Below, piece after piece: positions 1-64,000 of a DNA stretch of 64,000 nt. Both the position numbers and the translations under genes were made by a program. Source of the DNA: an uncultured bacterium. GTDB taxonomy: Bacteria > Cyanobacteriota > Vampirovibrionia > Gastranaerophilales > Gastranaerophilaceae. The DNA is taken from positions 62,001 through 126,000 of the forward strand of contig CACWLL010000004.1 in NCBI GenBank assembly GCA_902761735.1, read 5' to 3'. The notes under the pieces are model-generated. The model saw only the letters and a program-made list of their open reading frames with translations, was not told the DNA's origin and did no database searches. The stretch's first letter is position 1. Each line of letters opens with the position of its first letter.

Positions 1-586
1 CGGAAAGATACTCTAAAACCGGCAAAAGTTTCTTTAGCTGCTCCTCGGATGATATCGGTTCCGAGTATGGTTTTGTAGATTCTGCACCAATATCAATTAT
101 ATCGGCACCTTCTTCAATAATCTCATTCAACCTGGCTATTGCATTATCAAAATCATAATATTGTCCGCCGTCAGAAAAAGAATTTGTCGTGAGGTTTAAA
201 ATCCCCATTACCCGGGGTTTTGAACGTGGAGATTCTTGTTGTTTAATAAAGTTTTCCAATTCTCTGCCGAGAGCTCTTAGTCCAAAAGGCTGGATGCCTA
301 GTTTTACAGCAATTTTTGAAATTTGGGAAGTCGAACCTCCTAAAATACAATCTGCATTTTCTACAGTTCCCATAATTGTACCACATGGGGTTGCACAATC
401 TGCTCCAACGGATAAAGCAGTTTGCTTTAAAATATTTGCCTGAGCGGAGGTTAAGCCGAATATTTTTATATTTTTATAAACATATTTATTCGCAGCAAAA
501 GGTGCATATCCTTTATCAAAGCCGATTGAATTTAATTCGGTTAAAATATCTTCACTGTTAAGCTCTTTTAGAACAAATTCTTTCAT
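1..586 (-). CDS. folP: Dihydropteroate synthase, 5' part (cut by window edge)
   Basis: Condenses para-aminobenzoate with dihydropterin pyrophosphate in folate synthesis. I read 195 codons from the ATG at 586 down to base 1; the C-terminal part lies outside the window. Residues 1 to about 117 form the N-terminal extension known from some clostridial-type FolP proteins (motif GADCATPCGTIMG). The catalytic domain then starts with MGILNLTTNSFSDGG, and GADIIDIGAESTKP is the second DHPS signature. The first signature is normally N-V-T-P-D-S-F-S-D-G-G; here Pro and Asp are Thr and Asn. There is no Shine-Dalgarno sequence; an extended -10 box sits 6 bases upstream of the ATG, which suggests a leaderless mRNA. 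Identity is firm; activity with the altered loop is unproven. Confidence 0.93.
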   Translation of the reverse strand, partial: MKEFVLKELNSEDILTELNSIGFDKGYAPFAANKYVYKNIKIFGLTSAQANILKQTALSVGADCATPCGTIMGTVENADCILGGSTSQISKIAVKLGIQPFGLRALGRELENFIKQQESPRSKPRVMGILNLTTNSFSDGGQYYDFDNAIARLNEIIEEGADIIDIGAESTKPYSEPISSEEQLKKLLPVLEYLS

Positions 587-592
587 AACGAA

Positions 593-601
593 ATAGTAAC
601 A
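593..601 (-). promoter_or_regulatory. Extended -10 promoter of folP (leaderless type)
   Basis: Read on the minus strand, TGT-TACTAT occupies 601 to 593, followed by exactly six bases (592-587) and the folP ATG at 586. With normal promoter geometry the first transcribed base would be the A of the ATG. No Shine-Dalgarno sequence is present. Confidence 0.6.
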
Positions 602-673
602 TATTTTACACAAATTGAAAAGCGCGGATAATACAATAAAACTTTAACGTTTATAGTCCGAATGCTCTATCGC

Positions 674-1156
674 CTATTCTGTCTTAGTTGATAATTCGAC
701 ACCGAGTTTATTTATACTTTTCATTGTGGTATCAATAACTTCTCCGACACCCGAAATAAATACAAATAAAGCAGCGCCGCCGCCTAAGAAAGAACCGAGT
801 TTGCCGGTAAACATGCCTTTCATAAATTCAGGCATCTTAGAAGCCTTTGCCCAATTTGCAATATCAATTTTCAAAGTTTTGTAATTAACTTTTAGCGCAT
901 TCCATAATGATTTTGTGCGTTGAGCCGGCTCAGATAATGCTTGCGCGGCTTTTGAGGTTCCGTTAACTACCTGACGGAGTTTTTCGCTTGATTTAAAATA
1001 TTTAAAAGCCGTACTTCCACGTGTAGCAGCAGCACCTGCGCCGACACCGCCGGTTACGGTTGCGGCATCTTCTACTTTTTCGCGACGGGTTTTAGCATCA
1101 CGATTAATAGGGTTTGCGGTGAAAGATACTAATTTCGGAGTAATACTAAACGGCAT
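674..1156 (-). CDS. Orphan protein with C-terminal hydrophobic segment
   Basis: 160 residues, not recognised. The N-terminus MPFSITPKLVSFTANPINRD has the short Asn/Pro-rich, F-x-A/G style seen in several other orphan proteins of this window. A Gly/Ala-rich stretch (VTGGVGAGAAAT, about residues 34-45) is followed by a basic amphipathic middle and a hydrophobic glycine-rich segment near residues 121-140 (LGSFLGGGAALFVFISGVG) that could cross or insert into a membrane. No Sec signal peptide. The start is supported by AAAGGAG upstream, and the gene overlaps the end of the preceding gene by 11 bases, so the two are probably co-translated partners. Confidence 0.7.
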   Translation of the reverse strand: MPFSITPKLVSFTANPINRDAKTRREKVEDAATVTGGVGAGAAATRGSTAFKYFKSSEKLRQVVNGTSKAAQALSEPAQRTKSLWNALKVNYKTLKIDIANWAKASKMPEFMKGMFTGKLGSFLGGGAALFVFISGVGEVIDTTMKSINKLGVELSTKTE

Positions 1157-1955
1157 CTCTATACTCCTTTCTGTAAGGTAAGGAGTGCATTCCGTCTATA
1201 TAGTATCTGCCTTGTTCGTCTTGTTCTACGTTATATTTGTTTCCGTCAATTGTATTTGCACCAATAGTGTTTACAGCTGCCGTTCCGCCGCCTGCAACAC
1301 CCATTGTCTCAACAAATACACGTTTAGGATTTAATTTTTTGATTTTTGCTTTAGTATTATCTTTAAATTTAACTGATTTTTCGTATACAATATTTTCTTT
1401 TACGGATTTCTTCCAGCTTGATAGTGTTTTACCTACAGAAGACTCAAGGAATGAAGATTTCCAGTCTGATAATTTTTTCTTAAATGATTTAACCCAACTG
1501 CGTTCTGCAAGATAATCTTTTGCGCTGTGATATTTCTTTGAAATTCCTTTACCCATGTCGGTGGCATGTGTTTTGATATATTTAGCGGCATCGGTTTTAC
1601 CGATTTTAGATAAAACTTCTAAAGTACCGACGGTACCCCATCTCAAACCGCCCCATCCGATAGCAATTGAGATAAGTCCCGATAAAATTTTTGTACCTGT
1701 TTTAAATCCCGGCACGGATTCTGTTGTATGAGCTATGGAATCCAAATTTTGTTTTGTCTGTTTCCATAAATCTAATTCTTTTTTAGTATCGGCTTTTTCC
1801 TGCTCAAGATTAAATCCGTCTTCTGCGGGGCTTGTATATTCATCCTCGTAAATCTCGGTATAATCAACATATTCCGATTTGTCAGGATAACGTCCAAAAG
1901 CCGGTGAAAACTGCTTGTTATAACTGTTTGTTAAATTTGGTTGAATTTTTAACAT
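1146..1955 (-). CDS. Orphan basic membrane-associated protein
   Basis: About 269 residues, not recognised. I start it at the ATG at 1955, which has a GGAG ten bases upstream and gives the N-terminus MLKIQPNLTNSYNKQFSP followed by AFGRYP, the F-x-G style shared with other orphans here; a start at 1997 would add 14 residues without a good ribosome site. A hydrophobic Gly-rich segment (LSGLISIAIGWGGLRWG) lies about one third in, followed by a very Lys-rich region. A second Gly/Ala stretch (VAGGGTAAVNTIG) is near the C-terminus. It overlaps the next gene by 11 bases, suggesting a translationally coupled pair. Confidence 0.7.
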   Translation of the reverse strand: MLKIQPNLTNSYNKQFSPAFGRYPDKSEYVDYTEIYEDEYTSPAEDGFNLEQEKADTKKELDLWKQTKQNLDSIAHTTESVPGFKTGTKILSGLISIAIGWGGLRWGTVGTLEVLSKIGKTDAAKYIKTHATDMGKGISKKYHSAKDYLAERSWVKSFKKKLSDWKSSFLESSVGKTLSSWKKSVKENIVYEKSVKFKDNTKAKIKKLNPKRVFVETMGVAGGGTAAVNTIGANTIDGNKYNVEQDEQGRYYIDGMHSLPYRKEYRDAV

Positions 1956-2277
1956 TCCACACACTCCGGTAACTATATTATTTTCTCTTTGGTTCAAAAA
2001 ACCCTGAAAAATTTTTTTTGCGCAAATTTCTAAGATACTTTAATATTTTGTTACAAATATTTGCTTGTATATTATTACATATTTGTGCGTTTTTGTAAAT
2101 TGTTTGTGAAGAAAATTCAAGACAAAAATTTTACTGAATTGCCATTGTGTAAATATTTATTAAGCCTGAAAAACAAGATAAATTGTGAACTTTAAGTTGA
2201 TGCATATAAATTATACGCAATTTTTATATAAATATAGTTTTTATTATTATAAGAGGTATTAACGAGAGGATATATTT
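1956..2277. other. Divergent intergenic region, 322 bases
   Basis: Strongly AT-rich spacer between two divergent orphan genes; it must hold promoters for both. For the rightward gene, TATAAATATAG-like sequence near 2230-2242 is a candidate -10 region, and GAGAGGA lies just before the ATG at 2278. The stretch also has TTTGTGCGTTTTTGTAAATT near 2082, similar to sequence upstream of other low-complexity genes in this window. I see no gene or RNA fold here. Confidence 0.4.
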
Positions 2278-3753
2278 ATGGCAGAAATTTCAGGTTTATC
2301 ATTTGGTGATGGTAATGATTTAACTTTAAACAAAGATGAATTAAAAAAAGAATTAAAGAAAACAGACTTTAAAGAAGAAAAAATGCAGACCGTTTTCGAA
2401 AAGTTTTTCGATAAGAAAACTACTGACGGCAAATTAGATGCTCAGGAAAGAACAGCAATGTTTGATGCTCTTGCACAAGCTGCAAAGTCAAGCGGAGCCG
2501 CTGATAATTTGTCGGAAGAAGAGGCTCAGGCATTTATTACAGCACAAGGTGTTGAGGATATTTCGACAGCCGATTTGTTTGGATTTGTAAGAGAAGCAAA
2601 GGCTTTATCTGCGGCAGCTGATGAAGATGAAAATGTTGATGGCGCAGATGACGATTCTGATTCTGATACGGATGTTGATGAAAATCCTGATGGTGATGAC
2701 GGCACAACGGTAAAAGAAGAACCCGATAATAAAGAAAAATGGGGTAAATTTGCCGAAAAAGAAGGTGTTGAGATGACATGCCGTGATGCCAGCGGAAGAA
2801 CTCAACCTATTCAAGGTAAATTTGAAATAGTTTCCGAAAGTTACGACAAGAATCCTGAACAGTTTACTATTACAGATTCTTCTTCGGGTAAAGCTCATAA
2901 ATATTTATTTGAAAAAACAGGCTTTGATTCGGAAGGAAATCCTGTCTATAAATGCGTATCTATGAATGGTGCTGAATTTGAGGATAACGCATATACTCTA
3001 AAATGGAGTGATGACGGTACTCCTGAATTAGTACAAACGGAAGAACAGGCAAACTACGGTGTTGGCTTGAAGAAGAAAGCTAAAGCTCCGGCAGACCCGC
3101 CGGCAGCGGCGGACCCTGAAGATCCGCCGGCAGCAGCAGATCCTGAAGATCCGCCGGCCGACCCACCTGCAGGCGAAGTTAAGAAAGAGGACTGTCGCGA
3201 AACTGCCCTGAAAAATCCGATGGTGTATTATAACGAAGCAACAAAAACTCACTACGTAGAAAAAGACGGTAAAATGGTTGAATATAGACCTAATGGACTT
3301 CCTGAAGGAGAAAAACTTGTTCAGGTGAACGCAGATGGCAGCTTTGTCGGCGAATGGGGCGGTGGCGAAGATAAAGTTGGACATTCTGTATACAACAAAG
3401 CAGGACAAGAAATTCGAAGAAATTATGGCAAAAGTAAAGACAAGTGGGAACCGGATGGCTCTTATACTCTTTATCGTTATCATTCCAATGGTCAATTGTC
3501 AAGAGAAACTTATTATGATGAAAACAAGAAACCTGATCATACGGAAGATTACGACACGCAAGGCAGGACAATAAAACAAAGAAGACATCAGCAAGGTATA
3601 ACATATACATGGAAATATCTGAATGATGGCAGTTGTATCATTGAAAGAAAGGATGATAATGGAAAAACAAGCTATATAAGGCAGCCAAAAGAGGGTAACA
3701 GCTATCCGTGCGACAAAGACGGCAACACGATAGAACAACAAACACAAGAATAG
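2278..3753 (+). CDS. Acidic EF-hand-like protein with Pro repeats and YD/MORN-like C-terminus
   Basis: 491 residues, no assigned function and no signal peptide. Layout: residues 1-60 contain two imperfect EF-hand-like calcium loops (around GDGNDLTLNKDEL and FDKKTTDGKLDAQE); then an Ala-rich helical part; a poly-Asp/Glu linker at about 118-145; a mixed beta-type region; a Pro repeat near 275-300 (ADPEDPPAAADPEDPPA); and a C-terminal region of short beta units such as DGSYTLYRYHSNGQLSRETY, reminiscent of MORN-variant/YwqK-type repeats. The gene at 15101 has the same plan, which suggests one family. It has its own promoter region and RBS (GAGAGGA). The calcium-binding idea is inference; loop positions deviate from consensus. 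Confidence 0.75.
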   Translation: MAEISGLSFGDGNDLTLNKDELKKELKKTDFKEEKMQTVFEKFFDKKTTDGKLDAQERTAMFDALAQAAKSSGAADNLSEEEAQAFITAQGVEDISTADLFGFVREAKALSAAADEDENVDGADDDSDSDTDVDENPDGDDGTTVKEEPDNKEKWGKFAEKEGVEMTCRDASGRTQPIQGKFEIVSESYDKNPEQFTITDSSSGKAHKYLFEKTGFDSEGNPVYKCVSMNGAEFEDNAYTLKWSDDGTPELVQTEEQANYGVGLKKKAKAPADPPAAADPEDPPAAADPEDPPADPPAGEVKKEDCRETALKNPMVYYNEATKTHYVEKDGKMVEYRPNGLPEGEKLVQVNADGSFVGEWGGGEDKVGHSVYNKAGQEIRRNYGKSKDKWEPDGSYTLYRYHSNGQLSRETYYDENKKPDHTEDYDTQGRTIKQRRHQQGITYTWKYLNDGSCIIERKDDNGKTSYIRQPKEGNSYPCDKDGNTIEQQTQE

Positions 3754-3766
3754 CTGAAATATAATG

Positions 3767-3866
3767 TTTCCTCCCCGGATGGGGAGGATAAAGGAGGGGT
3801 GACCTAAAATGTGGCGTTGTGCATAATTAACACCCCATCCCAACCTTCCCCATAGGATGAAGGAAA
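3767..3866. repeat. Imperfect palindromic intergenic element (REP/MITE-like)
   Basis: The GC-rich block contains CCTCCCCGGATGGGGAGG and, about 60 bases on, CACCCCATCCC plus CTTCCCCATAGGATGAAGG. The two halves form a long imperfect inverted repeat ending in TTTCC and GGAAA. It stands out from the surrounding AT-rich DNA. The form resembles dispersed palindromic intergenic elements known in many bacteria; only one copy is visible here, so mobility is inference. Confidence 0.6.
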
Positions 3867-3975
3867 ATTTTTTAATGTAAATAAAATCCAAGTGCCTTAA
3901 TAAAATTTATACTTGCGTATAAGCTATGTTTATCATAGGATGAAAAACATAGGGAATTCTTAAGAAGGAGAAAAC

Positions 3976-5439
3976 ATGAACGAGCTTTTAAAAAAGACCG
4001 CTGCTGAACAGAGTAAGGCGCTTAAAAATAAAGAAATTTCGGCTGTTGAATTAACAAAAGCCGCATTTGAAAGAATTGATGAGTTAGACGAAAAATTGGG
4101 TACGTTTAATTCTTTGACGAAGGAAACCGCATTGAATACTGCCCAAAAAGTTGATGAAAAAATTGCAAATGGTGAAGAATTACCGCTTTTAGCAGGTATT
4201 CCGTTGGCTTTGAAAGATAACATGAATCTTGTAGGTTCAAAAACCACAGCCTCAAGCAAGATTTTGGAAAACTTTGTATCTCCGTTCAATGCAACGATTA
4301 CTCAAAAGTTATTGAATAATTTAGTTCCGATTGTCGGAAAAGCAAATTTAGATGAATTTGCAATGGGTTCTTCGAATGAAAACTCAGCATTTAGAAAAGT
4401 TCGTAATCCTTGGGATTTGAATAAAGTTCCGGGAGGTTCATCAGGCGGTTCTGCGGCAAGTGTTGCTGCGTGTGAAGCAACTTTAGCATTAGGCTCTGAT
4501 ACAGGCGGTTCTATCAGATTGCCGGCATCGTTCTGTGGTATTGTTGGTATGAAACCGACATACGGCAGAGTTTCCCGTTATGGCTTGATTGCATTTGCTT
4601 CATCTTTAGACCAAATAGGTCCGTTCACTCGTTCTGTTGAAGATGCGGCAAATCTGCTCGAAGTAATTTCGGGGCATGACCCTAAAGACTCTACCTCGCT
4701 CAATTTGCCTGTTGAACATTATGCCGATTATTTAAAAAATGATGTTAAAGGCAAAAAAGTCGGAGTAATTAAAGAGTTAATCTCAGAAGGTTTGAGTGAA
4801 GATGTTTCAAAAGCTATGGAAAAAGCTATTGAAACATACAAAAATCTTGGCTGCGAAATTGTTGAAATTTCGTTACCAAAACTAAAATACTCAATCGGTA
4901 TTTATTATATACTTGCAACTGCCGAATGCAGTTCAAACCTGGCAAGATTTGACGGAGTTAAATACGGTTACAGAACTCCGGATGCTAAGAATTTAATGGA
5001 AATGTATACAAAAACAAGAGCAGAAGGCTTCGGACCTGAAGTCAAACGTCGTATAATGCTCGGTACTTATGCGCTAAGTTCAGGATATTATGATGCATAC
5101 TATAAGAAGGCTCAACAAATGAGAGCATTAGTTACGGAAGATTTCAAAAAAGCTTTTGAACAAGTTGATATTTTAATATCGCCAACTTGTCCTAATACAG
5201 CATTTGAACTCGGTGCAAAGGCATCGGACCCGCTTGCAATGTATTTAACAGATATTGCAACGATTTCCGCTAACCTTGCAGGTATTCCTGGCATAAGTAT
5301 TCCGGCAGGCTTTGATAAAGACGGTATGCCAATCGGTTTGCAAATCCTTGCTCCGCAATTACAAGAAGGTAAGTTGTTCAATATGTCTTATCAATTTGAA
5401 CAATCTCACGATTATTGGAAACAGCTGGCGAATATATAA
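3976..5439 (+). CDS. gatA: Glutamyl-tRNA(Gln) amidotransferase subunit A
   Basis: Amidase subunit of GatCAB, which converts Glu-tRNA(Gln) (and often Asp-tRNA(Asn)) to the amide form; it frees ammonia from glutamine. 487 residues, the usual length. The amidase-signature catalytic triad is intact: Lys80 in LALKDN, Ser155 in VPGGSSGGSA and Ser179 in GSDTGGSIRLPA. The start ATG has GAAGGAG seven bases upstream. gatB and gatC are not adjacent, so the complex must be encoded at separate loci. A bidirectional terminator follows. Confidence 0.97.
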   Translation: MNELLKKTAAEQSKALKNKEISAVELTKAAFERIDELDEKLGTFNSLTKETALNTAQKVDEKIANGEELPLLAGIPLALKDNMNLVGSKTTASSKILENFVSPFNATITQKLLNNLVPIVGKANLDEFAMGSSNENSAFRKVRNPWDLNKVPGGSSGGSAASVAACEATLALGSDTGGSIRLPASFCGIVGMKPTYGRVSRYGLIAFASSLDQIGPFTRSVEDAANLLEVISGHDPKDSTSLNLPVEHYADYLKNDVKGKKVGVIKELISEGLSEDVSKAMEKAIETYKNLGCEIVEISLPKLKYSIGIYYILATAECSSNLARFDGVKYGYRTPDAKNLMEMYTKTRAEGFGPEVKRRIMLGTYALSSGYYDAYYKKAQQMRALVTEDFKKAFEQVDILISPTCPNTAFELGAKASDPLAMYLTDIATISANLAGIPGISIPAGFDKDGMPIGLQILAPQLQEGKLFNMSYQFEQSHDYWKQLANI

Positions 5440-5456
5440 TTATAAGATAATAAAAC

Positions 5457-5507
5457 AATAAGGCAATAGGGTTTTAGTATTAATAAATCTTATTGCCTTA
5501 TTAGTTT
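5457..5507. terminator. Bidirectional terminator between gatA and the sensor kinase
   Basis: Perfect 12-base inverted repeat AATAAGGCAATA (5457-5468) and TATTGCCTTATT (5491-5502), with T-rich sequence on the right and A-rich sequence on the left, between two convergent genes. Confidence 0.75.
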
Positions 5508-5518
5508 TGTTGTAATGT

Positions 5519-7195
5519 TTATTCTTTCCCTGCAACAGGAACAACAAATGAAAAAGTTGAACCTTTTTCCGGTTCGCTGTTACACCAAATTGCTCCTTTG
5601 TGAGCTTCAATCAGCTGTTTTGCAATCGGTAATCCCAAACCGGAGCCGCCAACTTTTCTTGAAAGAGAATTTTCAATTTGGGCAAATTTATCAAATACGT
5701 GTAACAGGTTATCCTGAGATATCCCGATACCTTCGTCGGAAACACTTACCATAACGTAATTCCCGTTAAGTTTGCTCATTGATTCTTCAAATACTTCAGG
5801 GTATTTTAAATCAGTAGAATTTACAAATTCGGATTTTATGGTTATCGATTTCCCTTCAGGGGTGAATTTTACCGCATTCGATACAAGATTGGTTAAAACT
5901 TGCTCTAATCTTTGAGAATCGGCATATACTTGAGGCAGATTTTCTCCTTCAAGTGTTACGATTTGCTGTCCGGCAGGTAATGCAATTGATGATTTTACAT
6001 AGCCGATTACAGTGTTGATATCCGTATTTTTAAAATGGTAGTCCATTTTGCAAGCTTCAATTTTAGATAAGTCAAGCAGATTATTAATCATCTCTGATAG
6101 CCGTTGTGAATTTCGTTTTGCCATATTGAGAAATTTGTTGTAAGTTTCGGTAACTTCTCTGCATTTCTCGCTTGACATAATTTCCAAAGAATTTTTTATT
6201 GAAGTAAGCGGAGTTCTTAATTCGTGCGAAACTATTGATATAAATTCGGATTTTAGCCTTTCTAACTTCGCAAGCTTGTTGTTTGATTCTTTTAGTTCCT
6301 GATACAAAGTTGCACTCTTTAAAGGTAAAGATACCTGTTGTGCAATAGTTTGAAAACAAGTTGCATTTTCTGCGGTAAACGAAGTTTCTTTAAAGATTTC
6401 AACGCAGCCGAAAAAATTATCCCCCAATGTAATAGGTGAAAACATATTATCAAATCGGAATAAACTAAAGTTAAACCTGCTTGCAGGATATTTTACTATT
6501 TTACGTACCTTTAAAGATTCGGTGTCTACTTCATAAGGCAAGGGTTTGTCTTCAAATAAAGACTTGTAATGTAAAACAGTTCTCAGTTTTAATGATTCAA
6601 TTAATTCTTCGGATAATTCATATAATGAATTAATAATTAAAAGGGGTTCATCTCCGTGGCAAAAGGATAATGTCGAGGTCAGAGAATAACTCAGAGCTTT
6701 ATCCATACCTTCCAGCATATAATTTATCAGTTTTTCTTTTTCCAAAGACCCTGCGAATTGGGAACTTGTGGTATATAAAGCGTTCAGTCGATAATTGCTG
6801 TCAGCCAAGTCCCTGTTTGCCATTGACAATTTTTCGAGATTAGAGCGCATACGGATATTCATATTTATAATACCCGCAATCAAATTGTCATTCATATTGT
6901 CTTCGATTATTGCGTTAGCATACTTAATCAGGTCTTTTGCCGAAAATTTTTCATCAGTAATTAATAGTAGAGCAGCCGAATCAAGTGCCGGTTTTATTTT
7001 TTTTAACAAGGACGGAAAATCTATGTGCTGAGATAATGTATCGCATATAACTATTTCAATGCCTGTTGCGGAAATATAATCGGCAATCATATTTTCATCA
7101 GACAAGGTTGAAAATTCATACCTGAGATTTTCGCATAGCGTTGTGTAACGCTCAATTACGGATGATCTGTGTGAAACTAATAATACCCTAACCAT
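5519..7195 (-). CDS. Sensor histidine kinase with N-terminal pseudo-receiver and GAF-like domain
   Basis: 558 residues, cytoplasmic, no membrane segment. Residues 1-115 resemble a response-regulator receiver: Asp52 sits at the phospho-site position, but the usual acidic pair is replaced (LLVSHRSS). A coiled segment (115-150) and a GAF-like domain (about 150-295) follow. The HisKA box is FISIVSHELRTPLTSIKNSL with His324; the ATPase domain shows NLVSNAVKFTPEG, DEGIGIS and GGSGLGLPIAKQLIEAH. It would autophosphorylate His324 and pass phosphate to an unlinked regulator; no response regulator gene is adjacent. No Shine-Dalgarno sequence; an extended -10 box lies 6 bases before the ATG. The signal is unknown. 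Confidence 0.9.
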   Translation of the reverse strand: MVRVLLVSHRSSVIERYTTLCENLRYEFSTLSDENMIADYISATGIEIVICDTLSQHIDFPSLLKKIKPALDSAALLLITDEKFSAKDLIKYANAIIEDNMNDNLIAGIINMNIRMRSNLEKLSMANRDLADSNYRLNALYTTSSQFAGSLEKEKLINYMLEGMDKALSYSLTSTLSFCHGDEPLLIINSLYELSEELIESLKLRTVLHYKSLFEDKPLPYEVDTESLKVRKIVKYPASRFNFSLFRFDNMFSPITLGDNFFGCVEIFKETSFTAENATCFQTIAQQVSLPLKSATLYQELKESNNKLAKLERLKSEFISIVSHELRTPLTSIKNSLEIMSSEKCREVTETYNKFLNMAKRNSQRLSEMINNLLDLSKIEACKMDYHFKNTDINTVIGYVKSSIALPAGQQIVTLEGENLPQVYADSQRLEQVLTNLVSNAVKFTPEGKSITIKSEFVNSTDLKYPEVFEESMSKLNGNYVMVSVSDEGIGISQDNLLHVFDKFAQIENSLSRKVGGSGLGLPIAKQLIEAHKGAIWCNSEPEKGSTFSFVVPVAGKE

Positions 7196-7201
7196 ACTAA
7201 T

Positions 7202-7210
7202 ATATTATCA
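7202..7210 (-). promoter_or_regulatory. Extended -10 promoter of the sensor kinase (leaderless type)
   Basis: On the minus strand TGA-TAATAT spans 7210 to 7202, followed by six bases and the start ATG at 7195. No ribosome-binding sequence is present between them. Confidence 0.6.
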
Positions 7211-7302
7211 AAGATAAAATACTGGGCAAAAAATTTACATTTACCAATAATAAAAGTTTATACTGTATGTAACAATCGCTTAACAAATAGCAAAAAACCA
7301 AG

Positions 7303-7331
7303 TTGACAGCCTTATATGTTTGTAATAACAT
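7303..7331 (+). promoter_or_regulatory. Candidate promoter of the S10 operon
   Basis: Perfect -35 TTGACA (7303-7308), 17-base spacer, and TAACAT (7326-7331) as a weaker -10. Transcription would begin near 7338, leaving a leader of about 125 bases before rpsJ that contains a GC-rich fold (GGGG at about 7404 pairing with CCCC at about 7422). Such a leader may serve autogenous control as in other S10 operons; that part is inference. Confidence 0.55.
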
Positions 7332-7462
7332 TGATATGCTTGGAGCATTTTAGCAAAAAGTCCGAAATATAATCGAATAGCTGATAACCAGGCAGAGCCT
7401 CGATGGGGCGGCTTTTCTAAGACCCCGTAATGTGTAAACATGACAAAAGAAAAGGAATAAAA

Positions 7463-7783
7463 ATGGCAAGCACAAAAAAAGGACAAAGAATCAGAGTTTG
7501 TTTGAAATCTTATGACCACAAACTTTTGGATGTTTCTTCAGATAAAATCGTAGAAACAGCAAAGAGAACTGACGCAAACGTTGCAGGCCCGATTCCTTTA
7601 CCTACAAAAAGACGTATATACTGCGTTTTGAGAAGTCCTCATGTAGATAAAAAATCTCGTGAACATTTTGAAATGAGAACTCATAAACGTATTATTGATA
7701 TATACGATGCGACTCAACAGACAACTGAAGAGTTAAGCAGACTTGATCTTCCTGCAGGTGTTTCTATTCAAGTTAAATTGTAA
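7463..7783 (+). CDS. rpsJ: 30S ribosomal protein S10
   Basis: 106 residues starting [21 protein letters not shown]10 is a 30S head protein and also NusE in antitermination. The conserved S10 stretch [19 protein letters not shown] and the C-terminal [10 protein letters not shown] are present. I start at the ATG at 7463, preceded by AAAGGAATAA; an in-frame ATG at 7430 would add 11 residues without family support. It is the first gene of the cluster, directly behind the candidate promoter; tuf and fus are not upstream. Confidence 0.96.
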
Positions 7784-8060
7784 TTTGGGTAGCTTGCACA
7801 AGGCATTGAAAATTGAATAAGCATTATGCATATATAATGTGAACTGCGACCAATCATTTCGATTGGACACCTTGTAAAAAGGTGGGGTGAAAGTCCCCGT
7901 AAGGTAAAGTAATTAAGCAAGACGTAGCGCTCGCAAGTGAAAATGCAAATTCGCAAGATAATTGAATCTTATTAAGAGGATGTTGTCGAGGGTAAGGGTA
8001 AATCCGTTATGACGTGTTTATAGAACCCCTTGGAAGCGAAGGAGCTAGAAAGGTAGAAAT
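7784..8060 (+). ncRNA. Candidate structured RNA between rpsJ and rplC
   Basis: 277 bases with no credible reading frame, unusually long for a gap inside an S10 operon. Several adjacent hairpins are visible: CCAATC-atttc-GATTGG, CACCTT-gtaaa-AAGGTG, GGGG-tgaaagt-CCCC, and just before the rplC ribosome site CCTT-ggaagcg-AAGG. The tandem hairpins and purine-rich loops look like folded RNA. A leader that controls rplC and downstream genes is the simplest guess. I could not match it to a known riboswitch, T-box, RNase P or intron. Confidence 0.45.
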
Positions 8061-8696
8061 ATGACACTAGGTGTAATAGGTAAGAAATTGGGAATGACCC
8101 AGATATTTGACGAACAAGGTTTGGCAATTCCTGTAACTGTTATCAAGGTAGATGATATCGTTGTTACTCAGGTTAAAACTGTAGAAACAGACGGTTATAA
8201 TGCTATACAGGTTGGTACTGTTGCAGCAAAAGAAAAACACTTAACAAAAGCTCAAATAGGTCACTTCAAGAAAAACAGCTTGGAAAACTTCAGACACTTA
8301 CAAGAATTCCGTGTTGATAATCCTCAAGATTACAAAGTAGGTGACAAGATTGAATTATCAGTTCTTGATAACGTCGAAAAAGTAGACGTAACAGGAAAGT
8401 CAATCGGTAAAGGTTTTCAAGGTACTGTTAAAAGATGGAACTTCGGCAGAGGACCTATGGGTCACGGTTCAAAGAACCACAGAGAACCGGGTTCAATCGG
8501 TGCAGGTACAACTCCTAGCCGTGTTATCAAAGGTAAAAGAATGGCAGGTAACATGGGTAATGAAAGAGTTACCGTTACTAAGTTGAAACTTGTTAAAGTA
8601 GATGCAGAAAAGAACTTAGTATTGGTAAAAGGTTCTGTTCCGGGTTGTGAAGGTCGATTAGTTACAATCGTTCCAACAAGAACAAAATGGAATTAA
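8061..8696 (+). CDS. rplC: 50S ribosomal protein L3
   Basis: 211 residues, normal bacterial length. L3 binds 23S rRNA near the peptidyl transferase centre and helps start 50S assembly. Conserved block GKGFQGTVKRWNFGRGPMGH and HREPGSIGAGTTPSRV are intact. Start ATG at 8061 is preceded by AGAAAGGTAG. It follows a 277-base structured gap after rpsJ, so its expression may be set by that leader as well as by the upstream promoter. Confidence 0.97.
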   Translation: MTLGVIGKKLGMTQIFDEQGLAIPVTVIKVDDIVVTQVKTVETDGYNAIQVGTVAAKEKHLTKAQIGHFKKNSLENFRHLQEFRVDNPQDYKVGDKIELSVLDNVEKVDVTGKSIGKGFQGTVKRWNFGRGPMGHGSKNHREPGSIGAGTTPSRVIKGKRMAGNMGNERVTVTKLKLVKVDAEKNLVLVKGSVPGCEGRLVTIVPTRTKWN

Positions 8697-8805
8697 TAGA
8701 AAAATAAAGTATAAAAACAGAAAAGTTTTAAAAATCCCGAGTTGCCATATAAAACGGGAAACCGAAAGGGGTAACAGGCAGTAAATAAAGATAAGGAAAA
8801 GAAAA

Positions 8806-9435
8806 ATGGCAAAAGAAATATTAAGTACAACAGGTGAAAAATTAGGCGAAATAACATTAGCAAAGGAAGTTTTTGGTGTTGAACCTAATTTACACGTTAT
8901 GCATTTAGCATTGAGAAGACAATTAAACAATGCCCGTCAAGGTTCTGCTTGCGCTAAAACAAGAGCAGAAGTTTCAGGCGGCGGTAAAAAGCCTTGGAAA
9001 CAAAAAGGTACGGGTAGAGCAAGAGCAGGTTCTCTTCGTTCTCCATTGTTTGTTGGCGGTGGCGTAATCTTTGGACCAAAACCTAGAGATTTCTCTTTCT
9101 CTATGCCTCAAAAAGCTAGAAAATTAGCTTTGAAATCAGCTTTATCTTCAAGAAATGACCAATTGGTTATTGTAAAAGATTTTTCAAGCTTGACTGAACC
9201 AAAAACAAAATTGATGGCTTCAGCATTAAAATCTTTGAAATTAAACGGTAAAGTTCTTATCGTTGCTGATTTGAAAGCGGCTGAAAACCAAAACTTGGAA
9301 TTAGCAGCAAGAAATATTCCTTCAGTTAAATTGTTACTTCCATCAAATCTGAACGTTAAAGATTTGTTAGAAGCTGACAGCGTAGTTATTACTGAAGCTG
9401 CTGTTAAAGATATCACTGAAAGACTTAGCAAGTAA
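8806..9435 (+). CDS. rplD: 50S ribosomal protein L4
   Basis: 209 residues. L4 lines the peptide exit tunnel and in enterobacteria also represses its own operon. The tunnel-loop signature KPWKQKGTGRARAGS and GGGVIFGPKPRDFS are present. RBS AAGGAAAAG before the ATG at 8806. The 109-base gap from rplC holds no gene; it contains a GC-richer patch (CCCGAGTTG and ACGGGAAACCGAAAGGGG) that could fold. Confidence 0.97.
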   Translation: MAKEILSTTGEKLGEITLAKEVFGVEPNLHVMHLALRRQLNNARQGSACAKTRAEVSGGGKKPWKQKGTGRARAGSLRSPLFVGGGVIFGPKPRDFSFSMPQKARKLALKSALSSRNDQLVIVKDFSSLTEPKTKLMASALKSLKLNGKVLIVADLKAAENQNLELAARNIPSVKLLLPSNLNVKDLLEADSVVITEAAVKDITERLSK

Positions 9436-9462
9436 AATTAATTTAACAAAAGGAATAGAAAA

Positions 9463-9771
9463 ATGAGTAAAGACAGAACAAATACAGAAAAGTTATACGA
9501 CGTAATCAAAAAACCGTTGATTACAGAAAAATCTCGTATGGCAATGGCTTTGGGTCAATATACTTTTGAAGTAAGAAAAGATGCTACTAAAGTTGAAATT
9601 GCTCAAGCCGTAGAATTAGCTTTTCCGGGAAGAAAAGTTACAAGTGTAAATACTGTTTATATGCCTTCTCACACAAAGAGAATGGGATATAAGTTCGGAA
9701 GAACAGACAGTTCTAAAAAAGCAATCGTAACCATAGAAGGTGATCCGATTGAAATTTTAACGGCTGTATAA
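9463..9771 (+). CDS. rplW: 50S ribosomal protein L23
   Basis: 102 residues. L23 sits at the tunnel exit and is the docking site for trigger factor and SRP. The family motif [11 protein letters not shown] and the C-terminal [17 protein letters not shown] are clear. Start supported by AAAGGAATAG; only 27 bases from rplD. Confidence 0.96.
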
Positions 9772-9841
9772 GCTGTTAATTAAGGGGTGTATGGCATATA
9801 TCCCGCAAAGAAATTTACAAAGCCAAAAAAGGAGAAATAAA

Positions 9842-10672
9842 ATGGCAACCAGAAAAATTAATCCGACATCTCCGGGACAAAGAGGTATGACAAAGAGTGA
9901 TTATAGTGAAATTACTACAATGACTCCTGAAAAATCCCTGTTGAAAAAATTAAAGAAAACAGCAGGAAGAAATAATACCGGTAGAATTACATGTCGTCAT
10001 AAAGGCGGCGGTGTAAAAAGACAATACCGTGTAATTGATTTTAAACGTGAAAAATTTGGAGTACCGGCAGTAGTAAAAACTGTTGAATATGATCCAAACA
10101 GAAATGTAAGAATTTCATTGGTATTCTATGCAGATGGAGAAAAGAGATATATCTTAACTCCGGAAGGCTTGAATGTTGGTGATACAATAATCAGCGGTCC
10201 GGATGCACCTGTTCAAACAGGGAATGCTATTCCGTTGGAATTGATTCCGTTAGGTACTATGGTTCATAACATTGAACTTAACCCTGGTCGTGGCGGAGTT
10301 ATGGTTAGAGCCGCAGGTAATGCAGCTCAAGTAATGGCTAAAGAAGGTAACTATGTTACAATCAAACTTCCATCTTCAGAAATGAGAATGGTAAGAAAAG
10401 AATGTATGGCTACAATTGGAGTACTTGGTAACTCTGAATTCAAAAACTTATCATTAGGTAAGGCAGGTAGAAAGAGATACTTGGGTATCAGACCAACCGT
10501 ACGTGGTGTAACAATGAACCCTTGCGATCACCCTCACGGTGGTGGTGAAGGTAAAACCGGTCCTGGCGGACATCCTAAGACACCTTGGGGTAAACCGGCT
10601 CTTGGCTATAAGACCAGAAAATCCGGTAAAGCTTCTGATAAGTTAATTGTTAGAAGAAGAAAAGCAAAATAA
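9842..10672 (+). CDS. rplB: 50S ribosomal protein L2
   Basis: 276 residues, the usual length. L2 is needed for subunit joining and peptidyl transfer. The start [15 protein letters not shown] at 9842 follows AAAGGAGAAATAAA; an in-frame ATG at 9791 would add 17 residues lacking in the family. Conserved [11 protein letters not shown]-type RNA-binding region ([19 protein letters not shown]) and the catalytically important HPHGGGEG loop near the C-terminus ([16 protein letters not shown]) are intact. Confidence 0.97.
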
Positions 10673-10733
10673 ATAGCTTAAGTCGCTAAGCCGACGGCTA
10701 AAAGACAAAATAAACCATAAGGAGAAAATATTA

Positions 10734-11006
10734 ATGGCACGTTCATTAAAAAAAGGTCCATACGTAGAAGAAGCTCTACAAAAGAAAATTGACAAGATGA
10801 ATGAAAATTCTGAAAAGAAAGTTATAAAAACTTGGTCAAGAGCATCAATGATTGTACCTGCAATGTTAGGTCACACAATTGCTGTTCATAACGGTAAAAC
10901 TCACGTACCGGTATACGTAACAGAGCAAATGATTGGACACAAATTAGGTGAATTTGCACCTACAAGAATGTTTAAAGGACACGCAGGTTCTGCAAAGGTT
11001 AAGTAA
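10734..11006 (+). CDS. rpsS: 30S ribosomal protein S19
   Basis: 90 residues. S19 is a 30S head protein contacting S13 and the A-site tRNA region. Motifs [12 protein letters not shown] at the start and [16 protein letters not shown] near the end are diagnostic. RBS AAGGAGAAAAT precedes the ATG. Confidence 0.97.
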
Positions 11007-11072
11007 TCTTTAAAGAACATACTTTAACCCGAAGGTTTCGGGTGCGGAACAAAGAAATAAAGGAAATTAAAA

Positions 11073-11402
11073 ATGGAAGCACAAGCAAAACAAACAGATA
11101 TAAAAATGACAGCAAGAAAATTGCGTCGCGTAATTAATGAAGTTCGCGGCAAAAAAGTTCTTGAAGCTCAAGATATGTTACGTTTTATGCCTTATTTTGC
11201 AGCAAGAGTAGTTGAAAAGAATTTGAAAGCTGCTGTTGCAAATGCTCAGGAAAAATTCGGTGTTTCTGCTGAAACTTTAAAGGTTTCGGAAATATATGCC
11301 GATGAAAGCCAAACTCTTAGAAGAGCTAAACCAAGAGCTCAAGGTCGAATCTATAAGAGATTAAAACGTACTTCACACCTTACAATTAAGGTAAGTGACT
11401 AA
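11073..11402 (+). CDS. rplV: 50S ribosomal protein L22
   Basis: 109 residues. L22 contacts all 23S domains, and its beta-hairpin lines the exit tunnel. The motif KMTARKLRRVINEVRGKK and the C-terminal RRAKPRAQGRIYKRLKRTSH are clear. RBS AAAGGAAATT. The 66-base gap before it carries a small hairpin, CCCGAA-ggt-TTCGGG, at 11028-11042. Confidence 0.96.
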   Translation: MEAQAKQTDIKMTARKLRRVINEVRGKKVLEAQDMLRFMPYFAARVVEKNLKAAVANAQEKFGVSAETLKVSEIYADESQTLRRAKPRAQGRIYKRLKRTSHLTIKVSD

Positions 11403-11436
11403 ACTGAATGTTAGTAAAAAGATAAAGGTATAAAAA

Positions 11437-12165
11437 ATGGGACAAAAAACACATCCAAACGGATTTAGAGTAGGTATCATCAAATCTTGGGCAAGCACAT
11501 GGTATGCTTCGTTCAAAGAATACCGTACTTTTATAAAAGAAGATCATCAAATAAGAAAATTCGTTAAGAAAAAATTATACGCAGCAGGCGTATCAAAAAT
11601 CTTGATTTCAAGAATTGAAAACAAGAGTACTACAATTACCGTTGTAACTGCAAAACCGGGTATCGTTGTCGGAAGAGGCGGTCAAGGTATTGATGAATTA
11701 AGACAAGAAGTTTCAAAATTCATAGGTAAACCGGTTATTATTAATGTAGTTGAAGTTGCAAGAATTGATGCGGATGCTCAATTGGTTGCTGAAAATATAG
11801 CTCAACAACTTGAAAAACGTGTAGCTTTCAGACGTGCTATGAAGCAAGCAATGCAACGTACTATGAGATCAGGCGTTCAAGGTATTAAAATTATGGTATC
11901 AGGACGTTTGGGCGGTGCAGAAATTGCCCGTTCCGAATGGGCAAAAGAAGGTAGAATCCCTCTTCAAACTCTTAGAGCTGACGTTGATTACGGTTTTACC
12001 GAAGCAGATACAATTATGGGTAAAATTGGTGTTAAGGTTTGGATTTTCAAGGGCGATTTAATGCCGGGCGAAAAAGCAGACATGAACATTAAAGCAAAAA
12101 CAGGTAAAGAAGGTTCTGAAAGAGGCGGACGCCGCAGAAGAAGAGCCATTGAAACTACCGATTAG
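11437..12165 (+). CDS. rpsC: 30S ribosomal protein S3
   Basis: 242 residues. S3 guards the mRNA entry channel. N-terminal [13 protein letters not shown], the KH domain core [18 protein letters not shown], and the C-terminal domain motif [20 protein letters not shown] are intact. The basic tail ends with a Gly/Arg-rich run (RGGRRRRRA). Start supported by the AAAGG-type sequence before the ATG. Confidence 0.97.
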
Positions 12166-12204
12166 TAGACAAATTAAAGAAAATAATTAACAGGAGTAAA
12201 TAAA

Positions 12205-12624
12205 ATGTTACAGCCTAAAAAAACTAAATATCGTAAAATGATGAAAGGCAGAATGAAAGGACATGAAACAAGAGGTACAAAACTTGAGTTTGGTTCCTAT
12301 GCATTGCAAGCCTTAGAACCTGGTTGGATTACCAGTCGTCAAATAGAGGCAGCGCGTCGTGCAATGACTCGTGAAATCAAACGTGGCGGTAATGTTTGGA
12401 TTAAAATATTCCCTGATAAACCAATTACTGCAAAACCGGCAGAAACTCGTATGGGTTCAGGTAAAGGTAATTTGGAATACTGGGTAGCAGTAGTTAAGCC
12501 AAACAGAATCCTTTTCGAACTTGAATATTTTGATAGAAATGTTGCTGTTAATGCATTACAGCTTGCAGCTCAAAAGCTTCCTATCAAAGTAAAAGTTGTA
12601 GAAAAATCAAAGTTAGAAGCTTAA
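12205..12624 (+). CDS. rplP: 50S ribosomal protein L16
   Basis: 139 residues. L16 organises the A-site tRNA contact on the 50S subunit. The start [19 protein letters not shown] and the signature [19 protein letters not shown] are typical. RBS CAGGAG eight bases before the ATG. Confidence 0.97.
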
Positions 12625-12643
12625 GTAAAAGGAAATTAATAAA

Positions 12644-12841
12644 ATGAAATTAAGTGAAATGCGCGAAAAAACAGTTGACGAGTTAAAAAGTGCTATCATA
12701 GATTGGAAAAAAGAGTTATTGGACAACAAATTAAAACTTGCTACATCAGGTTTAGAAAACACTGCTCTAATTTCAAAAACAAAACGCTTAATAGCTCAAG
12801 CAAAAACTGTAATTAAAGAAAAAGAGGTAAAAAATGCCTAA
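12644..12841 (+). CDS. rpmC: 50S ribosomal protein L29
   Basis: 65 residues, two-helix protein near the tunnel exit. MKLSEMREKTVDELKSAI and the LATSGLENTALISKTKRLIA region fit the family. RBS AAAGGAAATT. It overlaps the rpsQ start by 8 bases, so the pair is probably translationally coupled. Confidence 0.95.
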   Translation: MKLSEMREKTVDELKSAIIDWKKELLDNKLKLATSGLENTALISKTKRLIAQAKTVIKEKEVKNA

Positions 12842-13079
12842 GAAAGAAAAACAAGGAATAGTAGTAAGCAACAAAATGGACAAAACTATTGTAGTTAGAG
12901 TTGCTGAATATGCTTCACATCCGAAATACAAAAAGATTATTGAATCTAACAAAAACTACAAAGCTCACGATGAAAACAATGTTTGCAATATCGGTGATAC
13001 TGTGAGAATTGTTGAATCAAGACCTATTTCAGGCGACAAACGTTGGACATTGTCTGAAGTTGTTGAACAGGTTAAGTAG
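12834..13079 (+). CDS. rpsQ: 30S ribosomal protein S17
   Basis: 81 residues. S17 binds 16S rRNA early in 30S assembly. OB-fold motifs GIVVSNKMDKTIVVRVAEY and GDTVRIVESRPISGDKRW are characteristic. Its ATG lies inside the last codons of rpmC behind AAAGAGG. Confidence 0.96.
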   Translation: MPKKEKQGIVVSNKMDKTIVVRVAEYASHPKYKKIIESNKNYKAHDENNVCNIGDTVRIVESRPISGDKRWTLSEVVEQVK

Positions 13080-13160
13080 TCTGATTCGGATTAATGTAAA
13101 GACAACATTACCACTGAGTAATGAGAGGTCGAAAGTTAAGTAAAATAAAGGAAAAGAACA

Positions 13161-13529
13161 ATGATACAACAAGAAACAAGACTTGAAGTCGCTGATAACA
13201 CAGGTGCAAAACAATTGTTATGTATACGTGTTATGGGTAGTTCAAATAAAAAATTTGCGGCAGTAGGTGATGAAATTGTTGCAACCGTAAAAGATGCAAC
13301 TCCTAATATGACCGTAAAAAAATCTGAAGTTGTACGTGCTGTTATCGTCAGAACAAAAGCAGATATTAAACGTCAAGACGGTTCTGTTATCAGATTTGAT
13401 GAAAATGCAGCAGTAATTATTAACAAAGATGGAAACCCTCGTGGTACTCGTGTTTTCGGGCCGGTTGCCCGTGAACTTCGTGACAAAGGCTATATGAAGA
13501 TAGTTTCTTTGGCTCCGGAGGTTATTTAA
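13161..13529 (+). CDS. rplN: 50S ribosomal protein L14
   Basis: 122 residues, exact family length. L14 is at the subunit interface and binds the silencing factor Rsf[21 protein letters not shown] and the C-terminal [20 protein letters not shown] are clear. RBS AAAGGAAAAG. An 81-base gap separates it from rpsQ. Confidence 0.97.
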
Positions 13530-13615
13530 TTACTGTACAGTCAGGTTACAAATTGAAGCAAAATTAAATTCAAAGGTCGATTTTGTTTCGTAGTAAAAAC
13601 ATAAAGGATAAAAAA

Positions 13616-13954
13616 ATGGCAGATAATAAGAAAAAAACTTTACATGTAAAAAACGGTGACAGAGTTATTGTTACTGCTGGTAAAGATAAAGGAAAAATCG
13701 GTAACGTAAAAAAAGTTATGCCTTCTGATTCAAAAGTTCTTGTTGAAGGTATAAATATGGTTACTAAAGCACAAAGACCTCAACCTATGATGGGGATTCA
13801 GGGAGGATTGATTAAAAAAGAAGCTCCGTTGGATTCTTCAAACGTAATGGTTGTATGTCAAGCTTGTGAAAAACCTACAAGAATCAAACACGCTGTTATT
13901 AATGGCAAGAAGGTTCGTGTTTGTAAAAAATGTGGTGAGCAATTAGATGTGTAA
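13616..13954 (+). CDS. rplX: 50S ribosomal protein L24 with zinc-ribbon tail
   Basis: 112 residues from the ATG at 13616 (RBS AAAGGATA); an in-frame start at 13583 would add 11 residues not seen in the family. L24 starts 50S assembly on domain I of 23S rRNA. The KOW motif GDRVIVTAGKDKGKIGNV is followed by a C-terminal four-cysteine cluster, Cys81/84 and Cys103/106, that can bind zinc and occurs in many bacterial L24 proteins. Confidence 0.96.
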   Translation: MADNKKKTLHVKNGDRVIVTAGKDKGKIGNVKKVMPSDSKVLVEGINMVTKAQRPQPMMGIQGGLIKKEAPLDSSNVMVVCQACEKPTRIKHAVINGKKVRVCKKCGEQLDV

Positions 13955-14002
13955 GGTTTATTTCAAATAAACATATGCATCGCTAGAATTGAGGAAATAA
14001 AA

Positions 14003-14560
14003 ATGACAAAAACTGAAAACTTAAAGAAAAGATATGACGAAGAAGTTAAAAAGGCTTTGAAAGAAAAGTTCGGTTATAAGAATGATATGCAAATACCTAA
14101 ACTTAACAAAATCGTTTTGAATATGGGTGTAGGTGAAGCATCTCACAATTCCAAAATAGCTGAAACTATTGAAGGTCAATTAACAAAAATCGCAGGACAA
14201 AAATGTGTTGTTACAAAAGCTAAAAAATCAATCGCATCATATAAATTAAGAGAAGGAATGCCGGTTGGTGCAATGGCAACACTTAGAGGGGAAAGAATGT
14301 ACGATTTCTTGCAAAAATTAATCTGCGTTGTATTCCCTCGTATTCGTGACTTCAGAGGTATAAGCCCGAAAGCATTTGACGGCCGTGGCAACTATACTTT
14401 GGGGTTGAAAGAACAATCTTTATTCCCTGAAATTACCTATGAAGAAGTTGATCTTGTAAAAGGTATGAATGTTTCAATTATTACTACTGCAAAAACTGAT
14501 GATGAAGCAAGAGAATTATTGAAATTATTGGGTATGCCTTTTAAGGGTATGAATAAGTAA
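14003..14560 (+). CDS. rplE: 50S ribosomal protein L5
   Basis: 185 residues. L5 binds 5S rRNA and contacts P-site tRNA. Motifs [16 protein letters not shown] and [20 protein letters not shown] are intact. RBS TTGAGGAAAT before the ATG at 14003. Confidence 0.97.
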
Positions 14561-14624
14561 AAATACGATGGACTTTTGTCCGTCACAAAAAGTAAATTAT
14601 TAAACAACAATAAAGGAGAAATTC

Positions 14625-14831
14625 ATGGCTAAGAAAGCGATGATAGACAAAGAATTAAAAAGAGAAAATCTGGTAGCAGCAGGAAAATATCCGAAAGTTA
14701 GACTTCACAACAGATGTTCAATTTGCGGACGTCCTCACGGTTATCACAGAGATTTCGGTCTTTGCAGAATTTGTCTTAGAAAAATGGCACACGAAGGCTT
14801 ACTTCCGGGTGTTACAAAAGCTAGCTGGTAA
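14625..14831 (+). CDS. rpsZ: 30S ribosomal protein S14, zinc-binding type
   Basis: 68 residues, slightly longer than the usual 61-residue zinc form. Four zinc ligands Cys31, Cys34, Cys47 and Cys50 are present, and the end [10 protein letters not shown] is typical. RBS AAAGGAGAAATTC. It is the last gene of the first ribosomal unit; a strong terminator follows, whereas in most bacteria rpsH comes next. Confidence 0.96.
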
Positions 14832-14941
14832 CATAACAGCTGTGGTAAATTCCGCAGGTGTATATGCTATTTTGCGAATTAAAGGTATGATGCATATATC
14901 TTTAACAGTATAGTTTTAATATTAAAATTAACAATAATTAT

Positions 14942-14975
14942 AAAAGGTTCGGTCAGCTGCCGAACCTTTTTATAT
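14942..14975 (+). terminator. Terminator ending the rpsJ-S14 unit
   Basis: Stem AAAAGGTTCGG (14942-14952) with CCGAACCTTTT (14960-14970), 7-base loop, then T-rich sequence. It lies about 110 bases after the S14 stop and means that rpsH needs its own promoter. Confidence 0.85.
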
Positions 14976-15100
14976 ATAATTTGTAAATTTTTGTATACTT
15001 ATGCATCATAAATATCAATTTAAACATGCAAAATTTCTTTAACTATATATAGGGATTATATTTATGCAATGGGATTAATATTTATGAAAGGGGTTTTACA

Positions 15101-15931
15101 ATGGCTATTGGAGATGTCAGAGATACTGTAAGTAACAATAATTTACCTTGGAACGAAAGATTAGCATTAGAACTTGATGCGGCTGATGGTAAACGTGATG
15201 GAAAAATTAATTATGATATTTGGAATGGATTTTTGAAAAAAATTGGCAGTCGCGGTAATAAAATAAGCGTATTTATAAATTTAAAAAATGCCGCAAAAAG
15301 TTTTAATTATTATAGTAATAAAAAAGATAACGGAATTGTTAATTGGGAAAATTGGGAAGAATTATTAACAGATTATCAGAAGGATTTGGGTTTGGTATCA
15401 TACAGTTCAAAGCCAAAGCCCCCAGCAGCAAGTTCCCAAGAGCTAAAGGAAGAGGATTTATCTACTAAAAAGGAGCATACTTCAGTAGATGAAAATACAT
15501 CTAAAATGCAGGCAGAAGCTTTAGATGATAAAACAACTGAAAATAGTACAAATCCAACTTTACAGGATAATAAATCGAATGAACGGCCAAAATATGACTT
15601 AGAATCTGAGTTAAATACTTATATTGAGGTAAAAGGTTATGTTCTAAATAAAAATGTAAATGGACGAAAGACTTACATGGATAAAAAGAAAAATAAACTT
15701 TTCGTCACAGAATATGCTAATGGAAATAGAGAAGTAGCTACTGAATTAAAATCGGGGCAGAAAGTTGATTTACGCATTATAAATTTAGACGGTTATATAC
15801 TTCAGGAATCTTCATTCACATATGAAGATAAAGGTAAAAAAGAAATAGAAATTAGAAAAATATACCAAGAAGATGGTTCATTTAAGGAACTAACGTTTAT
15901 CAATGGTGAACAAATTGTTCCTGAAGAATAA
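15101..15931 (+). CDS. EF-hand-like orphan protein inside the ribosomal cluster
   Basis: 276 residues, not recognised, no signal peptide or membrane segment. The N-terminal 100 residues have two imperfect EF-hand-like loops, LDAADGKRDGKINYDIW and NKKDNGIVNWENWEELL. A Lys/Glu/Ser-rich low-complexity linker follows (about 103-165), then a C-terminal beta-rich region with short DGYILQESSFTYED-type units. The plan matches the protein at 2278. The start has AAAGGGG ten bases upstream, preceded by an AT-rich region with ACTATATATAGGG. It sits between the terminator after S14 and the rpsH promoter, so it is transcribed alone. Base use is more AT-rich than in the ribosomal genes. Confidence 0.75.
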   Translation: MAIGDVRDTVSNNNLPWNERLALELDAADGKRDGKINYDIWNGFLKKIGSRGNKISVFINLKNAAKSFNYYSNKKDNGIVNWENWEELLTDYQKDLGLVSYSSKPKPPAASSQELKEEDLSTKKEHTSVDENTSKMQAEALDDKTTENSTNPTLQDNKSNERPKYDLESELNTYIEVKGYVLNKNVNGRKTYMDKKKNKLFVTEYANGNREVATELKSGQKVDLRIINLDGYILQESSFTYEDKGKKEIEIRKIYQEDGSFKELTFINGEQIVPEE

Positions 15932-16222
15932 CTCTATAGGAACCAAGTTTGTATAAAAATGCCACAATTAAATTAATATAAAAAGCAATCGAATATTTCT
16001 TAAAAAAATTACTTGTATTATAAAAATTTTTATGTTAGCATCAGGTTGTACAGTTCCGAACTGCCAAAATAAGCGGGATGATTAAATTAAAAATCTTATA
16101 ACTCGCAACATTAATTTGGTAAGCGGTGTGATAGCTTAGATACTGCCTGAGAACTGCAGGTAAGTCTGGTAATTTATCGGGAAAGGTCAGATTTTCTGAA
16201 ACCGACCGAAAGGAGAAAAATT
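15932..16222 (+). other. Promoter and long leader of rpsH, 291 bases
   Basis: No gene. A promoter lies at 16013-16041, and the roughly 175-base leader after it has paired segments: CAGTTC-CGAACTG at about 16049-16062, CTGC-CTGAGAA-CTGCAGG near 16144-16161, and GGTCAG with CTGAAACCGACC around 16184-16208. The end reads CCGAAAGGAG, the ribosome site of rpsH. The length and paired segments suggest translational control of S8; S8 is a known autogenous repressor in other bacteria. Confidence 0.4.
16013..16041 (+). promoter_or_regulatory. Candidate promoter of rpsH
   Basis: TTGTAT (16013-16018), 17-base spacer, TAGCAT (16036-16041). It lies downstream of the preceding orphan gene and upstream of the structured rpsH leader. 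Confidence 0.45.
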
Positions 16223-16621
16223 ATGTCAATGACAGATCCGATAGCAGATATGCTAACAAGAATTAGAAACGCTAATATGGTTTCTCATGAAACAGTTGAA
16301 GTTCCTGCTTCAAAATTAAAAATAGAACTTGCAAAACTTTTGAAGTCAGAAGGTTTTATTACCGATTACGAAGTAAAAGAATCCGGCAAATTTAAGGTTA
16401 TTGTTATAACGTTAAAATATGATGCTAACAGAAAACCTGTTATTTCAAAATTAGAAAGAATTTCAAAACCAGGTTTGAGAACTTACCATAAAGCCAAAAA
16501 CCTTCCTAAAGTTTTGGGTGGTTTAGGTGTTGCAATTATTTCAACAAGCAAAGGCTTATTAACAGACAGAAAAGCTCGCAAAGAAAATGTTGGCGGCGAA
16601 GTTCTTTGTTACATATACTAA
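16223..16621 (+). CDS. rpsH: 30S ribosomal protein S8
   Basis: 132 residues, normal length. S8 organises the central domain of 16S rRNA and in Escherichia coli represses the spc operon. N-terminal [18 protein letters not shown] and C-terminal [20 protein letters not shown] are clear. RBS AAAGGAG eight bases before the ATG. Here it stands alone between its own promoter/leader and its own terminator, separated from S14 and L6 by orphan genes. Confidence 0.97.
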
Positions 16622-16642
16622 TTTGTAATAACAAATTTATTA

Positions 16643-16677
16643 AAAAGAGAGTCGAATTTAATTCGGCTCTTTTTTTG
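16643..16677 (+). terminator. Terminator of rpsH
   Basis: Stem GAGTCGAAT-tta-ATTCGGCTC (one G-T pair) flanked by AAA and followed by seven T residues, 25 bases after the rpsH stop. Confidence 0.85.
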
Positions 16678-16782
16678 TGCAAAAACATTTGTAAACTTTT
16701 GTAACAACATGCAAACATGCTGAAATTCGGGATTTTGCCATGTTTTTATATATATGAGAGCAAAAAATAAGAAGAGGCTATT

Positions 16783-18537
16783 ATGAGTATTAACGGTTTA
16801 GGCGGTGAAAGTTTAGCCGCAAAAATTAAATTAATGCAACAGCAAAGGCAGCAGGGTGCTCAAAAAGCAGGGCAACAGAAGCCGATTGCCGGTCAACAGC
16901 CTGAACAAAATCTAGGGGTGCAAACGAAAGAAAATAATGCACCTACCCTAAATCGTGACAAGTCGGTATTTTCCCAACAGCAACCGACAGGAGCTCCACA
17001 AGCTGCTCAAGGCTCTCAATCTGCGCAGCAGCCGCAAGGAGCACAAGCTACTCAAGGTTCACAAACAGGTAATTTCGCAAGCAAATTAAATTCTATGCTT
17101 GCTAAAAATAATAATATTAGTACCCGTAGTAATATGGAAGGTACGGCTTCTACTTCAAAATCTTATGATAATGTCAAAAATTTGAAAACCGAAGCTCAAT
17201 TGAAGAATGCAAAAACTCAATTGATGGCTGACTTTATGAAGATGGATAAATCTGAATTCCACAACAAAATGGATCAAATTCAGATGAAGATGTCTGAATT
17301 AAAATCAGGTAATAGGGCTACCGGTACCCAAAATACAGATGGAACTACAGGTACTAAGAATGCTGATAAAACCGAAAAACAACAAAAAGCTGACGAGAAA
17401 AAGTCAGAAGAATTGAAGGACAAAGGTTCAGATGCAACAAATGATGCAAAATCAGCTGATTCAAAGGCTTCTTCTGCGGAATCAAATGGTGAAGCAAAAT
17501 CAAGTGATGCGAAATCTGCCGATGCAAGAGGAAAAGCCGAATCAAAAGAATCAAAGGCAATAAATAAAGATCTTGCAAAAGCTTCTAAGACTCAAAACAA
17601 AGAAGTTAAAGCTTTTAATAAAGAAATGAAGAATTCAGGCAAAGAAGCTGCTAAAATTAATAAAGAAATGGATAAAAACCAAAAAGTTATTGATCAAGCA
17701 ATGTCTGAATTAGAATCTTTAACAGCAGGTGATAATACCGGAGTCGGAGAAAAGAGTGCAAACTCATTGAAGCTTGCAGGTGAAGACGAAAATAATAATG
17801 TCGACAATCAGAATGATGTCGGAGGACTTCAAGGCTCATCAAGAAAAGCTGTTAATAAAGGAGCAGAGGGTACTGAGGGTTCAGAGAATAAAGACGGTGA
17901 TAGAATCCAGCAGTTGGCTCAACAAATCAGTAACGCATCGAGTGCTAATAAAGCTGCAAGCAAGAAGTTGCATAAAATATCTGTCGGACAAAACAAGACA
18001 GTAAAAACAATGCAGAAAAAATCAGCAATGCAGGCTAAATTCTATAATAAACAGAAAGCTCAGTTGAATAAGAATATGACAGCGGCACAAAAGGTTGTTA
18101 AAACTGGTGAAACTGTTGAAAAAGTCGGTAATACAGTAGCAGTTGTTGGTGGAACAACTAAAGATATCGGTACAGTAACTCAGGGCGTAGGAAAAGCTAT
18201 GGCAAGCTGTGTTTATACGGCAAGTGCAGCTCCGGGTGTAATTAATGCAGGTATTCAAACTAATACATACGGCGGTAAAGTAGAAAAGGTTGGTAATTTT
18301 ACATCCGCTGCAGGTAAGGGTACTCAAGCGGTAGGACACTTGGCTGAGGGGGAAACAAGTGCGGCATTAAAAACCGGTATGGGTGCATTAAAAACGGGTG
18401 CGGCTGCTGTTAAATCAGCAAAGGCAGGTGATAAAGCAGCAAAAGCAACAGGTAAAGCCGATAAAGCTGCTGCTGCTACGGAAAAAGCAAGTGAACAGGC
18501 TGCTAAAAAAGCAGAAGAATTGGCTCAGAAAAAATAA
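16783..18537 (+). CDS. Large low-complexity coiled-coil orphan inside the ribosomal cluster
   Basis: 584 residues, not recognised. The first 100 residues are Gln/Ala/Gly-rich (AQGSQSAQQPQGAQATQGSQ). A Lys/Glu/Ser/Ala-rich middle at about 115-320 should form coiled coil (KEVKAFNKEMKNSGKEAAKI). Residues about 430-520 form a Gly/Val/Ala-rich, weakly hydrophobic part (KVGNTVAVVGGTTKDIGTV), and the tail is Ala/Lys-rich. No Sec signal. The design recalls secreted or surface scaffold proteins, but no homology is recognised. RBS AAGAGG before the ATG; promoter region with TATATATATGAG; own terminator. It separates rpsH from rplF. Confidence 0.75.
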   Translation: MSINGLGGESLAAKIKLMQQQRQQGAQKAGQQKPIAGQQPEQNLGVQTKENNAPTLNRDKSVFSQQQPTGAPQAAQGSQSAQQPQGAQATQGSQTGNFASKLNSMLAKNNNISTRSNMEGTASTSKSYDNVKNLKTEAQLKNAKTQLMADFMKMDKSEFHNKMDQIQMKMSELKSGNRATGTQNTDGTTGTKNADKTEKQQKADEKKSEELKDKGSDATNDAKSADSKASSAESNGEAKSSDAKSADARGKAESKESKAINKDLAKASKTQNKEVKAFNKEMKNSGKEAAKINKEMDKNQKVIDQAMSELESLTAGDNTGVGEKSANSLKLAGEDENNNVDNQNDVGGLQGSSRKAVNKGAEGTEGSENKDGDRIQQLAQQISNASSANKAASKKLHKISVGQNKTVKTMQKKSAMQAKFYNKQKAQLNKNMTAAQKVVKTGETVEKVGNTVAVVGGTTKDIGTVTQGVGKAMASCVYTASAAPGVINAGIQTNTYGGKVEKVGNFTSAAGKGTQAVGHLAEGETSAALKTGMGALKTGAAAVKSAKAGDKAAKATGKADKAAAATEKASEQAAKKAEELAQKK

Positions 18538-18550
18538 TAAATCTTTTATA

Positions 18551-18585
18551 AAAAAATTATCGTCACATAGTGGCGATATTTTTTT
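18551..18585 (+). terminator. Terminator of the coiled-coil orphan
   Basis: Stem TATCGTCAC-ata-GTGGCGATA (18558-18578, one T-G pair) followed by a run of seven T residues. Confidence 0.8.
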
Positions 18586-18620
18586 GTCTGTATTATAACT
18601 TTACGAATATTAATAACCTG

Positions 18621-18649
18621 TTTACAATATAGTTTGTCCGTGGTACGCT
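18621..18649 (+). promoter_or_regulatory. Promoter of rplF-rplR
   Basis: TTTACA (18621-18626), 17-base spacer, and extended -10 TGG-TACGCT (18641-18649). The leader after it holds a 7-base-pair hairpin, TGTCAGG with CCTGACA (18658-18690 region), before the rplF ribosome site. Confidence 0.6.
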
Positions 18650-18721
18650 ACTTGTTGTGTCAGGTGTAATTGGTAGAAAAGCCTGACAGAGTTTATTAAT
18701 ATACCATAAGGAGAAAACACT

Positions 18722-19261
18722 ATGTCACGTATTGGTAAGAAGCCGATTGACATTCCGCAAGGAGTCGAAGTAAAAATAGACGGACAAGAAGTTACGGTTA
18801 AAGGTCCTTTGGGACAAGAATCCGTTAACGTTCGTTCTGAAATTAAAGTAGAAGTGAAAGACAATCAAATTGTTTTAACAAAAACAGTTGACAGCAGAGT
18901 TGCAGATGCTTTATATGGTTTATCAAGAACCTTAGTTGCAAACGCTGTTCACGGTGTTAAAGAAGGTTTCGAAAAGAAGCTTGAAATTCAAGGTGTTGGT
19001 TACCGTGCTAATATGGAAGGTAAGAACTTGAACTTAGCATTAGGGTACTCTCACCCGGTAATTGTTGAGCCGCCTGCAGGTATCACGATTTCTGTTGAAG
19101 CTAACACGAAGATTTCCGTAAAAGGCAGCAACAAACAAACTGTTGGTGACGTTGCAGCATTCATCAGATCTAAACGTCCTCCTGAAGTATACAAAGGAAA
19201 AGGTGTTAGATATGAAGGTGAATACGTAAGACGTAAAGCCGGTAAAGCAGGTAAGAAATAG
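18722..19261 (+). CDS. rplF: 50S ribosomal protein L6
   Basis: 179 residues. L6 sits near the GTPase centre on 23S rRNA. N-terminal MSRIGKKPIDIPQGVEV and the C-terminal signature KRPPEVYKGKGVRYEGEYV are diagnostic. RBS AAGGAG nine bases before the ATG. It begins the third ribosomal unit of this window. Confidence 0.97.
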   Translation: MSRIGKKPIDIPQGVEVKIDGQEVTVKGPLGQESVNVRSEIKVEVKDNQIVLTKTVDSRVADALYGLSRTLVANAVHGVKEGFEKKLEIQGVGYRANMEGKNLNLALGYSHPVIVEPPAGITISVEANTKISVKGSNKQTVGDVAAFIRSKRPPEVYKGKGVRYEGEYVRRKAGKAGKK

Positions 19262-19377
19262 TAAATAGCTTGTATTTAAACCTAAATTACCTTTTTTAAG
19301 GTGATTTAAAGCAAACCAGCCCATATAAACTCTTGAGGTGGGTTCTCAAAGCAGTTTGGGTATGAAAGGAAAAGAAA

Positions 19378-19746
19378 ATGATTAAACAAAAAATTAGAAA
19401 ACCTCAAGTACAAAAAAGACATCAGTCAATAAGAGTAAAACTTTCAGGAACTCCTGATTGCCCGAGATTGGCTGTATATAGAAGTACAAAACACATTTAT
19501 GCTCAAATTATTGATGACGTAAATAAAGTTACATTAGCTTCTGCTTCTTCAATTGATAAAGAATTGAAAGAAAAATTGGCTCACGGTGGTAACATTGATT
19601 CAGCAAAAGTTGTTGGTGAAGCTATCGCTAAAAGAGCACTTAAAGCAGGTGTTAAAGATGTAGTTTTTGATAGAGGCGGATTCTTGTATCACGGTCGTGT
19701 TGCGGCATTGGCTGATGCAGCTCGTGAAGCAGGTCTTAACTTCTAA
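19378..19746 (+). CDS. rplR: 50S ribosomal protein L18
   Basis: 122 residues. L18 binds 5S rRNA together with L5. [20 protein letters not shown] and the end [20 protein letters not shown] are typical. RBS GAAAGGAAAAG. The 116-base gap after rplF includes a short inverted repeat (GGTGATTTAAAGC region) without clear function. A strong terminator follows, so rpsE, rpmD, rplO and secY must lie elsewhere. Confidence 0.97.
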
Positions 19747-19767
19747 TTCATTGCAAAGAAATTACTT

Positions 19768-19802
19768 AATAACCCTCAGTTTCTGCTGAGGGTTATTTTT
19801 AG
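19768..19802 (+). terminator. Terminator of rplF-rplR
   Basis: Perfect stem AATAACCCTCAG (19768-19779) with CTGAGGGTTATT (19786-19797), followed by T residues. Confidence 0.9.
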
Positions 19803-19837
19803 TTTGATTTTTCTAAAATTCAGAAAAGTAAAGACTA

Positions 19838-19866
19838 TTGCAAATTATTAGTGTTTATAGTACACT
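19838..19866 (+). promoter_or_regulatory. Candidate promoter of pckA
   Basis: TTGCAA (19838-19843), 17-base spacer, TACACT (19861-19866), about 48 bases before the start codon. A second AT-rich block, ACTATATATAGG, follows directly and resembles the one before the gene at 15101. Confidence 0.5.
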
Positions 19867-19913
19867 AACTATATATAGGTAAAATTCAAACCCATAACAA
19901 AGGAGGAAATATA

Positions 19914-21515
19914 ATGGAAACTTATGGTATTGAAAAGTTAGGAATTACCTCTCCTTCAGCAGTACATAGAAACTGGACTCCTGCTCAGTTAACTGAAGCT
20001 GCAATAAGAAGAGGTGAAGGCTCATTGTCTGAAACAGGCGCTTTAGTTGTTACAACCGGAAAATATACAGGTCGTTCTCCTAAGGATAAATTTATTGTTG
20101 ATACACCTAGCATCCATGACGATATCGCATGGGGTAAAGTAAACCGTCCAATTTCAAGAGATGCATTTAATTCAATAAAATCAAAAATGATTAACTATTT
20201 GAACGGTAAAGAAGTATTTATTTTTGATGGTTACGCAGGTGCTGACAAAACTTATACTCAGAAATTCAGAGTTATTAATGAATTAGCAAGTCAAAATATG
20301 TTTATTCACCAATTGTTAATCAGACCTACAGCAGAAGAATTAGCAAGTTATGGTGAGGCAGATTATACAATTATCTGTGCACCGGGATTCAAATGTGATC
20401 CGGCAGTTGACGGCACAAATTCTGAAGCTTGTATAGCAATCGACTATGAAGCTCATATGATTATTATTGCAGGGTCTCAGTATTCAGGTGAAATTAAGAA
20501 ATCTGTATTTGCTACTATGAACTATGTTATGACAAAGAAGAATGTTCTTCCTATGCACTGTTCAGCAAATATGGATCCTGAAACTCACGAAACAGCTGTT
20601 TTCTTTGGTCTTTCAGGTACTGGTAAGACTACATTATCAGCAGATCCTAGTCGTAAATTAATCGGTGATGATGAACACGGTTGGTCACCTGATGGCGTAT
20701 TTAACTTTGAAGGCGGATGCTATGCAAAATGTATCAACCTTACGGAAGAAAATGAACCTGATATTTATAATGCTATTAAATTTGGTTCATTAGTTGAAAA
20801 CGTAATTATGAATCCTGAAACAAGAGAATTAGATTTCTTTGACGGTTCATTGACAGAAAACACTCGTGTTGGTTATCCTGTTAATTATATTAATAATGCA
20901 GCTATTCCTTCAATGGGTGGTATTCCGAAAGTTGTTGTATTCTTAACAGCTGATGCTTTTGGTGTTCTTCCTCCAATCTCAAGATTAGATAAGAATGCTG
21001 CTATGTATCACTTCGTAACTGGTTTTACTTCTAAATTAGCCGGTACGGAAAGAGGTATAACAGAACCTGTTCCTACATTTTCAACATTGTTTGGTGAACC
21101 GTTTATGCCTATGGATGCATCAGTTTATGCAAAAATGTTAGGGGATAAATTAGACCAATACGGTACTAAGGTATACTTAGTAAATACAGGATGGGCAGGC
21201 GGCTCTGCTTCTTCCGGTGCTAAGAGAATGAAGTTGGCTTATACAAGAGCTATGGTTTCTGCCGCATTGAACGGTTCTTTTGATTCTATCGAATTCAAAC
21301 ACCATGATGTATTCAATGTGGATTATCCTACATCTTGTCCTAACGTTCCTGATGAAATGTTGGATGCAAGAGGTATGTGGTCTGATAAGGCTGCTTATGA
21401 TGAAGCTGCTAACAAGTTGGCTCAAATGTTCAATGATAACTTTACATCTAAATATCCGAACATGCCATCAGAAATTGTTAATGCAGGCCCAAAGCCGTTA
21501 AGCTCAGTTAAGTAA
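19914..21515 (+). CDS. pckA: Phosphoenolpyruvate carboxykinase (ATP)
   Basis: Interconverts oxaloacetate and ATP with phosphoenolpyruvate, CO2 and ADP; in fermenting gut bacteria it often runs towards oxaloacetate. 533 residues, the usual length of the ATP-dependent family. Seen: TTGKYTGRSPKDKFIVDTP near the N-terminus, the kinase P-loop GLSGTGKTTLSADPSRKLIG and the metal-binding DDEHGWSPDGVFNFEGGCYA. RBS AAAGGAGGAAAT is close to ideal, which fits high expression. Monocistronic between two terminators. Confidence 0.97.
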   Translation: METYGIEKLGITSPSAVHRNWTPAQLTEAAIRRGEGSLSETGALVVTTGKYTGRSPKDKFIVDTPSIHDDIAWGKVNRPISRDAFNSIKSKMINYLNGKEVFIFDGYAGADKTYTQKFRVINELASQNMFIHQLLIRPTAEELASYGEADYTIICAPGFKCDPAVDGTNSEACIAIDYEAHMIIIAGSQYSGEIKKSVFATMNYVMTKKNVLPMHCSANMDPETHETAVFFGLSGTGKTTLSADPSRKLIGDDEHGWSPDGVFNFEGGCYAKCINLTEENEPDIYNAIKFGSLVENVIMNPETRELDFFDGSLTENTRVGYPVNYINNAAIPSMGGIPKVVVFLTADAFGVLPPISRLDKNAAMYHFVTGFTSKLAGTERGITEPVPTFSTLFGEPFMPMDASVYAKMLGDKLDQYGTKVYLVNTGWAGGSASSGAKRMKLAYTRAMVSAALNGSFDSIEFKHHDVFNVDYPTSCPNVPDEMLDARGMWSDKAAYDEAANKLAQMFNDNFTSKYPNMPSEIVNAGPKPLSSVK

Positions 21516-21537
21516 TATTTAAAATTTACTTTCACAT

Positions 21538-21568
21538 AAAAGGCTCTGTAAAAGTACAGAGCCTTTTT
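21538..21568 (+). terminator. Terminator of pckA
   Basis: Perfect stem AAAAGGCTCTGT with ACAGAGCCTTTT, 6-base loop, followed by T. It ends only about 18 bases before the -10 box of ribF. Confidence 0.9.
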
Positions 21569-21585
21569 GTTTGGTTTGTTTAGGG

Positions 21586-21591
21586 TATAAT
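21586..21591 (+). promoter_or_regulatory. Consensus -10 box of ribF (leaderless type)
   Basis: Perfect TATAAT, preceded by GGG, placed exactly six bases before the ATG at 21598. An ATG at 21592 directly abuts the box and could not be in the transcript. No Shine-Dalgarno sequence is present. Confidence 0.65.
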
Positions 21592-21597
21592 ATGTAT

Positions 21598-22494
21598 ATG
21601 GAGATTTTTTCGGAGTTAATTAAAAAAGAGAATTTATCTTTAGCGTTAGGATTTTTTGACGGTGTTCATAGAGGGCATCGGAAAGTTATCTCGTCTGCTG
21701 TAAATTATGCAAAAATTAACGGGTTAAAGTCTGCTGTAATAACATTTAAAAATCATCCTTTTTGCTATTTTAGAAAAATTGAACCAAAATATATTTTAAC
21801 GGAATCCGAACGCAGAAAAAAGATTGCGGATTTAGGGGCGGATTATCTGTTTGAATTGGACTTTGAAAAAATAGCATCTATGTCTGCAAAGGATTATATG
21901 GAGAATATAATAGTAAAAAATTTTTCTCCAAAATCTATTTTTACAGGATTTAATCACTGTTTTGGCAAAGGAAAATCAGGAGATACAAAATTTTTAGCGG
22001 ATAATGCGGAAAAATACGGATATGAATATTTTATGATTACTCCTCAAAAATTCGGTGAAGAATTAATCAGCAGCACTATTATAAGAAAATATTTAAAGGA
22101 AGGGAATATCAAAAAAGCTAATCAAATGCTTGGGGATAATTTCGGTATAGACGGTTGTGTTGTAAAAGGCAGACAACTTGGGCGGCAAATCGGGTTTAAA
22201 ACAGCAAATATTATTATGCCTGAAAGAATAGTGGAAATCCCGTTTGGTGCATATTCGACCTCTGTTATATACAAAGATAAAACTTATAAAGGGGTGACAA
22301 ATTATGGTATTCGCCCTACGGTTAATAATACCAATACTGCAACGGTAGAAACTCATATTTTAGATTTCGATAAAGATATATATGGGGAGAATATTAGGGT
22401 TGAATTTATTAATATGCTACGTACTGAAAAAAGGTTTTCTTCATTAGAAGATTTAAAAACGCAAATAGCAAATGATATAAATTCCGTATTATAG
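21598..22494 (+). CDS. ribF: Bifunctional riboflavin kinase / FAD synthetase
   Basis: Phosphorylates riboflavin to FMN and adenylates FMN to FAD. 298 residues from the ATG at 21598. The N-terminal nucleotidyltransferase domain shows LGFFDGVHRGHRKVI (HxGH-type) and SSTIIRKYLKEG; the C-terminal kinase domain shows GRQLGRQIGFKTANI and GVTNYGIRPTV. I chose 21598 because the -10 box sits six bases upstream; 21592 would add two residues. No ribosome-binding sequence, hence a likely leaderless transcript. Confidence 0.95.
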   Translation: MEIFSELIKKENLSLALGFFDGVHRGHRKVISSAVNYAKINGLKSAVITFKNHPFCYFRKIEPKYILTESERRKKIADLGADYLFELDFEKIASMSAKDYMENIIVKNFSPKSIFTGFNHCFGKGKSGDTKFLADNAEKYGYEYFMITPQKFGEELISSTIIRKYLKEGNIKKANQMLGDNFGIDGCVVKGRQLGRQIGFKTANIIMPERIVEIPFGAYSTSVIYKDKTYKGVTNYGIRPTVNNTNTATVETHILDFDKDIYGENIRVEFINMLRTEKRFSSLEDLKTQIANDINSVL

Positions 22495-22496
22495 GT

Positions 22497-22853
22497 TTAA
22501 ACTCGTCCGTATATATCCTTGTATCTTATAATATCATCTTCTGATAAAATGTTTCCTGTTTGAATTTCAAGAATTTCTAATTCTGAATCTTGAGAATTTC
22601 CGACAGAATGAATTGCTTTTAACGGGATGTCTATATTTTGACCTTCTGACAAGGTTTGTTCGTTCTCCCCAAGTAGAATATCAGCTTTCCCCTTTAGTAT
22701 GAACCAATGTTCACATCTGTGATTGTGTGATTGCACAGAGAGTTTTGCTCCCGAATTAATATGGAGAATTTTTGTGAGATAACCATCTCCTTTTGCTATA
22801 TTTACGTAATATCCCCATGGACGGTTAAATTTTTCTTGTGTAAAGTCTTTCAT
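22497..22853 (-). CDS. Cupin protein, mannose-6-phosphate isomerase (type II) like
   Basis: 118 residues from the ATG at 22853, which has GGAGAG seven bases upstream; a TTG at 22868 is a poorer start. It matches the stand-alone cupin domain found at the C-terminus of type II phosphomannose isomerase/GDP-mannose pyrophosphorylase proteins: RPWGYY near the start, the metal-binding SVQSHNHRCEHWFILKGKA and the second cupin motif IPLKAIHSVGNS. Likely role: mannose-6-phosphate/fructose-6-phosphate interconversion for sugar nucleotides; sugar specificity is inference. Convergent with ribF, ending two bases after its stop. Confidence 0.85.
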   Translation of the reverse strand: MKDFTQEKFNRPWGYYVNIAKGDGYLTKILHINSGAKLSVQSHNHRCEHWFILKGKADILLGENEQTLSEGQNIDIPLKAIHSVGNSQDSELEILEIQTGNILSEDDIIRYKDIYGRV

Positions 22854-22944
22854 TTGCCAGCTCTCCAATCCATGTTATTTATTATAAATCAGGGTGTGCG
22901 TTTTGTAAACTTTTTGTTTCGGGTTTTTATTTGTTGGCAAAGCA

Positions 22945-22953
22945 TGATAGAAT
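22945..22953 (+). promoter_or_regulatory. Extended -10 promoter of the lytic transglycosylase (leaderless type)
   Basis: TGA-TAGAAT followed by seven bases and the ATG at 22961. No Shine-Dalgarno sequence in between. Confidence 0.55.
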
Positions 22954-22960
22954 ATAAAGT

Positions 22961-24937
22961 ATGATTAGCTGGGATACTTTTAAAAAATATGTTTATACAG
23001 TAGCTGCAAGCTCTGCTCTTGTCGTATTGTTATTCTATTTCGGGTTAAACATATATCAACCGCCAAGTAAAACTGAGGAGATATATACTCAAGCTTTAAA
23101 AGAATATAATGCGAAAAATTATTCACAAGCGTATTATTTGTTCTCAAAGGTAAATATAATTTCTGATTTGAAACCTTTGGCAATATATCATCAAGGTGTT
23201 TCGGCATCCGATATTGAAGATAAAAAATCTGCGGAAAAACAATATAAGTTCTTTCTGATGTTGTATCCGAAACATATGTTATCGATTAAAGTCAGGTATA
23301 ATCTTGCTCAAATACTTGCGGATTCAAATCCTGATGCGGCGAAGAAGCATTTTGAATATATAATAAATCATTTTCCAAGTTCGGATTATGCAATTGCCTC
23401 AGAGTATTATTTGGGACATTTGTTATTAAAAAGTTATGAAGGGCAAAAAATATTTCCGCTTTCAGCAAAAGAAGATATTCAAAATCATTTCAGACATTAC
23501 TTGAAAAAGGCTCCGTCAGGGAGGCTTGTTATGTCTGTTATAAATGATTGGAATACTCTTGATACTACAATATCAAAAGATGACTATTTGTTGATGGCAA
23601 AATCCAGTTATAATATAGGAGATTATAAAAGAGCTGATGAACTTTCAAAAAAATCCGAGATTAAAAGCAGTTGGGCATTTGATGTAGTCAATGCAAAGGC
23701 TATGGGGAATGATGCCAGAATAAAATTTTTAACCGAGTGGGGGTTAAAAGGTAATGCGGATTATATTGATAAGGAAGATGTTTATAAAGCAATAGATGCA
23801 TATATGTCTATTGTTCCGTCTAAATATAATGCAGCGGTTAACTTGTTTGGCATGGCAAAATCCCGAGGAAAGGATTATTTACTGCTAATAAAATGCCGAT
23901 ATGAAAATTCAAGTGAAAGTGCGGATTGCTATAAAAATCTTTATTTGTGGTATCCTACGAGTGACTTTACGGCAGAGGCTCAAGCTAAGATATTTTTAGA
24001 TATGGTTCATAAAAATAATGTGCCTGATGCTCAACGTATCGGTATTGATTTTTTGAATAAATATAAGAATGACTCTACTTATGCTCCAATGGTAATGTAT
24101 TACATGGGGCGCGTAAGTGAAAGAGTTAAAGCTTATCAGGATTATGTTAATTATTATCGCGGCGTAATTTCAAGATTTCCTGATAATTATTATGCCTTTA
24201 GAGCCTATGTCAGATTAAAGAATAATAAAAACTCTATTATTGCAACAGGAATAAAGGAGAAGCCAATAGAATTCCCTTATGAAAAACGTCACCTGTTTCT
24301 TGAAAAGCTTGTTGCTCTGGGGGACTGGGATGTCCTTAATGAGTATACTTTCTATGATGATTTTCTGAAGAGTTGGGCATTATACCAAAAGGGTGAAAAT
24401 AGTCATGCAATGCTTGTGGCAAGGGATGCAATGGATAAATTGGAAGAAAAACCTCATAGAAGTGACTTACGTTGGCGATTAGTTTATCCTGTATTTTATT
24501 ATGAGCAAATCAGAAGTGCTTCCGATAGAGCCGGAGTCAATGCACCACTGATGCTTGGTTTGACAAGAGAAGAAAGTTATTTTAATCCGAATGCTCAAAG
24601 TTCTGTCGGCGCCAAGGGGCTTATGCAGCTTATGCCTGCAACCGGTGCTGATACGGCTTTTAAACACGGGATTACCGGTGTTAATTTATTAAATCCCGAT
24701 ATGAATATTACTCTAGGTTGCTATCATTATGCTGCAGCAAGGAGTCAACTGGATGGGATAGAGCTATCTTCCGTTGCCGCATACAATTCAGGTGTAGGTG
24801 CTGTAAAACAGTGGAAACAGTCATTAAATTACTATGATCCTGATTTGTTTGTTGAACAAATTCCATATCAGGAAACAAGAGAATATGTGAAAAAAGTTTT
24901 TCGTTCTTATTGGAATTATGTGAGAATATACGAATAA
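22961..24937 (+). CDS. Membrane-anchored soluble-type lytic murein transglycosylase with TPR-like repeats
   Basis: Cleaves peptidoglycan glycan strands with anhydro-muropeptide formation. 658 residues. An N-terminal membrane segment (about 11-30, YTVAASSALVVLLFYFGLNI) acts as anchor or uncleaved signal. Residues 40-500 form a helical solenoid with TPR-like units, as in Slt70. The C-terminal SLT domain has the catalytic Glu538 in LTREESYFNPNAQS, then GAKGLMQLMPATG and VAAYNSGVGAV. The transcript is probably leaderless: no Shine-Dalgarno and a -10 box 7 bases before the ATG. A hairpin terminator overlaps its stop. Confidence 0.93.
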   Translation: MISWDTFKKYVYTVAASSALVVLLFYFGLNIYQPPSKTEEIYTQALKEYNAKNYSQAYYLFSKVNIISDLKPLAIYHQGVSASDIEDKKSAEKQYKFFLMLYPKHMLSIKVRYNLAQILADSNPDAAKKHFEYIINHFPSSDYAIASEYYLGHLLLKSYEGQKIFPLSAKEDIQNHFRHYLKKAPSGRLVMSVINDWNTLDTTISKDDYLLMAKSSYNIGDYKRADELSKKSEIKSSWAFDVVNAKAMGNDARIKFLTEWGLKGNADYIDKEDVYKAIDAYMSIVPSKYNAAVNLFGMAKSRGKDYLLLIKCRYENSSESADCYKNLYLWYPTSDFTAEAQAKIFLDMVHKNNVPDAQRIGIDFLNKYKNDSTYAPMVMYYMGRVSERVKAYQDYVNYYRGVISRFPDNYYAFRAYVRLKNNKNSIIATGIKEKPIEFPYEKRHLFLEKLVALGDWDVLNEYTFYDDFLKSWALYQKGENSHAMLVARDAMDKLEEKPHRSDLRWRLVYPVFYYEQIRSASDRAGVNAPLMLGLTREESYFNPNAQSSVGAKGLMQLMPATGADTAFKHGITGVNLLNPDMNITLGCYHYAAARSQLDGIELSSVAAYNSGVGAVKQWKQSLNYYDPDLFVEQIPYQETREYVKKVFRSYWNYVRIYE

Positions 24938-24968
24938 GTAATATTTAATCAGTAAAATATTACTTTTA
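24936..24968. terminator. Bidirectional terminator between convergent genes
   Basis: Perfect 11-base arms AAGTAATATTT (24936-24946) and AAATATTACTT (24955-24965) followed by TTAAT. It overlaps the last base pairs of both convergent genes. Confidence 0.65.
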
Positions 24969-25854
24969 ATAGCATTTTAATATATCCTCGGGTTCCGAAT
25001 TTAGCTTTGAATTTACTACGATTATTAATTAAAAAATTAAAGGTTTCAGGACGTATTTTCATGTTATTTTCAATATTTATTTTAAATCTTTTGTCAGTAT
25101 GATATTTTTTGTCCCCGCATATATAGCTGTTTTCTCCTGCATTAGACATGTGTCTGCGGTATGCCAAAAGAGGGGCATATATCATTGTTGAACCGCCAAC
25201 AAGATGTGCAAAATTAAATAAAAATTTATCCGGACAAACTATCCATTTTTCAGGATGTTTGTAATTTAAAATTAAATCAATTGCAGTTTTCCTGTACATT
25301 GCAGTGCTGTTTGGTGCCCAATACCAACCTCCGAATTTTTTATTACCGATTACTTTATATTCAACTTCTTCAGGGTTTATATTCAATAACTCTTCAAGCG
25401 TTTTTACTTTTATTTTGTCTTTGTATTCAGGTGCATATATTGAATTTGTTGTATGAATTTCATTGTTTTCATCTATTTCAACAATTTGAGATGTTGTGAA
25501 GGCTGTACTTAGGGACATGTGTGTTCTAATGTGAACTTCAGTATAATTTTTGGATAAGATATCATCAGAGTCAATAAAAGCAACAAACGTTCCTTGCGCA
25601 ATTCTTAATCCGTCAAGCATAGATGAAAATTGCCCCTGCGTTTTATCGTGCTTGATTAATGTAATCCTTTTGTCCTGATTGCATTGTATAAAATGTTCAA
25701 TAACGGCCACGGAATTATCAGTTGAGTTGTCGTCTACTATTATAAGTTCTATGTTTTCATAAGTCTGTTGGTTTATACTGTCGAGGGTATCTTCTATAAA
25801 TTCCGAATAATTGTATGAAGTTACAACAAAACTTACAAGAGGGAACTTAAGCAT
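24949..25854 (-). CDS. Family 2 glycosyltransferase
   Basis: 301 residues from the ATG at 25854, preceded by AAGGAG eight bases upstream inside the end of the TerC gene. GT-A fold: VSFVVTSYNYSEFIEDTLDS, nucleotide-binding VDDNSTDNS, and the DxD-like metal site VAFIDSDDILS. It would transfer a sugar from a nucleotide sugar to a surface polysaccharide or lipid carrier; donor and acceptor unknown. No membrane segments. Overlaps the upstream gene by 8 bases, so translation is probably coupled. Confidence 0.9.
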   Translation of the reverse strand: MLKFPLVSFVVTSYNYSEFIEDTLDSINQQTYENIELIIVDDNSTDNSVAVIEHFIQCNQDKRITLIKHDKTQGQFSSMLDGLRIAQGTFVAFIDSDDILSKNYTEVHIRTHMSLSTAFTTSQIVEIDENNEIHTTNSIYAPEYKDKIKVKTLEELLNINPEEVEYKVIGNKKFGGWYWAPNSTAMYRKTAIDLILNYKHPEKWIVCPDKFLFNFAHLVGGSTMIYAPLLAYRRHMSNAGENSYICGDKKYHTDKRFKINIENNMKIRPETFNFLINNRSKFKAKFGTRGYIKMLLKVIFY

Positions 25855-26923
25855 TATTAGACTCCTTCTCTTCCTCGGCAATCAAATTTTCCATTTTTTT
25901 ATTTCTCATAACCGATGAAATAAATGCGGCAACAATGAATCCCAAACCTATTAGACCTGTTATAACTTCAGGCACTTCTTTTACCGTTGAGATGAGCATT
26001 AATCCGGCTAATGCGCCGATAGCCCAATGTGCGCCGTGTTCAAGGTATACAAATTGAGCAAGAGTTTTCTTTTCTACAAGTAAAATAGTGAGAGAACGGA
26101 CAAACATTGCACCTATTGACAAACCAATAGTTATAATTATAATATCTTTACTTAATGCAAAAGCTCCCAAAACTCCGTCTAAAGAGAATGAAGCATCAAT
26201 TAACTCAAGATAAATGAAACTTATTAATCCTGTGCAGGCTATTTGTTTACCTTCACAAGCCGCTAAACGCATCTCTTCATGACGTTCAAGATAGTGAGTA
26301 AACCCTTCGATAAGTAAATATGTAATGATACCTGCTATTCCGGCAATCATAACCGGCAATTTTTGTTCTGCCGAAACAAAGTATTGAGTTGTAAGCAGCA
26401 TAAAAAGTGCAAGTACAATTTCTATACCCTTTAAATGATCAAGGTGGGCAAGAGGAGCTTCAACAATTCTAATCCAATGTACATCTTTTTTATGGTTAAA
26501 GAAATAGTTCAAGAATAACATTACAAGGAATAACCCGCCAAAAGTGACTATTGGTGCGTGTGTTTGGTGCAGATAATATGCATATTTGTCGGCGTTAGTT
26601 GTTGCTATTTTTAAGACTTCCAGCATACTGAGCTTTGCAAAAATTGCAACAACAAGAATCGGGAATAGAAATCTCATACCAAAAACCGCAATTGCAATAC
26701 CCCATGTAATAAATCTGTGGCGCCATTTTTCAGACATCTTTTCCAGTTTCATAGCATTTACAACGGCGTTATCAAAGGATAAACTGACTTCTAAAACGCC
26801 TAATACTAACGCAATAAATACGCAAGTCAGCCCGCTTCCCGGATGAGTGTGATTCCCCCATAAATAAGCTCCGATTAACCCTGCTGCCGTTACAATGTAT
26901 GAACCTAAAAAATATTTAAGCAT
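25847..26923 (-). CDS. TerC/DUF475 family integral membrane protein
   Basis: 358 residues with about nine hydrophobic helices. The family motif LEVSLSFDNAVVNAMK (acidic FDN in a helix) and the second half LELIDASFSLDGVLGAFA place it in the TerC-like superfamily, most like the longer DUF475 group. TerC-type proteins have been linked to tellurite resistance and, more generally, to metal (Mn) export coupled to the secretion pathway; the substrate here is inference. RBS AGAGGAG before the ATG. Forms a two-gene unit with the glycosyltransferase. Confidence 0.88.
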   Translation of the reverse strand: MLKYFLGSYIVTAAGLIGAYLWGNHTHPGSGLTCVFIALVLGVLEVSLSFDNAVVNAMKLEKMSEKWRHRFITWGIAIAVFGMRFLFPILVVAIFAKLSMLEVLKIATTNADKYAYYLHQTHAPIVTFGGLFLVMLFLNYFFNHKKDVHWIRIVEAPLAHLDHLKGIEIVLALFMLLTTQYFVSAEQKLPVMIAGIAGIITYLLIEGFTHYLERHEEMRLAACEGKQIACTGLISFIYLELIDASFSLDGVLGAFALSKDIIIITIGLSIGAMFVRSLTILLVEKKTLAQFVYLEHGAHWAIGALAGLMLISTVKEVPEVITGLIGLGFIVAAFISSVMRNKKMENLIAEEEKESNNA

Positions 26924-27029
26924 TTATGTATTCTCCTCTTTATTTTATTAAAGCACTTTTTATTGTATATTGCAATACTGAAGATGACGTAATTGCACTG
27001 ATAGCGTATATTTATAGAATTATATCCTG

Positions 27030-27058
27030 TTGACCTGTGTTTATATTTTTCATATAAT
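27030..27058 (+). promoter_or_regulatory. Promoter of glmU
   Basis: TTGACC (27030-27035), 17-base spacer, perfect TATAAT (27053-27058). Transcription would begin near 27065, giving a leader of about 22 bases with the ribosome site TATGGAG. Confidence 0.75.
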
Positions 27059-27086
27059 TTTATCAAAAGTTATTATGGAGTAGAAA

Positions 27087-28370
27087 ATGGATATAAAATC
27101 AGTTATATTAGCGGCCGGCAAAGGCACCAGAATGAAGTCGGACATTCCAAAAGTTTTGCACGAAATATACGGTAAAACTCTTTTGGGTTATGTCCTTGAT
27201 AATGTGAAAAATATTACAAGTGAAAATTTTGTAATAGTAGGTCATCATAGTGAAGAAGTTGAAAAGTACCTCAAGACAAATTATGAAAATGCAAAAACTG
27301 TATTGCAGCAACCTCAGTTGGGAACAGGACACGCTGTTTCTATGGTTTGTCCGGAATTAGAAAATTATGATGGTCTTGTACTTATATTATGCGGTGATAC
27401 ACCCCTTATAACTGAAGATACTTTGAGAAACTTTGTTGATTACCACATTTCATCACAATCAGATTTAACTGTTATGAGTACGATTTTTGATGACCCTACA
27501 AATTACGGAAGAATTATTCGAGATACGGATAATTCTCTAAAATGTATTGTCGAAGAAAAAGATGCAACTTCTGAGCAAAAAGCAGTTAAAGAAGTTAATG
27601 CAGGTATATATTGTCTTAATTGGAGAAAGATAAAGTCAGCTTTTTCTCAATTGACGAGTAACAATGCGCAAGGGGAATACTACCTTACTGATATTATAGA
27701 ATGGGGTAAGAAAAATAATTTAACGGTGAATGCGTATATATTGCAGGATAATACAGAAATATACGGTATAAATTCAAGGGTTAATCTTGCTCAAGCTACA
27801 AGGTATTTGACAGATAGAGTTTTGAACAAATTAATGATAAACGGTGTTACTATTGTTGATCCTGCAAGTACATGGATTAGTGCAGATACTGAGATAGGTA
27901 AGGATACTATTATATTCCCGTCAACATATATAGAGGGAAAGAACAGAATAGGTGCTAATTGTAAGATTGGTCCTTGTGCGCATTTGAGAGGGAATGTAAT
28001 TATAGATGATAATGTAAAAGTAGGGAATTTTGTAGAGGTTAAAAAATCACATATCCATTCAAATACAAATGTAGGACATCTTTCTTATATTGGTGATAGC
28101 GAATTGGGAGAGCAAGTAAATATCGGTGCAGGAACTATTACTGCAAATTATGAGCCTTTGAGCAAAATAAAAAGTAAAACAATTTTGAAAAACAATGTAA
28201 AAATCGGTTCAAATACCGTTCTTGTTGCCCCTGTTACGGTTGATGAAGGTGCAAATGTCGGGGCAGGTTCTGTAATTACAAAAAATGTTCCGGCTTGGGC
28301 GCTTGCAATTACTCGTTCACCGTTGAAAATAATATCAGATTGGGTAAGCAAAAAATTATTACAGAGGTGA
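27087..28370 (+). CDS. glmU: Bifunctional UDP-N-acetylglucosamine pyrophosphorylase / glucosamine-1-phosphate acetyltransferase
   Basis: Makes UDP-GlcNAc, the precursor of peptidoglycan and other glycans. 427 residues, somewhat shorter than the typical 450-460. N-terminal uridyltransferase: VILAAGKGTRMKSDIPKVLH, LQQPQLGTGHAV, CGDTPLI. C-terminal left-handed beta-helix acetyltransferase with hexapeptide units and the active-site region VGNFVEVKKSHI, VGHLSYIGDSELG and NIGAGTITANYEP. The conserved domains are complete; the shorter length reflects a short C-terminus. Strong promoter and RBS; the next gene follows after four bases. Confidence 0.96.
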   Translation: MDIKSVILAAGKGTRMKSDIPKVLHEIYGKTLLGYVLDNVKNITSENFVIVGHHSEEVEKYLKTNYENAKTVLQQPQLGTGHAVSMVCPELENYDGLVLILCGDTPLITEDTLRNFVDYHISSQSDLTVMSTIFDDPTNYGRIIRDTDNSLKCIVEEKDATSEQKAVKEVNAGIYCLNWRKIKSAFSQLTSNNAQGEYYLTDIIEWGKKNNLTVNAYILQDNTEIYGINSRVNLAQATRYLTDRVLNKLMINGVTIVDPASTWISADTEIGKDTIIFPSTYIEGKNRIGANCKIGPCAHLRGNVIIDDNVKVGNFVEVKKSHIHSNTNVGHLSYIGDSELGEQVNIGAGTITANYEPLSKIKSKTILKNNVKIGSNTVLVAPVTVDEGANVGAGSVITKNVPAWALAITRSPLKIISDWVSKKLLQR

Positions 28371-28374
28371 CAAA

Positions 28375-28875
28375 ATGAAAATACAATCAATTTCACAGAT
28401 AAATAGCGATAAGCAAAATTTTTGTGCTATAAAATCAAAAGATTTTCTCGGCGGTTTTGCGTGGGATTATACTAAAAGTGCTAAAGATGTCTATGATGCG
28501 TTTGAAAATTCTCTGGTATTGCAAAAGTTTTGTAACAATAATGATGTAAAAGTTTCTTATATCTTAAATGCTATTGGTAATTATAATAAGGCAGCAACTC
28601 TAAAAATAGAAAAAATATTTCCAAAAGAGAAAAGTATTGTTGGAATGTTTTTAAGTTTGTTCAAACCTAAAAAAGAACAAGTGATATACATAAATTCTTT
28701 TGATTTGAGTTCCGCAAAAGCTAAAGAAGAATTAGCGGAAAAAATTTCTAAAATAAAAAATGATAGTGATATTTTAAATTATTGGAGGCATCCTTATGAT
28801 GAGTTTAACGGAACATATTCAAAGGCGCCTCATTGGACAAGGGTTGTTACAAATAAAAACAGGTCTATATATTAA
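28375..28875 (+). CDS. Orphan protein in the glmU unit
   Basis: 166 residues, not recognised. The N-terminus MKIQSISQINSDKQNFCAIK has the Ile/Asn/Gln-rich style of the window's other orphans. The body is Lys-rich and charged, with an amphipathic stretch KSIVGMFLSLFKPKKEQVIY; there is no signal peptide. It starts four bases after glmU behind GAGGTGAC, so it shares that transcript. The stop codon lies within the loop of the terminator hairpin. Confidence 0.7.
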   Translation: MKIQSISQINSDKQNFCAIKSKDFLGGFAWDYTKSAKDVYDAFENSLVLQKFCNNNDVKVSYILNAIGNYNKAATLKIEKIFPKEKSIVGMFLSLFKPKKEQVIYINSFDLSSAKAKEELAEKISKIKNDSDILNYWRHPYDEFNGTYSKAPHWTRVVTNKNRSIY

Positions 28876-28888
28876 TAGACCTGTTTTT
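28858..28888 (+). terminator. Terminator of the glmU unit
   Basis: Perfect stem AACAGGTCTA (28858-28867) with TAGACCTGTT (28876-28885), then T residues. The preceding gene ends inside the loop. Confidence 0.85.
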
Positions 28889-28907
28889 GTTATTCACCTT
28901 TGTAATT

Positions 28908-30302
28908 TTATTTTGTAATATAGTTTAGCAATGTTCTTACGCCGGCTCCTGTTGAACCGTATATAAATATACCTTGCGGTTTTTCAAGAAATGCAGTTCC
29001 TGCAATATCAATATGTGTCCATTTAATATTTTCTGATACAAATTCTTTCAGGAACATCCCTGCCGCAGAAGCTCCGCCATATCTTGAACCGGTATTCTTC
29101 ATATCTGCTATATCTGATTTTAAGCCTTTAAAATATTCATCAAACATTGGCAATTCCCAGTATTTTTCCCCGCTTTCTTTTGCAGTATTAATAATCTTTT
29201 CAATCAGTTCTTTATTATTGCCCATAACGCCTGAAGCTACCGTGCCAAGAGCCACCATACAAGCCCCTGTTAAGGTTGCAATGTCAATAATTTCATCAAC
29301 TTCAAGTTCTGAGGCGTAACATAGAGCATCTGCAAGGGTTAATCGACCTTCAGCATCAGTATTATCTACTTCGATTGTTTTTCCGTTTTTAGCTGTTAGA
29401 ATATCACCCGGTTTATAGGCGTTTTGTCCGGGCATATTTTCACACGCTGCAATTATCCCGTGGATTTCAATATCTTGAGGTTTAATTGTATTTAATGCCC
29501 TCATTACACCGAGCACACAAGCAGCACCTGACATATCATCACGCATTGTCAGCATTGATGATGCCGGTTTTAAATCCATTCCGCCGCTATCAAAGCATAA
29601 TCCTTTTCCAATTATTGCAATTCTTTTTTTAGGGTTGCCGTTAGAATATTTCATATGAATAAATTTAGGCGGCTCTGCGCTTCCTCTTGCAACTGCAAGA
29701 TATGCTCCCATACCCATTTTTTCAACTTCGTCTTTGTTATAAATTTTTGTATTTAAACCTTCAAATGATGATGCAAGTTCTGCAAGCTTTGTTGGTGTAG
29801 CGTATTCGGCAGGTTCATTGACCAGGTTTCGGCTAAATTTCATAGCTTCTCCGAAAATTATACCCTCGTTTATATCTTCTTCAGAAATTCCATAGAATGA
29901 TATTTCGTTAAGATGATGTTCTTTTTCTGTTTTATATTTATCGAAGGCATAATCTCCGATATAGGCCCCAATAACTGCTTCTTTTCCGTATTTAAGCCCG
30001 ACGTTAAGTGAAAAACATGCAGTTTTAGCTTTTATCTGTTTTAGTTTTTTTATGGCTTTAGCAATAGCTTCTGTCATTTTGTTTCCGTTAAATTCTTCTT
30101 TTTTACCGAATCCTATTACAAGAATTTTTGCTGCCGGAATTTGTCCGTATGTGTGAAGTAAGTATGTTTGACCTAATTTCCCTTCAAATCCGTCTTTTTC
30201 AATGGCATAGGTATTAGCCAATTCTTGTTCTGTTTTTTCTCCTTCAAACATATTGATGACAAGAACCTCTTTGTTAAAATCTTGTGAAAATTTAATTTCC
30301 AT
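28908..30302 (-). CDS. pepA: Leucyl aminopeptidase (M17 family)
   Basis: Removes N-terminal residues from peptides in the cytoplasm using two metal ions. 464 residues. The catalytic half shows GKGLCFDSGGMDLKP (metal-binding Lys/Asp), MRDDMSGAACVLG and the M17 signature NTDAEGRLTLADALCYA. The N-terminal half is a typical M17 alpha/beta domain. RBS AAGGAGAG eight bases before the ATG. Divergent from tcdA. Confidence 0.95.
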   Translation of the reverse strand: MEIKFSQDFNKEVLVINMFEGEKTEQELANTYAIEKDGFEGKLGQTYLLHTYGQIPAAKILVIGFGKKEEFNGNKMTEAIAKAIKKLKQIKAKTACFSLNVGLKYGKEAVIGAYIGDYAFDKYKTEKEHHLNEISFYGISEEDINEGIIFGEAMKFSRNLVNEPAEYATPTKLAELASSFEGLNTKIYNKDEVEKMGMGAYLAVARGSAEPPKFIHMKYSNGNPKKRIAIIGKGLCFDSGGMDLKPASSMLTMRDDMSGAACVLGVMRALNTIKPQDIEIHGIIAACENMPGQNAYKPGDILTAKNGKTIEVDNTDAEGRLTLADALCYASELEVDEIIDIATLTGACMVALGTVASGVMGNNKELIEKIINTAKESGEKYWELPMFDEYFKGLKSDIADMKNTGSRYGGASAAGMFLKEFVSENIKWTHIDIAGTAFLEKPQGIFIYGSTGAGVRTLLNYITK

Positions 30303-30373
30303 TGTTCACTCTCCTTTTCCTGCTTAGATTATAGCAAATTTATGATAAAATGAAAATACAGAGGTTAAATGAC

Positions 30374-31075
30374 ATGTCAGATAAGTTCTCAAGAACAGAA
30401 TTGCTACTGGGAAAAGAAGGAATGAAGAAGCTTGCAGCTGCAAGAGTTGCTGTTTTTGGCGTGGGTGGAGTCGGCGGATATGTTGTGGAGGCTCTTGCTC
30501 GTTCAGGAGTGGGAAATATTGATTTAGTTGATAATGATACTGTATGTATGTCAAACATAAATCGGCAAATAATTGCTACTACAAAAACTCTTGGAGAGTA
30601 TAAAGTAGATGTTGCAATGCAAAGAATCCTTGATATTAACCCTGAAATAAAGGTTAATGTGCATAAAACGTTTTATTCGCAGGAAACCTCCGGACTTTTT
30701 GATTTTTCCGAATATGACTATGTTGTAGATGCAATTGATACTGTATCGGGAAAGATTGAGCTTGTCTTGCAGGCAAATAAGACCTCTACTCCGATAATAT
30801 CTTCTATGGGTGCAGGTAATAAAATGAATCCGACAATGTTTGAAGTTTCGGATATTTATAAGACTTCTGTTTGCCCGCTGGCACGTGTAATGCGTCAAGA
30901 ACTGAAGAAACGTGGCATAAAAAATTTGAAAGTTGTGTATTCAAAAGAAACTCCGATTAAAATTCCAAAAGAAAAAATGTCATCAGGAAAAATAGTTCCG
31001 GGTAGCAACGCTTTCGTTCCCTCAGTAGCAGGTTTAATAATTGCGAGTGAAGTGATTAAAGATATAATAGCGTAA
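30374..31075 (+). CDS. tcdA: tRNA threonylcarbamoyladenosine dehydratase (E1/ThiF-like)
   Basis: ATP-dependent cyclisation of t6A37 in tRNA to ct6A. 233 residues. Nucleotide-binding VAVFGVGGVGGYVVEALARSG, the E1-type DLVDNDTVCMSNINRQI and YDYVVDAIDTVSGK are present, as is the TcdA-typical ISSMGAGNKMNPTMFEVSDI. The start MSDKFSRTELLLG at 30374 has AGAGG nine bases upstream; an ATG at 30350 lies only three bases after the TATGAT -10 box (30341-30346) and is unlikely to be used. Could in principle be another HesA/MoeB-like protein, but the GNKMNPT stretch favours TcdA. Confidence 0.9.
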   Translation: MSDKFSRTELLLGKEGMKKLAAARVAVFGVGGVGGYVVEALARSGVGNIDLVDNDTVCMSNINRQIIATTKTLGEYKVDVAMQRILDINPEIKVNVHKTFYSQETSGLFDFSEYDYVVDAIDTVSGKIELVLQANKTSTPIISSMGAGNKMNPTMFEVSDIYKTSVCPLARVMRQELKKRGIKNLKVVYSKETPIKIPKEKMSSGKIVPGSNAFVPSVAGLIIASEVIKDIIA

Positions 31076-31083
31076 CCAATCAG

Positions 31084-31118
31084 CACAAAAAACCCGATTA
31101 ACGGGCTCTTTGTGTCAA
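31084..31118. terminator. Terminator between tcdA and the small genes
   Basis: CCCG-atta-ACGGG core within an outer CACAAA/TTTGTG pair. A run of six A residues on the left gives a T-tract on the minus strand, so it mainly serves the leftward small genes; on the plus strand TCAATTTTTC follows. Confidence 0.6.
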
Positions 31119-31168
31119 TTTTTCATTCCTTCAAAATCCGGTTTCTATAAAACAACGAGCATGCTCTT

Positions 31169-31351
31169 TTATCTGGCAACTGATGTTTTTAGTTCATCAT
31201 ACTTAGTGCTTGCTTGAATGTTTTTCAGATATTTTGTTAAGGATTTTGCAACCATTTTAGAACGTTTCTGAGCTTCTTTGTCCAAAATCTCGAAATATTC
31301 GTCAATTGAGGACATAACATAACCTTGATCGTTTAGATTACCGTTTAACAT
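31169..31351 (-). CDS. Small helical orphan protein downstream of RHH gene
   Basis: 60 residues, not recognised. Charged and helical: MSSIDEYFEILDKEAQKRSK and MVAKSLTKYLKNIQASTKYD. RBS AGGGGA six bases before the ATG. It follows the ribbon-helix-helix gene by 46 bases on the same strand and ends near a terminator. It has no feature of a known toxin family, so I do not call it a toxin. Confidence 0.6.
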   Translation of the reverse strand: MLNGNLNDQGYVMSSIDEYFEILDKEAQKRSKMVAKSLTKYLKNIQASTKYDELKTSVAR

Positions 31352-31397
31352 ATTCCCCTAACCTTTCTTACAATTCTATTATACTACAATATTTTTT

Positions 31398-31586
31398 TTA
31401 GCCAAGTAATGTTTCAAGAATTTCAGCATTTTTAGTTGCTCGACCAGAATTTCTTACCTGATTTCTGTACATGTAAGTTCTTAACGCTTCTCTGATTAAT
31501 TCTGAGCGTGTTCGGTTTTCTGCTTCCGCAACATTGTCAATTTCATCTAAAAATCTTTCCGGCATTGAAATTAAAACTCTTGCCAT
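31398..31586 (-). CDS. Ribbon-helix-helix (CopG/Arc type) DNA-binding protein
   Basis: 62 residues. The N-terminal strand MARVLISMPERFLDEID and the two helices with NRTRSELIREALRTYM form a standard RHH domain, which dimerises and binds operator DNA through the beta-strand. Such proteins often act as antitoxins or small repressors. RBS AGAGG seven bases before the ATG. No convincing toxin gene is adjacent. Target unknown; autoregulation is likely by family habit. Confidence 0.85.
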   Translation of the reverse strand: MARVLISMPERFLDEIDNVAEAENRTRSELIREALRTYMYRNQVRNSGRATKNAEILETLLG

Positions 31587-31779
31587 AATCGTACCTCTTT
31601 CAGTTTTCCCTATTTTGTATTTTCCCTTACATTTATATAAAGTATCGGAAATAATAAAAATTGCTTATTTTGTATATACAAAATATAAATTTCTTAACAT
31701 AATTTTATATTTTTTGTAAATGCTATACTTAAAAGCTTGTTACATTGTTAATAGGAGATACTTTTAATAAATAATTTTG

Positions 31780-31788
31780 TGTTACAAT
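31780..31788 (+). promoter_or_regulatory. Extended -10 promoter of mnmG (leaderless type)
   Basis: TGT-TACAAT followed by exactly six bases and the ATG at 31795. No Shine-Dalgarno sequence is present. A further -10-like TGC-TATACT lies upstream near 31720. Confidence 0.6.
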
Positions 31789-31794
31789 TTTGTT

Positions 31795-33678
31795 ATGAAT
31801 TACCTCAATAATAAATACGATGTAATGGTGGTAGGAGCCGGTCACGCCGGTTGCGAAGCGGCATTAGCCTGTGCAAGACTGGGCTTAAAGGTTTTGCTTG
31901 CAACATTGAATGTTGCAAATATTGCTTTGCAGCCTTGTAATCCTGCAATAGGAGGCCCTGCCAAGTCGACGCTTGTCAGAGAAATTGATGCGTTGGGCGG
32001 TGAAATGGGCTTAGCTGCTGACGCTACTTATCTTCAAATGAAAACATTGAATTCCTCAAAAGGCCCTGCCGTCAGGGCTCTAAGAGCTCAATCCGATAAA
32101 AGAGAATATTCTGATTATATGCGTAATGTTATTGAGAGTAATGAGAATATTTTTTTACGGCAAGCGTGTATAACGGATTTAATTGTTGAGAATGGACGTG
32201 TGTCGGGAGCAAGAGATGAATTTGGTATTGAATATTCTGTAGATGCTGCTATTCTTACGACAGGAACTTCTCTTGACGGTAAAATATGGGTTGGACTTCA
32301 AGCGTACAGTGCCGGCAGATTAGGAGAAAAGGCGGCTTTCGGTTTATCCGATTCATTGAGAAGTTTAGGAATAAACCTTAAGAAATTAAAGACGGGAACG
32401 CCTCCTCGAGTAGATAAAAGGACAATAGATTATTCAAAAATGGATATTCAGCCCGGTGATGAAGTTTTAAATTTTTATTCTTTCAGACCAAATCGACCGG
32501 TCAGAAAGCAGTATCCGTGTTATTTAACAAGGACTAATGAAAAAACTCATAAAATTATTCAAGCTAATCTTGACAAATCACCTATGTTTAAAGGACTTAT
32601 TCAGGGTGTAGGGCCTCGTTATTGTCCGTCAATTGAGGATAAAGTTGTAAGATTCAGTAAAAACCCTTCTCATCATATATTTATTGAGCCGGAGGGATTG
32701 GGTAATTATGAGGTATATATTCAAGGTTTTTCAAGCAGTCTGCCTGCAAATGTTCAGGTGGAAATGCTAAGAACTCTTCCGGGATTGGAAAATGCCCATG
32801 TGATTAAGCCGGCGTATGCTGTTGAGTATGATTATGTCCCTGCGGTTCAAACAATGCATTCTTTGATGTCAAAGCAGATTCAGGGTCTGTTTTTTGCAGG
32901 GCAAATTAACGGGACAAGCGGATACGAGGAAGCTGCGGCTCAGGGTTTGATTGCAGGTATTAATGCATATAATTTTTTAAATGGTTCTGAAATGCTTGAA
33001 CTTTCAAGAAGTTCATCGTATACCGGAACATTGATTGATGATTTGGTAACAAAAGACATTCAAGATCCGTACAGAATGCTGACTTCCCGTTCTGAATACA
33101 GACTCTTATTGAGGCAGGATAATGCGGATGAACGATTAACTCCTATTGGTTATAAAGTAGGTTTGATTGATGATGCTCAGTATGAAAGATTTAAACAGAA
33201 GCAAGAAAATATTCAAAAAGAAGTTCAGCGTTTAAGAGATGTTAAGGTTGCAGCAAATGAATCTAATTCTGAAATTCTTGCAAAATACGGTGAAGGGCTT
33301 GAGAGAACAATGAAACTTGCTGAGTTGCTAAAACGTCCTAATATAAGTTATGAAATATTAAAAGAATTAAATCCTGAAACGAAGGAATTAAATTTAACAC
33401 GAGATGTTTGCGAGCAGGTAGAAATTCTTATAAAATATGAGGGTTATTTAAAGCGTCAGGAAGTTCAGGTAGAGCAGGCTTCAAAACTGGATAAGTTTAA
33501 AATACCGGAGGATATTGATTATATGGCGATAGAGCATATTTCTTCGGAAACTAAAGAAAAACTTCAAAAAATCAGACCAAAGACTTTAGCACAAGCTTCC
33601 CGTATAGGCGGAGTTAAACCTGCTGATATATCTGTTTTAATGGTTTTATTAGAACGACATGCTATTGCACGAAAATAA
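31795..33678 (+). CDS. mnmG: tRNA uridine-5-carboxymethylaminomethyl modification enzyme MnmG (GidA)
   Basis: With MnmE it installs the cmnm5 group on wobble U34 of several tRNAs, using FAD. 627 residues, normal length. FAD-binding VVGAGHAGCEAALACARLG at the N-terminus; NPAIGGPAKSTLVREIDALGG and GTSGYEEAAAQGLIAGINA are MnmG signatures; the C-terminal helical MnmE-binding part is present. I start at the ATG at 31795, MNYLNNKYDVMVVGAGHAG. The -10 box lies six bases upstream and no ribosome site exists, so it is probably leaderless. mnmE is not adjacent. Confidence 0.96.
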   Translation: MNYLNNKYDVMVVGAGHAGCEAALACARLGLKVLLATLNVANIALQPCNPAIGGPAKSTLVREIDALGGEMGLAADATYLQMKTLNSSKGPAVRALRAQSDKREYSDYMRNVIESNENIFLRQACITDLIVENGRVSGARDEFGIEYSVDAAILTTGTSLDGKIWVGLQAYSAGRLGEKAAFGLSDSLRSLGINLKKLKTGTPPRVDKRTIDYSKMDIQPGDEVLNFYSFRPNRPVRKQYPCYLTRTNEKTHKIIQANLDKSPMFKGLIQGVGPRYCPSIEDKVVRFSKNPSHHIFIEPEGLGNYEVYIQGFSSSLPANVQVEMLRTLPGLENAHVIKPAYAVEYDYVPAVQTMHSLMSKQIQGLFFAGQINGTSGYEEAAAQGLIAGINAYNFLNGSEMLELSRSSSYTGTLIDDLVTKDIQDPYRMLTSRSEYRLLLRQDNADERLTPIGYKVGLIDDAQYERFKQKQENIQKEVQRLRDVKVAANESNSEILAKYGEGLERTMKLAELLKRPNISYEILKELNPETKELNLTRDVCEQVEILIKYEGYLKRQEVQVEQASKLDKFKIPEDIDYMAIEHISSETKEKLQKIRPKTLAQASRIGGVKPADISVLMVLLERHAIARK

Positions 33679-33715
33679 TTTATTTATGGTAAAATACTGG
33701 TAAGGAGTTACGGAT

Positions 33716-34138
33716 ATGAAGATAGCGATTGCTGCTGATCATGGCGGTTTTGAATATAAAAATGAAATTATAAAACATCTTAGCAGATATGAAGTAAAAG
33801 ATTTTGGAACTTTTTCCGAAGAGTCTTGTGATTACCCGGAATTTGCCAAAAAGGTTGCACTGGAAGTTGCGTCAGGTAATTATGACCGTGGAATTTTAAT
33901 CTGTGGAACAGGTATAGGAATGTCTATTTGCGCAAATAAAGTCAAAGGTATAAGGGCAGCACTTTGTTCCGATAAATTTTCTGCAAAGGCAACAAGAGAG
34001 CATAATGATTCAAATATATTATGTATGGGTGCAAGAGTTATAGATTTACCATTGGCGATTGAGATTACTGATATATGGTTGAGTACCCCTTTTTCAAATG
34101 AAGAACGGCACATAAGACGTATCGGAATGATTGAATAG
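33716..34138 (+). CDS. rpiB: Ribose-5-phosphate isomerase B
   Basis: Interconverts ribose-5-phosphate and ribulose-5-phosphate in the pentose phosphate pathway. 140 residues, RpiB/LacA/LacB family. MKIAIAADHGGFEYK at the start, the active-site CGTGIGMSICANK with catalytic Cys, and REHNDSNILCMGARV are clear. RBS AAGGAG ten bases before the ATG. Only three bases separate it from comEC. Confidence 0.95.
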   Translation: MKIAIAADHGGFEYKNEIIKHLSRYEVKDFGTFSEESCDYPEFAKKVALEVASGNYDRGILICGTGIGMSICANKVKGIRAALCSDKFSAKATREHNDSNILCMGARVIDLPLAIEITDIWLSTPFSNEERHIRRIGMIE

Positions 34139-34141
34139 CAA

Positions 34142-36535
34142 ATGTTTAGGGATTTTTTAGGCAAATATATTCAAAATAAAAATATTTTAATGTTTGCAAC
34201 AGCAATGTTCTTTATGGCAGGAATTTTGTCATATTTTAACGATTGTGCAATTCCTGTTTCTATTATTGTGACGGTTATACTTTTTGTATTTGCAATTAAT
34301 AAATATCTTTCATACAAATATCTGTTGTTATGGGGCTTAGTATTTTATTTCGGTTTTTTTAACGCATCATTAAGAATAAAAGATGCAGATATTTTAACCG
34401 GTATGGCACCGGCAGATGTGGTTATAAGCGGGCGTATAGTATCTATTCCGACAGGAAACAAAGAAAATAAACATCAATTTTTCATGCACGTTTATAGTAT
34501 AAATGGTGAAAATATTGATGCAAAAACGATAGTCAACGTTGCCGATGCCAGTAATGATTTTTCTAATTTGAACATTGGAAATGAATATAATATAAAAGGT
34601 AAATTAAGATTACCTTTTAAGGCAAGTAATCCGTCACAATTTGATTACGGAAAATATTTAAGGAATTTTAAAACGTATTCTATTGTATATGCAGATAATG
34701 CGGATTGTATAAAAATTGATTCAAAATTACCTATAAAATGGAAATTTCTTCAGGATTTGAATAATGTCAGAAATAGAATAATATCAACGCATGCAATGTA
34801 TTTAAAAAGTCCGGGGCTTGAAATATTGGGGGGAATTGTATTCGGAGATGATGCAGTGGCTCCTCCCGATTATATAAAAGATACCTTTAAAAATTCGGGT
34901 TTGCTTCATATTCTTGCTGCATCAGGTATGAATGTTGCGTTTATATACGGATTTTGGTATTTCATATTGAGAAGATTAAGAGCTCCGATTAAATTTATTA
35001 TTGTGAGCGGAATGTTTGTTGTAATCCTATATACACTTATGACAGGATTAGGAGCATCGGTTGTAAGAGCTGCATTAATGCTGTTATTTGTATTAGGCGG
35101 TAAACTAATTGACAGGGATTCTCATAGTATATCACTTTTATCTTTTGTTGCGGCTTTGATGCTTTTGTATAATCCGGCATACATAAATGATGTCGGTTTT
35201 CAGTTGTCATTTATTGTAACCTTTGGGTTGCTGACAACCGCAAATATTGTATTAAATAAAATTCGGGATTCAAAATTTCCGGATTGGCTTGCCGCAGAAT
35301 TATTAATTCCGGTTGTTTCTCAAATTTGGGTTGTCCCGTTGCAAATGTTTTATTTTAATACAATAAGTACATATTCAATTCCTGCCAATATTGCTATAAT
35401 GCCTTTCTTAAGTGTCATAAGTTTTGGAGGCTTTCTAAGCTCCCTTTTGGCATTAATTACTCCGATTGCAAAATATGTATGTGCGATATTTGATTTTATA
35501 CTAAAATATTGTCTTGATATTTTGGTTGCAATTTCCAATTTCTTTTCTGAGATGCCGCATTCTCTTATTGAAACAACTCATCCGTCGGTAATTCAAGTTG
35601 TAATGTATTATATAATTGTTTTGGTTGTAACATTAGGATTTAAAATAGGATTTAATAAGTCAATCAGACTGTTTCTGGTTTTTATAATTGCATTTTTAGC
35701 AATAAGTACAGTGAATTTTCCAAATAGAAACCTTGAGATTATTACTTTTGATGTGCAGAATGCAGATGCATTTTTAATAAAATCACCAAAAGGCAAATAT
35801 TTTATGATTGATACAGGGAAAGCCCCATATAATGGCGGTAAATCACAAGCTGAAGTTATTATTACTAAATATATGAAGGATAAAGGGATAAAAATCATAG
35901 AAGGTTTGATTATTTCTCATTTTGATAATGACCATTCCGGCGGGGTTGTAGATATGATTAATAAAATCAAAGTTAACAAAGTTTATTTAAATTCATATAC
36001 AAATAAAGGATATACTTCCCAAAACATATATAAGACTATAAAGAACAAGAATATAGAATCTAAATTAGCTAAAAATGCTGAAGAAATATATGGTGAGGGT
36101 GATTTCAAGATAACTACATATCAGCCAAACGGCAATTCTGACAATGATAAATCGATAGTTACGCTTATTTCATATAAAGATTTTGATGCGTTATTTATGG
36201 GGGATGCAGGGATTGAGGCTTATAACAGTATTCGCAAGTATTTACCTAATAAACCGGTTGAAGTTTTTAAAGTAGGACATCATGGTGCAAGAGGTGTAGT
36301 TGATAATAATATGATGGAATCTTTAAACCCTCAAATATCGATTGTATCTACAGGAAAAAACACTTTTGGTCATCCTACAAAAGTTACTCTTGATACTCTA
36401 AGAAAAACTGATATTTATAGAACAGATTATAATAATTCTATAAAAATAAAGCTAAATAATACTGATTATGTCGTTCAAACATACGATAAAAAGGCCCATA
36501 AGTACATAACGGTAAAAGAGTATTCCAGCAGATAA
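34142..36535 (+). CDS. comEC: DNA internalisation competence protein ComEC/Rec2
   Basis: Inner-membrane channel for single-stranded DNA in natural transformation. 797 residues, full length. Layout: N-terminal helices with a soluble OB-like region (about 80-190); the Competence domain with HILAASGMNVAFIYGFWYFI and LMTGLGASVVRAALML; many membrane segments; and a C-terminal metallo-beta-lactamase-like domain with ISHFDNDHSGGVVDM and KVGHHGARGVVDN. It follows rpiB by three bases with no clear Shine-Dalgarno, so translation may be coupled. No other competence genes are in the window. Confidence 0.93.
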   Translation: MFRDFLGKYIQNKNILMFATAMFFMAGILSYFNDCAIPVSIIVTVILFVFAINKYLSYKYLLLWGLVFYFGFFNASLRIKDADILTGMAPADVVISGRIVSIPTGNKENKHQFFMHVYSINGENIDAKTIVNVADASNDFSNLNIGNEYNIKGKLRLPFKASNPSQFDYGKYLRNFKTYSIVYADNADCIKIDSKLPIKWKFLQDLNNVRNRIISTHAMYLKSPGLEILGGIVFGDDAVAPPDYIKDTFKNSGLLHILAASGMNVAFIYGFWYFILRRLRAPIKFIIVSGMFVVILYTLMTGLGASVVRAALMLLFVLGGKLIDRDSHSISLLSFVAALMLLYNPAYINDVGFQLSFIVTFGLLTTANIVLNKIRDSKFPDWLAAELLIPVVSQIWVVPLQMFYFNTISTYSIPANIAIMPFLSVISFGGFLSSLLALITPIAKYVCAIFDFILKYCLDILVAISNFFSEMPHSLIETTHPSVIQVVMYYIIVLVVTLGFKIGFNKSIRLFLVFIIAFLAISTVNFPNRNLEIITFDVQNADAFLIKSPKGKYFMIDTGKAPYNGGKSQAEVIITKYMKDKGIKIIEGLIISHFDNDHSGGVVDMINKIKVNKVYLNSYTNKGYTSQNIYKTIKNKNIESKLAKNAEEIYGEGDFKITTYQPNGNSDNDKSIVTLISYKDFDALFMGDAGIEAYNSIRKYLPNKPVEVFKVGHHGARGVVDNNMMESLNPQISIVSTGKNTFGHPTKVTLDTLRKTDIYRTDYNNSIKIKLNNTDYVVQTYDKKAHKYITVKEYSSR

Positions 36536-36536
36536 T

Positions 36537-37136
36537 TTAGTGCCAATCAGAGTTCATCAGAAGTCGGATGGATTCTTTTCCCTTTTTATATGCGTATCTT
36601 TGTTCTGCGACAGAACCTACAAGGTTGTAATAATGGGTAGAGTAATTATTTTTTGAATTTCGAACAGAGCTGGTTGGTCTGTTCGAAATTTTCGGTTCTT
36701 TTTGAATGTAGTCGTATAATTTTACTCCGCCAATGTTTATTCCCAGTTCAACCTTGTTGCTATCTATAATATTATTTCCGTGGCGGGGATTTATTATAAT
36801 AGTGTCCAAAGGAAGTTTAAATTCCCTTTCCGGATAATAAACACCGTTAAGGCTGTCTTTGATATAATTTCGACCTTCTTGATAGGCTTCTGCAACTTTT
36901 TCTTTATTTAGTAAACTGTCCCAATAAAAAATTTTTTCAGAAACGTCTTGAGAGAAATCTGAAATTTGTCTTGTAGCACCCTCTTTCATTTTTGCAATTT
37001 CTTCTGCTGTCATGTGCTTTGATGCTTGATTGAAAGCTCTTTGGACAGGAGAAATATATGGTTTAGGGGAATTAGTATGACAGGCTGCCATTAGCATTGC
37101 TCCCCCAACAAATCCCCCGATTTTTGTAATTCTCAT
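36537..37136 (-). CDS. Predicted lipoprotein
   Basis: 199 residues, function unknown. The N-terminus MRITKIGGFVGGAMLMAAC is a lipoprotein signal peptide with lipobox ending at Cys19; the mature protein follows with HTNSPKPYISP. The body is charged and mostly helical to about 100, then has a short beta-like part and Ser/Asn-rich segments. AGAGGG lies 14 bases before the ATG. Convergent with comEC, one base apart. Confidence 0.8.
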   Translation of the reverse strand: MRITKIGGFVGGAMLMAACHTNSPKPYISPVQRAFNQASKHMTAEEIAKMKEGATRQISDFSQDVSEKIFYWDSLLNKEKVAEAYQEGRNYIKDSLNGVYYPEREFKLPLDTIIINPRHGNNIIDSNKVELGINIGGVKLYDYIQKEPKISNRPTSSVRNSKNNYSTHYYNLVGSVAEQRYAYKKGKESIRLLMNSDWH

Positions 37137-37200
37137 TATTCTTTATTAACCCTCTTATAATTTATATTACAATTCTACATTCAAACAGAGAAATTTTCAA

Positions 37201-37554
37201 TTAATTATTTTTTCCCGTTTTGATAAATTTTTCAGCAGATAGTAGCATCGTTTTTGTTATACTTAAAAGTGCATGTATAAGTTCATTGTCTTTTTTGGGA
37301 AAACATAACTGAACTGTTTTATCTCCAAATGAGTCATTAGATAATGTAAAATAAGAAAGCTTATTATTATCCTGTTTTAAGCCAATTACTGTATTTTTAT
37401 CAGTCCATTCTTCAATTTTTTTACAACAAGAATCAATGCAATTCTCAATTTCTTTTGAAGAAGATTTTTTAAGTTTTGTCAATGCTTCTTTCTCAAATTT
37501 TCCGCAAAACTGTAATCTTTGATTAGAATAATTTGGGTAATTGTTAGTTATCAT
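37201..37554 (-). CDS. Small orphan protein with F-x-G N-terminus
   Basis: 117 residues, not recognised. MITNNYPNYSNQRLQFCGKF has the Asn/Gln-rich plus F-x-G pattern seen in several orphans of this window. A Cys pair (IDSCCKKIEEW) lies near the middle; the rest looks like a small alpha/beta domain without signal or membrane segment. RBS AAGGGAAA eight bases before the ATG. Confidence 0.65.
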   Translation of the reverse strand: MITNNYPNYSNQRLQFCGKFEKEALTKLKKSSSKEIENCIDSCCKKIEEWTDKNTVIGLKQDNNKLSYFTLSNDSFGDKTVQLCFPKKDNELIHALLSITKTMLLSAEKFIKTGKNN

Positions 37555-37625
37555 TTATATTTCCCTTTTTCCGTTTTTCTGTGTATAAAACGACTGAAAA
37601 AATTTTTTTGCCGGTTTTATAAAAT

Positions 37626-39230
37626 TTATTTCTCAAATGTGATTCTTCCGTCATCTACAATATCAATAGGGGCTTTAGTTTTTCTGATTTTTTGTTCAAT
37701 TGCATAATTTATATCCCATTTGTATCTTTCGGTTGCCTCAAAATATTTGTTTAACATGTCCAATCCGTCGTTACCGCTGGAAAAATATTCATTTATGGCA
37801 GTTGAATATATTTTATCTTTTCTTGGGTTATTAATATCTATTTCGGTGGTTTGTCCGTTCTTGTCCGTATATTTTAAATTACTAATTGTGCCATCCTTGT
37901 GTATAGTATAAGATAAGCCGGATGTATACATAATTCCCGGTTTATTATTACTGTTAATAAGTGATTTTGCACAGAATTTAAGTGCGTCAACAATTTCCTT
38001 TTCTGTATAATTGACTTTAATCATTTTGTTTTTAAATGGTGAAATTTCTTCAATAATTCCTGTATCAATGTCCCCTTTTTCAACATAACCCCTTAGGTTT
38101 GCGGCTCCAACAAGAGCTATGTCGGCATTGGTCATTTCCCTAATGGAATCAAGACCATAATACGCAAGCGGATTTGCCTCTATTAAATCGTTTTTTAATA
38201 TAGGTGGAGCAGTCCTTATAGTTCCGATAACTTCAGGCTTTCCTATAATTTTTTCAAACGCATATTTTGCAATAGCGTTGCGAGAGAATTCTCGTGTCGT
38301 TGCGATATTGTTTTGGGCTTTAGTTATAATTCCATTTTTATCAAACTCAATATTCAATATACCAAAATTTTTGCCATCTCTTCCTGCTTGAGTGATTATT
38401 ACAGGCTCTCCGGATTTTGAATAGAGAAGGTTTTCTCCTTTAGCTATGCCTTTTATAAGATTATGTGAATGCCCGCCAAGGATTACATCTATACCATTGG
38501 TATTTTGGGCGATTTTTTTGTCATAGCCATATCCGCTATGGGATAATAATATGATTTTATTAATACCTTGCGCCTTTAATTTATCGACTTCTGCTTGAAC
38601 GGCAGCTATTGTTTCATTAATTTCGTAGGGTTCAATTTCTTGGTCTTGGAATACTTTGCCATACTTAATTCTGGATATTAAATCTGATGGAATTGTCCCT
38701 ATAATTCCGTATTTTGTTCCGTTAATTTCTTGAATATATGATTTTTCTATATATTTTGTAAGTTGTGAAGTCATTCCTGCTTTTATATTGCAGGCTAAGA
38801 GTTTCGCAGGCATGTTTTTAGCTTCGTTAAAGAAATCTGATGATTTCATGTCACATTCGTGGTTTCCGACTGCAGATGCGGTAACTCCTATAATTTTCAA
38901 AAAGTTCATTGCGACTCTGTTAATTGCAATATCCGCACCTAACATAATATCTCCTGAGGATAGTTTTAGTTTGTCGGTTGGTTTGGATGGAGTGAAACTG
39001 TCAAAAGCATTCGAGGCAGTAACTGTTCTTTCCATATTCATTGCTTTGCCGTGGTAGTCATTAATATAAAAAATGCTCGTTCTTGTTGTGTTGGACGAAT
39101 TTTCAGCAGATGTATTGTTCGAACTTTTAAAAGTCGAAACTCCGAATGTCTTTGGAAAACTTGCAGCAGGAGCTGTTCTATTAGCTCCAATATTTTTATA
39201 TATCCCGTTGTAATTTATCGGATTAATCAT
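37626..39230 (-). CDS. 5'-nucleotidase / UshA-type metallophosphatase without signal peptide
   Basis: 534 residues. Metallophosphatase domain: YINDYHGKAM (D-x-H), LSSGDIMLGAD, VGNHECDMKS, LLSHSGYGYD and ILGGHSHN, all two-metal ligands of the UshA/CpdB family. The C-terminal 5'-nucleotidase domain has GAANLRGYVEKGDI and YTSGLSYTIHK. The family is normally periplasmic, but here residues 1-45 are an Asn/Ala/Ser-rich segment with KTFGVSTFKS instead of a hydrophobic signal. Likely hydrolyses nucleotides or related phosphoesters; location uncertain. RBS AAGGG eight bases before the ATG. Confidence 0.88.
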   Translation of the reverse strand: MINPINYNGIYKNIGANRTAPAASFPKTFGVSTFKSSNNTSAENSSNTTRTSIFYINDYHGKAMNMERTVTASNAFDSFTPSKPTDKLKLSSGDIMLGADIAINRVAMNFLKIIGVTASAVGNHECDMKSSDFFNEAKNMPAKLLACNIKAGMTSQLTKYIEKSYIQEINGTKYGIIGTIPSDLISRIKYGKVFQDQEIEPYEINETIAAVQAEVDKLKAQGINKIILLSHSGYGYDKKIAQNTNGIDVILGGHSHNLIKGIAKGENLLYSKSGEPVIITQAGRDGKNFGILNIEFDKNGIITKAQNNIATTREFSRNAIAKYAFEKIIGKPEVIGTIRTAPPILKNDLIEANPLAYYGLDSIREMTNADIALVGAANLRGYVEKGDIDTGIIEEISPFKNKMIKVNYTEKEIVDALKFCAKSLINSNNKPGIMYTSGLSYTIHKDGTISNLKYTDKNGQTTEIDINNPRKDKIYSTAINEYFSSGNDGLDMLNKYFEATERYKWDINYAIEQKIRKTKAPIDIVDDGRITFEK

Positions 39231-39434
39231 CTTCTCTGCCCTTATATATTTAAGCTTGTAAATAGATTTTTTTGTTAGTCATGGCGATAAATTTTTACAA
39301 AATGTTACTTATAAGTAATATTATTAATCCCGCATATCCTTATTACTATTTGTAAAGAAAATTTGCAAAGTTGAAATTCTGTTGTTTTTATGCACTTTAT
39401 TTATATATAAGAAGATATTAGAGAGTGATTTTTG

Positions 39435-40409
39435 ATGAGTGAAAAGAAGAAACATAAACCCGGTGTAAGAACTAATCTTAATTCAGGCGAAAAAAAGGTT
39501 CAAATGAAAGATGAAAAGAGCGCAAGTAAACCGGCAGCTCCGAATCCTACGGCAGTCGCTGCGTCTAAAAAGCTTCCGAGTATGGCTCTGCCGAAAGATA
39601 CAAATTGGGCAGAAGAAACCACATCCTTTGTTTTAAGTGCAATTTCTCCCGCATCGGAAAAAGTTGAACCTAAAGGTAAAACTTCTTCGAGTAAGGAAGT
39701 TGTATTTGTTGCACCTGAGTTACCTGAAGTCGTTGATATTGAGGCTACCGTTGCCGCAAAAGAAAAAGATAAAAATACGTTCAAAAATAAATATAATAAG
39801 AAAAAAGATAGCAGCGGTAATGTTATAAATAATATGAAAGATTATATTTCAAAGGGTATTGCTGATACAAAAATTGATTACAATAAATTGCAAAAGATTC
39901 AAGAAGGTTTGCATGTTTCAATTTCGGATGTTAAGGATACTATCAATGGCAAGATGAATGAATTAATGGATTCAACAAATGCTTTGGCTGCATCGGTTAA
40001 AGAAAACGCTAAAAAATCAAAGAGCGTTGATTATGATGTTCCTAAAAATTTACAAACTCCGGAAGGTCAGAAAAAGAAAAAACATTCTTCTCAAAAAGCG
40101 GAAACGACAAAAGTCGAACCAAAGAAACAAGAAAAGACAACAAAAATCACTGTCGAAAAACCGCAAATTATAGAAACTACTGTTCCTCGTACGGAAGAAG
40201 AAAAGACCTTCAGCCAAAAAATGAATCAAGCTATTCAAAGACGCGACGGTGCTGAGAAAGCTCTGAGTGCATTAAATGCTCAACTGCAATATGCTCCTAA
40301 AGAGCAGCAAAAAAGTATCAAAGACCGTATTGCGAAGAAGCAAGAACAATTGGAAGAAGCTCAAAAGCAAATCGACGCACTCAATGCCGAGAAAGAAGCA
40401 CAGGAATAA
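39435..40409 (+). CDS. Lys/Ala-rich coiled-coil orphan protein
   Basis: 324 residues from the ATG at 39435 (a TTG at 39432 directly precedes it). Not recognised. The N-terminal third is Ser/Lys/Pro-rich and disordered; the middle (about 130-200) and the C-terminus (about 265-320, FSQKMNQAIQRRDGAEKALS) are predicted coiled coils. No signal peptide. In composition and promoter (TATATATAAGAAG) it resembles the large orphan at 16783. AGAGAG lies ten bases upstream of the start. Confidence 0.7.
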   Translation: MSEKKKHKPGVRTNLNSGEKKVQMKDEKSASKPAAPNPTAVAASKKLPSMALPKDTNWAEETTSFVLSAISPASEKVEPKGKTSSSKEVVFVAPELPEVVDIEATVAAKEKDKNTFKNKYNKKKDSSGNVINNMKDYISKGIADTKIDYNKLQKIQEGLHVSISDVKDTINGKMNELMDSTNALAASVKENAKKSKSVDYDVPKNLQTPEGQKKKKHSSQKAETTKVEPKKQEKTTKITVEKPQIIETTVPRTEEEKTFSQKMNQAIQRRDGAEKALSALNAQLQYAPKEQQKSIKDRIAKKQEQLEEAQKQIDALNAEKEAQE

Positions 40410-40411
40410 AG

Positions 40412-40957
40412 CTATTTTATCAGCATTTGGACTTCTTTAAATTTAGGGTGGTTGGCACTTCTTAACCATTCGAAAAGTATGATTTCAAGGCAAGATATCT
40501 TTGCTCCGTTTGATTGCATTCTTTCTATACCTTGTTTAAATTCATATTTGTTTCGGCTTGCGCAGGCATCTTTTGCTATAAAAACTTCAAATCCTGCGTC
40601 TAATAAAGCAGCAGCCGTCTGGTGTACGCAAATATGAGTTTCGATTCCGCATAGTACAATTTGTTTTTTGCCGTAAGATTTTATTTTATCAAGCATACCG
40701 TCTTCTTCAAGTAAAGAGAATGAAGTTTTTTCTACTATTTCAGAATTTTGCGGGAGTTGATTTTTTATTGCAAAAATTGTTTGTCCAAGCCCTTTAGGGT
40801 ATTGCTCGCTGACAATTACGGGAATATCTAATATATTAGCTGCAGCAACAAGTTTAGCCGCTTTAGAAACTACGGTGTCCTTTTCTAATGCAGCGACAAG
40901 TTTGTTTTGTATGTCTATAATTATAACCAGCGAATCTTTTTCATTTAATAATTTCAT
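40412..40957 (-). CDS. Isochorismatase-family cysteine hydrolase
   Basis: 181 residues. Family triad visible: Asp15 in VIIIDIQNKL, Lys78 in VEKTSFSLL and Cys110 in GIETHICVHQTAAALLDAG. Most like the YcaC/hydrolase subgroup; substrate unknown (candidates are amides such as nicotinamide analogues). Last gene of a five-gene leftward unit with ftsE-ftsX; its start lies 11 bases after the stop of the preceding gene. Confidence 0.88.
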   Translation of the reverse strand: MKLLNEKDSLVIIIDIQNKLVAALEKDTVVSKAAKLVAAANILDIPVIVSEQYPKGLGQTIFAIKNQLPQNSEIVEKTSFSLLEEDGMLDKIKSYGKKQIVLCGIETHICVHQTAAALLDAGFEVFIAKDACASRNKYEFKQGIERMQSNGAKISCLEIILFEWLRSANHPKFKEVQMLIK

Positions 40958-40968
40958 TTTTCCCTCAA

Positions 40969-42204
40969 TTATACATGTCTGTATATTCCCATAAATTCAT
41001 TTATAAAACTTTCTACAATTTCGTCAATCTTTGTTGAGGTTATTTCTTTTAGCGGAATTGTAATTTTTCTGTTTTCCGGAGAATCAAAACCTGTATGTGT
41101 AATTGTAATTATAAGTTTTGAATATCCCGGATATACCATAGTTAAACGACTCTCGTTTTTCCCGTTGATAATACGAAAAACACTCTGTTGTTCATCTGTG
41201 AATTGGTCAATTTCAGCTTCGCCTATTTTTTCTTCATAGATTTTTTGTAATCTGTAGAATACCGGAGCGATAGCATTTTCTATTTTTTTCCCAAATGCTT
41301 TTTTATAAAATTTATATGCTTTATCTTGTTCGTTAGGGGGCGCAAGCCAGTCCTCAGAGGTGTTTCCTTCAGATGTATATATTGCATAATCCTGATTTGT
41401 TAAAAAAGAACTGTTTAGTGCGCTAATTGCTTTTTTCTTTACTTCATCAAATTTTTTAGTGGTAATTGATGTTATTCCCGCTTTTATGGAATAATTATCA
41501 GGCAGTTCTTCTTTAATTTTTTCTAAAACTCTAATTGCACCTTCAATACCATCTTGTAGTAAAATTCCATACTTGGCTCCTGAAGGTCCGGTTACAATAT
41601 CATTAATTCTCAATACGTTTTTTAACGTGGAGTTCATAATTTCCTCAGAAAAATCCTTTTTACTTTTTTCATCCGGTGAGATTATCATGTAACTGCCGTT
41701 TTTATAATTTTCACGTGTTAGTTCATTGTTAAAAATCTCATTCTCAAATTTTGTATTATAAAATCCGCTGTTTATATCAATAATATTGTAAAATTCTAAG
41801 TTACCCATGAACCTTTTAATTTTAGATTTTAGGCACGATGTTTTAATGCTGTTTATTATTCTTATAAGAATTTCTGAAGGTTCGGATTGTAAGGTAATAT
41901 AATCATTAATCCCTTCATCGTACGCTTCCAAGATAAATTCTTTATCATACATATTTGTCAGTAAAAGAATATTAGAGTTTGAAAAGATACGTCTTTCTTT
42001 CAAATATTTTATTATACCGATAGTTTTTTCATGTTTTTCGTGCTCATGTAATATTACTATATCCGGACGTAATTCGTACAATACATCCGGAGCATTCTCA
42101 TAATTGACGGAAAGCAATCTGTCTGACTCTCTTAATAGAACCAGATTTTCCTGCATTTTAAGTTTTATTTCCTCATAATCCGTAATTAATATAATAGTAT
42201 TCAT
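40969..42204 (-). CDS. Degenerate receiver plus GGDEF-like protein in the ftsEX unit
   Basis: 411 residues. Residues 1-120 have a receiver-like fold (TIILITDYEEI, PDIVILHEHEKHEK, NILLLTNMYDKE), but the phospho-Asp position reads His. Residues 150-275 resemble a GGDEF/nucleotide cyclase core (NDIVTGPSGAKYGILLQDG, SIKAGITSI) without the GGDEF motif, so it should not make cyclic di-GMP. The C-terminal 100 residues are a separate domain of unknown type. It starts three bases after ftsX, so it probably works with FtsEX, perhaps as a cytoplasmic regulator; that is inference. Confidence 0.7.
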   Translation of the reverse strand: MNTIILITDYEEIKLKMQENLVLLRESDRLLSVNYENAPDVLYELRPDIVILHEHEKHEKTIGIIKYLKERRIFSNSNILLLTNMYDKEFILEAYDEGINDYITLQSEPSEILIRIINSIKTSCLKSKIKRFMGNLEFYNIIDINSGFYNTKFENEIFNNELTRENYKNGSYMIISPDEKSKKDFSEEIMNSTLKNVLRINDIVTGPSGAKYGILLQDGIEGAIRVLEKIKEELPDNYSIKAGITSITTKKFDEVKKKAISALNSSFLTNQDYAIYTSEGNTSEDWLAPPNEQDKAYKFYKKAFGKKIENAIAPVFYRLQKIYEEKIGEAEIDQFTDEQQSVFRIINGKNESRLTMVYPGYSKLIITITHTGFDSPENRKITIPLKEITSTKIDEIVESFINEFMGIYRHV

Positions 42205-42207
42205 ATA

Positions 42208-43110
42208 TTACACTTGTAGATGTTTTTTTATACAAAGTAAACTGCCGCCGGCCCCAAACAGTATTCCCATCGCAAACATAGTCAGAGTAACTGTGGTTTG
42301 TGCATATTGAGGTGTTGGTACCATAAAGAACTGATGAGCTTTTAATAACCAATTCTCAACAAAATGCAAAGGGATGAAAGCTACAATTGAACCCATAAAC
42401 CCATAAAATGCTCCTTGCATTAATAGCGGGAATCTTATGTACCAATTGCTGACTCCCATCAACCTCATAATTTCAATCTCGTCTTTTCGGGATTGAATTA
42501 CAAGTTGTATGGTATTATTTATAATTGTTATTGTAAGTATTCCAAGTATAATAACGACAAGTACGGTTATTGTATTTACAACGTGATTTAATGCTTGAAT
42601 TTTTTTTGCCAGTTGTTGAGCATAGCTCATATCCTCAACCGTGTTAAGTGATTTTATTTTAGAAAATACCATATCAATATGCTCAGGTTTATCAACTTTT
42701 ACATGCAGCGTATCAGGCAGCGGGTTTTCTAAATCCGGTAATTTCATTTCCCTTTTTAAATCAGCCCATGATTTTGCTTTTGGGATAATCTTCACATTTT
42801 CGACATGCTCAATTTCATTTACTCTATTCTTTACCAAATTAGCGTCAGCATCAGCCTTAAGATAGACAGAGATTTCAAGGACATTCCCAAGTTCATGTGC
42901 AAATGAAGAAATTGTCATAGCGGAACGGAAAAAAGCTCCAAAAATAGTTAATATAGCTGCCATAGTTGTTATAATTACAAGATTAACTATTCCTGTTCTT
43001 TTAATATCATTCAATGTTTCCATCGAAAGTCTGTACAAAATTCTAAGTTCGCACAACCAATCTTTTGGTATATGTTTTTTTACTTCTTTTTTTATTTTTT
43101 GTTTAGTCAT
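42208..43110 (-). CDS. ftsX: Cell-division ABC transporter permease FtsX
   Basis: Membrane partner of FtsE; in other bacteria the complex transmits ATP hydrolysis to periplasmic activators of peptidoglycan hydrolases at the septum. 300 residues: cytoplasmic N-terminus, first helix at about 41-62, an extracellular domain (about 70-175, with LEISVYLKADADANLVKNRV), then three helices, with IEIMRLMGVSNWYIRFPLLM as the conserved cytoplasmic coupling region. Overlaps ftsE by 8 bases. Confidence 0.94.
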   Translation of the reverse strand: MTKQKIKKEVKKHIPKDWLCELRILYRLSMETLNDIKRTGIVNLVIITTMAAILTIFGAFFRSAMTISSFAHELGNVLEISVYLKADADANLVKNRVNEIEHVENVKIIPKAKSWADLKREMKLPDLENPLPDTLHVKVDKPEHIDMVFSKIKSLNTVEDMSYAQQLAKKIQALNHVVNTITVLVVIILGILTITIINNTIQLVIQSRKDEIEIMRLMGVSNWYIRFPLLMQGAFYGFMGSIVAFIPLHFVENWLLKAHQFFMVPTPQYAQTTVTLTMFAMGILFGAGGSLLCIKKHLQV

Positions 43111-43780
43111 ATGTACCTGCTTGAATATCTCTTATTACTTCACCTTTGTCAAGAGTAATAACTCTTTTCCTAAAATAATCAACCATTGCGTTGTCATGAG
43201 TAGAAACTATAACAGTAATACCCCTTTGGTTAATTTGGTCAAGAATTTGCATAATTTCTAATGAATTTTTCGGATCTAAGTTTCCCGTAGGTTCATCAGC
43301 TATTAACAAAGGCGGTCCGTTTACAATTGCCCTTGCAATACCTACTCTTTGTTGTTCTCCGCCGGATAACTCTGATGGTGTTGCGTGGATTTTATGTTCC
43401 AACCCTACAATTTTTAATGCTCCCATAACTCTTGCATTTATTTCCCTTGTGCTTATTCCCAGAGTTCTGATAACGTAAGCAACATTATCGTATATACTCA
43501 TGTTTTGCAAAAGTTTATAATCCTGAAAAACAATTCCCATGCATCTTCTAAGGCTTGGTATTTTATCATTTGCAAGATTTGCAATGTTTATTCCGCCAAT
43601 AGTAACAGTTCCGCTTGTCGGACATTCTTCGTGGTAAAGGAGTTTCATCAAAGTTGATTTCCCTGCACCGGATGCCCCGACAACGAATACAAATTCTCCC
43701 GGCATAATGTCAAGATTTATGTTTTTAAGAGCATAGTTACCGTTTTTATATTTTTTTGTTACTGATCTGAATTGAATCAT
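43103..43780 (-). CDS. ftsE: Cell-division ATP-binding protein FtsE
   Basis: 225 residues. Walker A GASGAGKST at 35-43, ABC signature LSGGEQQRVGIARAIV and Walker B LLIADEPTGNLDP, with the FtsE-typical GIVFQDYKLLQNMS Q-loop. Works with FtsX. Sixteen bases downstream of the transketolase-half gene in the same unit. Confidence 0.95.
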   Translation of the reverse strand: MIQFRSVTKKYKNGNYALKNINLDIMPGEFVFVVGASGAGKSTLMKLLYHEECPTSGTVTIGGINIANLANDKIPSLRRCMGIVFQDYKLLQNMSIYDNVAYVIRTLGISTREINARVMGALKIVGLEHKIHATPSELSGGEQQRVGIARAIVNGPPLLIADEPTGNLDPKNSLEIMQILDQINQRGITVIVSTHDNAMVDYFRKRVITLDKGEVIRDIQAGTYD

Positions 43781-43796
43781 TTGAGTACCTTTTAAT

Positions 43797-44759
43797 TTAT
43801 TTTACGAGTTTAAATCTGTCTATCTGTTTCTTTATTGTTTTAGCTAATTTTGAAGCACTTAATCCGTAATAATCAAGCAATTCATCCCATCTTCCGCTTT
43901 GTCCGAAGGTGTCGTTTACTCCAAGTCTTATAACCGGCATTGGATAATAGTATGACAATAATTCACATACAGCACTTCCTAAGCCTCCGATAATAGAGTG
44001 ATTTTCGACAGTGATAACAAATTTGGTTTGTTTAGCTTTTTCTATTATTGTAGAGTCATCCATAGGTTTAACTACCGGAACATTAAGAATTTGAATTGAA
44101 TAACCTTCTTTTTCAAGTTCTCGTGCAGCTAAAATTACTTCAGCAAGCGTTTCTCCGTTTGTGATAACTGTTACGTCATTTCCTTCTTGTATAATGTTTA
44201 CCTTACAGAAATCAAATTCATAATTATCATCAAAAATATCGTACACATTAGTTCTGGGGATACGAATATACATCGGTCCGTAGTTTTCTGCGGCAAATTT
44301 TATTGCTTCTTCGCACTCTCTGCAATCTGCGGGAACTATTACCGACATATTTGGAATATTTCTCATCAGGGCAACATCTTCCAATGCTTGATGACTTGCT
44401 CCGTCTTCCCCAACAGTTACACCTCCGTGTGTTCCAATGATTTTAACATTGAACTCAGGATAACATATTGAGTTTCTAACCTGATCATAAGTCCTTGCCG
44501 TTGCAAACATTGCAAATGTAGCAACAAAAGGTATTTTACCCACAGCGGCAAGTCCTGCTGCCGTAGAAATCATGTCTTGTTCCGATATTCCCATATCGAA
44601 AAATCTATTAGGAAATTCCTTTCCAAACATAGCGGTTTGAGTTGAGCATGCTAAATCCGCATCCATTACAACTATATCTGAATTTTTTCTCCCCGCTTCA
44701 ACAAGAGCTTTACCAAACGCTGCTCTTATTGATTTTCTTTCTCTTATTTCTGATAACAT
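43797..44759 (-). CDS. Transketolase C-terminal subunit (split type)
   Basis: 320 residues from the ATG at 44759. Matches the C-terminal half of split transketolases: pyrimidine-binding domain with DMGISEQDMISTAAGLAAVG (catalytic Glu), GTHGGVTVGEDGASHQALED, and a C-terminal transketolase domain with VENHSIIGGLGSAV. It needs a separate N-terminal ThDP-binding subunit, usually the adjacent gene, but none is in this window. An in-frame upstream start would add 10 residues; I chose 44759 because TATAAA lies exactly six bases before it and no ribosome site exists. First gene of the ftsEX unit. Confidence 0.9.
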   Translation of the reverse strand: MLSEIRERKSIRAAFGKALVEAGRKNSDIVVMDADLACSTQTAMFGKEFPNRFFDMGISEQDMISTAAGLAAVGKIPFVATFAMFATARTYDQVRNSICYPEFNVKIIGTHGGVTVGEDGASHQALEDVALMRNIPNMSVIVPADCRECEEAIKFAAENYGPMYIRIPRTNVYDIFDDNYEFDFCKVNIIQEGNDVTVITNGETLAEVILAARELEKEGYSIQILNVPVVKPMDDSTIIEKAKQTKFVITVENHSIIGGLGSAVCELLSYYYPMPVIRLGVNDTFGQSGRWDELLDYYGLSASKLAKTIKKQIDRFKLVK

Positions 44760-44765
44760 TTTACT

Positions 44766-44771
44766 TTTATA
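44766..44771 (-). promoter_or_regulatory. -10 box of the transketolase-half gene (leaderless type)
   Basis: Minus-strand TATAAA at 44771-44766, preceded by GGG as in ribF, followed by six bases and the ATG at 44759. A second box, TGA-TATAAT, lies farther upstream near 44815 and could give a longer transcript. Confidence 0.5.
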
Positions 44772-44986
44772 CCCTATACCTGTATACACATAATTCTACG
44801 CATTATTATATCACAAAATAATTAAATCTCAAAACTCTAAAAGGGCGCTATAACTATTTTCTTTACTTTTCAGTGTTAAGTTTTGTTAAAACATGAAAAA
44901 AATATGGCAATAATTTTTCTTGAGAGGTATTTAAAGGGTAGAATAGGAATATAAACAAAATTATTTATTGAAAGGAAAAGATAAAG

Positions 44987-46015
44987 ATGATGCAAATTCC
45001 AAATTTACCCGTATGCGTTCCTGCACAGCAGCCAAGCTATAACGCAGTAAAAATTGATGTACACAACCCTATGGTAAACGTTCCTGCTTCACAGCAGATG
45101 CCTGCACCTCAGTATGCAGCTCCGACGATGCCTTATTACAGTTACCCGCAAGCTCAGGTTCAACCTTATTACATGCCTCCATGTATTACAGCTCCTGAAG
45201 CTCCGACAGTAGTTCCTCCGACAGTGACTGAAACTCCTGTTCAACCTGTTCCTGTTGCTACAGTACCAGTTCAGGAATTGCCTAAGCAACCGGAAATTAC
45301 TCCTCCGGCTCCGGTTATAACCGAACAAGTTAAAGCCGAAGAGCCAAAAGCTGAAGCTCCAAAGGCAGCAGAAGAAAAACCTGTTGAAGTTGTAGAACCT
45401 AAAGAAGTAAAACCTCAGGTTGATTTAAACGAATTTATTGCAAAATTGACAAATAATGATTATGATGTTCAAGCCGCAGCTATGGAAGAAATAGCTAATA
45501 TGGTTGATAAAGAACCTCAAAAAGCTACGGAACTTCTTGATACAAAAGTCGTAGATGCTCTTACTAATATAATGACAGCTGATACAAGTGCTCTTGAAGG
45601 TCCGACGGCAGAACAACAAGCTGCAAGACAAAAAATGTTTGCTAACGAGCAATTAACTGAAGATGAACAAAAACTTGCAACGACAATATCTCCGAAAGAA
45701 CAAGCGGAAAGAAACAAAAGTTATGCAATGTTTACAGCTGCAATAATGCAAAAACTTTATGGTGAGGAAGTTCAAAAATTGACAAATTCGGTAGTGCCTT
45801 TGACAGAATTGCCTGGTGCCGTCACCGTTGTTGAACAATTGAAGAACAACCCTAACCCAATGGTTAGAACTTCTGCAGTAGAAGCTTTGAGCTACATTCA
45901 AAACCCAAGCTACAAAAAAGATTTAGAAACAATCTTTAAGATAGCTCAAAATGATCAGGATAAGAATGTAAAAGATGCGGCAACGGCTGCATTAGCTAAG
46001 TTAGCTGAAGTTTAA
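44987..46015 (+). CDS. Pro-rich protein with HEAT-like C-terminal domain
   Basis: 342 residues, not recognised. Residues 1-145 are Pro/Gln/Tyr/Glu-rich and disordered (APTMPYYSYPQAQVQPYYMP, AEEPKAEAPKAAEEKP). Residues 150-340 are helical with HEAT/armadillo-like units (NDYDVQAAAMEEIANMVDKE; NPMVRTSAVEALSYIQNPSY; DKNVKDAATAALAKLAEV), suited to protein binding. No signal. Strong RBS GAAAGGAAAAG; a second ATG follows directly at 44990. Own terminator. Confidence 0.8.
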   Translation: MMQIPNLPVCVPAQQPSYNAVKIDVHNPMVNVPASQQMPAPQYAAPTMPYYSYPQAQVQPYYMPPCITAPEAPTVVPPTVTETPVQPVPVATVPVQELPKQPEITPPAPVITEQVKAEEPKAEAPKAAEEKPVEVVEPKEVKPQVDLNEFIAKLTNNDYDVQAAAMEEIANMVDKEPQKATELLDTKVVDALTNIMTADTSALEGPTAEQQAARQKMFANEQLTEDEQKLATTISPKEQAERNKSYAMFTAAIMQKLYGEEVQKLTNSVVPLTELPGAVTVVEQLKNNPNPMVRTSAVEALSYIQNPSYKKDLETIFKIAQNDQDKNVKDAATAALAKLAEV

Positions 46016-46070
46016 CCTCTACACAAAGTAACACACTGAAACTAAATTCCTTTCTTTAAATAAGACAGCG

Positions 46071-46106
46071 AAAACGCTCCCGAATATTCGGGAGCGTTTA
46101 TTTTTT
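46071..46106 (+). terminator. Terminator of the Pro-rich/HEAT-like gene
   Basis: Near-perfect palindrome AAACGCTCCCGAA/TTCGGGAGCGTTT followed by ATTTTTT. It is positioned to stop rightward transcription facing the plsC genes. Confidence 0.9.
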
Positions 46107-46118
46107 GAATTTTATTTA

Positions 46119-46847
46119 TTAAACTTCTATTGGAATTTCTTCTGTAACGGTTTCCGGTTTTGGATAGCAATTTTCATAATTTGCCATTCTGGAAATTTCT
46201 TCACACCATCTGTATGCAATTTCATCTGCAGGTAACGTATATGAGATTGGCTTACAAATATGCAAGCTGACTTTTTGTCTTTTAAATGGAAATAATTTAG
46301 GGTATCCGGAAAAATCTGCAATTGCTACGGGTACTATATCAGCTTTTGCATTTTTTGCAATAACAGCGAAACCTCTTTTAATTTCATCCAATTTCCCATA
46401 AGGACGGGTTCCGCCCTGAGGAAATACTCCCAATGCCCATTTAGTTGTAAATATATCCCGAACAGTTTTAAATGTTGCTATTTCAGGTTTTGTTCTGTCT
46501 ACAGCAAAAGCTCCAAGGGAAATTATCAGTTTGGAGAATTTTTCTGCGGGGTTAAACAATTCTTTTTTTGCCATCCAAGCCATCAATCTTTTTGTTGCAA
46601 AAGGAATTAAAAACGGGTCAAAAATGGAAACATGGTTTCCCGTAAAAATGTATTTTGCATTTTTATTTTCTTTAGGGAGGTTTTCTTGCCCTGAAATTTT
46701 ATAATCATAAAATATACAGAAAAACGGTACCGCGACCGTATACAAGAATATCTTGTACCATAAAGAACGTCCAAAACCGTATTCATTTGCATATCTTCGA
46801 TTATAATTTCTTGGCTCTTTTTCTTTTTCGTTTTCCATATTGCTCAT
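46119..46847 (-). CDS. PlsC-type 1-acylglycerol-3-phosphate acyltransferase (second copy)
   Basis: 242 residues. Acyltransferase motifs: NHVSIFDPF (H-x4-D), VDRTKPEIA in the second block, FPQGGTRPYG (the glycerol-phosphate site) and IVPVAIADF. A hydrophobic stretch near 32-46 (IFLYTVAVPFFCIFYDY) anchors it to the membrane. It would acylate lysophosphatidate in phospholipid synthesis. Its ATG follows the stop codon of the upstream paralogue without a gap. Confidence 0.9.
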   Translation of the reverse strand: MSNMENEKEKEPRNYNRRYANEYGFGRSLWYKIFLYTVAVPFFCIFYDYKISGQENLPKENKNAKYIFTGNHVSIFDPFLIPFATKRLMAWMAKKELFNPAEKFSKLIISLGAFAVDRTKPEIATFKTVRDIFTTKWALGVFPQGGTRPYGKLDEIKRGFAVIAKNAKADIVPVAIADFSGYPKLFPFKRQKVSLHICKPISYTLPADEIAYRWCEEISRMANYENCYPKPETVTEEIPIEV

Positions 46848-47537
46848 TTATTCCTTAACCCCTATTTTTTCTTCTTCAGAATCAGATTCTGCTACATATT
46901 TGAAGCCGGTAAGTTCTTCAACCGATTGACCCCATTGGTTAACCATATCCTCTATATTATCGCTGTATGGAATTGGTTTGCCTATATTAACAATAATTTT
47001 ACCGGTAAAAGGAATTCTTTTAACTTCATTTGTTCCGGTCAACCCAACAGGTAAGATAGCACATTTTGTAATTTTTGCAAGTCCTGCAAAACCGCTCGAT
47101 ACATTTTTTATTTCGCCCGGAACTCCTCTTGTGCCTTGAGGAAACATTCCTAATACCCAATCACTTTTTTTTATTGTCAAAACAGTTTTTATGGTTGAGG
47201 GGGCAAGGCTTTCTCTGTTTACGGAAAAAGCTCCCAACCAATCGAGCCACCAACGTAAAAATTTTATATCGAATAATTCTTTTTTTGCCATGAAAGCAAT
47301 ACTTCTCGGAAATACCGCAACAATTATCGGCGGATCAAGAGTCGACAGATGATTTGGACATATTATGTAATTGTTATCTTTGGGTATATTCTCTATTCCG
47401 TGAACTTCTAATCTGTATACCAATTTTAGTCTTATCATATAAAATATTTTGCAGACAAGAAATTGGAACATCCTGCGCCATTTGTTGAACTGCTCGGCAT
47501 TGCGAGTTGAATATGATTTCTTATCTTTATTTGACAT
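46848..47537 (-). CDS. PlsC-type 1-acylglycerol-3-phosphate acyltransferase (first copy)
   Basis: 229 residues. Motifs CPNHLSTLDPP (H-x4-D), FSVNRESLAP, MFPQGTRGVPGEI and ILPVGLTGTNEV. Clearly a paralogue of the following gene; the two may differ in acyl chain or lyso-lipid preference. One of them is likely the essential PlsC. RBS GGGAG before the ATG, with TGA-TATAAT about 30 bases upstream as promoter. Confidence 0.92.
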   Translation of the reverse strand: MSNKDKKSYSTRNAEQFNKWRRMFQFLVCKIFYMIRLKLVYRLEVHGIENIPKDNNYIICPNHLSTLDPPIIVAVFPRSIAFMAKKELFDIKFLRWWLDWLGAFSVNRESLAPSTIKTVLTIKKSDWVLGMFPQGTRGVPGEIKNVSSGFAGLAKITKCAILPVGLTGTNEVKRIPFTGKIIVNIGKPIPYSDNIEDMVNQWGQSVEELTGFKYVAESDSEEEKIGVKE

Positions 47538-47682
47538 ATTATATTTCTTACTCCCTAATCTGATTGGATTATATCATGAAACCCAATAATAGTAAAGGAC
47601 AATTCATTTACGGACAATCATCTCTTTAAATGATTGCGTTTTTTTATTGAAAAGCTATAATTTTAGCGAAAGGATTTATATT

Positions 47683-48237
47683 ATGGAATTTTTTACATCA
47701 GAAGGTTTGGTAAAAGTGTTTTATTATACGGCGTTAATATCAACAACGCTTTATATATTAAAGATGTTTATATTTGCCGTGTTTGGGGGCGATACTGAAG
47801 TTCATACCGACTTTAACTCATCATTTGAAACGGATCAATCATTTGATTTCTTATCCGTTCAATCAGTATTGGCATTTTTGATGGGAACCGGTTGGATGGG
47901 TTTAACCGCTTTAAAGACATGGGGATTAAAATCTTTATGGGCTGCCTTAATAGCAATTGTGTTCGGTTTAATATTAATGACAATATCTGCCTATTTAATG
48001 TTTTGTGTCAGAAAATTGAATAAAAGAGTTGTTAAAGATTATACGAAGGCAATAGGTTGTGTAGGAAAAGCATATACAAAGTTTGAACCAAAAGGTATAG
48101 GGCAGATTGAAATAGAAATTAATAAACAATTGTCGATTGAAGAAGCTGAAAATGTTTCTGATGAAATTATAGAAGCTTTTTCTCCCGTTAAGGTTATAAG
48201 ATATGAAAATAATAAACTTTATATAGAAAAAGAGTAA
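47683..48237 (+). CDS. NfeD/YqiJ-like membrane protein, flotillin partner
   Basis: 184 residues from the ATG at 47683 (RBS AAAGGA). Three hydrophobic helices (about 12-35, 62-80, 86-110) and a C-terminal OB-fold-like domain (GCVGKAYTKFEPKGIGQIEI to the end). This order, directly upstream of a flotillin, matches YqiJ-YqiK of Escherichia coli and YuaF-YuaG of Bacillus, where the NfeD-type protein binds flotillin in membrane microdomains. TATAAT lies just upstream near 47656. Confidence 0.8.
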   Translation: MEFFTSEGLVKVFYYTALISTTLYILKMFIFAVFGGDTEVHTDFNSSFETDQSFDFLSVQSVLAFLMGTGWMGLTALKTWGLKSLWAALIAIVFGLILMTISAYLMFCVRKLNKRVVKDYTKAIGCVGKAYTKFEPKGIGQIEIEINKQLSIEEAENVSDEIIEAFSPVKVIRYENNKLYIEKE

Positions 48238-48253
48238 GAAAAAGGAGAAAAAA

Positions 48254-49831
48254 ATGGACTTTTTATCATTTGTAACATGGGTTCTTGTCCCTGCGTTGAT
48301 TCTTTTAGCGGTATTTATTTTTATCGCAAATCAATACAAACGTTGCCCATCTAACAAAATTATAGTTATTTACGGTAAGACCGGCGGTGATAAAACCGCA
48401 AAATGTGTACATGGTGGCGGTACATTTGTAATTCCGTTAATTCAAGATTATTCAGTTTTATCGTTAGAACCTATGACAACAGATATTGATTTAAAAGGTG
48501 CGTTATCAAAAGGAAACATTCGTGTTGCGGTTCCTTCAACCTTTACATTTGGTATTTCTACAAAAGAAAATATTATGATAAACGCTGCGGAAAGACTTTT
48601 GAATTTATCAAAAAATGAAATAATTGTTCAGGCAAGCGATATTATTTTGGGTCAATTACGTCTTGCAATTGCAACATTGACGATTGAAGAAATCAATCAA
48701 GACCGTGAAAAATTTCTTGAGCAAATTAATGCAAACGTTAATACAGAGTTAAATAAAATCGGTCTTGAAATCATAAACGTAAACATAAAAGATATTACCG
48801 ATGAATCAGGATATATTGATGCTATCGGTAAAAAAGCAGCTGCAGAGGCTATAAATAAAGCGAAAGTTGAAGTTGCACAACAGGAAAAACTTGGTGCTGT
48901 CGGTGAAGCAGAAGCTAATAAAGAAAAAGAAGTCCAAGTTGCCGAGCAAACTGCACAAACCTTAATCGGTAAAACAAATGCAGAAAAAGAACAGCGTGTT
49001 CAAACTGCAAACATAAATTCATCAGCGGTAATAGGTGAAGCTGAAGCTGAAAAAATCAGAGAAGTTCAGGTTGCTGAACAATTAGCTCAAACCCAAATCG
49101 GTAAGACAGAAGCTTTGAAAGAACAGCGTATTCAAACAGCAAACCTTGAAGCACAAGCAGTTGAAGGTGAAAATATTTCAAAAGCAAATATTGCTGAATA
49201 TAACGCAACTCTTGCAGTAAAACAGGCAGATGCGTTCAGAGAAGGTGAAGTTGCTAAAGCAAATGCTCAGCGTGATGTACTTTTAGCACAAAAAGAACAA
49301 GAAGAAGCTAAATTAAAGAAAGAAGAACTTGCAAGACAAGAAGTTGAAAAACTTAAAATACAAGTTCAGGCTGATGCGGAAGCAGAAAAAGCAAGACGTA
49401 TTGCGTTAGGTGAAGCGGATGCTATAAAAGCAAAATACTTTGCCGAAGCAGAAGGTGTGAAAGCCGTTTTGGAAGCAAAAGCAAAAGGTTATGAAGAACT
49501 TGTCAAAATCAGCAACAACAGACCTGAAATCGCAACAAGCTTCTTGATGATTGAAAAGATTGAAGATATTGTTGCAAAACAAGTTGAAGCTATTAAAAAT
49601 ATTAAATTTGATAAAATTACGGTTTGGGACGGCGGCTCAGGTTCTTCAAACGGTTCTACAACCGCAAACTTTATGAGAGATTTGATTAAGGCTCTCCCTG
49701 CAATGCATGATTTAGCTAATCAAGCCGGCATCGAACTTCCTCAAATTTTGGGTAAAGTTGATAGCGGTATTGATGAGAAAGAAGTTGTTACAACTGCTAA
49801 ACCGGAAACTAAAGAATCAAAACATAAATAA
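48254..49831 (+). CDS. Flotillin (SPFH/band 7 family, YqiK-like)
   Basis: 525 residues. N-terminal membrane helix (about 7-26), the SPFH domain (about 28-200; VIYGKTGGDKTAKCVHGGGT), then a long Ala/Glu/Lys coiled coil. Within the coil is a 43-residue direct duplication: EVQVAEQTAQTLIGKTNA and EVQVAEQLAQTQIGKTEA, each followed by a QTAN segment. Flotillins scaffold membrane microdomains and affect signalling, secretion and cell shape. RBS AAAGGAGAAA; 16 bases after the NfeD-like gene. Confidence 0.94.
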   Translation: MDFLSFVTWVLVPALILLAVFIFIANQYKRCPSNKIIVIYGKTGGDKTAKCVHGGGTFVIPLIQDYSVLSLEPMTTDIDLKGALSKGNIRVAVPSTFTFGISTKENIMINAAERLLNLSKNEIIVQASDIILGQLRLAIATLTIEEINQDREKFLEQINANVNTELNKIGLEIINVNIKDITDESGYIDAIGKKAAAEAINKAKVEVAQQEKLGAVGEAEANKEKEVQVAEQTAQTLIGKTNAEKEQRVQTANINSSAVIGEAEAEKIREVQVAEQLAQTQIGKTEALKEQRIQTANLEAQAVEGENISKANIAEYNATLAVKQADAFREGEVAKANAQRDVLLAQKEQEEAKLKKEELARQEVEKLKIQVQADAEAEKARRIALGEADAIKAKYFAEAEGVKAVLEAKAKGYEELVKISNNRPEIATSFLMIEKIEDIVAKQVEAIKNIKFDKITVWDGGSGSSNGSTTANFMRDLIKALPAMHDLANQAGIELPQILGKVDSGIDEKEVVTTAKPETKESKHK

Positions 49832-49851
49832 AAATTTAATATAAATTTTAT

Positions 49852-49883
49852 AAGCCTGAGATTGTTTATCTCAGGCTTTTTTT
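49852..49883 (+). terminator. Terminator of the flotillin unit
   Basis: Stem AAGCCTGAGAT with ATCTCAGGCTT and a T run of seven. Confidence 0.9.
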
Positions 49884-49960
49884 ATATAGTAAAACTTCAA
49901 CCTTTTATATTATTTACTCAATTTAAAATATTAATTATAATAATCTCAAAAGGGGGAACT

Positions 49961-52228
49961 ATGAAAGCTTGCAAAACATCTGAAAATCATCTTGAAAATG
50001 AATTATATATGAGTGTTTACGAAAAAACTCCTGATTATATTAAAAACAGAGAATTAATGGATTTTTCACAAAACGGTGAGTTTACTTTTACTCTTAAAAA
50101 GGAGCATTTAAAACCTTATGACCCTAAGAAAAATCCTGAAGGTTTAAATTTGTATGAATGGTTTGACGGATATGCAAAAGAGGCAAAGGTTTCCACAGCA
50201 GGTATAAGAGGCCCTCAAAATATTTTGTTTCCTGAAGATACAAGATTTCCTATAAATCTTGTTGGTATTGTTTTAGCAACTCTTGCAAAAGCCCTTGTCG
50301 CAAAAGAAAAATATAAAGGTAAAGAAATTTTGAAGATTGCAGGCAGAGAAGTTCGATATAATTCCGCTTTATTCTTAGATGCCATAGCAAGGATACAAGC
50401 TGCGCAAGGAATAAAAACGCTTGTTCCGAAAGACAGGAAAACAATTCCTATTTGGCTTGCATCATTTTTAGCTTTCAAATTAGATTTGGTTGGTGGTGAA
50501 TATATTACATCCAGTCATGGTATTTCGGTTAAAAATGCTACTAAAGATTTAAATTCTCAGGGTTCTCAATATTTACCGGAGGAGTCGTTAGAGTTTGTAG
50601 ATAAAATTCAAGAAATTTTTGATAAAGTTGAAAAAGATGGAAGTTATGAAATAAAAATTGCAGCAAAAGATAACCCTTTGATTGATGAAAAAATTATGTC
50701 AAAACTCAATGATGGAGTTGATTTATATGTAGAATATCTACAGTCGGGTGTCGCAAAAAAAATTAATTTGGATTTAATAAAATCATACAAGGGTAAAATT
50801 GCTATAGAAAATGTAGGAGGCTCTGCATACAGAACTTTATCGAGAGTTGTTGATAAGTTAAAAATAAAAAGTAAGTATGTTTGGTTTAATACGGAAGAAG
50901 ATCCTTTTTTCCATGGTATAGGCAAGTATGATAGGACTCCAAAAGGAGAAAAAGCTTTTTATGATTATTCCGTTGATGCAACCGTAATTGCTAAAAAACA
51001 GAGTGGTGAAAAATATTTTCCTGTTATTGAAACTTTGGATTATTCCGAAAAACTCAAGGACATGCCTTTGGGAACGGTCGTGTTAATTACGGATCCTGAC
51101 CATGACAGGTTAACTATTACTCAGACGGAACCTGCATCAAGAGAGGGATTTTTAAAAGATAACGGTATAGATTATGTAGAATTATCAAATGGTAAATTAT
51201 TGACGGTATTTACCGCAAATCAAGCTTTCTTGATGTTGATGGATTTTTGGGCAAAGCAATTAAAAGCTGAAAAATTGTGGGAAAAGCATCCTCGTTTTAT
51301 GATAAAAACAACTGCATCGGCTCTTTCCTGGGATGAATGGGCTAAAAAGAACGGGGTTAAAGTCGTAAATGTGCCTGTTGGATTCAAAGAAATCGCAAAT
51401 ATAATGAAAAAAGTAGAGTTGCAGTTAAAAAATAATCCTAAAAAAGATGTCATTGTTGATGATGTATTTGGTAATTCCGTAAATTTAGGGAAAAATCCAA
51501 GGATGTTGTTCGGTGGGGAAGAATCCGGCGGCATGATTATGGGTGGTGAAGATTTGATTAAATCTTTATGTGGCAGGCAGGCTGTTGCAATGCGGGAAAA
51601 AAGTGCGACAGAGGCTATAATTGTCGCTTCAGCTCTAATCGCAAAGCTTAAAAATAAACCTTTATCAGAATATTTGAGAGAAATTTTTGATGAAAACAAA
51701 ATCGTCGGACGTTTTGATACTCGTGTTGATATTGCATATTATAACGAATCTGAACCTGATATTGAAAAATTAAAACTTGAAAAATATGCGGGTGAAGAAA
51801 AACGAACTAAGAATGACTTGTTTTATCTTGCAATGGCAATTGCTTTAAAAGAAGGTAAGATGACCTTAGAGGATATAAAAGAAGTTTTAAATGATGCATT
51901 CAAGAGTTTAATTTTTGATAATTTGAAATCCGTAAAATTTGTCGGAGATGGGACATACTTTGAATTTAGTGATAAATTTATAGAAATAAGACCTTCCGGC
52001 ACAGATGCAAAAACAAAAGCGTATGGAGGCGGTTCTCATAAAGATATTATTGAAACATATGCCGGTGTAATGGGTAATTATGACGGAACAATTACTGAAT
52101 ATTACAAAAAATATGTGTCTGAAAAAATATATAAAAGTTCAAAGGAAAAGGCTCTTAATTATTATTTGAAATTTGTAGAAAAAGATGCTAATAATGAGCC
52201 GTTTGAAATTCCTAAATATAAGTTTTAA
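49961..52228 (+). CDS. Phosphohexomutase (phosphoglucomutase/phosphomannomutase superfamily), long form
   Basis: 755 residues from the ATG at 49961 (RBS AGGGGG), much longer than the usual 450-580. Alpha-D-phosphohexomutase landmarks are all present in order: phospho-Ser185 in ITSSHGIS, metal loop DPDHDRL (Asp378/380/382), sugar-binding GGEESGGMIMGG, and phosphate-binding EIRPSGTDAKTKAYGG. Interconverts hexose-1- and hexose-6-phosphates for glycogen or surface sugars; which sugar is not clear from sequence. The extra length is spread between the domains and at the C-terminus. Monocistronic. Confidence 0.9.
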   Translation: MKACKTSENHLENELYMSVYEKTPDYIKNRELMDFSQNGEFTFTLKKEHLKPYDPKKNPEGLNLYEWFDGYAKEAKVSTAGIRGPQNILFPEDTRFPINLVGIVLATLAKALVAKEKYKGKEILKIAGREVRYNSALFLDAIARIQAAQGIKTLVPKDRKTIPIWLASFLAFKLDLVGGEYITSSHGISVKNATKDLNSQGSQYLPEESLEFVDKIQEIFDKVEKDGSYEIKIAAKDNPLIDEKIMSKLNDGVDLYVEYLQSGVAKKINLDLIKSYKGKIAIENVGGSAYRTLSRVVDKLKIKSKYVWFNTEEDPFFHGIGKYDRTPKGEKAFYDYSVDATVIAKKQSGEKYFPVIETLDYSEKLKDMPLGTVVLITDPDHDRLTITQTEPASREGFLKDNGIDYVELSNGKLLTVFTANQAFLMLMDFWAKQLKAEKLWEKHPRFMIKTTASALSWDEWAKKNGVKVVNVPVGFKEIANIMKKVELQLKNNPKKDVIVDDVFGNSVNLGKNPRMLFGGEESGGMIMGGEDLIKSLCGRQAVAMREKSATEAIIVASALIAKLKNKPLSEYLREIFDENKIVGRFDTRVDIAYYNESEPDIEKLKLEKYAGEEKRTKNDLFYLAMAIALKEGKMTLEDIKEVLNDAFKSLIFDNLKSVKFVGDGTYFEFSDKFIEIRPSGTDAKTKAYGGGSHKDIIETYAGVMGNYDGTITEYYKKYVSEKIYKSSKEKALNYYLKFVEKDANNEPFEIPKYKF

Positions 52229-52233
52229 AAATT

Positions 52234-52262
52234 AAAGGTCAGTTTTAAAGCTGACCTTTAAC
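52234..52262. terminator. Bidirectional terminator
   Basis: Stem TTAAAGGTCAG with CTGACCTTTAA between convergent genes. The better T-tract is on the minus strand. Confidence 0.65.
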
Positions 52263-52270
52263 ATATTATA

Positions 52271-52690
52271 TTATTCTTCTTCTTTTTTTACATCTTCGAT
52301 TGTTTCTGTTTTCTGAATAACTTTGTCTGCACCGTTACGAATTTGTTTAAATGTGTAGTTTGTAGCTTTTATAGCTCCGTCCTTTGTTGCTGTTCCTGCT
52401 TTTGTTGTGAGTTCTCCTGCTTTTTGGGCTCCGCTTTTGATTGCATCTTCTGTTGCATCTAAAGCATCATATGCTTTGTCGTCAATAAAGGTGCTTGTTT
52501 TTGAGGCTGCTCTTTTTGCTTTTCTGCTTATTTTTTTAGCTGCACGTTTTGAGCTCGTTTGGATTTTTTCTAATGTCGTAGGAGTATCGGTGTTCGTGTG
52601 GATTACATAAACTTCGTCAGCAAGGGTAGAAATCCCGCTTAATGTAATTGCAAGAAGTGTGCAAGTAGTTACAGCTAAAATCTTTTTCAT
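52271..52690 (-). CDS. Small secreted helical protein
   Basis: 139 residues from the ATG at 52690, which follows a strong AGGAGGG. Signal peptide KKILAVTTCTLLAITLSGIS with likely cleavage after TLA (about residue 26). The mature part is Lys/Ala/Thr-rich and helical (KRAAKKISRKAKRAASKTST; GAQKAGELTTKAGTATKDG), like histone-H1-type or LEA-like repeats. Function unknown; it may be a periplasmic scaffold. Confidence 0.75.
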   Translation of the reverse strand: MKKILAVTTCTLLAITLSGISTLADEVYVIHTNTDTPTTLEKIQTSSKRAAKKISRKAKRAASKTSTFIDDKAYDALDATEDAIKSGAQKAGELTTKAGTATKDGAIKATNYTFKQIRNGADKVIQKTETIEDVKKEEE

Positions 52691-52768
52691 ATTATAATCC
52701 CTCCTATTTGTCATAATGCTATACTATAATTGCTTGTTTTGTCAAATTATAAAGCGTAAATATTCAAT

Positions 52769-52806
52769 AAAAAACCGACAAGACAGAGGTGTCTTATCGG
52801 TTTTTT
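52769..52806. terminator. Terminator of the symporter-glycosylase unit
   Basis: Stem AAAAAACCGACAAGACA with TGTCTTATCGGTTTTTT (one mismatch); U-tracts on both strands. It serves the leftward uracil-DNA glycosylase gene. Confidence 0.85.
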
Positions 52807-52822
52807 AGGTATATTTTTGCTA

Positions 52823-53479
52823 TTATACGCTTGCTAATGATGCAAATGACTCAATATCATTCATAAAGATATTACTGTTGTCAACGTCAGGTATAATTGT
52901 TTCTTTTATGTTTCTTAAATCCTCCTGCATTAACCTTCTAGGTGAACCTTCTTCCATAGAATGATTTCTCAACAGGTATGACGGGTGGAATATAGTAATT
53001 GCTCTGTATTCAACACCATCTACGCTAACAGTCATCCATTGTCCTCTTACTTTGGAAATAGTTTGTTTTTTATCCAAAGTAATAAACGATTTAAGTGCCG
53101 TTGCACCGCATAAAATGATTGCATCAGGTTTGATTATATCAATTTGTGCATCTAAGAATTTTCTGCAAGCAGCTTTTTCTGCGTCAGTCGGAACTCTGTT
53201 TTCCGGCGGACGACATTTTACTGTATTTATAATATAAACATCTTTTTCTCTGGAAATACCGGCTTCCGTTAAAAATTCTGTTAATAATTGGCCGGCTCTG
53301 CCTACAAACGGTTTGCCCGTCATATCTTCAGTTTCTCCCGGAGCTTCTCCGATAAGAACTATTCTTGCAGTATCGGCATTCCCATCAGAAAATACTATGT
53401 TATTTCTGGTTGCTCCAAGCGCACATGCTCTACAGTTTTCGCATTTTTGTCTTACAATTTCCAGACAATTTTTCTTCAT
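52823..53479 (-). CDS. Uracil-DNA glycosylase, family 4 (iron-sulfur type)
   Basis: Removes uracil from DNA to start base-excision repair. 218 residues. Cys13 and Cys16 with two later Cys (VKCRPPENR and the following KAACRKF region) fit the 4Fe-4S cluster. Motif A GEAPGETEDMTGKPFVGRAG and motif B FHPSYLLRNHS are diagnostic. RBS GGAG lies within the end of the AGCS gene; spacing between the two is three bases, so they share a transcript. Confidence 0.93.
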   Translation of the reverse strand: MKKNCLEIVRQKCENCRACALGATRNNIVFSDGNADTARIVLIGEAPGETEDMTGKPFVGRAGQLLTEFLTEAGISREKDVYIINTVKCRPPENRVPTDAEKAACRKFLDAQIDIIKPDAIILCGATALKSFITLDKKQTISKVRGQWMTVSVDGVEYRAITIFHPSYLLRNHSMEEGSPRRLMQEDLRNIKETIIPDVDNSNIFMNDIESFASLASV

Positions 53480-53482
53480 TTT

Positions 53483-54958
53483 TTATATCTCCTCTTTTTC
53501 GATTTTAAATAATCCTACGTTATATTTTTTACAATATCTCTTTAATTCTTTAATAACAACATCCGAAAGTATGAAAACTGCTATTAAGTTTGGTACAGCC
53601 AAAAACAATGTGAAGGCATCCGATAAATTTATGATACTTTGAAAGTTCATTGCCGAACCAATTATTATGAATATACAATATATTACCTGAAAAGTACGGG
53701 TTGTCAATTTTGTATCACCAAATAAAAATGTCCAACCTTTAATTCCGTAGTATGAGCCGCATAGCATAGTTGACAGAACAAAACAGCTTGCCATAAAAGT
53801 TAACAATATAGGGAAAAACGGACATACGCTTGCAAATGCTTTTGAAGTTAATTCGATTCCCGCAAGCCCGTTGCTTTCCAAATAAACTCCGCTTATAACT
53901 ATTACAAACGCAGTTGCTGCTCCGACAATTACGGTATCAACAAAAGGTTGTAACATCGCAATAAAAGCTTGAGCTACCGGTTTATTGGTTTTAACGGCAG
54001 AAAAAGCGATGGGCGCAGTCCCGAGTCCTGCTTCATTTGCAAACATTGCACGTCTAAAGCCCCATAACATACAAGCAAACATGCCGCCCCCCAATGCTTT
54101 TGGTTGGAATGCTTCAGTTATTATTGTATGTATTGCATTTGGAAAATGATGTATGTTAAATAAACAAATTGTAAATGCGGAAAGGACATATAAGCTGCAC
54201 ATTATAGGAGTAACTTTTGATGTAAATTTACCAATAGCCTTAATTCCTCCAATGATTGTTACATAGGTAATTATCGCAACAATTAACCCTAATAACCAAC
54301 TTTGGTTGTGGAAAAAACTGTTTTCGCCGCCGGTAACTTCTGTTATTTGCGTAGTCATAGCGTTAATCTGGAATAGATTCCAACCGCCTATCATTGCAAA
54401 AATACAGCAAACCGCATAACTTTTTGCAAGCCATGGAGCAAAACGACCTAACAGTTTATGATGCTTTAGTCCTGCTAAAATGTAGTACATAGGACCGCCG
54501 GCAACAGTTCCGTCTTTTTTGTTTACATATCTGAATTTTATACCCAATAATACTTCCGCAAATTTAAGTGCCATAGAAAATATTCCTGCTACCATCATCC
54601 AGAAGATTACCCCCGGACCCCCAATAGATACGGCAGCTGCTGAACCTGCAACATTACCGATTCCGGCGGAAGCTGAAATAGTCGCAGTCAAGGCTTGAAA
54701 TGCGGATACTTCTCCGTGTTTTTTGCGTTGAATTGTATCTTTGTGTTCATAATTTTTTGTAATTAATTTGATTGCGTGCTTAAATCCCCAAAATCCTATA
54801 AAACGTGTTCTGATAGTGAAATATATTGCAGCAGTCATTAAAAGTGCAATAAGAAATTCAATCTTAACTCCGTGAATGGTCACCGAGCTAAAGATAATCC
54901 CTGAAATTTTATCGGCTATTGGGGATAACAAGCTATCTATTGCGCTATCTAAATTCAT
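53483..54958 (-). CDS. Sodium:alanine/glycine symporter, AGCS family
   Basis: 491 residues, about 10-11 membrane helices. Family signature: SASAGIGNVAGSAAAVSIGGPG (read as two adjacent parts SASAGIGNVAGSAA and VSIGGPGVIFWM) and MLWGFRRAMFANEAGLGTAP. Imports alanine or glycine with sodium. No Shine-Dalgarno; extended -10 TGA-TATTAT lies six bases before the ATG, so the mRNA is probably leaderless. Confidence 0.95.
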   Translation of the reverse strand: MNLDSAIDSLLSPIADKISGIIFSSVTIHGVKIEFLIALLMTAAIYFTIRTRFIGFWGFKHAIKLITKNYEHKDTIQRKKHGEVSAFQALTATISASAGIGNVAGSAAAVSIGGPGVIFWMMVAGIFSMALKFAEVLLGIKFRYVNKKDGTVAGGPMYYILAGLKHHKLLGRFAPWLAKSYAVCCIFAMIGGWNLFQINAMTTQITEVTGGENSFFHNQSWLLGLIVAIITYVTIIGGIKAIGKFTSKVTPIMCSLYVLSAFTICLFNIHHFPNAIHTIITEAFQPKALGGGMFACMLWGFRRAMFANEAGLGTAPIAFSAVKTNKPVAQAFIAMLQPFVDTVIVGAATAFVIVISGVYLESNGLAGIELTSKAFASVCPFFPILLTFMASCFVLSTMLCGSYYGIKGWTFLFGDTKLTTRTFQVIYCIFIIIGSAMNFQSIINLSDAFTLFLAVPNLIAVFILSDVVIKELKRYCKKYNVGLFKIEKEEI

Positions 54959-54964
54959 AGAATA

Positions 54965-54973
54965 ATAATATCA
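54965..54973 (-). promoter_or_regulatory. Extended -10 promoter of the AGCS symporter (leaderless type)
   Basis: Minus-strand TGA-TATTAT at 54973-54965, then six bases and the ATG at 54958. Confidence 0.6.
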
Positions 54974-55007
54974 TGAACATATTATTATGTATATAAAATA
55001 ATATGTG

Positions 55008-55772
55008 TTACTTATTTAGAGCTTGTGCTTGTTTTGCTTTTTTATTTTCAAGATATTTATCACAAATCCAGTTTGTAGGTTTTACAACAACAAGTGGAAC
55101 GAAGAATCTATATACAAACCCGAATACCAAAATTGAGCGTAATGCGGCAAAGCCTTTACTCTTTATTGCCAGCTTCTTGAGCGCTTTTTCGTCAACAACG
55201 TGTTTTTCACCGTAATCTGCAATATATTTATCAATGTTATACAAAGGTTCTTGAAGTTCTTTTATAACATTTTTATTTTTGGCTTTAATTTTTTCATTCT
55301 TTGCGTTCATTCCGTCCCAAACAGCTGTTCCTTCAGGAGAAAGTCGTAAGAATTTCTCGTGTTGTTTTTTCCACCAACTCTTTAATTTGTTGTCCATTGT
55401 ATATGCACCCGCAGTAGATAAAACTAATGTGAAAAACTGATTAGTCGCAAGGGTTTGACGTCTGTCTTTATCCATTTTGTCGTTGGTTAAGGTTTGTTTC
55501 ATATACATTCCGCTTGTGATAACAGAGCCGACAGCTAAGAAATGTTTAACAGCATTTTCGCTGTTTTTGATAGTATCACCAAGCCAATTAATTAATCTGT
55601 TATTTAAAACCGGACGACAGAATTTTTCTCCTACACCTTCGCAGAACTTATCATAGCTTTTTGATATATTAAAACCGGTAAATGCAGGCTGATTATTCTG
55701 TGGTGCAGAATTAATGTTTCGATTGTTATATTGAGTATTTAATTTAGGAGTTACTTTAGCTGTTATCATCAT
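55008..55772 (-). CDS. Orphan membrane protein, second of a pair
   Basis: 254 residues, not recognised. N-terminus Asn/Gln-rich with PQNNQPAFTGFNISK (F-x-G motif). Hydrophobic segments near 83-102 (VGSVITSGMYM), 115-135 (FFTLVLSTAGAYT) and 210-240 (FAALRSILVFGFVYRFFVPL) suggest three or more membrane helices; the C-terminus is Lys-rich. Starts with AGGAGG upstream and a one-base stop-start overlap (TAATG) with the preceding gene, so they should act together. Confidence 0.72.
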   Translation of the reverse strand: MMITAKVTPKLNTQYNNRNINSAPQNNQPAFTGFNISKSYDKFCEGVGEKFCRPVLNNRLINWLGDTIKNSENAVKHFLAVGSVITSGMYMKQTLTNDKMDKDRRQTLATNQFFTLVLSTAGAYTMDNKLKSWWKKQHEKFLRLSPEGTAVWDGMNAKNEKIKAKNKNVIKELQEPLYNIDKYIADYGEKHVVDEKALKKLAIKSKGFAALRSILVFGFVYRFFVPLVVVKPTNWICDKYLENKKAKQAQALNK

Positions 55773-56920
55773 TACTTAGTTCCTCCTGCAAATTTGTTTA
55801 AGGTTTTCATCGAATTTTTTACTGTTGAAATATCTGCGGCTGAAGTTGACGCTTGTTCTTGAACTTGAGGGGTATTTTGTTTTGGAGCATTGGATTTTTT
55901 CTGTACGTGGAAAACATATTTCAAAATCGGAGGAATTAAAGCAATAGTCAACATCGCCCTTGGAATTGCAATTGCCCATTCTGTTACGTTGTGAGCGGAT
56001 GTACTGATACCTTCTATATGGTTTGTAAGATTTCTTATATTATTAAGAATTTCTATGCTTCTTGGAGAAGGTGCCGGTTTAGAATGTTTAAATCCAACTT
56101 TTTCTATAAATTCATTAAAGAATTTTTTTATACCTTTTGGGTGTTTTTTATTGTTTTCTAAAAATAACTCGTGTTCAAGTTTATTAATTTCATCAACTTT
56201 ATCAGATACAATGGTAAACCATTTATTAAGTTTCCTTACCGGGAGAATAACCCCGTCATTCTTTTTAACATATTTAGCAATTTTTATTGCACTCAGATTA
56301 TTTCCTTTATTATCTTTCAAACTTTTAATTATTTCTTCTTCTGAAAGTTTGTCGTTTGCCATTTTTTTTGCAATTTTTTCAGGTGTAAGATTATTTTTTC
56401 TGATATGTTTTGCCAGTTCTTCTTCGGATAAATTGTTATAATCTTCAAGCTTCATTTTCTTTGCATCGTTATATATATATTTGATACCTGCATCGATTGG
56501 AGTTGTTATTAATGTAGAAAATCCAAATCCTATCAATCCTGAAGCCATAGAGTGCCCTGCGGCATATATTTTATCTTCCATATCTTTATCGCCCGGTAAA
56601 GATACTGTTATTGCCGGTCTTAGTCCGCCGGCTAAAAATAATGCTATAAGAGAAGCTGCTGCTACGTTATGTTCCCCTGCAAACCCAGTCAACCAATTAA
56701 AGGCTTTGGTACTCATAACTTTCTCCATAAAAGTTTTAGCGGCACTCGCACTCTCACTTTGCAAGTTACCGCTAAAATTTACATTATATCCTCTATTATT
56801 ATATTTTTCTCCACACAACTTCACATTATTATGTTCCTGGGCGCTTAAACATTCTTGTCCATAATCGGGCTTAAGTCGCCTTTTTCGGTTAAATTCATAA
56901 TTTATGCGTTGTATTAGCAT
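55772..56920 (-). CDS. Orphan membrane protein, first of a pair
   Basis: 382 residues, not recognised. After a basic N-terminus comes YNVNFSGNLQSES (F-x-G motif, near residue 50). Hydrophobic regions lie at about 90-115 (VAAASLIALFLAGG) and 130-155 (MASGLIGFGFSTLITTPIDA), and near 325-345 (AIPRAMLTIALIPPILKYV). Between them is a helical stretch with repeated short units (LSEEELAKHIRKN, LTPEKIAKKMAND, LSEEEIIKSLKDN, LSAIKIAKYVKKN), four copies of a roughly 15-residue repeat. Probably a membrane scaffold; function unknown. The ribosome site is weak. Confidence 0.72.
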   Translation of the reverse strand: MLIQRINYEFNRKRRLKPDYGQECLSAQEHNNVKLCGEKYNNRGYNVNFSGNLQSESASAAKTFMEKVMSTKAFNWLTGFAGEHNVAAASLIALFLAGGLRPAITVSLPGDKDMEDKIYAAGHSMASGLIGFGFSTLITTPIDAGIKYIYNDAKKMKLEDYNNLSEEELAKHIRKNNLTPEKIAKKMANDKLSEEEIIKSLKDNKGNNLSAIKIAKYVKKNDGVILPVRKLNKWFTIVSDKVDEINKLEHELFLENNKKHPKGIKKFFNEFIEKVGFKHSKPAPSPRSIEILNNIRNLTNHIEGISTSAHNVTEWAIAIPRAMLTIALIPPILKYVFHVQKKSNAPKQNTPQVQEQASTSAADISTVKNSMKTLNKFAGGTK

Positions 56921-57015
56921 GACCTACCATTATTTTTTTGTTATGTGTTCTACAATTATTGTAAAACAAATCAAGATAAAAATTGCTATATGGTAACAAA
57001 AAATTTACAATTATA

Positions 57016-57825
57016 TTATTGTTCTATAAGTATGCACTTTTCAACATTATAAAACATTTTGGCAGCTTCAATAAACTTATCCGGAGCTGTACTTACATAA
57101 AATATTTCAGAGCCTTTTTCTTTGTTTTCTGATAAACATTGATTTTTTGCAAAATCTTTTTTTATGTAATCTGCGTAGTAGTCTGCGGGGTTAATTATAT
57201 TTTCAGGTGAAAGATATTTTGAAATATATTTAATTAGGTAAGGATAATGAGTGCAGCCTAATACTATTTTCTGAGGGTTAAATTTTAGTATTTCTTGCAT
57301 TTTTTCTTTGACTGATTGTTTTGCCTCTTCTGAATTTACCTTATTACTTTCTACTATTTTTACCCATTTTGGACAAGATATTTCTATTACATTTATTTTG
57401 GAATTATATTTATTTATATTGTTTTTATAAGCATGCGAATTGATTGTTGCAGGTGTTGCAAATACGCCTATTGTATTGACATCCGATTCTGAAATTATTT
57501 TAGAAACAGATTGTATTAGCGGATACAATTTAAAATTGTATTTATCTTTCAAATCTTCATATACCGTTGCGGAAGTTGTATTACAGGCCATTACTACAGC
57601 TTTTACCCCTTTTGTTTCAAAGAATCTGAAAGCATTGTTTGAGTATTCAATTAACTGCTCTTTTGTTTTTTCGCCGTAAGGCATATTTTTTGTATCTCCA
57701 AAAAATATTATATTTTCATTTGGCAAAACTTTTTTGAAGGCTGATAATATTGTTAATCCGCCGACACCGGAATCAAAAAAACCTACCGGAGCATTATTGC
57801 TTTTATTTTGTATACTTGAAATAAT
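57016..57825 (-). CDS. murI: Glutamate racemase, apparent ATT start
   Basis: Makes D-glutamate for peptidoglycan. 269 residues if started at ATT 57825. Conserved N-terminus NNAPVGFFDSGVGGLTILSA (catalytic Asp region), first catalytic Cys in VMACNTTSATV, second in VLGCTHYPYLI. The frame is open upstream only to a stop at 57831-57829 and has no ATG, GTG or TTG before FFDSGVGG; the first such codon (TTG 57726) would delete the active-site Asp. GGAGGG at 57839-57834 is eight bases before ATT, ideal for initiation. It overlaps amiC by 23 bases. Confidence 0.9.
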   Translation of the reverse strand: MISSIQNKSNNAPVGFFDSGVGGLTILSAFKKVLPNENIIFFGDTKNMPYGEKTKEQLIEYSNNAFRFFETKGVKAVVMACNTTSATVYEDLKDKYNFKLYPLIQSVSKIISESDVNTIGVFATPATINSHAYKNNINKYNSKINVIEISCPKWVKIVESNKVNSEEAKQSVKEKMQEILKFNPQKIVLGCTHYPYLIKYISKYLSPENIINPADYYADYIKKDFAKNQCLSENKEKGSEIFYVSTAPDKFIEAAKMFYNVEKCILIEQ

Positions 57826-59668
57826 TGTTTATACCCTCCACTATTGCTTTTGCCGTAGCCTGCTTTCTGGCTGTGGTTACAATTTGACCACGTTCTGCGG
57901 TATTAGAAATAAAGCCTGTTTCTATTAAAATTGCAGGAGCTGTTGTGTGATTAATTACATAAAATTTTGATTTAAAAGTTCCTCTGTCATTTGCTTTTAT
58001 TGAGCTTGCAAGAGAAGAATGTACCGATTGTGCAAGCGGAATACTTTCAGAATGATAATAATGTGTTTCTATTCCGTTTGGTGCTTCATTTGTACTTGAA
58101 TTTACGTGTATACTTACAAAAATGTCGGGAGCGTACGCTTCGGAATAAGCAACCCTATCCTGCAAAGAAACATAAGTGTCGTCACTACGAGTCATTAGAA
58201 CACCGTAACCTTGCTTTTTTAACATTTTTTCTACCATTTTTGCAATTTCGAGTGTTATATTTTTTTCATAAATACCCTTTCTTGTGGCTCCAACATCTGA
58301 ACCTCCATGTCCGGCATCTATAACAACTTTATATTTTCCGTCTGTTCCTTTGGGCATATTAGCCGGCAGATTTTTTTCAGGGGAAGCCGGAGTTAAGATT
58401 TCTGTTATTGTGTCTTTTATAATTTCCCTTGGTTCTTTTATTTGAATTTTGAGAGATTTTCCATCAGCCCCTAAAAATGTTGTTACCAGAGTATCATGTT
58501 CTATTGGTATTGATAGTCTTAAGCCTCTTGAAGCTTTTGATAATTTTGCTTTATTAAAAGCTGTTCCTGAGAATATTTTAGTAAAATCTTCCGAATTAAA
58601 TTCATCTGTATTCAATAGGTAGGCAATAATTTCCGAATTAGTTCTGTCAAAGCCATGAACAAGAGGTTTGTCAAAATTTAAAGTCATTGCGGAAGACAAA
58701 TTATCAATTTTTGTGTGAAGAAAACTTGTTATTGTTGTTGTTCCTCCGGATATTGTAAGTTTTCCCAGATTATCACTATTAGTTAAAACAACGGTTTGGT
58801 TATCTCTTGAATATACCGGAATATACTTTGTTACATATGGTGTGGTTATGACAATACGTGCCTTATTTACTGAAAATTGTCCTATTCGCATTGTATCAGT
58901 CAGTCCTAAGTTATATTCCTTATTCCTGATAGCTCTGTTTACCATTGTGTTTGGAAAATCAAACACAATTCTTGTAGGGTTTGAAAGAATCATGGGTTTT
59001 TCAATAGCGGCAGAGCCAATACCTCCTATCGTTACCATATCGGTACCGGCAGTGACTCTGTCTATATAATATTTTGTATTAAGTCTTAATTCTTGCGAAT
59101 AATTTAGGTTTGTATGGTTGTTAAATGCCTGATCTATTCGGGCAATTGTTTCGCTCGGATTTGCGTTTGTTGATACCGTCATATATTCGTAAAAATCGTT
59201 AGAAGAAGAATGGTCATCTCTATATATATTTTGCATGAAAGGATTTTGGATCCCGTTATTTTTGGTTTTTATAAAGATTCCGTTCTTTAGTTGTAAAAAT
59301 TTCAGATTACCGGTGTCGTAGTTGTCGTCGTGATATAATACGACTCGGACTATATCGGGTGCAGTAGAGAATTGAGAAATTTTAATTTCTTTAATTCCTT
59401 CGGAGCTGAATATCCAATCCTTTTTTGTACCTGAGAGTATTGCTTTTGGAATATCAAAATATGTTCTTGTCGGGTTTGATAATTTTACAAGTTTTATATC
59501 GCTTATTTCGGGTAAATCAGTTATATTTGCTGAAGTTAAGGCGATTATTCCTCCCGAGATATCAAAATTCGCAGAGGTTATCTTGAAGCTGTTTTCTGCT
59601 TTCGAGGGTTGTACGTATCCAAACAGCATAAAAATTAATGTTATTAGTATTAAAATATATTTTTTCAT
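57803..59668 (-). CDS. amiC: N-acetylmuramoyl-L-alanine amidase with AMIN-type N-terminal region
   Basis: Secreted zinc amidase that removes peptide stems from peptidoglycan. 621 residues. Signal peptide YILILITLIFMLFGYV ending near PSKAEN. Residues 30-400 hold repeated beta-rich AMIN-like units (LSNPTRTYFDIP; LSNPTRIVFDFPNTM) that bind the wall. The C-terminal Amidase_3 domain has IDAGHGGSDVGAT (first zinc His), IFVSIHVNSS (second His) and ILIETGFISN (catalytic Glu). FtsEX, also here, commonly controls such amidases. murI overlaps its end. Confidence 0.94.
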   Translation of the reverse strand: MKKYILILITLIFMLFGYVQPSKAENSFKITSANFDISGGIIALTSANITDLPEISDIKLVKLSNPTRTYFDIPKAILSGTKKDWIFSSEGIKEIKISQFSTAPDIVRVVLYHDDNYDTGNLKFLQLKNGIFIKTKNNGIQNPFMQNIYRDDHSSSNDFYEYMTVSTNANPSETIARIDQAFNNHTNLNYSQELRLNTKYYIDRVTAGTDMVTIGGIGSAAIEKPMILSNPTRIVFDFPNTMVNRAIRNKEYNLGLTDTMRIGQFSVNKARIVITTPYVTKYIPVYSRDNQTVVLTNSDNLGKLTISGGTTTITSFLHTKIDNLSSAMTLNFDKPLVHGFDRTNSEIIAYLLNTDEFNSEDFTKIFSGTAFNKAKLSKASRGLRLSIPIEHDTLVTTFLGADGKSLKIQIKEPREIIKDTITEILTPASPEKNLPANMPKGTDGKYKVVIDAGHGGSDVGATRKGIYEKNITLEIAKMVEKMLKKQGYGVLMTRSDDTYVSLQDRVAYSEAYAPDIFVSIHVNSSTNEAPNGIETHYYHSESIPLAQSVHSSLASSIKANDRGTFKSKFYVINHTTAPAILIETGFISNTAERGQIVTTARKQATAKAIVEGINNYFKYTK

Positions 59669-59828
59669 AATTTATTTCAACCTGACGGTGTAGAGCCTGA
59701 AAATCTCCCCATTATTCTATTATAACTTCTTAAACTTAATTTTCAAATTACTAATTTTTGTAAATATTTGTATTGTTGCTATAAAGTTTTTACAAATAAT
59801 GCCGATTAATACTTCAAAAGAGGTTAAC

Positions 59829-61595
59829 GTGTACGACAATATTAATACATATTACTCAGACGCAAGAGTATTTATAAATGCAATTACTGCATATTCCGTT
59901 ATTGATGTATTAGAGGCGGATGTAAAGGCAGATAAGATGACTGCTGAAAAATATGCATATCTGTCAAAGGCATATATATTCGCGGGTGACGATATTTTGG
60001 CTTTAGAATATGCGCAGAGGGCTATCGATATGGATTCTACATATTCATATGGGTATATAAGAGTTGCATTTGCCTATGCTCATATTGGACAAAAAGAGGA
60101 GTGTTTACGTTATTTAAAATTCGCGGAAGAATATTGTCTAAGTAATGATAATCTGGTTATTACATTTATGGTGATGTTGTATGAATTTTGCGGAGAGACT
60201 CGTCGTGCCGAGCAATTTTTACAGGTGTTGAAGAAAAATTATAAAAGTTCTCCTGAATATTTTTATTATATTGGTTTTATTTATCATCAAAAAGATCCGC
60301 AAAAGGCGTTGGATTGGTTCAAAAGAGCTGAAAGTCTCGGGTATGAAGATAAATTTAATTTATGGTTAAATATTGCAGAAAATTATGAAGCATTGGAAGA
60401 TTACGAGAACGCGGAAATATATGTTGATAAATGCCTTCTAGAGGGCGATACGGCTTATCTTTTAAATTTAAAAGCAGAATGTTTAAAAGAGCGTGAAGAA
60501 TATGAGGATGCTATTAAGTTTTTGAGTAAAAAATATCATAAATTTGATAAAACACATAAGGAGAAAGTTCAAACTTTAGCTTTATTAATATATGATGCTT
60601 CAAATATTTACGATAAAAATAAATGTGAGCATTATATAAATTTTGCTGTAAAAAACTTTGAACCGGAAAGTTCTCTTTATTATGTTTTGGCTGCATATTA
60701 TGAAAGTATTGAAGATTATACAAAGGCATTAAGTTATTATAAAAAACTGATTATTCATGGCGAAGATGATGCCGCGTCTTATTCAAGTGTATCTTTCTGT
60801 TATTCGAAAATTGGAAATAATGAATTAGCTCTTGAGTTTGCTGATGTTGCAATTGAAAAAGAACCTAATAATGCTTATTCATATTACAGAAAGGGCAGGG
60901 TATATTCTAATATGAAAGAATATTCTATGGCTATCGAATGGTTTTTAAAAGCCATAGAATTAGATAAATCAGATGTAGATTCTCATCAATGGGCATCATA
61001 TTGCTATTCCATGGTTAAAGATTATGATAAATCTTTGGAGTTTGCGAACAGAGCAATCCTATTAGATAAGGATGATGCGTATTCGTATTTTAGAAAAGCA
61101 TGGGCTTATCAAGAAATAGGCAGATACCAAGAAGCTATACGGTACTATGAAGATTGTATAAAGTGTAATGATAAATATGTCGATGCTTACTTAAATATTT
61201 CATTTATTTATTCTAAATTGAAAGATTCTCAACAATCTTTGTTGTATGCAAATAAGGCTTTATTAATAAATAAAGATTATGCGTATGCTCATTACAGAAA
61301 AGCTTGGGCTCTTCAGGAATGCGGAAGATTAGATGAGGCTTATGACGGTTATAGTAAAGCAATAGAGTTGGATCCGACAGATATCTATAATTATCTTGGT
61401 ATAGCTTGTATTTCTTTGAATACAAATGATAGTTCTTCTGCTTTATTATACGCAAATAAAGCAATATTTATTGACAGAAGTTGCGGGGGGGCTTACTATT
61501 ATAAAAGTTTAGCTCTAAGCAATTTGGGTAAAATTAAAGAGTCAGAAGCAGCCTATACAAAAGCTATTGAACTCGGATATGTTCCGGTTGTGTAA
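59829..61595 (+). CDS. TPR-repeat protein
   Basis: 588 residues from GTG at 59829, chosen because AGAGG lies six bases upstream; an ATG at 59799 would add ten residues but lacks a ribosome site. At least ten tetratricopeptide repeats cover the whole length, e.g. AYSYYRKGRVYSNMKEYSMA, AYSYFRKAWAYQEIGRYQEA and AYAHYRKAWALQECGRLDEA. No signal or enzymatic domain; a protein-protein interaction scaffold. Promoter TTGTAA, 16-base spacer, extended TGC-TATAAA at 59777-59785. Confidence 0.88.
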   Translation: MYDNINTYYSDARVFINAITAYSVIDVLEADVKADKMTAEKYAYLSKAYIFAGDDILALEYAQRAIDMDSTYSYGYIRVAFAYAHIGQKEECLRYLKFAEEYCLSNDNLVITFMVMLYEFCGETRRAEQFLQVLKKNYKSSPEYFYYIGFIYHQKDPQKALDWFKRAESLGYEDKFNLWLNIAENYEALEDYENAEIYVDKCLLEGDTAYLLNLKAECLKEREEYEDAIKFLSKKYHKFDKTHKEKVQTLALLIYDASNIYDKNKCEHYINFAVKNFEPESSLYYVLAAYYESIEDYTKALSYYKKLIIHGEDDAASYSSVSFCYSKIGNNELALEFADVAIEKEPNNAYSYYRKGRVYSNMKEYSMAIEWFLKAIELDKSDVDSHQWASYCYSMVKDYDKSLEFANRAILLDKDDAYSYFRKAWAYQEIGRYQEAIRYYEDCIKCNDKYVDAYLNISFIYSKLKDSQQSLLYANKALLINKDYAYAHYRKAWALQECGRLDEAYDGYSKAIELDPTDIYNYLGIACISLNTNDSSSALLYANKAIFIDRSCGGAYYYKSLALSNLGKIKESEAAYTKAIELGYVPVV

Positions 61596-61603
61596 ATATC
61601 TTA

Positions 61604-61638
61604 AAAAAATAACCCTTTTATAAGGGCTATTTTTTTTA
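61604..61638. terminator. Bidirectional terminator
   Basis: AAATAACCCTT-ttat-AAGGGCTATTTTTTTT with A-tract and T-tract on opposite sides, between convergent genes. Confidence 0.85.
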
Positions 61639-63306
61639 TACCGTAACAAGTTTTTTTACTTCTTTTCGTTTAACTTTATTGGTTGCGGTTCTTGGTAAAG
61701 CTTCTTTATGAACAATTACATTAACCGGACGCTTGTAAGGTGTTAATTTCATTGCCAATTGCTTAACTTCGCCTTTTACTAATTTATCGATTTCTTCATC
61801 ATTGTATTGAGATATGATATCTTCGGTTGGAACAACAACGGCAGTCACTTCTTCTGTACCATCCTTGCTTCCGAAAGTTCTAACATGTCCGAACACGCAT
61901 ACTTCCTTAAAATAAGAGCTTTTTTCCAAAACGGCTTCAACTTCTTCCGGAAATACTTTTTTACCGCCGGATAAAACTATCATATTTTTAATTCTGCCGG
62001 TTATGTATATATGTCCGTCACGAATTTCTGCGATATCTCCGGTATGCAACCATCCGTCTTCAGTAATTACTGTTGAAGTTAACTCCGGTTGATTATGATA
62101 TCCTTTCATCACTGCAGGACCTTTAACCATTAATTCCCCGGTTTCAGGGTCAATCTTTGCTTCTAAACTGTTTAGAGCTCTTCCGACAGATGCTAAATCA
62201 TGTCTTTTGTCGTAGTTCATCGATACTACAGGACTGCATTCGGATAGCCCATAACCTTGATATACTTTAATACCCAATCTGCTGAACCATTTTCCTACTG
62301 CTATATCTAATGGAGCTCCGCCGGATAAACAAGCCTTAAAGTGCCTTCCGAATTGTTTATGTATTTTTCGGAACATAAGTCGTCTTACATTCATAAATGG
62401 TATGAATTGTGCAAGATTATACTTTATCTCAAAAAGAGTTTTTTCAAGCAGTGAATAATTTTTGAACTCAGATTCAATACTTGTTTTTAGTAATTTTAAA
62501 AATGCTGGTACGACTACCATGAAATTGATTTGTTTTTCTCTCATAATAGCCAATATGTCTTTTGGTTTTAGACTTAATGCGTAATATACGGAATAACCTA
62601 AATTTAAGAACGTCGAAAAACCTACCGTTAATTCAAACAGATGGTTCATCGGTAATATTGATAACATTCGGCAATGTTTTGACGGAATAATACGATCCAT
62701 AACAACTTTTAAATCTTCCAGTTGTGAAAAGATATTGTTGTAAGTTATCTCGACACCTTTTGGTGAGCCCGTTGTTCCGGATGTATATATAATAAGAGCT
62801 GTTGATTTTGAACTCCTTCTTCTCCATTTGGCATCTTTTGTATATGGTAAAGTATGTATGCTTAGTAATTCTTGGTTATATGATGGCTCATCCATTACAA
62901 GAATATGCTGAATAGACGGAATACTCTTCTGTAATTCTTTTGCTGTATCAATATAATGTTGAGAGACCAATATGACTGTCGGTTCACAATCTGTTAAAAT
63001 TGAGGTTAATTCATATTTTGTTAATTTAATATCCAAAGGGACTACTGTCATTCCGGCTAGTGCCGCAGCAAATAAACACGCCCCAAATTCCGGTTTAGAT
63101 TCAGATAATATGGCAACTTTATCCCCTTTTTTGACTTGGATAGTTTCAATCAGGTATGTTCCCAATTTTCTTGCTAAAACTCCAACACCTTTATATGTAA
63201 ACTCTTTCCAACCCAACGCTGTTTTGGTTCCCAGTGCAACTCTATCGTTATAATCATTCGTTTTATCACTTAACAAAGAAAGTATATTTTGTCGTCTCAA
63301 TCCCAT
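61636..63306 (-). CDS. AMP-forming acyl-CoA synthetase (long-chain type)
   Basis: Activates fatty acids with ATP and CoA. 556 residues. Adenylate-forming motifs: LIIYTSGTTGSPKGVEI (P-loop), VYQGYGLSECSPVV, GWLHTGDIAEI and ITGRIKNMIVLSGGKKVFPE, with the C-terminal lysine in PRTATNKVKRKE. Family is the FadD/FACS type; an acyl-ACP synthetase role cannot be excluded. RBS AAGGGAAAT before the ATG. It could supply acyl groups for the PlsC enzymes. Confidence 0.93.
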   Translation of the reverse strand: MGLRRQNILSLLSDKTNDYNDRVALGTKTALGWKEFTYKGVGVLARKLGTYLIETIQVKKGDKVAILSESKPEFGACLFAAALAGMTVVPLDIKLTKYELTSILTDCEPTVILVSQHYIDTAKELQKSIPSIQHILVMDEPSYNQELLSIHTLPYTKDAKWRRRSSKSTALIIYTSGTTGSPKGVEITYNNIFSQLEDLKVVMDRIIPSKHCRMLSILPMNHLFELTVGFSTFLNLGYSVYYALSLKPKDILAIMREKQINFMVVVPAFLKLLKTSIESEFKNYSLLEKTLFEIKYNLAQFIPFMNVRRLMFRKIHKQFGRHFKACLSGGAPLDIAVGKWFSRLGIKVYQGYGLSECSPVVSMNYDKRHDLASVGRALNSLEAKIDPETGELMVKGPAVMKGYHNQPELTSTVITEDGWLHTGDIAEIRDGHIYITGRIKNMIVLSGGKKVFPEEVEAVLEKSSYFKEVCVFGHVRTFGSKDGTEEVTAVVVPTEDIISQYNDEEIDKLVKGEVKQLAMKLTPYKRPVNVIVHKEALPRTATNKVKRKEVKKLVTV

Positions 63307-63388
63307 ATTATTTCCCTTATAGTCTTATTTTCTCTTATCTAATAATACATTTTACAAAATTGATTGTCAAATGTTATCCAATAAAAAT

Positions 63389-63631
63389 GAAAACTGAACG
63401 TTTCTGTTTATAATTGTTCGACTTTCACCCTTCGGGTTGATACCTTTGCTCTTGCTACGCCGCTCGCAATAAACGGTACCGCTCACAATTAAAACGAAAA
63501 CTGAACGTTTCCGTTTATAATTGTTCGACTTTCACCCTATAAACGGTACCGCTCACAATTAAAACGAAAACTGAACGTTTCCGTTTATAATTGTTCGACT
63601 TTCACCCTTCGGGTTCATACCTTTGCTCGCG
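63389..63631. repeat. Three-copy tandem intergenic repeat
   Basis: A 42-base core beginning GAAAACTGAACGTTTC and ending TTCGACTTTCACCC occurs at 63389, 63496 and 63566, with one C/T difference. Copies 1 and 3 continue with CTTCGGGTT and ATACCTTTGCTC; copy 2 lacks this and goes to TATAAACGGTACCGCTC, making a 70-base unit against 107 bases for copy 1. AATTAAAAC precedes copies 2 and 3. An imperfect inverted repeat (CAATTAAAACG with CGTTTATAATTG) sits across each junction. Confidence 0.85.
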
Positions 63632-63635
63632 GCGT

Positions 63636-63665
63636 AAAAAAAGTGGGTGAATTTCTTCACCCACA
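63636..63665 (-). terminator. Terminator of the right-edge gene
   Basis: Minus-strand stem GTGGGTGAA-gaaa-TTCACCCAC followed by seven T residues, 25 bases after the stop codon of the gene at 63690. Confidence 0.9.
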
Positions 63666-63689
63666 CACAGTCATAGCAATTAAAATCTA

Positions 63690-64000
63690 TTACTTAGTGA
63701 TGCTTACATCATCAAGCATGATAACTTTAATTTCTTCGCCTTCTTTAGCATGATAGTTTAAACCTTTAGTGATTAAACCAGTAGCTAAACCAATACCTGC
63801 ACCAACAGGGGTACCGATACCGATACCTGTACCGATTTTGTGAGGATTTGGTATGAATGCAATACCTGTACCAGCACCAGCACCAATAGCACCACCGGTT
63901 ACTGTGCACAATGCTAATTTACCAGCTGTCATCCAAGGACCTTCTTTTAATTCATAGTTTTTGTAGAATGGTTTAGCATTCATTGAAACTACTTTGCCGT
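63690..64000 (-). CDS. C-terminal part of Gly-rich membrane protein (cut by window edge)
   Basis: 103 codons visible; the frame stays open through 64000 (GKVVS precedes the ATG at 63983, and no ribosome site lies before that ATG), so I take it as the end of a longer protein. Two glycine-zipper hydrophobic segments: KLALCTVTGGAIGAGAGTGI and GIGIGTPVGAGIGLATGLIT, like glycine-zipper membrane or outer-membrane proteins. The hydrophilic tail ends EEIKVIMLDDVSITK. Function unknown. A terminator follows. Confidence 0.6.
   Translation of the reverse strand, partial: GKVVSMNAKPFYKNYELKEGPWMTAGKLALCTVTGGAIGAGAGTGIAFIPNPHKIGTGIGIGTPVGAGIGLATGLITKGLNYHAKEGEEIKVIMLDDVSITK

Follow-up and report, generated by a model that had tools for sequence, protein, structure and literature searches.

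The murI frame and its missing start codon

Where does translation begin in a gene whose reading frame offers no ATG, GTG, or TTG ahead of the catalytic core? The question is raised by murI, which lies on the minus strand of the 64,000-nucleotide stretch of DNA analyzed here (the window), at 57016 to 57825, and has 269 codons plus a stop if read from an ATT at 57825. Its product is the glutamate racemase MurI. The frame scores 197 bits against TIGR00067, well past the family cut-off of 147, with the match running from residue 15 of the stop-to-stop open reading frame (ORF), and PDB glutamate racemases align from residue 11, just before P-V-G-F-F-D-S-G. In the alignment to these solved enzymes, FDSG, ACNT, and GCTHYP, which we take to be the catalytic motifs, are all present. 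This genome, which is 99.98% complete, has a single murI, and no second copy was found in it. As a separate observation, three genomes of genus g9 (G051, G065, and G085; 98 to 99% complete) gave no glutamate racemase match by protein or by TIGR00067, and a fourth genome of that genus has murI; loss of murI together with another source of D-glutamate is possible in these three.

An earlier note on this DNA had claimed that no canonical murI start exists between an upstream stop and the core motif, and its coordinates proved correct on the minus strand. An in-frame TAA at 57829 to 57831 bars any upstream start, which rules out a canonical one there, and from this stop to FFDSGVGG (57757 to 57780, minus strand) the frame holds no ATG, GTG, or TTG. 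It reads ACA ATT ATT TCA AGT ATA CAA AAT AAA AGC AAT AAT GCT CCG GTA GGT TTT TTT GAT TCC. The first canonical codon is TTG 57726, 18 codons 3' of the start of FFDSGVGG, and translation from it would lose the motif and its catalytic Asp-Ser.

The start region lies within the end of an amiC-like gene (57803 to 59668, minus strand), an ORF whose product has a signal peptide-like N terminus, an AMIN domain (PF11741, 50 bits), and a C-terminal Amidase_3 domain (PF01520, 183 bits), and ends in ...AIVEGINNYFKYTK. Its stop codon, TAA, occupies 57803 to 57805 on the minus strand, so that the two coding regions would overlap by 23 nt (57803 to 57825) if murI starts at 57825. A Shine-Dalgarno (SD) sequence, GGAGGG, is found at 57834 to 57839 inside the amiC codons GTG GAG GGT (Val-Glu-Gly). 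Its end is separated from the first ATT by eight bases, as the note had also pointed out, a distance suited to initiation at an AUN codon. The duplex of this SD with the presumed anti-SD was estimated at -9.8 kcal/mol; the 16S gene is missing from the assembly. Two ATT codons follow on the minus strand: ATT1 (57823 to 57825), the likeliest start, and ATT2 (57820 to 57822), a candidate alternative that relatives whose SD sits 4 nt further 3' would use. The linker that separates the amiC stop from the conserved MurI core occupies 57781 to 57802 on the same strand.

Promoter-like matches between amiC and murI were no more numerous than in shuffled sequences. On the minus strand at 57785 to 57865, the SD GGAG could pair with a CUCC in murI codons (-11.2 kcal/mol). 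A hairpin of this kind was rejected, as its z-score of -0.76 is not significant and no better than that of shuffled sequence, and the CUCC side is missing in some relatives.

Distribution of the arrangement among relatives

We gathered 159 distinct amiC-murI junctions, 91 of which make up the relevant clade of the gut-dwelling Gastranaerophilales; among named relatives, 'Cyanobacteria bacterium UBA2855' and Candidatus Gastranaerophilales metagenome-assembled genomes (MAGs) are the nearest. Nearly half of the clade junctions (44/91) have no canonical start at or 3' of the SD. In about 35 of these 44, no canonical start at all follows the last in-frame stop; the others offer only a TTG that lies at the SD or upstream of it. 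ATT1 or ATT2 is retained behind the SD in all 44, and none of the relatives compared carries ATG at exactly the ATT1 codon. Almost all murI genes of outgroups, at the level of genus, family, or class, have an ordinary ATG, mostly 3 to 13 codons before FFDSG, with a few exceptions showing GTG or TTG starts or longer distances, and outgroups with ATG show all three amiC-murI frame relations (14/13/8). The MurI tree places the start-less arrangement at the node that unites the 91 rows of the clade (support 93), which is consistent with a single origin of the putative AUU arrangement at that point.

It is also important to ask whether murI is exceptional within its genome. We surveyed the ORFs of about 234 orthologous pairs against a congener and judged only murI to be conserved in a protein-like manner above its first canonical start with no explanation that fits better, a rough and noisy figure that covers stretches of two genomes, may include antisense shadow ORFs, and relied partly on discounting such shadows and conserved untranslated regions by eye. 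The single exception in the survey was a frameshift-like pair of amidase and LysM-lysozyme ORFs.

In that pair (L209, G000:C11, minus strand around 5670; L268, G002:C21), an Amidase_3-like ORF ends ...GQKVATP at CCC TGA. Past this point, an ORF with LysM and lysozyme-like regions and no canonical start for 60 to 152 codons runs in the +1 frame. A congener with 77% identity retains the CCC TGA. Other congeners carry the homologous amidase/LysM region in long open frames (529 to 938 aa), compatible with an in-frame fusion. These features suggest a programmed +1 frameshift in this pair.

Comparative evidence for initiation at ATT

Several lines of comparative evidence point to the ATT codons as the murI start. 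One is the constraint on the SD within amiC, where synonymous choice is strongly skewed. In loci encoding E-G-I, Glu is GAG in 25/26 cases against a usage of 14%, and in loci encoding x-G-V, Gly is GGA in 43/43 against 33%. After thinning to <75% MurI identity, these biases gave p = 3e-16 and 3e-8, respectively, and after thinning to <65%, p = 2e-7 and 1e-3. The SD and putative start are both kept inside the amiC coding region across the phase-locked junctions.

The register of the SD also co-varies with the ATT that is retained (Fisher p = 0.003). Among no-canonical loci with GAGGG at -3, the register seen here, ATT1 is kept in 18/18 and ATT2 was lost 5 times; among those with GGAG at 0, ATT2 is kept in 23/24 and ATT1 was lost 8 times, with one locus of this 3' register keeping only ATT1. 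Neither ATT is present in 14/39 clade junctions that have a canonical start, compared with 0/44 of those that lack one (Fisher p = 6e-6, on raw counts). ATT retention by itself is weak evidence, because Asn and Tyr codon usage would leave both ATTs absent in only 4.3 of the 44 loci. More generally, raw p-values are too strong, since the relatives are phylogenetically linked, and when independent pairs were tested on the tree, too few of them were informative for significance to be reached.

The frame itself provides bounds. Numbering codon positions from the amiC Gly codon, so that ATT1 is position 10 and ATT2 position 13, we found in-frame stops at position 4, the codon of the TAA at 57829 to 57831, in 15/80 phase-locked loci and at position 7 in 4/80, and none in the 80 from position 10 onward, which places the putative start no earlier than position 10. 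Across the 80 loci that have no downstream ATG, the tree shows 34 changes of linker length, all of them multiples of three, and a single amiC-murI frame relation is seen in 80/80; every clade member with an altered frame relation has its own downstream ATG. As the linker changes only in threes, it is probably translated in the murI frame from a start upstream of it. Between ATT and the amiC stop, moreover, NTA or NTG codons that would put a stop into the murI frame were seen at none of 15 sites, compared with 8.5 expected, the missing ones being the Leu and Ile codons TTA and ATA before A. This result is supportive and not decisive, because thinning shrinks the 15 sites to 1 to 6 lineages.

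Taken together, the SD codon constraint, register co-variation, frame lock, and stop bounds strongly support the earlier proposal of AUU initiation, and from them we infer that murI is very likely translated from AUU in this Gastranaerophilales clade.

Alternative explanations

Other accounts of the missing start codon were weighed against these data. A single MAG could carry a sequencing or assembly error that conceals an ATG, GTG, or TTG, and restoration of an ATG in this way had been named as something that would overturn the AUU reading. Many independent assemblies, with 44 distinct junctions between them, show the same pattern, which excludes such an error for practical purposes. It is somewhat easier to imagine, if still very hard to credit, that translation begins downstream, either at TTG 57726 or at a near-cognate codon two codons before FFDSG, where most relatives have ATA. 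That codon is GTA here and ATT, ATC, or GTT in others, with no SD before it; the linker would then be free of frame, yet it is in frame in 80/80, and a start at TTG 57726 would delete the catalytic FFDSGVGG. Only marginally better placed, and likewise very improbable, is a programmed +1 frameshift near the end of amiC, yielding an AmiC-MurI fusion that needs no start codon. murI always lies in the +1 frame of amiC, and shifting of this type seems to operate at the other amidase gene of the same genome, at the CCC TGA described above. However, the end of amiC shows no conserved shift site, with 14 different last-codon/stop pairs, the murI frame is free of stops from ATT to the amiC stop, which shifting at the stop would not require, and the SD is retained through rare codons. 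In such a fusion, moreover, an enzyme of the cytoplasm would be attached to an amidase destined for export.

A more substantial alternative concerns the reason for conservation. It is conceivable, although we consider it unlikely, that the AUU start was selected as a regulatory throttle, in which the level of IF3 would govern murI translation and so tie D-glutamate supply to the translation machinery. IF3 is a repressor of non-canonical initiation in both E. coli and Streptomyces (PMC5472188), AUU and AUA starts in S. aureus give ~10% of AUG output (PMC13009471), and infC of the genus is itself apparently AUA-started, so that an IF3 loop probably exists. Against this, canonical starts were regained in several lineages, by an upstream ATG, a downstream TTG, a separate ATG, or possibly an ATG at the SD position, and the overlap with AmiC Tyr-Phe accounts for the failure of ATT to revert. 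The earlier interpretation is strongly supported as regards AUU initiation and less secure as regards a throttle, since lineages inside the clade have replaced ATT.

Probable entrenchment by the amiC overlap and routes of escape

A physical tie between murI and amiC is plain, because amiC contains both the SD and the putative start codon. ATT1 and ATT2 share their third bases with AmiC codons, in which they come first, a Tyr codon at ATT1 and a Phe codon at ATT2. Tyr is found in 80/80 loci and Phe in 74/80 (Leu in 4, Tyr in 2). An xTG at either position is barred, because the AmiC codon would then start with G and Tyr or Phe would be lost. The persistence of ATT can thus be explained without a regulatory role or selection for weak initiation.

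The escapes follow the same logic. An ATG one codon upstream is confined to loci in which the AmiC residue just before is Asp, Gly, or Ala, and a TTG two codons downstream to loci with one of these three residues following Phe, a pattern that the genetic code itself dictates. Other lineages acquired their own ATG 3' of the amiC stop and, for the most part, also left the fixed frame relation. One further group combines a weak SD with an ATG at position -2, in the SD position. Six cases there have lost both ATTs, and this ATG may serve as the start. In one member of this group (L044), the 196 nt from the amiC stop to the MurI core are in frame and open throughout. Because clade lineages have replaced ATT with ATG or TTG, AUU itself is dispensable.

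We consider it highly probable that murI is translated by SD-directed initiation from AUU at 57825, possibly 57822, that this arrangement arose once at the base of the clade, whose outgroups have ordinary ATG starts, and that it persists through the overlap, in which xTG at the SD-spaced codons would replace the invariant AmiC Tyr, or Phe. Ribosomes would load on murI within amiC, because the strong GGAGG sits in the last amiC codons, either directly or by re-initiation after finishing amiC 20 nt downstream. Low murI output and IF3 sensitivity would be likely consequences of AUU and not necessarily the reason for its conservation.

Relation to known non-canonical starts

In the genus, infC has an apparent ATA start behind a conserved GGAGAT (loci L219-L229; G000:C1:191652), and the only canonical codons near its core are without an SD. 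IF3-sensitive non-canonical initiation is therefore likely available in the genus, and IF3 sensitivity of murI is plausible on this analysis. In E. coli, IF3 overproduction also lowers re-initiation (PMC2268962).

Among known systems, infC (AUU in E. coli, AUC in Streptomyces, AUA in S. aureus) resembles murI as an essential housekeeping gene with a strong SD, no canonical start, and an AUN start conserved over a wide group. It differs in encoding the factor that polices its own start, which murI does not, and the putative murI start lies inside an upstream gene. E. coli pcnB, compared here by description, is similar in that AUU is the sole start of a chromosomal gene, and its AUU start reportedly results in low expression; it is a single-group example without an overlap constraint. 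The staphylococcal genes ccpN (AUA) and cvfC1 (AUU) likewise combine a conserved non-canonical start with an extended conserved SD, and were mapped by Ribo-Ret and proven with reporters (PMC13009471), whereas the murI start is proposed from sequence comparison; they are not known to have an overlap lock like the one proposed for murI. The GTC start of Streptomyces sigR is also conserved behind a strong SD, but it is GTC and not ATT, and IF3 repression has been shown experimentally for sigR (PMC5472188). murI belongs with infC, pcnB, ccpN, and cvfC1, and its evolutionary record is unusually deep and legible. In the open-licence literature, we found no paper on non-canonical starts in Gastranaerophilales or for murI.

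Implications

To our knowledge, established AUU-start genes in bacteria are few. Predictors limited to ATG, GTG, and TTG miss such genes and would call murI without its catalytic N terminus. The junction set amounts to a natural experiment in start-codon evolution, with one apparent origin, many ATT retainers, and several escapes, and allows a test of whether regulation preserves a weak start or an overlapping gene has simply locked it in place. A broader and more speculative proposal, which we hold only tentatively, is that a clade-wide AUU start of an essential cell-wall gene, trapped by the overlap, is IF3-sensitive and amiC-coupled, so that the stringency of the ribosome for start codons would set the D-glutamate supply, with exits restricted. 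If this is true, lineages could leave the arrangement only by changing the AmiC neighbor residues, from Asn to Asp, Gly, or Ala or from Lys to Asp, Gly, or Ala, or by acquiring a separate downstream murI ATG.
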